Source: a bacterium (GTDB lineage: Bacteria > Sysuimicrobiota > Sysuimicrobiia > Sysuimicrobiales > Segetimicrobiaceae). From it: 34,609 nt of DNA. The stretch is from positions 1 through 34,609 of the forward strand of contig DASSJF010000060.1 in assembly GCA_035691305.1 (NCBI GenBank). Reading direction: 5' to 3'. Both the position numbers and the translations under genes were made by a program. Under the pieces are notes generated by a model, which saw only the letters and a program-made list of their open reading frames with translations, searched no databases and was not told the origin of the DNA. Shown piece by piece: positions 1 to 34,609 of this stretch. Every line of letters begins with the position of its first letter. Position 1 is the stretch's first letter.

Positions 1-999
1 CCCGCCGCACCTCCGGTCGCCGCGCCATCCGCCGTTCCGCCGGACGCCTCGGGCACGGCGCCCGAGCCGCTCGCACTGCCGCCGCTGCCGGAGTTCACGG
101 ACCGGCCCGGCGCCTTTCACGTCCAGACCGTCGCGTACGACGATCAGGGACAGGCCGGCCGCATTGTTATCCAGGCCTCGCAGAAGGTGACGTTCTCGGT
201 GCACGAGTTCGTCTACCCCGAGCGCTTGGCGATCGACATCACGGGCGGCGTCTACCTCGCCCGGCGGCACGATATCGAGGTCGACAGCGAGACGGTCCGC
301 AACATCGTCGTCTCGCAGTTTCAGCTGAAGCCCAACCTCACGCGGGTGCTGGTGCACCTTAACCAGAAGATGCCGTACAGTGCGGCCGTCGCCGACGCCG
401 GCCGCACGCTCATCGTCACCCTGGGCAACCCAGGGCGCCGCCTGGCCCGCGGTTCGGCGGTCATCATCGACCCGGGCCACGGCGGCAGCGATGGGGGAGC
501 GGTCGGGCCTTCGGGCCTGCGCGAGGCCGACGTCGCGCTCGCGATCTCGCGGCTGGTCCACGACGCCCTGGCGGGACAGGGCATCGCCTCCGTTCTGACC
601 CGGAGCGGCGACACGACCGTCCCTCTCGAGGAGCGGCCCGATCTCGCGCAGCGCGACGGCGGCGTGGTGTTCGTGAGCATTCACGCCAACGCCAGCCGCA
701 GCGTGGGGGCCGCCGGCACCGAGACGTACTACCAGACGTCGGAGAGTCAGGCGCTGGCCCGCGTCGTGCAGTCCGAGGTGACGCAGGCGCTCGGCGAACC
801 CGACCGCGGCATCCGCACGGCGGACTTCTACGTGCTGGTCAACACCCCGATGCCGTCCGTGCTCGTCGAGACCGCGTTTATCACCAACCCGACGGAAGAG
901 ACGATGCTCGGCGACTCCGCCGTGCAGCGCCGGATTGCCGACGCGATCGCCCGCGCGATCGCCAAGTACCTGCGCGCATCGGGGGGCACGGCGCCCTAG
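1..999 (+). CDS. N-acetylmuramoyl-L-alanine amidase, AMIN plus Amidase_3 domains (5' end outside window)
   Basis: This is a zinc-dependent cell-wall hydrolase that cuts the bond between N-acetylmuramic acid and the stem peptide, acting outside the membrane. The reading frame is open from base 1, so the true start and any signal peptide lie upstream; 332 residues are visible. The fragment begins with a Pro/Ala-rich linker (about residues 1-30), then a beta-rich AMIN-like domain (about 38-145) that usually targets the enzyme to the wall. The Amidase_3 domain fills the rest. Its expected zinc ligands are visible as His160 in DPGHGG, Glu175 in LREAD and His228 in SIHAN, with the catalytic Glu290 in LVETAF. 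RNase PH starts 80 bases downstream. The family call is firm; whether the enzyme acts in division, sporulation or general turnover cannot be read from the fragment. Confidence 0.93.
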
Positions 1000-1079
1000 C
1001 CCCCCGTGAAGGGGAACCGGACCGCCGTAGGCGCGGGCGCCGGAGGAGGGCTCCGTCGGCTGCGCGAACCCGAACGCTT

Positions 1080-1808
1080 ATGGCAGCACGCCGCGACGGC
1101 CGCCCGCCGGATCAGCTCCGCGCCCTCACGCTCACCCGACGGTACACCAAGTTCGCCGAAGGCTCGGTGCTCGTGCAGCTCGGCGACACGCGCGTCCTCT
1201 GCACGGCTTCCGTCGAGGAGCGCGTGCCGCCGTTTCTGCGCGGCAGCGGCCAGGGCTGGGTCACCGCGGAATACGGAATGCTGCCGCGGTCGACTCTGGA
1301 ACGAACGCCCCGCGGCGACCGCCCGGGCGGCCGTGTGCACGAAATCCAGCGCCTGATCGGCCGGTCCCTGCGCTCCGTGATCGAGTTGCAGAAGCTCGGC
1401 GAGCGGACCGTGACGCTCGACTGCGACGTCCTCCAGGCGGACGGCGGCACGCGCACGGCGGCGATCACCGGCGCGTTCGTCGCCCTCATCGACGCGCTCA
1501 CGCTGCTCCGAAAAACCGGGGCGCTGCAGCGGGTGCCGGTGCGCGAGTTTCTCGCGGCCACGAGCGTCGGCATCGTCGACGGCACGCCGGTGCTCGATTT
1601 GTCCTACGAAGAAGACTCGCGCGCCCGTGTGGACATGAACGTTGTCATGACCGAGTCCGGCAAGTTCGTGGAGCTGCAGGGCACCGGCGAAGGCGGGCCG
1701 TTCACGAAGGCGGAGGCCGCGTCGCTCATGCAGCTTGCGGAGCGCGGCATCGTGACCCTCATCGTAAAGCAGCGCGAGGCGCTGGCCGACGTCCTCACGG
1801 GGTTGTGA
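1080..1808 (+). CDS. rph: Ribonuclease PH
   Basis: RNase PH is a cytoplasmic phosphorolytic 3'-5' exoribonuclease that trims the 3' tails of tRNA precursors, releasing nucleoside diphosphates. The 242-residue length matches the usual size of about 240. Family features include the N-terminal [11 protein letters not shown] stretch, [20 protein letters not shown], the [21 protein letters not shown] phosphate- and RNA-binding region, and the [19 protein letters not shown] segment. The ATG at 1080 gives the expected family N-terminus. A GGAGGAGGG run lies about 30 bases upstream, too far for a normal ribosome binding site, and no in-frame alternative start lies between. The stop overlaps the next start by four bases (GTGA), so rph and the diphosphatase are probably translationally coupled, a pairing common in bacteria. 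Confidence 0.96.
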
Positions 1809-2440
1809 CCGCGCCGCGGCTCGTACTCGCGACCCGCAACGCGGGCAAGGTACGCGAGATCGCGGCCGTCTACGAGGACCTCGGGGCGCGCCTTTCGGGC
1901 CTCGAGGATTGGCCGGACGTCGGGGAGCTTCCGGAAGAGGCCGACACGTACGCGGAGAACGCGGCGAGTAAGGCCCTGACGGCCGCGCGCGCGACGGGGC
2001 TGCCGGCGCTCGCCGACGACTCTGGAGTGGAGATCGATGCTCTTGGCGGGGGGCCGGGGGCGCGCTCGGCCCGTCTCCTCGGTCGGAGCGCCACCGACGC
2101 CGCCCGCAACGCGTACGTCCTGGAGCGGCTGACCGGACTTCCACCGGAACGGCGCACCGCGCGCTACCGCGCCGTCGTGGCCGTGGCGACTCCGGACGGC
2201 CGTGTCGAGACGTTCGAAGGCGTGTGCGAGGGCGCGATCGCCGAGCGACCGCGCGGCGGCGGCGGCTTCGGGTACGATCCGATCTTCGAGATCGCCGGGG
2301 ACGGCCGCACGATGGCGGAGGTCCCGGCCGAAGTGAAAAACAGCATCAGCCACCGCGCCCGTGCGCTGCGGGCCGCCCGCACAGCCGTCGCGCGCGTGAT
2401 CGCGGCCGGGCAGGAGCGCTCGCGCGCCGACGCCAAATAG
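1805..2440 (+). CDS. rdgB: XTP/dITP diphosphatase (non-canonical purine NTP pyrophosphatase)
   Basis: This is a house-cleaning enzyme of the HAM1/RdgB family that hydrolyses dITP, ITP and XTP to monophosphates, keeping deaminated purines out of nucleic acids. The 211-residue protein starts with the family signature [14 protein letters not shown], whose Thr-Arg-Asn and Lys contact the triphosphate. It continues with [22 protein letters not shown], which carries the catalytic and metal-binding Asp residues, then [11 protein letters not shown] and SHRARAL, which bind the base. The GTG start at 1805 overlaps the rph stop. The last ten or so residues are basic and not conserved in the family. The assignment is secure. 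Confidence 0.95.
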
Positions 2441-2512
2441 GACTCCGCCCCCGCGGACGCGGCACCGGCCCGCGGAAGGCGCGGGCATCGCCGTCGTGCG
2501 GGTTCCCCGTCA

Positions 2513-2521
2513 GGGAGGAGG
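2513..2521 (+). promoter_or_regulatory. Ribosome binding site fixing a TTG start
   Basis: GGGAGGAGG is a near-perfect Shine-Dalgarno sequence ending six bases before the TTG at 2528. The ATG at 2523 lies closer but runs into a stop after two codons, so the TTG is the only sensible start for the following gene. Confidence 0.8.
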
Positions 2522-2527
2522 GATGCG

Positions 2528-3244
2528 TTGAGCAAGTTCCTCACGTATTGGTCGCTTGCGTTCGCGGTCTTTTTCATCTGGATCGTGTCGATCGTCGTGG
2601 CGCTGGCGGACGTCAAGGACGAACTGCTCGACAAAATTCACAAGCAGTGGGTGGCGCGGGGAAAAGCACGACTGCGGCCGGCTGACCCCCTCGCAGGGCG
2701 GTCGGTCGCAGAGACCCTCCCGTCGTCGCCCCGCACCGAAGCACAGGAATGGGTGTACGGTGAAGTTTTCCGCATCGCGAACTCGCTCAAGCTGGGCGTC
2801 AACATCGTCGTGCTCCAGGATTCGATGGACCATTTTCTCGTGCATTTCACACTGGGGTCGCGCCTCGTGACGTACCGCGTCGACAAGGCGTGGGTGGCGG
2901 ACGCGCGCGCGGGGAAGACCGACCAGCTCGAGCGGATCCGCCGCGCGGTTGAGCAGTATCTCCGAGTCGAGTTTCTCGGCGAGAAGCCGGCGCCGCCGCC
3001 GGCCGCCCCGAAGCCCGCGGCACCAACCGCGCCGGCAGGCGCGAAACCAGCGGCGCCCCCCGCGCCGCCCGGCGGCCCCGGCGCTCCCGCTCCGGCTGCG
3101 CCGGGTGCGGAGATGAGCCGCGAGGACCGCATCGCCGCGGCCAAGGCGAAGGCGGACGCGATCAAAGCGCAGCGCGCGGCCGGTCAAACGCCCGGCGGGA
3201 CCCCACCGGCGGACGGCGGTCCGGGAAAGCCGGCCGGAACCTAG
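2528..3244 (+). CDS. Unknown single-pass membrane protein with Pro/Ala-rich C-terminal linker
   Basis: I do not recognise the family. The 238-residue protein starts at a TTG backed by a strong ribosome binding site. Residues about 5-28 form one hydrophobic segment followed by DVKDELLDK, so the protein is probably anchored with most of its chain on one side of the membrane. A folded-looking middle region (about 45-155) contains alternating hydrophobic strands such as LGVNIVVLQDSMDHFLVHF and ends in an amphipathic helix (LERIRRAVEQYLRVEFLGE). Residues about 158-195 are a Pro/Ala/Gly linker, followed by a charged helix (SREDRIAAAKAKADAIKAQRA) and another Gly/Pro tail. The gene lies 87 bases after rdgB and converges on the DUF885 gene with only eight bases between stops. 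No enzymatic motif is visible. Confidence 0.75.
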   Translation: MSKFLTYWSLAFAVFFIWIVSIVVALADVKDELLDKIHKQWVARGKARLRPADPLAGRSVAETLPSSPRTEAQEWVYGEVFRIANSLKLGVNIVVLQDSMDHFLVHFTLGSRLVTYRVDKAWVADARAGKTDQLERIRRAVEQYLRVEFLGEKPAPPPAAPKPAAPTAPAGAKPAAPPAPPGGPGAPAPAAPGAEMSREDRIAAAKAKADAIKAQRAAGQTPGGTPPADGGPGKPAGT

Positions 3245-3252
3245 CCGGCGCC

Positions 3253-4908
3253 TTACAGGGGCCGGTGCACGTCCTCGCCCAGGAGCGTCCGTCTGGCGAG
3301 CGGCACGGGCGGCGCGCCGAGCGCGAGCAGCGCGTCGTTGAACCCGCGGAGCGTGAAGCGCGCGTCCTCGCGGGCCCGGACGTCCTCCCGAAGCCGCCGC
3401 AGCATCAGCTTCCCCAGCGTGTAGTTGAGATAGCCTGGATCAAAGGTGCCGCGGACCGCTTCCTTCTCGGCCGGGAGCTGTTCCAGATACGCGTGATCGA
3501 CGAACATCTTGGCCGCGTCCTCGACGCGCATGCCGCGTGTATGCATCTCGATCGCCACGATGAATCGGACATCACGCAGCAGCGCTTCGGACAACTGCGC
3601 GATGCGGAGCGGCAGGTCGTCGGGCCGGAAGCCCTGCTCGAGCATGAGTTGTTCACAGTCATGCGCCCAGCCCTCGACGAAGGCGTAGCTCGTCAGCACT
3701 TGGCGGAGGGGCCGGCCGATGCCGCGCACGTGAAGAAAGTGCACGTAGTGGCCCGGGTAGACCTCGTGAATGCCGACGTCGCGCAGGGTCGCGTAGTCGA
3801 ACTTCGTGAGCCACTCTTCCGTTTGCGCCGCCGTCCACCCGGGCTCAGGCGGCGTGACGTAGTAAAACGATTCTGACGACGGCTCGAACGGCCCGGCGGT
3901 GTCCATCATCGCAAACGCCCACCGCAGAAAGGGCGGGGTGGCTTCCACTCGCGCCGGGACGTCCGACGGGATGGTGACGATGCCGGCGGTGGTCACGAAC
4001 GCCCGCAGCTCATCCAGCACGCGCGCCGCTTCGTCGATCAAGCGGTCGGGCGCCGGGTGATCCGCCGCCTGGCGGCGGATCGCGTCGCGGACGGCGAGGC
4101 CCGGCGCGGCGACCTCGCAGGCGGCGCGCAGCCGCTGCGTATTCTCGGCGAGATCCTGCCGTCCGATCTCGAGGAGGCGGTCGAGATCGAGCTCCACCAT
4201 CTCGCCGGTGCGCAGCATTGTTCGGAACCGCTCTTCACCGATCGCGAACTCGTCCGTGGCCCGCGGCCGGGCCTCGTCAGTGAGGTACTGGACGAATCCC
4301 CGCAGCGCCGCCAGCGCGGCGCCGTTCGCCCGCTCGAACGCGGACCGCGCCTCGGGGGCGCCTCCGGCCCGCACCGCGGCCGGCAGGTCGCCCTCGTGGT
4401 AGGCGACCGCTCCGCCGTACACGTCGAGCGCCGTGTCGACGAACGACCGCGGCAGGGGAACGCGGAGGGTCGCACGCGCGGCGCGGAGCACGTCGGGAAT
4501 CTGGCGGACGTGTTCGGTGAGCGCGGCCAGCCGGCGCTCGAACGGCGCGTAGTTGCGCTTCACGTAGTTGCTCACGTCGATCGCACTGCTGTAGGCGATC
4601 GGGTTGCGTTCCGGTTCGCGCAGCGATTCCAGCTCGAACATCTCTTCCTCGATCGCCACTTGCAAAAGCGTCAGGTCGTGCCGCTCGTCCCGGGTGAGGC
4701 CGCCCTCGGGCACCGCGGCTGCGCGCGCCGCCTGGGCGCGCAGGGTAGACGCCCGCTCGGCGCGGGCGCGCTCGCTGAAGCCCGGCACGCGGCCGTCGTA
4801 TTCGTGAAGACCGAGAGAGGCGGCGAGCGTGGGATGGGTCTCGTAGAGCGATTTCAAGAAGTCGTCGGCGAGGGTGGCCAGGCCGTCGCCGGATGTGGCC
4901 GGAGGCAT
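3253..4908 (-). CDS. DUF885 family protein (probable metal-dependent peptidase)
   Basis: The 551-residue protein matches the DUF885 family, usually 550-600 residues, whose members resemble gluzincin metallopeptidases. The hallmark is HEVYPGHYVHFLH, with His381, Glu382 and His387 in an HExxxGH arrangement. A downstream region, YAFVEGWAHDCEQLMLEQG, supplies the expected third ligand Glu and neighbouring conserved residues. The family C-terminus is present in the form DPGYLNYTLGKLMLRRLRED. There is no signal peptide, so the protein is probably cytoplasmic. Substrates are not established for most members, so peptidase activity is an inference from the motif. It is transcribed alone on the minus strand, back to back with tRNA-Pro; no clear ribosome binding site precedes the ATG at 4908. 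Confidence 0.9.
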   Translation of the reverse strand: MPPATSGDGLATLADDFLKSLYETHPTLAASLGLHEYDGRVPGFSERARAERASTLRAQAARAAAVPEGGLTRDERHDLTLLQVAIEEEMFELESLREPERNPIAYSSAIDVSNYVKRNYAPFERRLAALTEHVRQIPDVLRAARATLRVPLPRSFVDTALDVYGGAVAYHEGDLPAAVRAGGAPEARSAFERANGAALAALRGFVQYLTDEARPRATDEFAIGEERFRTMLRTGEMVELDLDRLLEIGRQDLAENTQRLRAACEVAAPGLAVRDAIRRQAADHPAPDRLIDEAARVLDELRAFVTTAGIVTIPSDVPARVEATPPFLRWAFAMMDTAGPFEPSSESFYYVTPPEPGWTAAQTEEWLTKFDYATLRDVGIHEVYPGHYVHFLHVRGIGRPLRQVLTSYAFVEGWAHDCEQLMLEQGFRPDDLPLRIAQLSEALLRDVRFIVAIEMHTRGMRVEDAAKMFVDHAYLEQLPAEKEAVRGTFDPGYLNYTLGKLMLRRLREDVRAREDARFTLRGFNDALLALGAPPVPLARRTLLGEDVHRPL

Positions 4909-4966
4909 AGAGCGCGGTTCACCGGGTCGCGCGCCGAACCCTTGAATGTGTTACGATTTGGCCGGC

Positions 4967-5043
4967 CGGGGCGTGGCGCAGCTTGGTAGCGCGTCTGCTT
5001 TGGGAGCAGAAGGTCGCCCGTTCGAATCGGGCCGCCCCGACCA
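4967..5043 (+). tRNA. tRNA-Pro (anticodon UGG)
   Basis: A complete cloverleaf is visible. The acceptor stem CGGGGCG (4967-4973) pairs with CGCCCCG (5033-5039), followed by discriminator A and an encoded CCA (5041-5043). The anticodon stem TCTGC/GCAGA encloses loop TTTGGGA, giving anticodon TGG at 5001-5003. The T arm GCCCG-TTCGAAT-CGGGC is perfect. A -10-like TACGAT (4952-4957) lies nine bases upstream of the mature 5' end. The tRNA reads proline codons CCA and, by wobble, others of the CCN box. Confidence 0.97.
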
Positions 5044-5255
5044 GATTTTACTGAGGTTTGTGCAGGGGTCTGCGAGGTCTTCGTTACCGCTGTCGTCTCA
5101 GCCGAGGGCGACAATGGCGGCGAAGCCAGCGTCGAGTCCCCTCAGTAGGTAGTGCCGAGCGGCCTGGGCGAACATGCCCCGCCAAGCTGTCCGACCCCGC
5201 AACTCGCCGGCCGGCCGCGCAACGCCAGCGCGACGCTTCTATCGCTCGGAGACGC

Positions 5256-5324
5256 CTACCGCAGGATCAGATGGCCGGTCGCTGCTAGAATAATCGCGCC
5301 CATCAGCAGGAGGAATACCAGCAT
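5256..5324 (-). CDS. 22-residue hydrophobic micropeptide, copy A
   Basis: This tiny gene encodes a 22-residue peptide starting MLVFLLL and ending ILAATGHLILR, then TAG. It would form a single short membrane helix with a lone His and a C-terminal Arg. Three lines support real coding. First, AAGGGGGTG, an excellent Shine-Dalgarno sequence, lies six bases before the ATG and overlaps the TAA of the preceding 70-aa gene, as in a translationally coupled operon. Second, a second copy at 21742-21804 shares the C-terminal block with ten of eleven residues identical. Third, within those eleven codons the two copies differ by seven synonymous changes and only one amino-acid change (Leu/Met), the pattern of selection on the peptide. 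I know no named family that fits; a membrane regulator or toxin-like peptide are only guesses. Confidence 0.75.
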   Translation of the reverse strand: MLVFLLLMGAIILAATGHLILR

Positions 5325-5336
5325 CGCGTCACCCCC

Positions 5337-5549
5337 TTAGTTTGAAGTTTTCTTGGTCTGCTCACGCGCCCATCGCGCTTGAGCGGCCTTCCGGGCGATA
5401 GCCTTCCGACGTGCCGGAGAAAGTCTCTCGGCCCGAACCCGACCACCGCGCGGGCCTCCGATCTTGCCGCCGATCGGACCGCCCTTGAGCCCCCCGAGCC
5501 GGCCGAGGATGGCCGCCGCCTCGCTGATTACTTTCCGGTCCGTCGCCAT
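5337..5549 (-). CDS. Small basic Gly-rich protein (KGG-like)
   Basis: This 70-residue, strongly basic protein has a Gly-rich middle (LGGLKGGPIGGKIGGPRGG) reminiscent of KGG-repeat stress proteins, and a C-terminal helix with SPARRKAIARKAAQARW. Short proteins ending in similar AAQARW helices are widespread in bacteria and are usually annotated as hypothetical. A nucleic-acid-binding role is plausible from charge alone but not shown. A -35/-10 promoter lies immediately upstream, so the message is probably leaderless or nearly so. The stop codon overlaps the ribosome binding site of the 22-aa micropeptide, so the two genes form one operon. Confidence 0.8.
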   Translation of the reverse strand: MATDRKVISEAAAILGRLGGLKGGPIGGKIGGPRGGRVRAERLSPARRKAIARKAAQARWAREQTKKTSN

Positions 5550-5556
5550 ACCTTAC

Positions 5557-5586
5557 AGAATAGATGAGGGCGGTCCTGGCTGTCAA
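5557..5586 (-). promoter_or_regulatory. Promoter of the KGG-like/micropeptide operon
   Basis: Reading the minus strand, a perfect -35 TTGACA (5586-5581) is separated by 18 bases from a -10 TATTCT (5562-5557). The ATG at 5549 follows seven bases after the -10 box, where transcription would be expected to begin, so the mRNA is likely leaderless. TTGACA is conspicuous in such GC-rich DNA. Confidence 0.65.
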
Positions 5587-5762
5587 TGCTTGAAGAGCGG
5601 ATAAAATGCATTGCGATGCCCGTACATGTGAGCGCCTTACAGTCCGGTAGCGCGCGATTCCTCCTCGAAAACTCCTCCAAAGGTAGTATTTACAATCACA
5701 TCGCGCGCGTCAAAATAGTGTGTACAAGAATCTATAGAAGGAGCGCGTGAGGGGAAACCGCG

Positions 5763-6353
5763 GTGTCTCGATACGGCATTACGGTCCAACCGCTGTCGCT
5801 TCACATCGGCGCCGTCTCGTTTTCCCCCGTCCCGCCGCCCGTTTCGGGAGGGTCGACGGGCGGTACCGGCGGCGGGAGCGCGGCTCCATTCCTTCTTCCG
5901 CTGATTGGACTCTTGTTTGCCCCGTTGCTGGCAGGAGCGCCGCCATCGGCTCCGACGGCGCAGCCCGGGGCGCCCGGCGCGGCGCCTCCGGTCGTCGCGA
6001 CACCGGCCGCGCCTGTCCCAACGGCGCCGAGCGGCCCGGCTGCCGTCCCGGGGAGCGGTCCGAGCACCCTTCCGCGTTCCGTTCCCGCGGCCCCTAGCGT
6101 GCCCCCGGCTGCCACCGCCGTACCCGCAACGCGACCCGGTATTGTCGTGTTGCCGAAAGGGCCCACGCCGGTTAAGCCGCCGACGCTTTCGTCCGGCCCG
6201 CGGCTGGCTACGGCACCCCGTCGTCCCCGTTTGCCTTTCACCGGTGAGGAGTTGTGGCTCCCCGCGCTGGTGGGCCTGGAGCTCATCGGCTTGGGTGCAT
6301 TCCTGCGGGAGCGGTCGCGGCGCGCGGCGGGGAAACGACGTTCGCATCGATGA
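5763..6353 (+). CDS. LPXTG-type surface protein, Pro/Ala-rich (sortase substrate)
   Basis: The 196-residue protein is a probable wall-anchored surface protein. Its C-terminus is a complete sorting signal: LPFTG at residues 157-161, a hydrophobic segment (about 164-182) and a basic tail rich in Arg and Lys. The middle (about 60-155) is low-complexity Pro/Ala/Gly/Ser sequence typical of a wall-spanning stalk. The N-terminus is unusual: no classical signal peptide starts the chain. The only hydrophobic stretch is internal (APFLLPLIGLLFAPLLAGA, about 41-59), which may act as a late signal or anchor. The start is GTG at 5763, with GAGGGG seven bases upstream. There is no recognisable folded ligand-binding domain. 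The stop overlaps the sortase start (ATGA), which strongly suggests that this is the sortase's own substrate. Confidence 0.82.
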   Translation: MSRYGITVQPLSLHIGAVSFSPVPPPVSGGSTGGTGGGSAAPFLLPLIGLLFAPLLAGAPPSAPTAQPGAPGAAPPVVATPAAPVPTAPSGPAAVPGSGPSTLPRSVPAAPSVPPAATAVPATRPGIVVLPKGPTPVKPPTLSSGPRLATAPRRPRLPFTGEELWLPALVGLELIGLGAFLRERSRRAAGKRRSHR

Positions 6354-7072
6354 GGGCACGACGGCCGGTCGAGGTCCGCGTCCTGGCCGGGTTGTCAACG
6401 GTCTGCTTCATCGCGGGCGCGGCGTTCATCGCGTGGCCGATTTCGCGCATACTGCTGACCGGCTACGTGACCGCTGAGATTCAGGACAAGGCGCTGGCGT
6501 CATGGGAGCACGGCACCGGCGACCGTGCAGGCGATTCCCTGGTCCTCGAAATTCCGCGCCTCGGCGTCCGGCGGTATGTGCCGAACGGGGCCACAGTCGA
6601 CAATCTTCGCGCATATGGAGTCGGCCATATCTCGTGGACGCCCTTTCCACCGGTCGCGGACCGCGTCGCCGCGGCCGGTCGTCTTGTGGACGGCACGTCG
6701 GACCCCGCAGACCCGCCGGCCGAATCTGGGGTGAAAGTCCCCGGGGACGTTGTCGCGATCGCGGGGCATCGTACGACGTACAGCGCGCCGTTCTTCCGTA
6801 TCGGCGAACTGGGGCCGGGGGATGTGGTCGTTCTGCTGTACAAACACCGCCGGTACACCTATGCGGTGGAGCGGCAGATCACCGTGCGTCCCTCCAATTC
6901 GGACGTACTGAACGGGTCCCGCGCAGAACTTGCGTTGGTCACCTGCTCGCCGCCGTACAGCGCCGCGTTTCGCCTCGTCGTCTTCGCACATCTCACCGCC
7001 GTCGCCGCCGCGCCGGCGTCTCGCGGTCCCATCTCGCCGGGGAGGGTTCGCTCGGCCGAGGCCCTCCGTTGA
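6350..7072 (+). CDS. Class E sortase
   Basis: A membrane-bound cysteine transpeptidase that cuts surface proteins at an LPXTG-like motif and attaches them to a cell-wall nucleophile. The start is ATG at 6350, giving 240 residues. An N-terminal membrane anchor spans about residues 10-38, followed by the beta-barrel. The catalytic triad is visible as His140 in AGHRTTY, Cys199 in VTCSPPYSAAFRLVV and Arg208. The GHRTTY and TCxPxxSAxxRLVV patterns are those of class E, best known from actinobacteria. About 30 residues rich in Asp, Pro and Gly precede the His motif. The gene overlaps both neighbours by four bases (ATGA upstream, TTGA downstream). Class E enzymes are often reported to prefer LAXTG, whereas the neighbouring substrate carries LPFTG. 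Confidence 0.92.
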   Translation: MRARRPVEVRVLAGLSTVCFIAGAAFIAWPISRILLTGYVTAEIQDKALASWEHGTGDRAGDSLVLEIPRLGVRRYVPNGATVDNLRAYGVGHISWTPFPPVADRVAAAGRLVDGTSDPADPPAESGVKVPGDVVAIAGHRTTYSAPFFRIGELGPGDVVVLLYKHRRYTYAVERQITVRPSNSDVLNGSRAELALVTCSPPYSAAFRLVVFAHLTAVAAAPASRGPISPGRVRSAEALR

Positions 7073-7347
7073 CGGTCGCCCGCTACCTCGGCGCCCGTTT
7101 GGACGGTGAGATGGTGTTTCACGACCGTGAGACGGGCCGTCTGATTCGTCTCGAGCCCCACGCCGCCGCGGTGTGGGAATCGTGCGCCGAGCCGTCCGCG
7201 GACGCCGGCCGCGAGACTTCAGAAGCGTTCCGTCTCCCGAGGCCTTGGAGCGACGTTGAAGAGGTGCTGGCCGAACTCGAGCGCGCCGGGATGGTTATGC
7301 GGGTGGGCAGGCAGTGGGTTCGTCCGGCAGTCGAATGGACGGAGTAG
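7069..7347 (+). CDS. PqqD-like small protein (peptide-chaperone fold)
   Basis: The 92-residue protein follows the PqqD pattern: an N-terminal strand pair (LDGEMVFHDRETGRLIRLEPHAAAVWE) leading to a helical half ending in DVEEVLAELERAGMVMRVG. PqqD-type proteins bind leader peptides in RiPP pathways, and related ones occur next to HPr-kinase-like proteins. Neither a RiPP precursor nor a radical SAM gene is visible here, so its client is unknown. The start is taken as TTG at 7069, overlapping the sortase stop (TTGA) and giving the normal family N-terminus. The next in-frame ATG (near 7110) would remove the first strand. The family call rests on pattern rather than on invariant residues. Confidence 0.72.
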   Translation: MTVARYLGARLDGEMVFHDRETGRLIRLEPHAAAVWESCAEPSADAGRETSEAFRLPRPWSDVEEVLAELERAGMVMRVGRQWVRPAVEWTE

Positions 7348-8177
7348 CCGCGGACGAACGCGGAACGCCGGCCGGGCACGCCCGTGTTGCCATGCTGGAG
7401 GGGCCGCGATGGATGACCGACCCGGCGGACGCGGTTCTCGCGTCCCTCCGGTGCGACGCCGAGGCGTTGCCTCAACTCCACGTGACCATCGCCGCCGACG
7501 GAAGTCATGCGGTGGGAGAGGTCTCCGGACACGAACTGTGGTCGATCCGCGTTCCGCGGCAACGGTGGCTCGAAGTCCTCACGGGCCAGATCGTCGCCAC
7601 AGTGACGATGCTGCTCCGCCGGCTTGTCTTTGTGCATGCCGGAAGCGTCGCCATCCACGACGGCGCGCTGCTTCTCGTGGGCGACAGCGGCGCCGGGAAG
7701 ACCTCCACCGTGTCGGCGCTGCTGACCTGCGGCGCCGCCTATTTGTCCGACGAAGTCGCCCTGCTCGATCCCGAGGCCGGCACCGTGTTGGCCTTTCATC
7801 TGCCGATGGCCGTCAAGCCCTGGACCGCTCGCGCGGCCGGGCCATTACCGCCGGGGAGGCAGGTCGCCACCCAGGGAGCCGTCAGGTTTCATCTGCCGAT
7901 TCGGTTGGCCCGCGCGGCTCCGCTGCGAACGGTGGTCTTCCTGGAACGTGGTGATCCGCCGCGACTCCGGGAGCTATCCCGCGCCGCGGCGATGCTGCGC
8001 CTGGCGCAACAGGCGTCGTCGTTCCGGTACGGCGTTCGCGTCGACGATGCATTTCGCGCCTGGGCCCGCGCCGTGCGAACGGCGCGTTGCGTCCAGTTGC
8101 AGGCCACGAGACCGGCCGCCCTCGCGGCGGCGCTGAGCCACATGGGTGCAGATGATCGAGACGCGGAATCTCGGTAA
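7335..8177 (+). CDS. HPr-kinase-like P-loop protein (HprK-related)
   Basis: The 280-residue protein resembles the C-terminal kinase half of HprK and the HprK-related kinases found beside PqqD-like genes. The Walker A motif GDSGAGKT is at residues 116-123, preceded by FVHAGSVAIHDGALLLVG, the strand layout seen in these kinases. LSDEVALLD follows at about 142-150 as the likely Asp-containing metal and base region. The N-terminal 100 residues are poorly conserved. In paeninodin-type lasso-peptide clusters a related kinase phosphorylates the peptide; here the target is unknown and could be the surface protein or an unseen peptide. The start is probably ATG at 7335, overlapping the PqqD-like gene by 13 bases; no strong ribosome binding site is visible, and GTG at 7314 is an alternative. 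Confidence 0.8.
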   Translation: MDGVAADERGTPAGHARVAMLEGPRWMTDPADAVLASLRCDAEALPQLHVTIAADGSHAVGEVSGHELWSIRVPRQRWLEVLTGQIVATVTMLLRRLVFVHAGSVAIHDGALLLVGDSGAGKTSTVSALLTCGAAYLSDEVALLDPEAGTVLAFHLPMAVKPWTARAAGPLPPGRQVATQGAVRFHLPIRLARAAPLRTVVFLERGDPPRLRELSRAAAMLRLAQQASSFRYGVRVDDAFRAWARAVRTARCVQLQATRPAALAAALSHMGADDRDAESR

Positions 8178-8889
8178 GACCTACGGCGCCGGGTTTTGGG
8201 GCGTGCGGCGCCGGCCCGTGCAGGCGTTGCGGGGCGTGACGCTGAGCGTGGCGCCGGGTGAGATCTTTGGCATTATGGGACCAAACGGCGCCGGCAAGAC
8301 GACCCTGCTGCGCCTGCTGGCCACGCTGCTCCCGCCGTCGACAGGAACCGCAACAATCGGCGGCGCCGATCTGATCCGAGAGCCTGGGCGCGTCCGGCGG
8401 CTTGTGGGCTTGGCGTCGGGGGAAGACCGGGGGTTCTACTGGCGCCTGAGCGCACGCGAGAATTTGGAGTTCTTCGCCGGCCTGCTCGGCATGCCGCCCA
8501 GGAAGGCGCGGTGCCGCGCGGATGAGGTGCTGGACCTGGTGGACCTCGGCCACATGGGGCGGCGGCCCGTCGCAGAGTACTCCGCCGGTCTGCGCCAGCG
8601 TCTCGGCATTGCTCGCGCGCTCCTCGGGGAGCCGCGCGCCCTGCTCCTGGACGAACCCACCCGAAGCCTCGACCCACTTGCGGCATCGGGGGCGCTGGCG
8701 CTCACGGCGCGCCTGGCCCGCGGCGGCGCCGCCGTCGTCCTGGCCACCCACAGTCTTGACGAAGCGCAGCGCCTGTGTCACCGTGTCGCCTTTCTGGTGA
8801 ACGGCGGCGTCGGCGAGATCGTCGACGTCGCGCCGGGGACGGCCTGTCTGGAATCCCAGTACCGGTCGGCGGTAGCGCTGCGGCGATGA
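8152..8889 (+). CDS. ABC transporter ATP-binding protein (ABC-2 exporter type)
   Basis: This is the energy-coupling subunit of an exporter whose permease is the next gene. The 245-residue protein has Walker A GPNGAGKT at about residues 43-50, a Q-loop region with the less usual sequence GLASGEDRGFYWRLSARENL, the signature YSAGLRQRLGIARAL, Walker B ALLLDEPT and the switch His in ATHSLDEA. The relaxed signature (YSAGL for LSGGQ) is common in ABC-2 type ATPases. The start is ATG at 8152 or GTG two codons earlier at 8146; either overlaps the kinase gene by about 30 bases. By its position it may export a product acted on by the PqqD-like and kinase proteins. Confidence 0.92.
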   Translation: MIETRNLGKTYGAGFWGVRRRPVQALRGVTLSVAPGEIFGIMGPNGAGKTTLLRLLATLLPPSTGTATIGGADLIREPGRVRRLVGLASGEDRGFYWRLSARENLEFFAGLLGMPPRKARCRADEVLDLVDLGHMGRRPVAEYSAGLRQRLGIARALLGEPRALLLDEPTRSLDPLAASGALALTARLARGGAAVVLATHSLDEAQRLCHRVAFLVNGGVGEIVDVAPGTACLESQYRSAVALRR

Positions 8890-9698
8890 GGCCGGTCTAT
8901 CAGATCGTCGCCTGCGTTCGGCGGGACTGGCGACTGGCCAGATCGTCCGCCGTGGGCCTGGCGTGGCAGGCCTCGGCCGTGCTCTTTGCGACGCCGGTGC
9001 TCTACTACGTGGGCAGATTGGTCCACCGGGACACGCCGTCCCTCCGGCCGTACGGCGGCGACTATTTTGCGTTCGTGATCGTCGGGGTCGCCTGCTCCGG
9101 GTTCCTCATGTCCGCCATGGGCGCGTGCGCCGCCGCGACGCGGCAGGAGCAGATCGGCGGGACGCTCGACGCGCTGCTGACGCTGCCTGTTCCGAGATGG
9201 ATCCTGGCGGCAAGCGTCTGCGTGTGGCCCATGACCGTCGCGGCCCTGCAGACCCTACTGTACCTCGGCTTCGGGTTGATGCTGTTCCACGTCGACCTGT
9301 CGCAGGTGAACCTGCCCGGCGTCGCCGTGATGGCGGTGCTCGCTCTGGCGGCGTTCGGCGCACTTGGCCTGTTCTCCACCGCATTCGTGCTGTTCTTTCG
9401 ACGCGCGGAACCGTTCACCGGACTCGCGGCGGCGGCGGGCGCCTTGCTCAGCGGCTTGCTGTATCCGATCGACGTTTTGCCGCCGAGGGCGCGCGCCGTC
9501 GCGGAGATCCTGCCTCTGACGCACGCGCTCCACGGTCTGAGGCTTGCCGCGCTGCGCAATGCCGGACCTTCGGACCTGCGGGCTCCTGCGCTCGCGCTGC
9601 TCGTCTGGTGTGCTGTCGCCGTGCCGGCGGGCGTGCTCGCCGTCCGCTGGGCGTACGATGAAGCTCGGCGCTCCGGTACGCTCTGCGGGTACGGATGA
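8886..9698 (+). CDS. ABC-2 type transporter permease
   Basis: The 270-residue integral membrane protein has six likely transmembrane segments, visible around VGLAWQASAVLFATPVLYYVG, YFAFVIVGVACSGFLMSAMG, WILAASVCVWPMTVAALQTLLYLGFGLML, the long LPGVAVMAVLALAAFGALGLFSTAFVLFF, FTGLAAAAGALLSGLLYPIDVLP and APALALLVWCAVAVPAGVLAV. The cytoplasmic loop RQEQIGGTLDALLTLPVPRW and the LLYPIDVLPPRARAVAEILPLTHALHGLR segment are typical of ABC-2 permeases. The true start is ATG at 8886, overlapping the ATPase stop (ATGA). The transported substrate is unknown. Confidence 0.9.
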   Translation: MRPVYQIVACVRRDWRLARSSAVGLAWQASAVLFATPVLYYVGRLVHRDTPSLRPYGGDYFAFVIVGVACSGFLMSAMGACAAATRQEQIGGTLDALLTLPVPRWILAASVCVWPMTVAALQTLLYLGFGLMLFHVDLSQVNLPGVAVMAVLALAAFGALGLFSTAFVLFFRRAEPFTGLAAAAGALLSGLLYPIDVLPPRARAVAEILPLTHALHGLRLAALRNAGPSDLRAPALALLVWCAVAVPAGVLAVRWAYDEARRSGTLCGYG

Positions 9699-10897
9699 GG
9701 TCTGGCCCGCCGTCCGGTCGCGCACAAGCGTCGGGTCCGCCGAGCCTCGGCGTTCCGACGGCGGCGGAACAACTCCTCGTCGCGCTCCTCCGGCCGGACG
9801 GCGGGGCGCCTGCGGCGCCGCTCCGGCGCGAATGGGATCGCTTCGCCGCGCTTGCCGCCCGCGAGCAGGTCTCGAGTCTGGTCCTTGCCGCGACGATCGA
9901 GCGATACGGTGCCGTCGTTCCCGAGGAGGTGCGTCGTGCGCTGGCCGCCGCGGATGCTCGGTCGCGGGCCCACGCCGCCGCCGCGTATGTGCAGCTTGCC
10001 GCGCTGCTTCGGCGCTTTCGTCGGGCCGGAGTCGCCGCGGCACTCCTCAAAGGCGCGGCGTTGTCCCGTTTTGTCTACGCCGGAGGCGGGCGAGGGTTCC
10101 ACGATCTCGACCTGCTGGTGCCGTTATCGGACCGCGGCGCCGCCGAACGCGTCCTGATCCAGGCGGGGTACACGACCGATCGCGCCGCCACCGTCGACGA
10201 CGTCGGCGAACGGGTCTACTGGGATGCTTCATGGCGGCGGGTCCCCGTCGACGTTCACTGGCGTCTTGACGCCGGGCCGGTCTCCCTGGGCCTGAACTGC
10301 GACGGCATGCTCCGTCGCGCACTGTCCGGCACGGTCGAGGGCGAGCCGGTGCTTCTCCTTGGCCCGGCGGACATGCTGGTCGCGCTCGCGGCGCATTTCG
10401 TAAAACACGTGTGGGGTTGCCGGCCACGACTGCGGTACCTGCGGGACATGGCGGAAGTAACGCGGTGCTGCTCGGTCGATTGGGGGCAGGTGGTGGAGGC
10501 GGCGGTGACCGCGCCCCGGGCGCGATCCGCCCTCCGCACGACGCTCGGCACCGCGGCGGAGCTCTTGGGGGCGGCAGTGGCCCCCGCGGCGCTCGACCGG
10601 CTGGCGCCGCTCCGGGGCCCGGCCGTCAACCGCCACTTGGGCGCGCTGATCCGGCGGCGACTGCTTCGGGGCGACACGGCAAGTGCGGCGCTTCTCCAGG
10701 TGGCGCTGATGCGCTGGCTCGATAAGGACACTGTCCGGGTGTACCCTGGGCTGGTCGCGTCGCTGCTCGAAGTCCGTACCCGCCGGCTCGCCGCGGGCGT
10801 TCTCGGTGTCCGGGGCCGCCGTGCGCTGCGCCGTCTGCGGCTACGGTCTCGGCGCTCCGGTGCGGCCACCGCCGGCGCGGCCGCCGGCAGCGATTGA
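9695..10897 (+). CDS. Nucleotidyltransferase family protein (NTP_transf_5-like)
   Basis: The 400-residue protein matches the uncharacterised nucleotidyltransferase family found in lasso-peptide, exosortase and capsule-like loci. The key segment is LLKGAALSRFVYAGGGRGFHDLDLLV, with Lys119 and the metal-binding pair Asp137 and Asp139. The following GYTTDR and VPVDVHWRLD segment supplies the third acidic strand residue. A helical C-terminal half (LLLGPADMLVALAAHFVKHVWG onward) resembles the substrate-binding part of the family, and the last 25 residues are an Arg-rich tail. The start overlaps the permease stop (ATGA), ending a run of seven coupled genes. The transferred nucleotide and acceptor are unknown. 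Its 3' end overlaps the convergent CAP gene by 57 bases. Confidence 0.85.
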   Translation: MRSGPPSGRAQASGPPSLGVPTAAEQLLVALLRPDGGAPAAPLRREWDRFAALAAREQVSSLVLAATIERYGAVVPEEVRRALAAADARSRAHAAAAYVQLAALLRRFRRAGVAAALLKGAALSRFVYAGGGRGFHDLDLLVPLSDRGAAERVLIQAGYTTDRAATVDDVGERVYWDASWRRVPVDVHWRLDAGPVSLGLNCDGMLRRALSGTVEGEPVLLLGPADMLVALAAHFVKHVWGCRPRLRYLRDMAEVTRCCSVDWGQVVEAAVTAPRARSALRTTLGTAAELLGAAVAPAALDRLAPLRGPAVNRHLGALIRRRLLRGDTASAALLQVALMRWLDKDTVRVYPGLVASLLEVRTRRLAAGVLGVRGRRALRRLRLRSRRSGAATAGAAAGSD

Positions 10898-11464
10898 CGC
10901 TTGGCCTGCGGTCTCGACCGCGGGCGAAGTGTCCGAAAAATCCTCCACAACGATCACGCCGTCGTCGCGTCCGTCGATCACGGCGATGCCGACGGCACGG
11001 AACGCGGGATACATGATGTTGCGCCGGTGAGGCGCGCTTTGCCACAGGGCGAGATCGGCGGCGCGAATGTCGGGCGCGTAGGCAAGGTTCTCCCCGACGA
11101 CGTTGAAGCGAAGTCCGCGGCCGCCCAAACGGTCCTCAAGCGTACGGCCGTCCCGGGAGACGTGGGATAGATAGCCGTGCTCGAACATCTCCTGACCATA
11201 TGCTCGGGCGATCGCCCTGAGCATGACGTCTACCTGCAGAGGGCGCAGATGCTGGCCCACGCGCATGTCGTTGAGCCACTGGAGGACCGCCTCCTCCAGG
11301 CGCGCGTTGGGGCGGACGGCGATCGTTGGAGCGGGTATGCTGAAGACTTCATTCGGGCTGTCGGCGGAGACGCGTACGGGCGTCGCGGGCCCAGAGGCGA
11401 TGACGAGCAGGATTACGGCGGCGATCGCTCTGAGCGCGGACCGGATTTGTCGAGACGGTGCCAT
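10841..11464 (-). CDS. Secreted CAP (SCP/PR1) domain protein
   Basis: The 207-residue protein begins with a signal peptide (hydrophobic about residues 10-27) and carries one CAP domain. Motifs include SHVSRDGRTLEDRL, VVGENLAYAP and LWQSAPHRRNIMYPAFRAVGIAV, containing the two His and the Glu of the usual CAP pocket. Bacterial CAP proteins are extracellular and often associated with walls or spores; their activity is mostly undefined. The start is ATG at 11464, because GGAGG (11478-11474 on the minus strand) sits nine bases upstream; a longer reading from 11485 would place that site inside the gene. The Gly/Arg-rich tail lies in the region overlapping the nucleotidyltransferase gene on the other strand. 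Confidence 0.9.
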   Translation of the reverse strand: MAPSRQIRSALRAIAAVILLVIASGPATPVRVSADSPNEVFSIPAPTIAVRPNARLEEAVLQWLNDMRVGQHLRPLQVDVMLRAIARAYGQEMFEHGYLSHVSRDGRTLEDRLGGRGLRFNVVGENLAYAPDIRAADLALWQSAPHRRNIMYPAFRAVGIAVIDGRDDGVIVVEDFSDTSPAVETAGQASIAAGGRAGGGRTGAPRP

Positions 11465-11854
11465 GTCGACGTGCCTCCGGGGCATTCCAACCCGTCGCCC
11501 GGAGCCCGCGCACGCGAAGAACTGCGCTCGACACGACTCCTCGGATCAAGCCCCGATGCTCTTGTGGTCCGGTTCCGGCCCGTTTAGACTTCCAAGCGAA
11601 TTGCGACGCCTTCCAGCGCGGGGAGATTCGGCGGAGGATTACCGTCAATTAGGGAGAGCGGCGGCGATCCCCCTTGGGGCGGTGGATTGAAGGATACGCA
11701 CAAGGACCCGCCCTACGAGGCGGGCCGGACCTCCGTTCGATAGAGGGAGCGCAGACGCATCTCTGGAACGGCCCGGTGTCGGCCGCAACCACGAGAGTCG
11801 TTTCGTCGCCCCTCATTGGTTGGGGGGAGAGCAGCGATCGACGAGGGACGTGGC
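11465..11854 (+). other. Intergenic stretch, no gene seen
   Basis: These 390 bases separate the divergent CAP and DUF6717 genes and must hold both promoters. Open frames here lack ribosome binding sites and protein-like composition. A small inverted repeat, CCCGCC-CTACGA-GGCGGG, lies near 11708-11725. No convincing -35/-10 pair was found. Confidence 0.5.
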
Positions 11855-12277
11855 ATGGTGGGCGCGATGAACGTTATCAAACCGTACCGGTGGGGCGGCA
11901 CGTGGGTCTTCGACGACCCCGTGAGAGGGTTGCGCGCAAGACCCGTCCTTCTTGGGTCAACGGACGCGATCGCGAAGGTGTGGGATCAGGCGGCCTCGCG
12001 GTCTGCCCAACGGTTGATGATCGCCTTCGCCGCCGCCCCGTTCCAATGGCCGGGCTACCGGTTCGTGCTGAACTGGGCGGAAGAGCGTGACGGCGGTCAC
12101 TGGTACCGCCTGAATGGCCTCGTGGTGCAGTGTCCCGCGCTTCTCCGGTATTTCGACGCCGCACCCCGGAGCATCTATTGCCAGGTAACGGTTATGCGGA
12201 CGCCGTTTTCGATTTTTCAACCCCAGCCGAGTCACGTTCTGCGGCCATCGTTGACGGGGCGCCAGTCACGTCCTTGA
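11855..12277 (+). CDS. DUF6717 family protein
   Basis: The 140-residue protein matches a small family of unknown function (DUF6717 as I recall it). The family pattern is an N-terminal NVIKPYRWGGTWVFDDPVRGL, a central AAPFQWPGYRFVLNWAEERDGGHWYRLNGL and CPALLRYFDAAPRSIYCQV near the end. It is rich in aromatic residues, has no signal peptide and no membrane segment, and shows no catalytic motif. ATG at 11855 is preceded by GAGGGA at seven to eight bases. ATG at 11867, which gives the conserved MNVIKPY start, is equally possible. The final 25 residues after CQVT look unlike the family and may be lineage-specific. The gene is monocistronic and is followed by a large inverted repeat. Confidence 0.75.
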   Translation: MVGAMNVIKPYRWGGTWVFDDPVRGLRARPVLLGSTDAIAKVWDQAASRSAQRLMIAFAAAPFQWPGYRFVLNWAEERDGGHWYRLNGLVVQCPALLRYFDAAPRSIYCQVTVMRTPFSIFQPQPSHVLRPSLTGRQSRP

Positions 12278-12299
12278 ACCTGTAGGTTGTCCACCGACG

Positions 12300-12336
12300 G
12301 ACCAACGGGCCGGGTGGAAGCCCCGGCCCGTTGGTC
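12300..12336. terminator. Perfect 15-bp inverted repeat between convergent genes
   Basis: GACCAACGGGCCGGG (12300-12314) and its exact complement CCCGGCCCGTTGGTC (12322-12336) flank a seven-base loop. It lies between the convergent DUF6717 gene and the small membrane protein gene, so it probably serves as a terminator in both directions. No T-run follows on either strand, so pausing or Rho may be needed. Confidence 0.7.
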
Positions 12337-12354
12337 GGGAGAGCACGGCTCCGC

Positions 12355-12621
12355 TCAGCGAGCCTTCGTAACCGCGGACGCCCTGGGCGACGTGACAAAG
12401 GCGATGATGCCCAGTCCCAACACCGGATACGCCCAGACGACCGCCCAGAAATCAATCGTGAGCACCTTCACGAACGCGCGGGTCACGACGTTGTCCATAT
12501 CCGCGGCCGCCGACAGCCCGGCGATCAGCGCGACGGCGCAGACGAGCGACCACGCGATGATGACGTTCTTCGCCGCCTCGCACATTTCGCGCTTCTGGAG
12601 CGACTTCAACCAGCCGGCCAT
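12355..12621 (-). CDS. Small two-helix membrane protein
   Basis: The 88-residue protein starts MAGWLKSLQKREMCEAAKN and contains two hydrophobic helices: about residues 19-40 (VIIAWSLVCAVALIAGLSA) and about 55-78 (IDFWAVVWAYPVLGLGIIAFV). The connecting loop contains ADMDNVVTR and the short tail is basic. No family is recognised. The ATG at 12621 is preceded by GGGGGAAGAGG, an excellent ribosome binding site directly against the start. A longer reading frame exists upstream but would bury this site. The gene stands alone and converges on DUF6717 across the 15-bp inverted repeat. A role in membrane stress or as an accessory subunit is possible but unsupported. Confidence 0.75.
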   Translation of the reverse strand: MAGWLKSLQKREMCEAAKNVIIAWSLVCAVALIAGLSAAADMDNVVTRAFVKVLTIDFWAVVWAYPVLGLGIIAFVTSPRASAVTKAR

Positions 12622-12922
12622 CCTCTTCCCCCTTTCGTGCCGTCGCGACCAAAGCCCCGGGGCCCCCCGATTCGGGCAGTAAACGACGGGGCCCGGCGTC
12701 GACGACGCACTGTATTCTGTATACCCCGCCGCGCCCCGCGTCAGACGCCACCCAGGCCGCGAGAGGGCAAGACGTAGCACCTGCCGCGGCGAAATGAACC
12801 GCCGCCGGAACGCCGAGGCGGGCACGGGAGGGACGTAGTCCGCGATCGGCGCGACTTTCCGGCGCGCTCCACCCGCCGGTGATCGACGGCGACCGCCGAC
12901 GGAGCGAGGGGAGGGCCGGGCG
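12622..12922 (+). other. Divergent intergenic region upstream of the beta-oxidation genes
   Basis: No gene is visible in these 301 bases, which must carry divergent promoters for the small membrane protein and the acyl-CoA ligase. The one AT-rich spot is TGTATTCTGTATAC (12711-12724); on the minus strand it gives a possible -10 TATACA about 100 bases before the small-protein start. No FadR-like operator could be recognised with confidence. Confidence 0.4.
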
Positions 12923-14506
12923 ATGAACGTTCCGCTTACACCGCTCGAGTTCAGACGCCGCGCGGAGACGCTCTTCGGCAACAAGGTCGGGGTGGTCGAC
13001 GGCGAGAAGCGCTTCACGTACGCCGAGTTCGGCGAGCGCTCCCGGCGCCTCGCCGCGGCGATTCGCGACGCGGGCGTCCGGCCCGGCGAGGTCGTCTCGT
13101 TTCTCACCTACAACACCCATCATCTGCTCGAGGCGTACTACGGCGTCTTGCAGGCGGGGGCGATCCTCAACCCCATCAACATCCGCCTGCATCCGAACGA
13201 CATCACGTACGTCCTCAACCACGCCGAGAGCCGCGCGCTGTTCTTTCATAAAGACTTCACGCCGATGGTCGAGACGATCCGCCCGGGTCTCGAGACCGTG
13301 CGCCGCTTCGTGTCCGTCGAGCCGGACGGCCCCCCCGCCTTCGGAGACGAGTACGAAGCGCTGCTCGCGCGCGCGACGCCGATGCGGGAAGATCCCGAGG
13401 TCGACGAGCACGGCATCGCCGAGTTGTTCTATACGAGCGGCACGACCGGGCGCCCGAAGGGGGTAGCGCTGACCCACCGGTCGCTCTACCTGCACGCGCT
13501 GTACGCGATCATCGGCAAGGGCGACACGGACGCATCGGTGATGCTGCACATCGTGCCCATGTTCCACGTGAACGGCTGGGGTGCGCCGCACACCATCACC
13601 GCCCTCGGCGGCACCCACGTCATGCTGCGCAAGATCGACCCCGTCGAAATCTTCCGCCTCATCCAGAAGGAGCACGTCACGGAGCTTCGCGGCGTCCCGG
13701 CCATCTTCAATGCGCTGGTCAATCATCCGGACCTCGGCCGGTACGACTTGCGCAGCCTGCGGCTGGCGATGAGCGGCGGAGCGCCGCCCGCCCCCGCGCT
13801 GGTCAAGGCAATCATCGACAAACTGGGCTGCGAGATGTTTGTCGGGTACGGGCTGACCGAGACCAGCCCGGTCCTGACGCTCGCGCGCCCCAAGGCGCAC
13901 CTGTCACACGAATCGCCGGAGCGGCAGCTCGAGCGGCGGGCTCGGACGGGTTACGCGATCCTGGGGGTCGAGGTTCGGGTCGTCGACGAGAACGGCCGCG
14001 ACGTGCCGGCCGACGGTGAGGCCGTCGGGGAGATCGTCACCCACAGCAACGTCGTGATGGACGGCTACTTCAAGGACCCGCAGGCCACCGCGGCCGCGAT
14101 CCGCGACGGCTGGTTCCACACGGGCGACATGGCCAACATCGATTCGGAGGGCTACGTCAACATCGTCGACCGCAAGAAGGACATCATCATCAGCGGCGGC
14201 GAGAACATCTCCTCCGTTCAGATCGAGAACGCGCTCTACGCCCACCCCGCGGTCTTCGAATGCGCCGTCATTCCGGTCCCCGACGAGAAATGGGGCGAGG
14301 TCCCGAAGGCCCTCGTCGTGCTCAAGCCCGGTGCGGCGGCCGGCGAGGCCGACATCCTCGCGCATTGCCGGGAACGGCTCGCCGGTTTCATGATGCCGAA
14401 GTCCGTCGAGTTCCTCGACGCGCTGCCGAAGGGCGGAACCGGCAAGATCCTGAAAGCGCAGCTGCGCGACCGGTACTGGGCCGGACAGGAACGCCCGGTC
14501 CACTAG
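12923..14506 (+). CDS. Long- or medium-chain acyl-CoA ligase (AMP-forming)
   Basis: This enzyme activates a fatty acid in two steps, through acyl-AMP, to acyl-CoA, feeding the beta-oxidation genes just downstream. The 527-residue protein shows the adenylate-forming superfamily motifs in order: the P-loop-like YTSGTTGRPKG at residues 170-180, MFHVNGW in the substrate region, GYGLTETSPV, the ATP-binding Asp region DGWFHTGDMANID, the hinge DRKKDIIISGGENIS, and the C-terminal catalytic Lys region PKGGTGKILKAQLR. The short form and the sequence around MFHVNGWG resemble AlkK-type medium-chain ligases, so chain length is uncertain. The start at 12923 has GGGGAGGG upstream. The fadN-like gene begins 15 bases after the stop, so the ligase probably heads the operon. 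Confidence 0.92.
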   Translation: MNVPLTPLEFRRRAETLFGNKVGVVDGEKRFTYAEFGERSRRLAAAIRDAGVRPGEVVSFLTYNTHHLLEAYYGVLQAGAILNPINIRLHPNDITYVLNHAESRALFFHKDFTPMVETIRPGLETVRRFVSVEPDGPPAFGDEYEALLARATPMREDPEVDEHGIAELFYTSGTTGRPKGVALTHRSLYLHALYAIIGKGDTDASVMLHIVPMFHVNGWGAPHTITALGGTHVMLRKIDPVEIFRLIQKEHVTELRGVPAIFNALVNHPDLGRYDLRSLRLAMSGGAPPAPALVKAIIDKLGCEMFVGYGLTETSPVLTLARPKAHLSHESPERQLERRARTGYAILGVEVRVVDENGRDVPADGEAVGEIVTHSNVVMDGYFKDPQATAAAIRDGWFHTGDMANIDSEGYVNIVDRKKDIIISGGENISSVQIENALYAHPAVFECAVIPVPDEKWGEVPKALVVLKPGAAAGEADILAHCRERLAGFMMPKSVEFLDALPKGGTGKILKAQLRDRYWAGQERPVH

Positions 14507-14521
14507 TCGGGGGAGAACCGC

Positions 14522-16909
14522 GTGCGCATCCGGCGGGCGATGGTCATCGGCGCGGGAGTCATGGGGAGCGCCATCGCGGCACACTTCGCGAACGCCGGCG
14601 TGCCGGTCTGGCTCCTGGATGTCGTGCCGCGCGAGCTGACGGACGAAGACCGCAAGGCGGGACGCGGTCCGGAGCATCCGGCGGTGCGTTCGCGGCTCGC
14701 GCGGGCGGGCAAGGAGCGGGCGCTCCGCATCTCCCCGCCGGCGTTCATGACCCCCGAACTCGCGTCGCTCGTCACGCCCGGTAACATCGAGGACGACCTG
14801 CACCACGCCCGGGAGTGCGACTGGGTTATCGAAGCCGTCGTCGAGAACCTCGAGGCGAAGCGGGCGCTTCTCGCCCGGCTCGAGGCGCACCGGCGGCCCG
14901 GGGCGCTGGTGAGCTCCAATACGAGCGGCCTCTCGATCAACGCGATGCTCGAGGGCCGCTCGGACGCGTTCCGGCAGCACTTCCTCGGCACGCACTTCTT
15001 CAACCCGCCGCGCTTCATGCGCCTCGTCGAGGTCATCCCGTCGGCGGACACGCTCCCGGCGGTGCTCGCGGACGCCGAGGACGTCATCGGACGGGTGCTC
15101 GGCAAAGGGATCGTCAAGGCGAAAGACACCCCGAACTTCATCGGCAACCGCATCGGGGCGTTCACTTCGTGCCTCGCGATCCGCCTGGCGCTCGAGGGCG
15201 GCTACACGGTCGAGGAGGTGGACGTCCTCACGGGGCCCCTCATCGGCCGGCCCCGGACCGGCACGTTCCGCCTCAGCGACCTCGTCGGGCTCGACACGTC
15301 GTATCACGTGCGCCGGAACGTCTACCAGAGCCTGCCCGGCGACCCGGACCGCGAGGTCTTCAATCCGCCGGCGCCGCTGCGTGGAATGGTCGAGCGGGGG
15401 TGGCTCGGCGCCAAGACCGGCCGCGGCTACTACTGGCGGCGCAACGGCGAAACGATGGTCGTGGATCTCGAGACCCTCGAGTACCGGCCCCAGAGGGCTC
15501 CGAACCTGCCGTCCGTGGCGGCGGTAGCCGGCGTCCCCGAGATCGGCCAGCGCCTCCGCGCGCTGCTCCACGGCGAGGACCGCGCTTCGTGGTTCGTGTG
15601 GCGGCTCGTCGGCCGCACGCTCGCCTACGCGGCGCGGGTGCTGCCGGAGATCAGCGACGACGTCGTGAACGTGGACCGCGCGATGCGGTGGGGCTTCCAC
15701 TGGGAGCTTGGTCCGTTCGAGTTGTGGGACGCGCTCGGCCCCGCGGACGTCGCGGCGCGGCTTCGGGCCGACGGCGCGGCCGTCCCGCCCGCCGTGGAGG
15801 ACGTGATACGCCGCGGCGACGGGCGATTCTATCGTGAGAGCGGGGGCCGCCGCCAATTCTTCGACACGGCGGCGGGCGCGTACCGCCCCGTGCCGGAGAC
15901 ACCGGGCGCGCTCGCGCTTGCCGACCTTGCGCGCACGCAGCGCCCTCTCGAGCGGAATCGGGATGCGTCGCTGCTCGACCTCGGGGGCGGCGTCGTCTGC
16001 GCGGCGCTGCACGCGCCGCTGAACGCGATCTCCCTCGATGTGATGCGGGTGCTGGAGAGCGCGCTCGACCGGCTGGAGGGCGAGTTCGAGGCACTCGTCA
16101 TCGGGACTCAGGCGCGCGACTTCTGCGCCGGGGCGAGCCTGAAAGAGCTGCTGACCCTCGCGGACGAGGGGCGGTGGGCCGCGGTGGACGAGCGGACGCG
16201 TCGTCTGCAGGCGCTAACGCGGCGCATCCGGCGGGCGCCCAAGCCCGTCGTCGGCGCGCCGCGCGGGAGGGCGCTCGGGGCCGGCGCCGAGATCTGCCTC
16301 GCCTGTCCGCGCCTCCAGGCGGCGGCCGAGACGAACATGGGGTTCGTCGAGCCGGAGGCCGGCCTCGTCCCCGCCGGCGGCGGCACGACGGAGCTCGTGC
16401 GGCGGCTGCAGGCCCGTCTTCCGCCGGACGTCATCGCCGACCCGCTGCCCCTCGTGCAGTGGGCGTTCGAGTCGATCGCCCGCGCGAAGATCTCGCAATC
16501 CGCGTTCGAGGCGCGGCGCCTCGGGTACCTGCGGGAGGCGGACGGCGTGACGATGGACACCGAGCGGCTGATCCAGGACGCGAAGGAAGCCGCGCTGGCC
16601 ATGGTCCGCGCCGGCTACCGGCCGCCGCTGCCGCAGCGCATTCGGGTCGGCGGCGAGCGGGTGCGCGCCGCGCTCTACGAAACGCTCTACATCTTGAAGA
16701 CCGGCCGGCAGATCACGCCGTTCGACGAAGCGGTCGGCCGCCGGCTGGCGCACGTCATGAGCGGCGGCGCCGTTCCGGAGGGAACCGCGGTCGCCGAAGA
16801 CTATCTGCTGGACCTGGAGCGCGAAGCGCTTCTCGGACTGCTCGGCGAGGCGAAGACCCGCGAGCGGATGCGGCACCTGCTGCAGACCGGCCGGCCGCTT
16901 CGCAACTGA
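14522..16909 (+). CDS. fadN: 3-hydroxyacyl-CoA dehydrogenase/enoyl-CoA hydratase fusion (FadN type)
   Basis: A bifunctional beta-oxidation enzyme that hydrates trans-2-enoyl-CoA and oxidises the resulting 3-hydroxyacyl-CoA with NAD+. The 795 residues and domain order (dehydrogenase first, hydratase second) match Bacillus subtilis FadN (about 789) rather than E. coli FadB. The NAD-binding motif GAGVMG is at 10-15. The catalytic pair His158 in THFFNP and Glu170 in LVEVIP is present, as is NFIGNRIG. A second dehydrogenase helical domain follows to about 440. The crotonase-fold domain starts near 480, with oxyanion segment DFCAGASLKEL and candidate catalytic acids Glu590 and Glu612. The GTG start at 14522 has GGGGGAG upstream. 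fadA follows after 15 bases. Confidence 0.94.
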   Translation: MRIRRAMVIGAGVMGSAIAAHFANAGVPVWLLDVVPRELTDEDRKAGRGPEHPAVRSRLARAGKERALRISPPAFMTPELASLVTPGNIEDDLHHARECDWVIEAVVENLEAKRALLARLEAHRRPGALVSSNTSGLSINAMLEGRSDAFRQHFLGTHFFNPPRFMRLVEVIPSADTLPAVLADAEDVIGRVLGKGIVKAKDTPNFIGNRIGAFTSCLAIRLALEGGYTVEEVDVLTGPLIGRPRTGTFRLSDLVGLDTSYHVRRNVYQSLPGDPDREVFNPPAPLRGMVERGWLGAKTGRGYYWRRNGETMVVDLETLEYRPQRAPNLPSVAAVAGVPEIGQRLRALLHGEDRASWFVWRLVGRTLAYAARVLPEISDDVVNVDRAMRWGFHWELGPFELWDALGPADVAARLRADGAAVPPAVEDVIRRGDGRFYRESGGRRQFFDTAAGAYRPVPETPGALALADLARTQRPLERNRDASLLDLGGGVVCAALHAPLNAISLDVMRVLESALDRLEGEFEALVIGTQARDFCAGASLKELLTLADEGRWAAVDERTRRLQALTRRIRRAPKPVVGAPRGRALGAGAEICLACPRLQAAAETNMGFVEPEAGLVPAGGGTTELVRRLQARLPPDVIADPLPLVQWAFESIARAKISQSAFEARRLGYLREADGVTMDTERLIQDAKEAALAMVRAGYRPPLPQRIRVGGERVRAALYETLYILKTGRQITPFDEAVGRRLAHVMSGGAVPEGTAVAEDYLLDLEREALLGLLGEAKTRERMRHLLQTGRPLRN

Positions 16910-16924
16910 CGGAGGAGTGCTGCG

Positions 16925-18100
16925 ATGCGTGATGCGGTGATTGTCTCAGGGGTGCGGACCGCGATCGGCAAGGCGCCGCGCGGCTCGCTTCGGGATACGC
17001 GCCCGGACGAACTGGCGGCGGCGGTGATCCGGGAGGCGGTGCGCCGCGTGCCGGGCCTCGCCCCCGCGGCGGTCGAGGACGTGATCCTGGGGTGCGCGCT
17101 GCCGGAGGGCGAGCAGGGCCTCAACATGGCGCGGGCGGCGGCGCTCCGCGCGGGGCTGCCGGTGACGACCTGCGGGCAGACGATCAATCGGTTCTGCTCG
17201 TCTGGTCTCCAGGCGATCGCCCTGGCTTCGTACGAGGTGATGACGGGGCAGGTGAGCGTCGCGGTGGCGGGCGGCGTCGAGAGCATGAGCCACGTGCCGA
17301 TGCGCGGCAACAAGTACGCCCCGAACCCGCATCTCGCCGACGAGTGGCCGGAGGTGTACCTCTCGATGGGCCTCACCGCGGAGAACGTGGCGCGGCGGTT
17401 CGAAGTCTCACGCGAGGACCAGGACGCGTTCAGCCTGCGCAGCCACGAGCGGGCCGCCGCGGCGATCGCGGCCGGCCGGTTCAAAGACGAGGTGCTGCCG
17501 CTCGCGGTCCGGCGGTGGGACGACGACGGCGGCCGGCCGGTCGCGCGGGAGGTGACGTTTGCGTCCGACGAGGGGGTGCGCGCCGACACCTCGCTCGAAA
17601 AGCTGGGCGCGCTCCCGCCGGCGTTCGCCAAGGACGGGGTTGTGACCGCCGGCAACTCGTCGCAGACGAGCGACGGCGCGGCGGCCGTCGTGGTGATGGC
17701 CGACGAGACGGCGGAGCGGATGCGTCTTGCGCCGCTCGGCGTCTTCCGCTCGTTCGCCGTCGCCGGCGTGCCGCCGGAGGTCATGGGAATCGGGCCCGTG
17801 GAGGCCGTCCCGAAGGCGCTGCACCAGGCGCGGGTCCGGTTGCAAGACATCGACGTGATCGAGTTGAACGAAGCGTTCGCCTCACAGGCCGTCGCGGTCG
17901 CCCGGCGGCTCGAGCTCGACGAATCGCGGCTCAACCCGAACGGCGGCGCGATTGCCCTCGGGCATCCGCTCGGGTGCAGCGGCGCGCGCATCACCGTGAC
18001 GATGCTGTATGAGATGGCGCGCCGGAACGCCCGGTACGGTGTGGCGACGATGTGCATCGGCGGGGGCATGGGCGCGGCCGGGGTCTTCGAGCGCGCATAG
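16925..18100 (+). CDS. fadA: Acetyl-CoA acyltransferase (3-ketoacyl-CoA thiolase)
   Basis: This enzyme cleaves 3-ketoacyl-CoA with CoA, releasing acetyl-CoA and a shortened acyl-CoA, and completes each beta-oxidation round. The 391-residue length is typical. The nucleophilic Cys91 lies in NRFCSSGLQ, His347 in [10 protein letters not shown] and the acid/base Cys377 in [19 protein letters not shown], near residue 318, is the expected conserved Asn-Glu segment. A GGAGG ribosome binding site overlaps the region just after the fadN stop, and fadE follows 17 bases after this gene, so the three are cotranscribed. Confidence 0.96.
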
Positions 18101-18117
18101 GGGGTGGGCGTGACGTT

Positions 18118-19851
18118 ATGGATGTGACGCGCGCGGTCACGGGCGGCGGATTCCTCATCACGGCGGCCGGGCCGCGAGACGTGTTCACCCCCGAAGACTT
18201 TTCGACCGAGCACCGCCTCGCGGCGCGCAGCCTCACCGACTTCCTCGAGGCCGAGGTTGAGCCGCGCACGGCCGAGCTAGAAACCCACAACTATCCGCTG
18301 ATGCGGCGGCTTCTGGTGAAACTCGGTGGGCTGGGGTTTCTGGGCGTCGACGTGCCCGAGGCGTATGGAGGCTCCGACCTCGATTTCATCACGTCGCTGC
18401 TCGTCTCTGAAACGATGAGCCGGGGCTCTTTCGCCGTGTCGTTCGGGGCCCACACCGGTATCGGGACCCTGCCGATCGTGTACTTCGGCAACGAGGCGCA
18501 GAAGCGGCGGTACCTGCCGGGACTGGCGTCGGGAGAGACCGTCGGCGCGTACGCGCTCACCGAACCCACCGCGGGATCCGACGCGCTCGGCGCACGCACC
18601 CGCGCGGTCCTCGCGGAGGACGGACAGGCCTACCGGCTCACCGGGACCAAGCAGTTCATCACAAACGCCGGCTTCGCCGACCTGTTTACGACGTATGCGA
18701 AGGTCGACGGCGAGCGCTTCACGGGTTTCATCGTCGAGCGAAAGTTCGAGGGTCTCGAGATCGGCCCGGAAGAGCACAAGATGGGCATCAAAGGCTCGTC
18801 GACCGCGAGCGTGTTCTTCGACAGCGCCCGCGTGCCCGCGGAGAACGTGCTCGGCGAGGTCGGGGCCGGACACCGCGTGGCGCTCAACATTCTGAACATC
18901 GGCCGCCTCAAGCTGGCGGTCGCCTGCGCCGGCGCGTCGAAGCGCGCGCTACGTCAGGCGATCGCCTATGCGATGGAGCGCCGGCAGTTTGGGCGTCCAA
19001 TCGCGTCGTTCGGCCTCATTCAGCAGAAGCTCGCCGAGATGGCGGTGCGGATCTACCTGCTCGAGAGCATGATCTACCGCACGGGCGGGCTCATCGAGGC
19101 GGCGCGGGCGAGCGGTCCGGTGGTGCGGGCGGTTGAAGAGTATGCCGTCGAGTGCGCCGTCGACAAGGTCTATGCGTCAGAGGCGGCGGACTTCGTCATG
19201 GACGAGCTTGTTCAAATCTACGGCGGGTCCGGGTTCATCGAGGAGTACCCGGCGGCGCGCCAGTACCGCGATTCCCGGATCAGCCGCATCTACGAGGGCA
19301 CGAACGAGATCAACCGGCTGCTGATCACCGGGATGCTGCTGCGCCGAGCGCAGCGGGGTCGCCTGCCGCTGCTCGAGGCCTGCCGGACCGCGGCTGAAAC
19401 CCGATCGCTGCCGGCACCTCCGCAGGGCGCTCGGGACGGCGGGCCGCTCACAGACCTCCGCGACCAAATCGAGAGGGCGAAGCACGCCTGCCTGCTGGTT
19501 ACCGGGCTCGCGGTCGAGCGCCACGGCGACGGGATCGGCGATCAACAGGAAGTGCTCGCCGCGGTCGCGGACACGATCATCGAAACCTTCGCGATGGAAA
19601 GCGGACTGCTGCGCGCGCTCCGGACCCCGCACGAGGGACGGGACGACCTGGTTCGGGCCGGGACGGCCGCCGGCATCGCGCGGGTGCACGGCTCCTGCCG
19701 CCGCGTGCTCGCGTCGCTGCTCGACGGCGAGGCGTTGCGGACGCGCCTCGACGCGGTGCGCCGGCTGCTGGACGGTATGCCCCCCGACACGTTTCATCTG
19801 GGCCGGCGCATCGCCGCGCGCCTCCTCGAGGCCGGCTCGTACGTGGCCTAA
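18118..19851 (+). CDS. fadE: Acyl-CoA dehydrogenase (FadE type)
   Basis: An FAD-dependent dehydrogenase that makes the trans-2 double bond in acyl-CoA, the first oxidative step. From ATG 18118 the protein has 577 residues, close to B. subtilis FadE (about 594) and longer than simple acyl-CoA dehydrogenases because of a C-terminal helical extension (about 425-577). Motifs are [25 protein letters not shown] and [15 protein letters not shown]. The active-site base is Glu393 in [12 protein letters not shown], preceded by [18 protein letters not shown]. The start is chosen because GGGGTGGG (18101-18108) lies nine bases upstream; longer readings overlap fadA. Its electrons would normally pass to ETF, which is not in the window. 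Confidence 0.95.
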
Positions 19852-19855
19852 GCGC

Positions 19856-20629
19856 ATGCGCGTACCGGACCTCTTCACCCTCTCCGGCCGGGTGGCGCTC
19901 GTCACCGGCGGTTCACGCGGCCTCGGCCTGGAGATCGCGGAGGGGCTCGGCGAGGCGGGGGCGGCCGTGGCGATCACCGCGCGGCGGGAGGAATGGCTGC
20001 GGAAGGCGGAGCGGGGCCTGCGGGCGGCCGGCGTCGCGTGCATGGCGGCGACGTGCGACATCGCGCGGCCGGACGCGGTGCGCGCGCTGGTCGATGCGGT
20101 CGTGGCCCGGTTCGGCGCGATCGACATCCTGGTCAACAACGCGGGCGCGACGTGGGGCGCGCCCGTGCTCGAGATGCCGTTCGACCGGTGGGAGCGCGTC
20201 CTGGAGACGAACCTGACGGGTACGTTCGTCGTGACCCAGACGGTCGGGCGCCTGATGGTGGATCGCCGTTACGGCAAGGTGATCAACATCGCCTCGATCG
20301 CCGGACTTGTCGGGAACCCTTCCGAGGTGCTGGACACGATCGGGTACAGCGCAGCCAAGGGCGGCGTCATCGCGTTCACCCGCGACCTGGCCGTCAAATG
20401 GGCTCCGCACGGCGTGTACGTGAACGCCATCGCGCCCGGGTTTTTCCGCACGCGCATGACGGAATCGCTGCTCGAGCGCAACCAGGCGCGGGTCGAAGCG
20501 CAGATTCCGCTCGGCCGGATCGGCCGGCCCGGTGAGTTGAAGGGCGTGGCGGTTTTCCTCGCGTCCGCGGCGTCGGACTACGTTACGGGGCAGGTCATTC
20601 CCGTCGACGGAGGGCGCACGGCGGCATGA
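19856..20629 (+). CDS. Short-chain dehydrogenase/reductase (SDR)
   Basis: The 257-residue protein is a classical SDR oxidoreductase using NAD(P). The cofactor motif TGGSRGLGLEIAEGL lies near residues 17-31, NNAG is in the middle, and the catalytic residues are Ser at about 148, Tyr164 and Lys168 (YSAAK). The C-terminal GQVIPVDGG is family-typical. Members of this type include gluconate 5-dehydrogenase, 3-ketoacyl-ACP reductase and 3-hydroxyacyl-CoA-type enzymes, so the substrate is open. It begins only five bases after fadE, which may mean an auxiliary role in oxidation of unusual acyl or hydroxyacyl chains. The stop overlaps the next gene (ATGA), pairing it with a sugar-type oxidoreductase. 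Confidence 0.9.
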   Translation: MRVPDLFTLSGRVALVTGGSRGLGLEIAEGLGEAGAAVAITARREEWLRKAERGLRAAGVACMAATCDIARPDAVRALVDAVVARFGAIDILVNNAGATWGAPVLEMPFDRWERVLETNLTGTFVVTQTVGRLMVDRRYGKVINIASIAGLVGNPSEVLDTIGYSAAKGGVIAFTRDLAVKWAPHGVYVNAIAPGFFRTRMTESLLERNQARVEAQIPLGRIGRPGELKGVAVFLASAASDYVTGQVIPVDGGRTAA

Positions 20630-21621
20630 CCGTCAAAGTCGGCATCCTCGGCGCGGGCTTCATCGGACGCATTCACGCGCTCAACCTCAAGGCCGACCGG
20701 CGCGTTGCGCTGGTCGGGATCGCCGACGCGGTCCCCGCCGCCGCGGCCCGGCTCGCCGCCGAGGCGGGGACGTCTCCGCTTCCCACGCTCGCCGCGCTTC
20801 TTGACGCCGGCGCCGACGCCGTCTACGTGACGACGCCGAACACGCACCACGTCGAGCCGGTGCTGAGGCTGCTCGAACACGGCGCGCACGTGTTCTCGGA
20901 GAAGCCGATGGCGACATCGCTCGAGGGCGCCCTGAGGATCCTGCGCGCCGCCGAGCGGTCGCGCGGCGTCTACCAGGTCGGCTTCAACCGGCGGTTCGCC
21001 AATGTGTACGCGTTTGCGCGCGGCTTGATCGATGCCGGGCGCCTCCGGCCCGTCGCGGCGCAGCTGAAGCACAACCGCGGCGAGCTGCGCCAGCCGCCGT
21101 GGACGTCGGACCCAAAGGTCACCGGCGGATACCTGTACGAGACGCCGGTCCACCTATTCGACATGGCGCGCTTCTTGTTTGGAGACGCGGCCGAGGTGGA
21201 GGGGTGGGCGCGCCGGACGTTCTACGGGGAGCCCGACGCGTTTACGCTGCTCGTCCGGTTCCACACCGGGCTCATCGCGTCGGTTACGAGCGTCGCACAC
21301 GCGAGCTGGCTGTTCCCATCGGAGCGGATCGAGATCTACGGCGACCACATGTCGGTCGCGACCGAGGAGATGGAGCGCGCGCAGTTCAGCCCCGGCGCGC
21401 GCGAGGAAGTCGAGGGGATCGACTGCGCCGCGATGCCGTTTGAGCACAAGTGGGGCTATGTCACCGAGGACCGTCTCTTCATCGACGCCGTGCTCGGCGA
21501 GCGGGCGCCGGCCGTCACGGCGCTCGACGGCTACCGGGCCACCGAGCTGGTCGAAGCCTCATATCGCGCGGTGCGTGACGGCCGTCCGGTCGAACTGCCG
21601 CTTCCGGGGCCGCCCGTCTAG
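20626..21621 (+). CDS. Gfo/Idh/MocA family oxidoreductase
   Basis: The 331-residue protein has an N-terminal Rossmann domain (GILGAGFIGRIHALNL, about residues 5-20), the family EKP motif at 92-94 and a C-terminal alpha/beta domain beginning near 125. GYLYETPVHLFDMARFLFGD contains the Asp and His expected in the active-site region of myo-inositol dehydrogenase-like enzymes. Such proteins oxidise or reduce sugars and cyclitols with NAD(P). Its four-base overlap with the SDR suggests that the two act in sequence. The link to the fad genes upstream is positional only. No sugar transporter or kinase is nearby to name a substrate. Confidence 0.9.
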   Translation: MTVKVGILGAGFIGRIHALNLKADRRVALVGIADAVPAAAARLAAEAGTSPLPTLAALLDAGADAVYVTTPNTHHVEPVLRLLEHGAHVFSEKPMATSLEGALRILRAAERSRGVYQVGFNRRFANVYAFARGLIDAGRLRPVAAQLKHNRGELRQPPWTSDPKVTGGYLYETPVHLFDMARFLFGDAAEVEGWARRTFYGEPDAFTLLVRFHTGLIASVTSVAHASWLFPSERIEIYGDHMSVATEEMERAQFSPGAREEVEGIDCAAMPFEHKWGYVTEDRLFIDAVLGERAPAVTALDGYRATELVEASYRAVRDGRPVELPLPGPPV

Positions 21622-21741
21622 CGCGTCACCCTCTCGCTCGACGCCCGCCGATCGGCTCCGCGTTTGGCGTTTGGTCCGTTTCTTGTCAGGGAAAATAATA
21701 TGGCGTCACACGATAGGGCATTGAGAGGGGGTGGATAGAGC

Positions 21742-21804
21742 ATGATATTCCTGCTCCTCGGTCTGCTCATCCTGGCCGCGACCGGTCACATGATTCTGCG
21801 CTGA
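21742..21804 (+). CDS. 20-residue hydrophobic micropeptide, copy B
   Basis: A 20-residue gene encoding a peptide that begins MIFLLLG and ends ILAATGHMILR, then TGA. It is clearly related to the 22-residue peptide on the minus strand at 5256-5324. They share FLLL, the Gly, and the C-terminal block of eleven residues with one Leu/Met exchange. AGGGGGTGG (21726-21734) gives a strong ribosome binding site seven bases upstream, and the GGGGGTG core is also conserved in copy A. Both peptides place a His-containing TGH motif near one end of a single membrane helix. The gene stands alone between the Gfo/Idh gene and a small secreted protein. A possible -10 AATAAT lies at 21694-21699. Function unknown. 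Confidence 0.75.
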   Translation: MIFLLLGLLILAATGHMILR

Positions 21805-21976
21805 CCGAAACGCGGCGGGTGGACCGACGCTGCGCGTACCCGGCATGGTTCGACCTACCAACGTAAGGCACTGCCCCGGCCTCGACGGCTGCTCGCCGGG
21901 CCGGAAGTCCGAGAGAGACTCGATAGCGCGTACGGAAGAGAGCACGGTTGTTCACACACACACGAGGGAGGATCAT
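21805..21976 (+). promoter_or_regulatory. Possible structured leader before the small secreted protein
   Basis: This 172-base stretch lacks a gene. Around 21863-21912 it can fold into a bulged hairpin: ACT...CCGGCC pairing with GGCCGG...AGT, enclosing a smaller CGGC/GCCG stem. It does not match any riboswitch consensus I know. It ends in an ACACAC run and the GGGAGG ribosome binding site of the next gene. Confidence 0.3.
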
Positions 21977-22276
21977 ATGCGCAAGATCACGTTGCTTGCT
22001 CTTGGCGTAATGGTTTTCACGACCGCGTTCGCCGGCGCCGCGATGGCTCAGTACAGTCCCCCGGCGCAGCCCGCGACTCAACCGGCGACCCCGGCGCCCG
22101 CGACGACGCAGACTCAGGGCCAATACCCGAACGTGGCCAATCTGAAGCCTTTCGCGGCGGAAGCCAACTTCATGTCCCTCGCCGGCTACCTGCGGTACCT
22201 GGTGTTTCAGCAGACCAGCCAGTGGCTGACCCGTGAAGAGGCGGTTCGCATCGTCAACCAGCAGCACGGGATGTAA
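21977..22276 (+). CDS. Small secreted protein of unknown function
   Basis: The 99-residue precursor begins with a textbook signal peptide (MRKITLLALGVMVFTTAFAGAAMA-Q, about 24 residues). A short Pro/Ala/Thr/Gln linker (about 27-47) and a C-terminal helical domain of about 50 residues follow, including FMSLAGYLRYLVFQQTSQWLTREEAVRIVNQQ. The mature C-terminal part, rich in Tyr, Gln and Trp, is unlike a simple stalk and may bind a partner or the wall. No family is recognised. ATG 21977 follows GGGAGG at about seven bases. A strong terminator follows at 22300-22340, so it is expressed separately from the stalk-domain genes. Confidence 0.8.
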   Translation: MRKITLLALGVMVFTTAFAGAAMAQYSPPAQPATQPATPAPATTQTQGQYPNVANLKPFAAEANFMSLAGYLRYLVFQQTSQWLTREEAVRIVNQQHGM

Positions 22277-22299
22277 TTCCGGCAGTTTGTTCGCGCCTG

Positions 22300-22340
22300 T
22301 CGGCGGGAGGAGGGCGGCGCCCTCTTCCCGCCGCCGCTTT
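22300..22340 (+). terminator. Rho-independent terminator
   Basis: CGGCGGGAGGAGGG (22300-22313) pairs with CCCTCTTCCCGCCG (22319-22332) over 14 positions with one G-T wobble and a five-base loop. TTTT follows at 22337-22340. It lies 24 bases after the small secreted protein gene. Confidence 0.8.
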
Positions 22341-22453
22341 TCATAAAGTCTTCACATGCGGGGAGGTTTTCAAACGCCCGGCGTGAGGAACATCTGTCTT
22401 GATCCGTGCATGAGCGAACAGCGATTCTCCGAAAGGGAGGAGAGGTATCGACA

Positions 22454-23890
22454 GTGCTGACTACTTCGCAGCGCCGGCTGCTCACGATCGCGGTCGTGAT
22501 CGCGATGAGCGCCGGCCTCGCTTCTACGACCGCGGCGCAAACGGCCGCCCCGTACGTGCGCGTCTTTGTGGACGGGGCCCCGGTGGCGTTCGACCAGCCG
22601 CCGGTGATCGTCGGCGGCCGGGTGCTCGTCCCGCTCCGCGGCGTGTTCGAGCGCCTCGGCGCGACGGTGACGTGGGACCCCATCTCGCAGACCGTGCTCG
22701 CGCAGAGCGGCGCGACCAGCGTCTCGTTGCGCATCGGCTCGCCGCAGGCGTTCGTCAGCGGGCAACCGCAGACGCTCGACGTTCCCGCGATGCTCGTCGG
22801 CGGGCGCACGCTCGTCCCGCTCCGTTTCGTCAGCCAGGCCCTCGGCGCGGGGGTGACGTGGGACGCCGCATCTTCGACCGTCCAGATTGCCGGCTCGGGC
22901 GCGGCGGCGGCGCCCATAACGGTTCCGCCGTCGGTCACCTATCCGCCGGCGCAGACCTACCCGCCGACCACGTACACGCCTGCTCCGCCGGTCATGCCCG
23001 CGGCGGTCTCGGGGACGGTGGTGCGCGTTGCCGCCACGACGTACCCGGGTCAACTGCTGGTGCAGACCGGCACGGGTGAGGTGTACACGTACAACGTCGT
23101 GTCCGGGACGACGATCGTCCGCATGAACGCGATCACGGGCGTGAGCGGCCCGGTGTCGCTGGCGGCGCTGCGGCCCGGTGACGCGGTCCAGGTGACGGCG
23201 GACCAGACCGGCACCGCCCAGAGCGTCCAGGCGACGTTCACACCGGCGGCGGCGCCGCCGCCCGCCGGCATCGCGTCGGTGACGGTCACGCCGAGCGGCC
23301 GCCAGTTGGTGGTCGGTGACGCGATGTCCGTCGTCGCGATCGGTCCCGCACACGGCACGGCATCCTTTGCGATCCAGGGGCTCCGGACCGGCATTCCGAT
23401 GACGGAGTCCGCAAACCAGCCCGGCACCTACGTCGGTAACTATCAGATCCAGCCCGGCGACTACCTTGCCAGGGGCGCCGTGGTGGTCTCCATCACGGCG
23501 TCCAACGGGCAGCTGCTCACCGCGACGGCTCCGAGTCCGGTGTCAATCAACGCCTCGGCGATCATTCCACCGGCGCCGGGCGGGGCTCCGGTGATCGGCA
23601 GTCCGACCCCGGGCAGCGGGATCCGCACGCCGTTTACGGTGACGGGGACCGCGCCGCCGGGCGCGCTCGTCCGCGTGGAGGCCGACTACAGCGGTACGGT
23701 TCTCCTCATTGCCGTGCGGGGGACGCTCGGCACGCAGACCGTGACGGCCGACGCGAACGGCAGTTGGGCGGCCGCGTTCACCCAGGCGCCGCCGGTTCGC
23801 GGCGTGAGCGTGACGATCTCCGCGCAGGTGGTGGACTACACCGGTGCGGCCCGGTCGCCGTCGACCACGGTCAACACGACGTTGCAATAG
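22454..23890 (+). CDS. Secreted stalk-domain protein (copper amine oxidase N-terminal-like), long paralog
   Basis: From GTG 22454 the protein has 478 residues. A signal peptide (about 1-29, ending TTAAQ) is followed by a copper-amine-oxidase-N-like stalk domain (about 32-140), recognisable from the double phrase GRVLVPLRGVFERLGATVTWD ... GRTLVPLRFVSQALGAGVTWD. A Pro/Tyr/Thr linker follows, then a small beta domain with GTVVRVAATTYPGQLLVQTGTGEVYTY resembling DUF5666-type folds. A beta domain (about 270-370) and a C-terminal Ig-like domain (GAPVIGSPTPGSGIRTPFTVTGTAPPGALVRVEAD) complete the chain. Stalk domains are extracellular and presumably structural; no copper-oxidase active site exists. 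GAGAGG lies about eight bases before the GTG. The next gene is a shorter tandem paralog. Confidence 0.88.
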   Translation: MLTTSQRRLLTIAVVIAMSAGLASTTAAQTAAPYVRVFVDGAPVAFDQPPVIVGGRVLVPLRGVFERLGATVTWDPISQTVLAQSGATSVSLRIGSPQAFVSGQPQTLDVPAMLVGGRTLVPLRFVSQALGAGVTWDAASSTVQIAGSGAAAAPITVPPSVTYPPAQTYPPTTYTPAPPVMPAAVSGTVVRVAATTYPGQLLVQTGTGEVYTYNVVSGTTIVRMNAITGVSGPVSLAALRPGDAVQVTADQTGTAQSVQATFTPAAAPPPAGIASVTVTPSGRQLVVGDAMSVVAIGPAHGTASFAIQGLRTGIPMTESANQPGTYVGNYQIQPGDYLARGAVVVSITASNGQLLTATAPSPVSINASAIIPPAPGGAPVIGSPTPGSGIRTPFTVTGTAPPGALVRVEADYSGTVLLIAVRGTLGTQTVTADANGSWAAAFTQAPPVRGVSVTISAQVVDYTGAARSPSTTVNTTLQ

Positions 23891-23938
23891 TGCTCCCCGT
23901 GTCTCGCTCGCGGTAAGTGCACCGGACCTGGAACCCTG

Positions 23939-23971
23939 CCGGGGCGGCCCGCGTTCTACGGGCCGCCCCGG
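23939..23971 (+). terminator. 13-bp inverted repeat between the stalk-domain paralogs
   Basis: CCGGGGCGGCCCG (23939-23951) and CGGGCCGCCCCGG (23959-23971) form a perfect stem with a seven-base loop. No T-run follows and the next gene starts 19 bases later, so it may attenuate rather than fully end transcription. Confidence 0.6.
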
Positions 23972-23989
23972 TGTGATAGGAGCGTCGCT

Positions 23990-25195
23990 GTGCAAACGGA
24001 CCCACCGCATCGCGTTCTGATCGGCTTCGCCCTCGGGGCCGTGCTCGCGGCCGGCCTCGTGTTCGCCGCCGCGGCGCAAACCCCGGCCCCGTACGTTCAG
24101 GTCTATGTGGATGGGCATCGGGTAGCGTTCGACCAACCTCCGGCGATCGGCAACGGCCGCGTGCTGGTGCCGCTGCGCGGCGTGTTTGAACGGCTCGGCG
24201 CAACCGTCTCGTGGGACCCCGCGTCGCAGACCGTACTCGCCAAGCGCGGGGCGGCGAACGTCTCGCTGAAGATCTCGTCGCCCCAGGCGTTCGTGAACGG
24301 ACAGGCGCAGTTCCTCGACGTACCGGCGATGCTGATCGGTGGGCGCACGCTCGTTCCGCTCCGGTTTGTGAGCCGGGCGCTTGGGGCGATCGTAGCGTGG
24401 GATCCCGCGACGACGACGGTGCAGATCACGCGCACCCGCGCGACGGCCGCGCCTCCTGCCCGCGTACCATCCGCGGGGACACACGCCGCCGGCATCGCGC
24501 CAACCTCCAACCCGTTCGGTTCTGCCGCCGGCGTCGCCAACGGGATCGACGTGGCCCCGGCCGGCGCGGCGCTCGCGCCGATCAGCGCGGTGACAATCTC
24601 GCCGACCGGACGGCCCCTGATGACCGGTGACGTGATGACGGTGGTCGCCACCGGTCCGGTCCACGGCGCCGCGACGTTTTCGATCGACGGAGTCCGGCAA
24701 GGGCTGCCGATGCGCGAGTTCATCAGCGCGCCCGGCACGTATATCGGCACCTATGCGATCCAGCCGGGCGACAACGTGACCGCCACCAACGTGGAGGTTT
24801 CGATCACGGCCCCCACGGGACAGATCGAGACGGCCGCCGCACCGGCCCAGGTGTCGGTCAGCTCCCCGCCGCGCGGGCAGGCCGGCGGCGCGCCGGTCAT
24901 CAGCAGCCCGGCGCCGGGCGCCGGCATCCGCGCGCCGCTTACGGTGACCGGGACCGCGCCTCCGGGTTCGCTCGTTCAGGTGCGGGCCGACTACGCGGGC
25001 GCCGGCGCGACCCCGAACCTGCGCGGCACGTTGGGAATGCAGACGGTAACGGTGGACGCGAACGGCAACTGGTCCGTCACCTTCGCGGCGCGCCCGCCCG
25101 TGCGGGGGACGGCCGTCACGATCTCCGCGGTGCTGGTCGACGCCACCGGCGCGGTCCGGACGCCCGCGACGACGGTGAACACGACGTTACAGTAA
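23990..25195 (+). CDS. Secreted stalk-domain protein, short paralog
   Basis: The 401-residue paralog of the preceding gene starts at GTG 23990 with AGGAG six bases upstream. It has a signal peptide (about 1-30), the same stalk domain (GRVLVPLRGVFERLGATVSWD ... GRTLVPLRFVSRALGAIVAWD), a linker, the same beta domain (ISPTGRPLMTGDVMTVVATGPVHGAATFSIDGVRQGLPM) and the same Ig-like C-terminal domain ending TTVNTTLQ. It lacks the DUF5666-like segment of the long copy, so either the long gene gained a domain or this one lost it. Close similarity in tandem points to local duplication. Both are likely extracellular envelope proteins; their ligands are unknown. Confidence 0.88.
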   Translation: MQTDPPHRVLIGFALGAVLAAGLVFAAAAQTPAPYVQVYVDGHRVAFDQPPAIGNGRVLVPLRGVFERLGATVSWDPASQTVLAKRGAANVSLKISSPQAFVNGQAQFLDVPAMLIGGRTLVPLRFVSRALGAIVAWDPATTTVQITRTRATAAPPARVPSAGTHAAGIAPTSNPFGSAAGVANGIDVAPAGAALAPISAVTISPTGRPLMTGDVMTVVATGPVHGAATFSIDGVRQGLPMREFISAPGTYIGTYAIQPGDNVTATNVEVSITAPTGQIETAAAPAQVSVSSPPRGQAGGAPVISSPAPGAGIRAPLTVTGTAPPGSLVQVRADYAGAGATPNLRGTLGMQTVTVDANGNWSVTFAARPPVRGTAVTISAVLVDATGAVRTPATTVNTTLQ

Positions 25196-25215
25196 CCGGC
25201 GGCGGATACGGCGCG

Positions 25216-25253
25216 GCGGGGCGGCCGGCGGGGCCGGCCGCCCCGCACTTTTT
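25216..25253 (+). terminator. Strong Rho-independent terminator
   Basis: GCGGGGCGGCCGGC (25216-25229) and GCCGGCCGCCCCGC (25233-25246) form a perfect 14-bp stem with a GGG loop; in practice the closing pair may open. TTTTT follows at 25249-25253. It ends the stalk-protein transcription unit. Confidence 0.88.
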
Positions 25254-25278
25254 CACGCGTCGCCGCGTCCAGTATACT
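25250..25278 (+). promoter_or_regulatory. Promoter of the molybdate/tungstate transporter operon
   Basis: The -35 TTTTCA (25250-25255) and -10 TATACT (25273-25278) are separated by 17 bases. The ATG of the permease gene follows the -10 box by nine bases, so the mRNA would have almost no leader. The -35 box overlaps the T-run of the preceding terminator. Confidence 0.6.
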
Positions 25279-25287
25279 GGCAGGGCG

Positions 25288-26172
25288 ATGGCGCGGCGAA
25301 CGGCATCGGAAACGATCGGCACGCTCCCCGGCGCGGGCGGTTCTCATGTCCGCGGGCTCTCTCGCGCCGCGTCGTCCGACGCGGTGCGCGCCTCCCGGCG
25401 CCTGCCCGCGGTGCTCGCGGCCCTCGGCGCCGTGCTTGCCGTCTATCTCGTGCTGCCATTCGTCGTGGGCCTCGCGTCGCTCGGCCGCGCCGATACGGTT
25501 GCGGCTGCCCGCGATGCGGCCGGCGCGGGCGCGGTCGGCGTCTCGCTTGCGACCGCGACGATCTCGACGGCGATTGCGATCGTCCTGGGGGTGCCGCTCG
25601 CTTACGTGCTCGCGCGCGGCGAGTTCCGAGGGAAGTCGGTCGTCGCGGGCGCCATCTACTTGCCGCTCGTGATCCCGCCGCTCGCCGGGGGCCTGCTCCT
25701 GCTCACCATCTTCGGCCCGTACGGGCTGCTCGGAGGATGGCTCGACGCCCGCAACATCCAGATCGCCGACGCTTGGCCGGGGATCGTCCTCGCCCAGGTC
25801 TTCGTCGCCGCGCCGTTCCTCATTGTCGCGGCGCAGGTGGCGTTCGCCGGGGTGGATCCCGCGCTCGAACGCGTCTCGTACGCCCTCGGGGTGCCGCCGC
25901 TGGCGACTTTCTTTCGCGTGACGTTGCCGCTCGCGTGGCCGGGCATCCTCGCGGGCCTGCCGCTCGTCTGGCTGCGCGCGCTCGGCGAGTTCGGCGCGAC
26001 CGTGATGCTGGCGTATCACCCGTACTCGCTGCCCGTGTATCTGTTCGTCCAGTTCGGGGCGCAGGGGCTGCGGGCGGCCCTCCCCATCGCGGCGATCCTC
26101 GCCGCGCTCGGTATCGCTGCGCTCGCCGCGGTCCGGGCGGCCGGCGGCGTCGGCGGGGAGCGGACGCGGTGA
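25288..26172 (+). CDS. Molybdate/tungstate ABC transporter permease (ModB/WtpB type)
   Basis: The 294-residue inner-membrane permease has a non-membrane N-terminal stretch of about 40 residues and then about six helices. The EAA-like cytoplasmic loop SYALGVPPLATFFRVTLPLAWPGILAGL is present and is followed by WLRALGEFGATVMLAYHP, a sequence characteristic of molybdate, tungstate and sulfate permeases. The ATPase and binding-protein genes follow directly, and the binding protein supports molybdate or tungstate as the substrate. The ATG at 25288 lacks a strong ribosome binding site, which fits a leaderless message from the TATACT promoter. The true start could be a little further in, since the first 35 residues look unstructured. 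Confidence 0.88.
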   Translation: MARRTASETIGTLPGAGGSHVRGLSRAASSDAVRASRRLPAVLAALGAVLAVYLVLPFVVGLASLGRADTVAAARDAAGAGAVGVSLATATISTAIAIVLGVPLAYVLARGEFRGKSVVAGAIYLPLVIPPLAGGLLLLTIFGPYGLLGGWLDARNIQIADAWPGIVLAQVFVAAPFLIVAAQVAFAGVDPALERVSYALGVPPLATFFRVTLPLAWPGILAGLPLVWLRALGEFGATVMLAYHPYSLPVYLFVQFGAQGLRAALPIAAILAALGIAALAAVRAAGGVGGERTR

Positions 26173-26185
26173 GGCGGCGCCGGCC

Positions 26186-27247
26186 GTGCTGACCGTCGCG
26201 GCGGCCTGCCGCCTCGGCGACTTTTCGCTGGACGTCGCGTTCCGGTCCGCGCACCGGCGCACGGTACTCTTCGGGCCGTCGGGCGCCGGAAAGTCGCTGA
26301 CGCTGCAGTGCATCGCCGGATTCCTCGTGCCCCCGCGCGGGTACGCGGCCATCGGCGACGCGGTGGTGCTCGACACGGAGCGGGGGATCAACGTCCCGCC
26401 GTGGCGCCGGCGGGTCGGCGCGCTGCTGCAGGGCGACGCGCTCTTTCCGCACCTCGACGCGGCGGCCAATGTGGCGTACGGGATGCGGCGGGTGTGGCGC
26501 GGCCGCGAACCGACGCGGGCGCTTGCGCTTCTGGCGTCGGTGGGGCTGGCCGGTTACGGGCCGCGCCGGCCGTCCGATCTGTCGAGCGGCGAGCGGCAGC
26601 GCGTCGCGCTCGCGCGGGCGCTGGCCAGCGACCCCCGCGCGCTGCTTCTCGACGAGCCGTTCTCCGCCGTGGACGCGCCGGTGCGCGAGCAGCTGCGCCG
26701 CGACTTGATCGCCTTGGTCGACGCGCGCGACCTGCCCGCCGTGGTGGTGACGCACGACTTCGACGAGGCGCACGTCCTCGGGGAGACGGTCGTGGTGCTG
26801 GTCGCGGGTCGCGTCGTGCAGACGGGCGCACCCGCAGACGTGGCCGCGCATCCGCGAACGGCGACCGTGGCCCGCCTCGTCGGTGCCGCCAACGTGCTGC
26901 GTGGGACGCTCGCCCGGTGGGAAGACGGCCTGGCGGTCGTGCGCGCGGAGCCGTTCGTGCTGCGCGTCGAGCATCCGCGCGGCGCCGAACACGTTGAGGT
27001 CTGCGTGCGCCCGGAGAGCCTGCGCGTCGGTCCGGTGGGGTCCGGCGAAGTCGAAGCCCGCGTCCGTCAGGTGCTGCCGAGGCGTACCGGCGCGACCGTG
27101 CTGCTCGCGGCCGGGCCCGTCTCGCTCGAGGCGTGGGTCGCGGACCGTCCGCCCGCCCCCGGAACCCTGGTCGGCGTCTCCATCCCCGCGGGCGCCGCCC
27201 ACGTGCTCGAAGCGGAAGGCGAACGTGCGTCGGAGTTGAGATCGTGA
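26186..27247 (+). CDS. Molybdate/tungstate ABC transporter ATP-binding protein (ModC/WtpC type)
   Basis: The 353-residue ATPase has Walker A GPSGAGKS at residues 30-37, the Q-loop region ALLQGDALFPHLDAAANV, signature LSSGERQRVALARAL, Walker B ALLLDEPFSAVD and switch THDFDEA. After about residue 230 comes a TOBE-like C-terminal domain that in ModC proteins binds oxyanion or regulates activity (VCVRPESLRVGP ... VGVSIPAGAAHVL). It starts at GTG 26186, 13 bases after the permease stop. Its stop overlaps the binding-protein start (GTGA). The shape is that of a complete ModC rather than a generic importer ATPase. Confidence 0.92.
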   Translation: MLTVAAACRLGDFSLDVAFRSAHRRTVLFGPSGAGKSLTLQCIAGFLVPPRGYAAIGDAVVLDTERGINVPPWRRRVGALLQGDALFPHLDAAANVAYGMRRVWRGREPTRALALLASVGLAGYGPRRPSDLSSGERQRVALARALASDPRALLLDEPFSAVDAPVREQLRRDLIALVDARDLPAVVVTHDFDEAHVLGETVVVLVAGRVVQTGAPADVAAHPRTATVARLVGAANVLRGTLARWEDGLAVVRAEPFVLRVEHPRGAEHVEVCVRPESLRVGPVGSGEVEARVRQVLPRRTGATVLLAAGPVSLEAWVADRPPAPGTLVGVSIPAGAAHVLEAEGERASELRS

Positions 27248-28230
27248 GGCGGCAACTGCGGCCGGCGCTGCACTGCGCGCTGGCTGCGGCGGTGATGGTG
27301 GTCGCCGCGGCGGGCGGATGGCCCGGGCCGCAAGGCGCCGAGGCGGCAGGTGCTCCTGTCCGCGTGCTCTACGCCGGTTCGCTCGTTAACGTTTTCGAAC
27401 GCGATCTGGGGCCGGCGTTCACACACGTCTCGGGCATCACAGTCCTCGGACGCGCCGGCGGATCGACCGCGCTGGCACATATGATCCGGGACGGCCTCGT
27501 TCCCGCGGACGTCTTCGTGAGCGCCGAGCCGGGCGTCAACCGGATCCTTGCACCGGCGGCGGGCGTGCCGTCGGCGAGTTGGTTTCTCACCTTCGGGACG
27601 ACATCGATGGTTGTCTCCTATGCACCGGGCCGCCGGTTCGCCACGGCGCTCAGGACCGGCCGGTGGTTCCAAGCGCTCGCCTCGCCGGGCCTTCGCCTCG
27701 GCCGGACCGACCCTGCCTTGGACCCTAAGGGCTTCCGGACGATACTCGTCATGCGGCTGGCGGAAACCTACTACCATGAGCCCGGACTGGCGCGCCGGGT
27801 GCTGGGCCCAGACGAGAATCCGGCGCAGATCTTCCCCGAGGAAGCGCTGATTGGCCGGCTGACATCGGGGCAGCTCGACGCGGGCTTCTTCTACCTTGTG
27901 GAGGCGGTCGCCGAGCGGCTGCCCTACGTCACCCTGCCGGCCGCGTTGAACCTTTCGGATCCTGAGTACGCGGCGTCGTACGCGACGGCGTCGTACGTCG
28001 ATGCCTCCGGGGTGAGGCACAGCGGCGCGCCGATCGTCTACACGGTCACGATTCCGTCGGCGTCACGGAATTCCCGCGGCGCGGCGCGCTTCGTCGCCTT
28101 TCTCCTCGGCCGGGAAGGGCGCGCGCTCCTCGCCGCGCGGGGCGTTCTCGGGGTGCCGGTTCGTGCCGGCGGCAGCGCCGCGGCCGTCCCGGTCTCGCTG
28201 CGCCCGTTCGTGACCGGTCCGTACCACTGA
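27244..28230 (+). CDS. Molybdate/tungstate-binding protein (WtpA-like)
   Basis: The 328-residue extracellular binding protein starts at GTG 27244, overlapping the ATPase stop. A long signal region (about residues 1-35, ending EAAGAP) is followed by VRVLYAGSLVNVFERDLGPAF, matching the start of mature ModA/WtpA proteins. GRTDPALDPKGFRTILVMRLAETYY is the segment that separates WtpA-type from classical ModA proteins and carries Asp residues that contact the oxyanion in WtpA structures. No lipobox Cys is evident, although Cys11 lies within the signal region, so the mode of anchoring is unclear. Tungstate, molybdate or both could be the ligand; sequence alone cannot decide. Confidence 0.9.
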   Translation: MRRQLRPALHCALAAAVMVVAAAGGWPGPQGAEAAGAPVRVLYAGSLVNVFERDLGPAFTHVSGITVLGRAGGSTALAHMIRDGLVPADVFVSAEPGVNRILAPAAGVPSASWFLTFGTTSMVVSYAPGRRFATALRTGRWFQALASPGLRLGRTDPALDPKGFRTILVMRLAETYYHEPGLARRVLGPDENPAQIFPEEALIGRLTSGQLDAGFFYLVEAVAERLPYVTLPAALNLSDPEYAASYATASYVDASGVRHSGAPIVYTVTIPSASRNSRGAARFVAFLLGREGRALLAARGVLGVPVRAGGSAAAVPVSLRPFVTGPYH

Positions 28231-28340
28231 AGCGAGATTATGAAGGCGGCGAGAGCATACCGCGCCGCGCGCGGACGTTACTGGTAAAGGAAGGGGACGC
28301 CCGTCCGACTCCCTAAATATCCGGAGCATCCATTTTCATT

Positions 28341-28348
28341 GAGGTGAT
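28341..28348 (+). promoter_or_regulatory. Ribosome binding site fixing the moxR start
   Basis: GAGGTGAT is a near-perfect Shine-Dalgarno sequence four bases before GTG 28353. It contains another in-frame GTG (28344), which therefore cannot be the start. Confidence 0.75.
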
Positions 28349-28352
28349 CAAC

Positions 28353-29414
28353 GTGACCGACCAGGCGCCGCGCGAGCGGATGCGCGTTCTTCGCTATCCC
28401 ACCGAAACGTACACGCAGGCCGCGGGCACGATGCGCAACGTCCTGTACGAGATCAAGAAGGTGATCGTCGGCCAGGACCTGATGCTCGAGCGGATTCTCG
28501 TCGCGCTCCTGTCGCGCGGCCACATCCTGATCGAGGGCGTGCCCGGTCTCGCGAAGACGCTCGCCATCAAGACGACGGCCCAGGTGCTCGACTGCCAGTT
28601 CAAGCGCATCCAGTTCACGCCGGACCTGGTCCCGGCCGACCTGGTCGGGACCCGCATCTATAACCAGGCGTCCGGCACGTTCGAGGTCGAGCTCGGCCCC
28701 GTCTTCGCCAACCTCGTGCTGGCCGACGAGATCAACCGCGCCCCGGCCAAAGTCCAGTCCGCGCTGCTCGAGTCGATGCAGGAGCGGCAGGTGACCATCG
28801 GCAAGCAGACGTTCTCGCTGCCGGACCCGTTCCTCGTGCTCGCGACGCAGAACCCGATCGAGAGCGAGGGGACGTATCCGCTGCCCGAGGCGCAGGTCGA
28901 CCGGTTCATGTTCAAAGTCGTCATCACGTACCCGACGTTCCACGAGGAGATGACGGTGATCGACCGCCTCACGGACCAGATGGCCGCCGTGAACCGGGTC
29001 ATCGGCGTCCAGGAGCTCTTCGATCTGCAGAAAGTCGCGGACGCCGTCTACGTCGATCCGCGCCTGCACGAGTACGCGGTCAGCCTCGTCACCGCGACGC
29101 GGCGGCCCCAGGAGTTCGGCGTCGGCGACCTGGCGCGCTACGTCGCGTACGGCAGCAGTCCGCGGGGCTCGCTCAACCTCATCATCGGCGCGAAGGCCCT
29201 CGCGCTGCTGCGCGGCCGCGAGTACGCGATGCCGGAAGACGTGCGGGATCTCGCGCCCGAAGTGCTGCGGCACCGGATTCTGCTCTCCTACGAGGCGCTC
29301 GCTCAGGACATGACGCCCGATCAGCTGCTACAGCGCGTGATGGACGCGGTCCCCGTGCCGCGGGTACACATCGGCGATCCGTACGGCGAGAGCAAGACCG
29401 CCGCGGTGCCGTAA
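28353..29414 (+). CDS. MoxR family AAA+ ATPase
   Basis: A cytoplasmic AAA+ chaperone-like ATPase thought to act with von Willebrand factor A proteins to mature or insert metal cofactors and complexes. From GTG 28353 the protein has 353 residues. Walker A GVPGLAKT is at 62-69, Walker B LVLADEINRAPAKVQSALLESMQE follows, and sensor I lies in LATQNPIESEGTYPLPEAQVDRF. The C-terminal helical lid includes SPRGSLNLIIGAKALALLRGREYAMPEDV, all typical of MoxR. The next three genes (DUF58 and two VWA proteins) are its usual partners, arranged with an 11-base gap and then overlaps, so all four form one operon. Confidence 0.95.
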   Translation: MTDQAPRERMRVLRYPTETYTQAAGTMRNVLYEIKKVIVGQDLMLERILVALLSRGHILIEGVPGLAKTLAIKTTAQVLDCQFKRIQFTPDLVPADLVGTRIYNQASGTFEVELGPVFANLVLADEINRAPAKVQSALLESMQERQVTIGKQTFSLPDPFLVLATQNPIESEGTYPLPEAQVDRFMFKVVITYPTFHEEMTVIDRLTDQMAAVNRVIGVQELFDLQKVADAVYVDPRLHEYAVSLVTATRRPQEFGVGDLARYVAYGSSPRGSLNLIIGAKALALLRGREYAMPEDVRDLAPEVLRHRILLSYEALAQDMTPDQLLQRVMDAVPVPRVHIGDPYGESKTAAVP

Positions 29415-29425
29415 GGCCGGGACGC

Positions 29426-30439
29426 GTGCGCCTCTCGCTGCTCCGTAACGGCCGGACCGCCCGCGCGCGGTCCGAACCGCCGGCCCCGCGTCTCCCGGCC
29501 CGCGCCGAGCCGGCCCCGGCGACGGTCGCCGGCCCCGGCATCGAAACGCCCGAGCGAATCCTGCGACGCCTCGAGTTCAAGGTCGTACGCCGGCTCGACG
29601 GCTTTCTCTTCGGCGACTACCGCGGCATCTTCTACGGGCCGAGCCTCGACCTCGCCGAGGTCCGTGAATACCAGCCGGGCGACGAGGTGCGCCGGATCGA
29701 TTGGAACGTCACGGCGCGGATGAACCAGCTGTTCGTCCGCCAGTACCGCGAGGAGAAAGAGCTCACGGCGTGGCTTCTCGTGGACCTGTCCCCGTCGATG
29801 CAGTTCGGGACGGTCCGCCGGTTCAAGCGCGATCTCGCCGTCGAGTTCGCGGGCGTCGCCGCGTACATCATCACGCGGCACGGCGACAAGGTCGGCGGTC
29901 TTGTGTTTCCGACCCAGGCGGGCGTCAGTTTCATTCCGCCCCGCGCGGGCCGGCAGCACGCGCTGCGGGTGGTCCGGGATCTCGCGTCGATTCCGACGAT
30001 CGCGGGCGGCGGCCAGACCGACCTCGGCGCCGTCCTGCGGCAGCTCGGGCGCCTCGCCAAGCGCCGATCACTCGTCTTTCTGATCTCGGACTTCCACTCG
30101 CCGGCGGGGTGGGAACAGCCGCTCGCCGAACTCGGGCGCCGCCACGAGATCATCGCGGTGCGCATCGAGGACCCGAGAGAGCGCGAACTTCCCGACGTCG
30201 GCGGCGTGTATCTGCACGACCCCGAGACCGGCCAGCAGCTCTGGATCGACACGTCCGACCGCCGCGTGCGGCAGGCGCACCGCGCACTCGTCGCCGAGCG
30301 CGACGCGCGGCTCGCCGAGATTCTGCAGCGCACGCGGGTCGATCTGCTGACGCTGTCGACGGGCGCCGGTCTCGTCGACGATCTGCTGCGGTTTATCACT
30401 CTTCGAAGGCGGCGGCGATGGAGTTTACCTGGCCGGTAA
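29426..30439 (+). CDS. DUF58 domain protein
   Basis: The 337-residue protein is the usual partner of MoxR. The DUF58 core is GDYRGIFYGPSLDLAEVREYQPGDEVRRIDWNVTARMNQLFVRQYREEKEL, followed by LLVDLSPSMQFG, which is the start of a VWA-like fold with a DxSxS-type metal site. The first 50 residues are Arg/Pro/Ala-rich and probably disordered. Unlike many DUF58 proteins it has no N-terminal membrane helices, so it is probably cytoplasmic or peripheral. The GTG start at 29426 has only a weak ribosome binding site. The 3' end overlaps the next gene by 22 bases. Confidence 0.9.
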   Translation: MRLSLLRNGRTARARSEPPAPRLPARAEPAPATVAGPGIETPERILRRLEFKVVRRLDGFLFGDYRGIFYGPSLDLAEVREYQPGDEVRRIDWNVTARMNQLFVRQYREEKELTAWLLVDLSPSMQFGTVRRFKRDLAVEFAGVAAYIITRHGDKVGGLVFPTQAGVSFIPPRAGRQHALRVVRDLASIPTIAGGGQTDLGAVLRQLGRLAKRRSLVFLISDFHSPAGWEQPLAELGRRHEIIAVRIEDPRERELPDVGGVYLHDPETGQQLWIDTSDRRVRQAHRALVAERDARLAEILQRTRVDLLTLSTGAGLVDDLLRFITLRRRRRWSLPGR

Positions 30440-31509
30440 TGCTGTGGGGGCTGGCCCTCCTGCCGGTGTCGGTCCTCTGGTACATCCTCGGGGTGCGTCG
30501 CATCCGGCGCACGACCGCGCAGCGGTTCGCCGAGGCGCCTTTGTTTGCGCAGATCGCCGTGCGGCTCCCGGCCGTACGGCGGCACATCAGCATGGGGCTG
30601 TACTTCACCGCGCTCGCGCTCCTCCTCGGGGCGGCGGCGCGGCCCGTCATGGCGGTGCCGCTGCCGGTCAACCGCGCCACGGTCATCCTCGCCATCGACA
30701 CGAGCGGCAGCATGGCCGCGCCGGACCTCCAGCCCACCCGTCTCGACGCGGCGCGCCAAGCCGCGAACGGATTCCTGGATGTCTTTCCGCCGGGTCCCCG
30801 GGTCGGACTGGTGACGTTCAGCACGTACGCGACGCTCATGGTGCCGCCGACGGACGATCGAAGCGCCGTCCGCGACGCGCTTGCGACGCTCAAGACCCAG
30901 GAAGCGACCGCGATCGGCGACGGCGTCGCCGTGTCCCTGAAGGCCATTCCGGGCCGCGCCGCGAGCGTGCCGGGCACCACGCCTCAGCCGCCGGGACAAG
31001 GTCAGCCCTTCGGGCAGCCGCCGCTCGGACAGTCGCCGTTCGGAGCGTCGCCGGGTCAGGCGCAACCGCCGGCCGCGGGGCAGGGCGGATCGGGCCAGCC
31101 GGGGTCCGAGGACCTGCCGCCCGCCGCGGTGATCCTGTTGACGGACGGCGGTCAGAACGCCGGCACCGCGGACCCGATCCGGATGGCGGCGCTCGCCAAG
31201 CAGTTGAAAGTCAAGATCTACACGATCGGCCTCGGCACGCCCGGCGGCGGCGTCTTCCAGTACCAGGGGCAGATGGTGCTGGTGCCCTTCGATCCGACGC
31301 TCTTGCAGCAGATCGCCGCGATCACGGACGGCAAGTTCTTCGTCTCGCCGACGGCCGGCGATCTGAAGCGGATCTACCGCGAGCTCGGGAAGTCGATCGG
31401 CTGGGAAAAGCGCAAGACCGAGGTCTCGGCCCTGTTCGTCGCCGGCGCCGGCGTCCTCATGCTCGGCGGCGGCGCGCTCTCCCTTCTGTGGATGGGGAGG
31501 CTGCCGTGA
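30418..31509 (+). CDS. Membrane-anchored VWA-domain protein (BatA/BatB-like), copy 1
   Basis: The 363-residue protein starts with two N-terminal membrane helices (about residues 6-22 and 56-75), then a von Willebrand factor A domain with MIDAS motif DTSGS at 94-98, and ends with a third membrane helix (LFVAGAGVLMLGGGALSLLWM). This is the BatA/BatB layout of aerotolerance-type operons. An unusual insertion of about 50 residues rich in Gln, Pro, Gly and Phe (GQGQPFGQPPLGQSPFG and similar) splits the VWA domain before strand AAVILLTDGGQN. The gene overlaps DUF58 by 22 bases and the next VWA gene by four (GTGA). The domains suggest divalent-metal-dependent binding to MoxR clients. Confidence 0.92.
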   Translation: MEFTWPVMLWGLALLPVSVLWYILGVRRIRRTTAQRFAEAPLFAQIAVRLPAVRRHISMGLYFTALALLLGAAARPVMAVPLPVNRATVILAIDTSGSMAAPDLQPTRLDAARQAANGFLDVFPPGPRVGLVTFSTYATLMVPPTDDRSAVRDALATLKTQEATAIGDGVAVSLKAIPGRAASVPGTTPQPPGQGQPFGQPPLGQSPFGASPGQAQPPAAGQGGSGQPGSEDLPPAAVILLTDGGQNAGTADPIRMAALAKQLKVKIYTIGLGTPGGGVFQYQGQMVLVPFDPTLLQQIAAITDGKFFVSPTAGDLKRIYRELGKSIGWEKRKTEVSALFVAGAGVLMLGGGALSLLWMGRLP

Positions 31510-32498
31510 GCTTTCTCTGGCCGCGGGTGCTGTGGCTGTTCGCGATCGTCCCGGCGCTGGTGGCGGGTTACGTCTGGATCCTGCGCCGCCCCGCGCGGGA
31601 GCGCGTGCAGTATCCGACGCTCGATCTGGCGCGGGTCGCGGCCGCGGCGGGCGGCCGCTGGCGGCGGCACGTCGCCGCAGTGCTCTACCTGCTCACCGTC
31701 TGCGGCGTGATCTTCACCGTCGCCCGGCCGGTCGCGCCGGTGCCGGTGCCCGACAACCGCGCGGTGGTGATGCTGAGCATCGACGTGAGCCGGAGCATGA
31801 TGGCGCGCGACGTCGTGCCGACCCGGCTCGACGCGGCGAAGAAGGCCGCGGTGGACTTCGTCAACAATCTCCCGCGCGGCGCGAAGGTCGGCCTCGTGTC
31901 CTTCAGCAGCTACGCCACGCTGATCACGCCGCCGACCGACGACCACGACCGGGTCGTGCAGGCCATCAACAGCCTGAACCTCGAGTTCGCGACCGCGATC
32001 GGCGACGGGCTGCTCGAGGCCGTGTACGCGCTGCCCGGCCGTCCGCGGCCGCCGCAGGCGCTGCTGCCCGGGCTCCCGCCGCCTCCGCCGCCGGACGCGG
32101 ACCGGCTGCCGCCGGCCACCGTGGTTCTCTTGAGCGACGGACAGAGCAACCGCGGGACGCCGCCCGAGGACGCGGCGACGATCGCCCGCCAGCTGAAAGT
32201 GCGCGTGTACACGATCGGGCTCGGATCGCCGGAAGGCACGTTCCTGGAATTGGGCGGTCGCGGCATCTTCGTCCGGCTCGACGAGGAGACGCTGAAGCAG
32301 ATCGCCGAGGTCACCGGCGGCGCCTACTGGCGCGTGTCGTCCGCGGCCGAGCTGAGCCGCGTCTACACCCGTCTGGGCCGCGTGATCGGCTGGCGCCGCG
32401 TGCCGGTCGAGGTCAGCGGCCTGAGCGCGGTCGGCGTCGCCGCGCTGTTCCTCGGCACCGTCGCGACGTCGCTGGCCTGGATGCACCGCCTCGGTTAG
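31506..32498 (+). CDS. Membrane-anchored VWA-domain protein (BatA/BatB-like), copy 2
   Basis: The 330-residue paralog of the preceding gene has the same layout: membrane helices near residues 7-22 and 53-72, a VWA domain with MIDAS DVSRS at 93-97, and a C-terminal helix (VSGLSAVGVAALFLGTVATSLAWM). At the same site as copy 1, before strand TVVLLSDGQSN, it has a shorter Pro-rich insertion (GRPRPPQALLPGLPPPPPP). Start GTG 31506 overlaps the upstream stop. Two VWA paralogs in a MoxR operon are normal, and they probably form a heteromeric membrane complex. A GC-rich hairpin follows at 32532. Confidence 0.92.
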   Translation: MSFLWPRVLWLFAIVPALVAGYVWILRRPARERVQYPTLDLARVAAAAGGRWRRHVAAVLYLLTVCGVIFTVARPVAPVPVPDNRAVVMLSIDVSRSMMARDVVPTRLDAAKKAAVDFVNNLPRGAKVGLVSFSSYATLITPPTDDHDRVVQAINSLNLEFATAIGDGLLEAVYALPGRPRPPQALLPGLPPPPPPDADRLPPATVVLLSDGQSNRGTPPEDAATIARQLKVRVYTIGLGSPEGTFLELGGRGIFVRLDEETLKQIAEVTGGAYWRVSSAAELSRVYTRLGRVIGWRRVPVEVSGLSAVGVAALFLGTVATSLAWMHRLG

Positions 32499-32531
32499 CT
32501 GCAGCTAGACCCGGAGTTGGTTTCCACACCT

Positions 32532-32556
32532 CGCGGCCCGGTTTCGCCGGGCCGCG
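32532..32556 (+). terminator. GC-rich hairpin after the MoxR operon
   Basis: CGCGGCCCGG (32532-32541) and CCGGGCCGCG (32547-32556) make a perfect 10-bp stem with loop TTTCG. No T-run follows directly, so termination strength is uncertain. A smaller repeat, CAGGGA-AGAATA-TCCCTG, lies at 32592-32609 before the next gene. Confidence 0.6.
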
Positions 32557-32640
32557 TCCGCGTCCGGGCGTCGTGTTTGCCCTCCGCCCCCCAGGGAAGA
32601 ATATCCCTGAGCCTGTTATCCCGGATGGAGAGGTGGATCC

Positions 32641-33063
32641 GTGGCCTCGAACCGAGCCATTGCCGCGCCGTTGACGGACGTGCTCTACATGATGGCGGAA
32701 GAGGGCGCCGATGAAGAGACCAGTGATCTGACCGAAGACACGTGGGCCGGCCTCATGCGCGACGGCGCGGATGTCGCCCGCCGGGTCGAAGAGGAGATCG
32801 ACACCGGCGGCGTGACCGTGCCCCGCGAAAACGTCGATCCCGACGATCTGAACGCGATCCGCGCCGCGGCCGGGGTTATCGTGACGCGCGACCATCGGCG
32901 GGGACGCGTGAACGCGGAGACGTACCCGAACGAAAGCGAGCTGCTCGTGGCGTGGACCGCCATCGTAACGGAACTCGCGCCCGGCTCGCCGGAGGCCGAG
33001 GAGACCGAAATCGACGGCTCGGCGGGACGGTCGTCGTCCGGCCGGCGGTCTACTGGACGGTAG
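32641..33063 (+). CDS. Acidic protein of unknown function
   Basis: I do not recognise this 140-residue protein. It is strongly acidic over residues 18-70 (EEGADEETSDLTEDTW ... DVARRVEEEIDTGG), with no membrane segment or signal peptide, and ends in a Ser/Gly/Arg tail. A central predicted helix (DDLNAIRAAAGVIVTRDHRRG) and LLVAWTAIVTEL look folded. The GTG start at 32641 follows GAGAGGTGG. The stop is followed within six bases by the GlsB-like gene, whose ribosome binding site overlaps it, so the two are cotranscribed and may share a stress role by association. Confidence 0.7.
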   Translation: MASNRAIAAPLTDVLYMMAEEGADEETSDLTEDTWAGLMRDGADVARRVEEEIDTGGVTVPRENVDPDDLNAIRAAAGVIVTRDHRRGRVNAETYPNESELLVAWTAIVTELAPGSPEAEETEIDGSAGRSSSGRRSTGR

Positions 33064-33069
33064 GGGTAA

Positions 33070-33339
33070 ATGAGTATTCTTGCCTGGGTTGTCGTCGGCA
33101 TCATCGCCGGCTGGCTCGCGAAGATGGTCGTGCCCGGAGAAGGGCCGGGGGGGCTCCTCGGCGATCTTCTGATCGGCGTGGTCGGCGCCGTCGTCGGCGG
33201 CTGGATCTTCCGCTCGTTGGGACACGCGGGCGTGACGGGCCTCAACATCTGGTCGATCGTCGTCGCGGCGATCGGCGCGATCGTGCTGCTCTGGATCCTG
33301 CGGATGTTCACGGGCAAGCGTCCGGTCCGCACGCTGTAG
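33070..33339 (+). CDS. GlsB/YeaQ/YmgE family small membrane protein
   Basis: This 89-residue protein belongs to the transglycosylase-associated/GlsB family, small stress-related membrane proteins of unknown mechanism. The family pattern MSILAWVVVGIIAGWLAKMVVPGEGPGGLLGDLLIGVVGAVVGGWIF is complete, giving helices at about residues 3-20, 30-48 and 57-77. GEGPGG between helix one and two is the family hallmark. It follows the acidic unknown protein by six bases and is followed by a weak hairpin. Confidence 0.95.
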   Translation: MSILAWVVVGIIAGWLAKMVVPGEGPGGLLGDLLIGVVGAVVGGWIFRSLGHAGVTGLNIWSIVVAAIGAIVLLWILRMFTGKRPVRTL

Positions 33340-33342
33340 AAG

Positions 33343-33364
33343 CCGGGGATCACCATCCCGGTTT
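33343..33364 (+). terminator. Weak hairpin after the GlsB-like gene
   Basis: CCGGGGAT (33343-33350) can pair with ATCCCGG (33355-33361) with one bulged G and loop CACC, followed by TTT. It is a modest intrinsic terminator candidate directly before the next promoter. Confidence 0.45.
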
Positions 33365-33375
33365 CGCGCTGTTGG

Positions 33376-33384
33376 TGTTATGAT
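33376..33384 (+). promoter_or_regulatory. Extended -10 promoter of the epimerase gene
   Basis: TGTTATGAT contains an extended -10 (TG, one base, TATGAT). It ends eight bases before ATG 33393, so transcription would start at or next to the start codon. No good -35 box is visible, as is normal for extended -10 promoters. Confidence 0.6.
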
Positions 33385-33392
33385 GGCTGCGC

Positions 33393-34322
33393 ATGAGGGC
33401 CGTCGTAACGGGGGGCGCGGGGTTCGTCGGGTCGCATCTGTGCGAGCGTCTGCTCGCGGACGGAACGGACGTCGTCTGCCTCGATAACTTTCTCACCGGC
33501 CGCGCGGACAACGTCGCGCACCTGGCCGGGCCCCGATTCGAGCTTCGGCACCATGACGTCACGACGCCGATCGAGATTGCCGGACCCGTCGACGTTGTGC
33601 TGCACTTTGCCAGCGCGGCCAGCCCCGTCGACTACTTGGCGCACCCAATCCAGACGCTGAAAGCCGGGGCGCTCGGCACCTGGATCACGCTCGGTCTCGC
33701 GCGTGCGAAGGGCGCCCGGTTTTTGCTCGCGTCCACGTCCGAGGTCTACGGCGACCCGGCCGTGTCGCCGCAGCCGGAGACGTATTGGGGCCACGTGAAT
33801 TCGATCGGGGTCAGGGGATGCTACGACGAGGCCAAGCGATTCGCGGAAGCGATGACGATGGCGTACCATCGTGCCCACGGCGTCAACACCGGCATCGTTC
33901 GCATCTTCAACACGTTCGGGCCGAGGAATCGGCCCGATGATGGGCGCGTGATGCCGGCGTTCATCACGCAGGCGATCCGGGGAGAGCCGCTCACGGTCCA
34001 CGGCGACGGGACGCAGACTCGGAGTTTCTGCTACGTCTCGGACCTGGTGGAGGGGATCGTCCGCCTCACGCGCTCCGAGATCCACGAGCCCGTCAACCTC
34101 GGCAACCCCGAGGAGATTCGGGTCATCGACCTCGCGAAGCTCGTGCTCGAACTCACGGGGAGCCGGAGCACGACCGTTCATCGTCCCCGTCCCGAAGACG
34201 ATCCGACCCGCCGGTGTCCCGACATCAGTCGGGCGCGCACGCTGCTCGGCTGGGAGCCGCGCGTGCCGCTGCGCGAGGGCCTGCGGCGCACGCTGGAGTG
34301 GTTCGCCGCTCGGATCGCGTAG
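33393..34322 (+). CDS. UDP-glucuronate decarboxylase-like NAD-dependent epimerase/dehydratase
   Basis: The 309-residue extended SDR has the NAD motif GGAGFVG at residues 7-13 and catalytic Tyr144 and Lys148 in [10 protein letters not shown]. The surrounding phrases [60 protein letters not shown] and [21 protein letters not shown] are diagnostic of UDP-glucuronate decarboxylase (UXS), which makes UDP-xylose. The length fits bacterial UXS without the N-terminal extension of eukaryotic forms. A related dTDP- or UDP-sugar epimerase is the alternative. No glycosyltransferase or sugar operon is adjacent. The ATG has no ribosome binding site, consistent with the leaderless promoter just upstream. 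Confidence 0.9.
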
Positions 34323-34383
34323 GTGGTACGATAGGCGCAGCGCCGGTCGACCCCGCGGCCGGCTACCATGAAAAATTGAAAGC

Positions 34384-34459
34384 GCGCCCGTAGCTCAGGG
34401 GATAGAGCAGCTGCCTTCTAAGCAGCGGGTCGGGGGTTCAAGTCCCTCCGGGCGCGCCA
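34384..34459 (+). tRNA. tRNA-Arg (anticodon UCU)
   Basis: A full cloverleaf is visible. GCGCCCG (34384-34390) pairs with CGGGCGC (34449-34455), followed by discriminator G and encoded CCA (34457-34459). Anticodon stem GCTGC/GCAGC encloses loop CTTCTAA with anticodon TCT at 34417-34419, decoding AGA and AGG. A possible -10 TACCAT lies at 34364-34369. Confidence 0.97.
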
Positions 34460-34609
34460 AGCCCAGTCGGTCCAGCCAGTCAAGCCCCAGCGACGAATGA
34501 GCACCTCAATTATCCACTGTGCCGGCTGAGGAAGACCGGCGGCGGGCCACCCGATGGTTTGTCGTCCCCAACGCCTTACACCAAAATTCGGTTGATATGT
34601 CTAAAAAGT
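34460..34609 (+). other. Sequence downstream of tRNA-Arg, no gene seen
   Basis: The last 150 bases contain no supported gene. The final 35 bases turn noticeably AT-rich (ACCAAAATTCGGTTGATATG and onward) compared with the rest of the window. The 3' ends of tRNA genes are common integration sites, but no att-type repeat of the tRNA end is present inside the window. Confidence 0.4.

What the first reader, a model, noticed from the sequence alone, without database searches (positions are those of the whole stretch)
21742..21804. Two 20-22-residue membrane micropeptides with codon-level evidence of selection
A 20-aa gene here and a 22-aa gene at 5256-5324 (minus) encode related peptides: FLLL, Gly, then ILAATGH-L/M-ILR. 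In the shared eleven-codon block seven codons differ synonymously and one gives a conservative Leu/Met change; only three are identical. That pattern is hard to explain except by selection on the peptide. Both have the same GGGGGTG ribosome binding core six to seven bases upstream. They lie 16 kb apart on opposite strands, so this is a dispersed family that annotation pipelines would miss. I know no described family with this TGH-ILR end.
Basis: seen in the sequence. Interest (0 to 1): 0.85.

Follow-up and report, generated by a model that had tools for sequence, protein, structure and literature searches.

The report
Stress-promoter membrane micropeptide family
A family of genuine, apparently undescribed 20-23-residue membrane peptides is scattered in 3 to 12 copies per genome across one family of uncultured soil bacteria; most copies sit behind the same kind of stress-response promoter, which suggests that the cell deploys them together under stress.

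Summary
Observation confirmed; interpretation right but incomplete. Both peptides exist (21742-21804 +; 5256-5324 -) with the codon pattern described. They belong to a family of about 67 genes found in 12 of 12 genomes of Segetimicrobiaceae (phylum Sysuimicrobiota) and convincingly in none of 374 others. Members are 20-23 aa, nearly all hydrophobic, ending ATGH[L/M]I[L/V][R/Q/H]-stop behind a strong Shine-Dalgarno site. In orthologous pairs 105 codon changes are synonymous and 17 are not; second codon positions changed twice in 394 codons. A motif trained on one synteny group finds 25 of 51 held-out members against 10 of 208 control genes (p = 3e-13); it also precedes several sigB operons. Every genome has SigB; none has Spo0A above cut-off. 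Best reading: a battery of general-stress, single-helix membrane micropeptides acting through a shared TGH-ILR end. Regulation is well supported by sequence; the molecular target is inferred. E. coli YohP is an analogue, not a homologue. The 5256 copy lacks the motif and sits in a sigma-70-type unit.

The parts
21742..21804 (+). micropeptide gene, 20 aa, MIFLLLGLLILAATGHMILR, ATG start, TGA stop
   Evidence: orthologues in two congeneric genomes (L053, L062) differ by 7 synonymous changes and 0-1 amino acids
21725..21734 (+). Shine-Dalgarno region GAGGGGGTGG, core 8 nt before the ATG
21668..21697 (+). sigma-B-type promoter CGTTTG-N15-GGGAAAATA, 44 nt before the ATG; best match of the family motif in the whole window (22.1 bits)
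5256..5324 (-). micropeptide gene, 22 aa, MLVFLLLMGAIILAATGHLILR, ATG start, TAG stop
5325..5338 (-). Shine-Dalgarno region AAGGGGGTGACGCG, core 5 nt before the ATG; overlaps the end of the upstream gene's stop codon
5337..5549 (-). 70-aa Arg/Gly-rich gene (MATDRKVISEAAAILGRLGGLKGGPIGG...) directly upstream of the 5256 copy, probably co-transcribed with it; no Pfam family
5557..5586 (-). sigma-70-like promoter TTGACA-N18-TATTCT of that two-gene unit; this copy has no sigma-B-type motif
32574..32602 (+). second strong match to the same promoter motif (TGTTTG-N14-GGGAAGAAT, 17.5 bits) before the gene pair 32641-33063 / 33070-33339; the second gene is Transgly_assoc (PF04226). Possible fellow member of the regulon

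Best explanation
These are real protein-coding genes for a lineage-specific family of single-helix membrane micropeptides belonging to the sigma-B-type general stress response of Segetimicrobiaceae. Most copies are small independent transcription units: sigma-B-type promoter, strong Shine-Dalgarno site, 20-23 codons, stop. On stress the RsbW-like kinase releases SigB, and many dispersed copies are switched on together. Each peptide inserts as one transmembrane helix, probably N-out/C-in because the only charge is usually the last residue. Its invariant T-G-H near the cytoplasmic face, followed by I-L/V-R/Q/H, makes one specific contact common to all copies, most likely with a membrane protein or with another copy, and so adjusts membrane function during stress. 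Shown here: coding status and selection on the peptide, dispersal, lineage restriction, the shared promoter element, and SigB in every genome. Inferred: that SigB uses this promoter, stress induction, membrane insertion and topology, and the molecular target.
For: Family: 12/12 genomes of the bacterial family, 3-12 matches each, no convincing match in 374 others. Selection: T and G invariant in 61/61 with all four codons used for each, H in 60/61 (my filter required G, so its invariance is partly built in); pN/pS 0.42 in frame against 1.19 and 1.92 in the two other frames; orthologous pairs 105 synonymous against 17 amino-acid changes, changes by codon position 27/2/102, CDS identity 0.89 against 0.63 at -70 to -150 and 0.65 downstream. 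Two old loci kept in about ten of twelve genomes each. Promoter: motif found de novo; the simple pattern GTTT-N14-18-GGG[AT]A in 24/61 peptides, 2/208 control genes, 0.29 expected in shuffles; held-out test 25/51 against 10/208, p = 3e-13. It matches the published B. subtilis SigB consensus GTTTAA-N15(+/-2)-GGGTAT (PMC9847131). SigB/F/G-type factor in 12/12 genomes, 11 over the curated cut-off; HATPase_c_2 (RsbW-like) gene identified by Pfam directly upstream of sigB in G000, with YtxH and DUF948 before it, and the same gene order read in nine other genomes. The motif also lies in the first sigB operon of four genomes, upstream of a second sigB in five, and before CsbD or DUF5670-CsbD in two. 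No Spo0A over cut-off in 12 genomes, so not a spore sigma.
Against: About 20 of 61 copies, including the window's 5256 copy, show no clear motif; 5256 has a sigma-70-like promoter instead. Homologues of the SigB-controlled ywzA (Transgly_assoc; the identification of ywzA with this family is from memory) carry the motif directly upstream in only 1 of 17 cases, so the regulon is not simply that of Bacillus. The first sigB operon shows the motif in only four genomes. The strict motif pattern occurs 11 times in five genomes, three of them at these peptides, so it also occurs elsewhere. No expression, ribosome-profiling or proteomic data were available for these uncultured organisms. Conservation shows no helical periodicity, so an interaction face is not demonstrated.
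Confidence: 0.65

Rival explanations
1. Self-assembling membrane peptide of the YohP or TisB sort: copies dimerise or oligomerise through their glycines, lower the membrane potential and push the cell into a quiescent, stress-tolerant state; many copies set the dose.
For: Size, single hydrophobic helix, C-terminal charge and stress-type promoter match E. coli YohP, which is 27 aa, mainly N-out/C-in, dimerises through Gly15 within IGLLVVTGV, and lowers the membrane potential under stress (PMC7549839, PMC12719787). Family members also carry a mid-helix Gly and a TG.
Against: No sequence homology to YohP (-1.3 bits; 1880 of 3000 shuffles score as high). A nonspecific depolarising peptide would not need an invariant T-G-H; TisB- and Hok-type peptides vary and carry several charges (from memory).
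Confidence: 0.3
2. Type I toxin-antitoxin toxins, each silenced by an antisense RNA.
For: Short hydrophobic peptides in several intergenic copies resemble Ibs/Sib and Ldr families (from memory).
Against: Flanking DNA falls towards background between orthologues while the peptide is kept; no such Rfam family in the window at gathering score and none of relevance at E <= 1 around the 21742 copy; a shared activating promoter with a strong SD is the opposite of tight repression; no matches in plasmids, phages or viral contigs. Antisense promoters were not searched for systematically.
Confidence: 0.08
3. Precursor of a secreted signalling peptide whose C-terminal part (ATGH-ILR) is released and sensed.
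For: Conserved C-terminal end after a hydrophobic stretch, 20-23 aa, similar in size to streptococcal SHP precursors (from memory).
Against: No N-terminal positive charge (any charge in the first 12 residues in only 6 of 61); neighbouring genes are heterogeneous with no recurrent regulator; the end is the same in every paralogue and genome, whereas pheromones diversify.
Confidence: 0.05
4. Leader peptide or attenuator for the next gene, or a spreading DNA repeat that happens to be open.
For: 32 of 60 have a same-strand gene next downstream.
Against: 28 of 60 face a convergent gene and only 9 have a same-strand gene within 100 nt; neighbours differ between copies; third codon positions are free while second positions are fixed, which excludes conservation of DNA or RNA as the cause.
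Confidence: 0.02

Closest known systems
YohP (Pfam PF25659), E. coli 27-aa stress-induced small membrane protein
   Same: Single hydrophobic helix under 30 aa, mid-helix Gly and a TG, charged residue near the C-terminal end, associated with stress
   Different: No homology; YohP is a single gene, not a dispersed paralogous family, and lacks TGH-ILR; the regulator differs
Regulatory or accessory membrane micropeptides (MgtS, AcrZ, CydX, KdpF; from memory)
   Same: One short helix that tunes a larger membrane protein
   Different: Those are usually encoded once, often beside their partner; here there are 3-12 copies per genome with no common neighbour. NCBIfam MgtR matched one member only at E = 0.086 and 12.8 bits against a cut-off of 35, i.e. 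no match
Sigma-B general stress regulon of Bacillus
   Same: Promoter element GTTT-N14-17-GGGTA, RsbW-like/SigB gene order, motif before sigB and CsbD genes in several genomes
   Different: No such peptide family is described in the parts of PMC9847131 that were read; Transgly_assoc genes mostly lack the motif here

Membership tests
Sigma-B-type general stress regulon | SigB-type sigma factor encoded in the genome | tested here: met
   TIGR02980 in 12/12 genomes, 11 over the curated cut-off; the twelfth is a 64%-complete genome
Sigma-B-type general stress regulon | Anti-sigma kinase RsbW gene next to sigB | tested here: met
   HATPase_c_2 (PF13581) directly upstream of sigB confirmed by Pfam in G000; the same gene order (similar ORF) read in nine further genomes, while in G003 and G004 only its last part was in the fetched stretch
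Sigma-B-type general stress regulon | Promoter GTTTAA-N15(+/-2)-GGGTAT before the gene | tested here: met
   About 40 of 61 copies with posterior above 0.9; held-out p = 3e-13. Met by the 21742 copy, not by the 5256 copy
Sigma-B-type general stress regulon | Transcription depends on SigB and rises under stress | not testable with these tools
   Uncultured organisms; no expression data available here
YohP family (PF25659) | Profile match or homologous sequence | tested here: not met
   No Pfam YohP match for seven members; YohP scores -1.3 bits against the family profile, below most of its own shuffles
Type I toxin | Antisense RNA antitoxin | tested here: inconclusive
   No relevant Rfam match and little flanking conservation; antisense transcription itself not testable
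Small membrane protein (under 50 aa, one helix) | Hydrophobic helix long enough to span the membrane | tested here: met
   GRAVY 1.95, 20-23 residues, charge in the first 12 residues in only 6 of 61; insertion itself not tested

The most novel reading that the evidence does not exclude
A bacterial lineage has evolved a stress-response battery of paralogous 20-23-residue membrane peptides, among the smallest conserved multigene protein families known to me, in which dispersed single-gene units under one alternative sigma factor deliver the same membrane-acting TGH-ILR peptide.
Probability: 0.5. Interest if true: 0.8.

Novelty: new variant of a known kind. Interest (0 to 1): 0.68.

Why it matters
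Multicopy paralogous families of real proteins this short are unusual, and the codon evidence makes the coding status close to certain without any expression data. The link to a sigma-B-type promoter turns an anonymous peptide into a testable stress effector. It gives a functional handle on an uncultured family that is the most abundant of its phylum in soils (PMC11604079), and it shows that coherent gene families can lie below the usual annotation length limit. The promoter motif can be used to map the rest of this regulon.

Tried and rejected
Homology to YohP: rejected by shuffle test. Bombesin Pfam hit (WATGHLI against WAVGHLM, E 0.02-0.07, below cut-off): coincidence. Helical periodicity of conservation: no signal. 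Transgly_assoc homologues as an independent positive control for the promoter: failed, 1 of 17. Spore-sigma reading (SigF/G): no Spo0A over cut-off. Rho-independent terminators: hairpins downstream are stronger than in control intergenic DNA (median -24.8 against -19.4 kcal/mol, p = 2e-7) but without T-runs, so only weak support for single-gene units. Operon or partner logic from neighbours: heterogeneous genes, nothing recurrent except orthology. Solved structures: none matched. Viral contigs, plasmids, phages: none. The genome-contig scan used a single strict peptide pattern and returned only a member of the same family.

Full report
What is there. The window is contig C60 of a 3.58-Mb genome. 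The two micropeptide genes are present as described: 21742-21804 (+), MIFLLLGLLILAATGHMILR, and 5256-5324 (-), MLVFLLLMGAIILAATGHLILR.

Where it comes from. A related contig found through the profile is VBAO01000119.1, 'Terrabacteria group bacterium ANGP1', now Candidatus Segetimicrobium, family Segetimicrobiaceae, phylum Sysuimicrobiota, also called CSP1-3. Its length, 9458, equals that of contig C181 of G009, a genome of the same family as the window. Segetimicrobiaceae is the most abundant family of that phylum in soils (PMC11604079).

The family. Searching the window's own genome with the 22-aa peptide gave six places. A 14-row profile found members in 12 of 12 genomes of the bacterial family and in none of the 31 other genomes of the phylum. 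A 30-row profile over 386 genomes found the same twelve plus one marginal partial match (E 0.006, residues 2-16, inside a 605-aa frame) that I do not count. I read 61 members in full, then two more (MWAAVLLLGGLVLWATGHRLLR in G007 and G008) and four more divergent ones (for example MLLALLLLGAGLLILTGHMIVR), about 67 in all. Lengths are 20-23 aa; starts are ATG 44, GTG 16, TTG 1 as chosen by my script. A truncated eighth match in the window's genome (C40 end) reads the same as the C82 copy and is probably an assembly duplicate.

Selection is on the peptide. Across 61 members T and G are invariant and use all four codons; H is 60 of 61. My filter required the G and limited the neighbouring letters, so part of that invariance is built in; the profile hits recovered outside the filter also keep TGH. 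pN/pS is 0.42 in frame and 1.19 and 1.92 in the two other frames. In 18 comparisons of orthologues, not all independent, 105 codons changed synonymously and 17 changed the residue; changes at codon positions 1/2/3 were 27, 2 and 102 in 394 codons. Identity is 0.89 in the gene, 0.82 in the 20 nt before it, 0.63 at -70 to -150 and 0.65 downstream, where unrelated sequence aligns at about 0.51.

Arrangement. Two synteny groups are old: one in ten of twelve genomes (near cluster c5, before c15 in most) and one in about ten (between c6 and c8), the latter holding two tandem copies in four genomes. Other copies are lineage-specific. Neighbours are metabolic and housekeeping genes with no common theme. 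28 of 60 face a convergent gene, and only 9 have a same-strand gene within 100 nt downstream.

The promoter. An expectation-maximisation search for a two-box motif in the upstream DNA returned GTTTG-N15/16-GGGTAAAA, usually 27-70 nt before the start. One of the starting points was seeded with what I had seen by eye, but a random start reached nearly the same motif. The independent pattern GTTT-N14-18-GGG[AT]A occurs before 24 of 61 peptides, 2 of 208 control genes, and 0.29 times in shuffles. A matrix made only from the ten context-I sites finds 25 of 51 other members against 10 of 208 controls, p = 3e-13, and nearly all held-out hits lie 27-70 nt from the start. The published SigB consensus is GTTTAA-N15(+/-2)-GGGTAT (PMC9847131). 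In the window the 21742 promoter is the best match anywhere (22.1 bits, 21668-21697). The 5256 copy has no such motif; it follows a 70-aa gene behind a sigma-70-like TTGACA-N18-TATTCT.

The sigma factor. All 12 genomes have a SigB/F/G-type factor, 11 over the curated cut-off. In G000 it follows a DUF948-like gene, YtxH and an RsbW-like HATPase gene, and the same order is read in nine more genomes. Five further high-scoring matches are a second sigB in G003, G004, G005, G006 and G011. The family motif lies in the first operon of G000, G001, G002 and G011 and in all five second-sigB regions, and also before CsbD in G006 and DUF5670-CsbD in G005. Against this, Transgly_assoc homologues carry it directly upstream in 1 of 17. 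Spo0A is absent at the curated cut-off, so a spore sigma is unlikely. Some other families of the phylum have SigB (8 of 31 genomes) without the peptides, so the peptides look like an addition to an older regulator.

How it most likely works. I infer a stress-switched, single-helix membrane peptide, N-out/C-in because the only charge is usually the last residue (R in 50, H in 5, uncharged Q in 6 of 61). An invariant polar T-G-H near the cytoplasmic face in every paralogue suggests one shared contact. A specific membrane-protein partner seems somewhat more likely to me than nonspecific depolarisation, because nothing about the latter needs TGH; but YohP shows that a similar peptide can dimerise through one glycine and lower membrane potential (PMC7549839, PMC12719787). 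I could find no homology to YohP and no helical pattern in the conservation.

Limits. There is no expression evidence; start codons are inferred; the genomes are draft assemblies; gene calls around the peptides come from a simple caller of mine; family restriction was tested in 386 genomes by profile and in the larger collection only by one strict pattern.

Noticed in passing
5337-5549 (-): 70-aa Gly/Arg-rich protein gene whose ATG lies 7 nt after a sigma-70-like -10 box, suggesting a leaderless transcript; probably co-transcribed with the 5256 micropeptide. No Pfam family.
   Followed up: partly
32574-33339 (+): Second strong sigma-B-type promoter match in the window, before a 140-aa gene without Pfam family and a Transgly_assoc gene; possible fellow regulon member.
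   Followed up: partly
12718-12747 (-) and 12355-12621 (-): Third match to the promoter motif (CGTCTG-N15-GGGTATACA, 16.2 bits) about 97 nt before an 88-aa hydrophobic protein without Pfam family.
   Followed up: no
L064, L068, L072, L081: Tandem pairs of micropeptide genes about 200-260 nt apart; only the second of each pair has the sigma-B-type motif.
   Followed up: partly
L144 (from 1501 +): Same motif before a different small hydrophobic protein, 49 aa (MPFWLTWFFTGLFVAGG...), no Pfam family, hinting at other small membrane proteins in the regulon.
   Followed up: no
L118, L119, L120, L117, L116: A second SigB paralogue in G003, G004, G005, G006 and G011, each with the motif upstream; in G006 beside CsbD and DUF5670 genes.
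   Followed up: partly
family C-terminus: WATGHLI resembles the bombesin end WAVGHLM (weak Pfam hit below cut-off); taken as coincidence.
   Followed up: yes
G000:C40 end and G000:C82 start: The same truncated micropeptide sequence at two contig ends, probably an assembly duplicate.
   Followed up: partly
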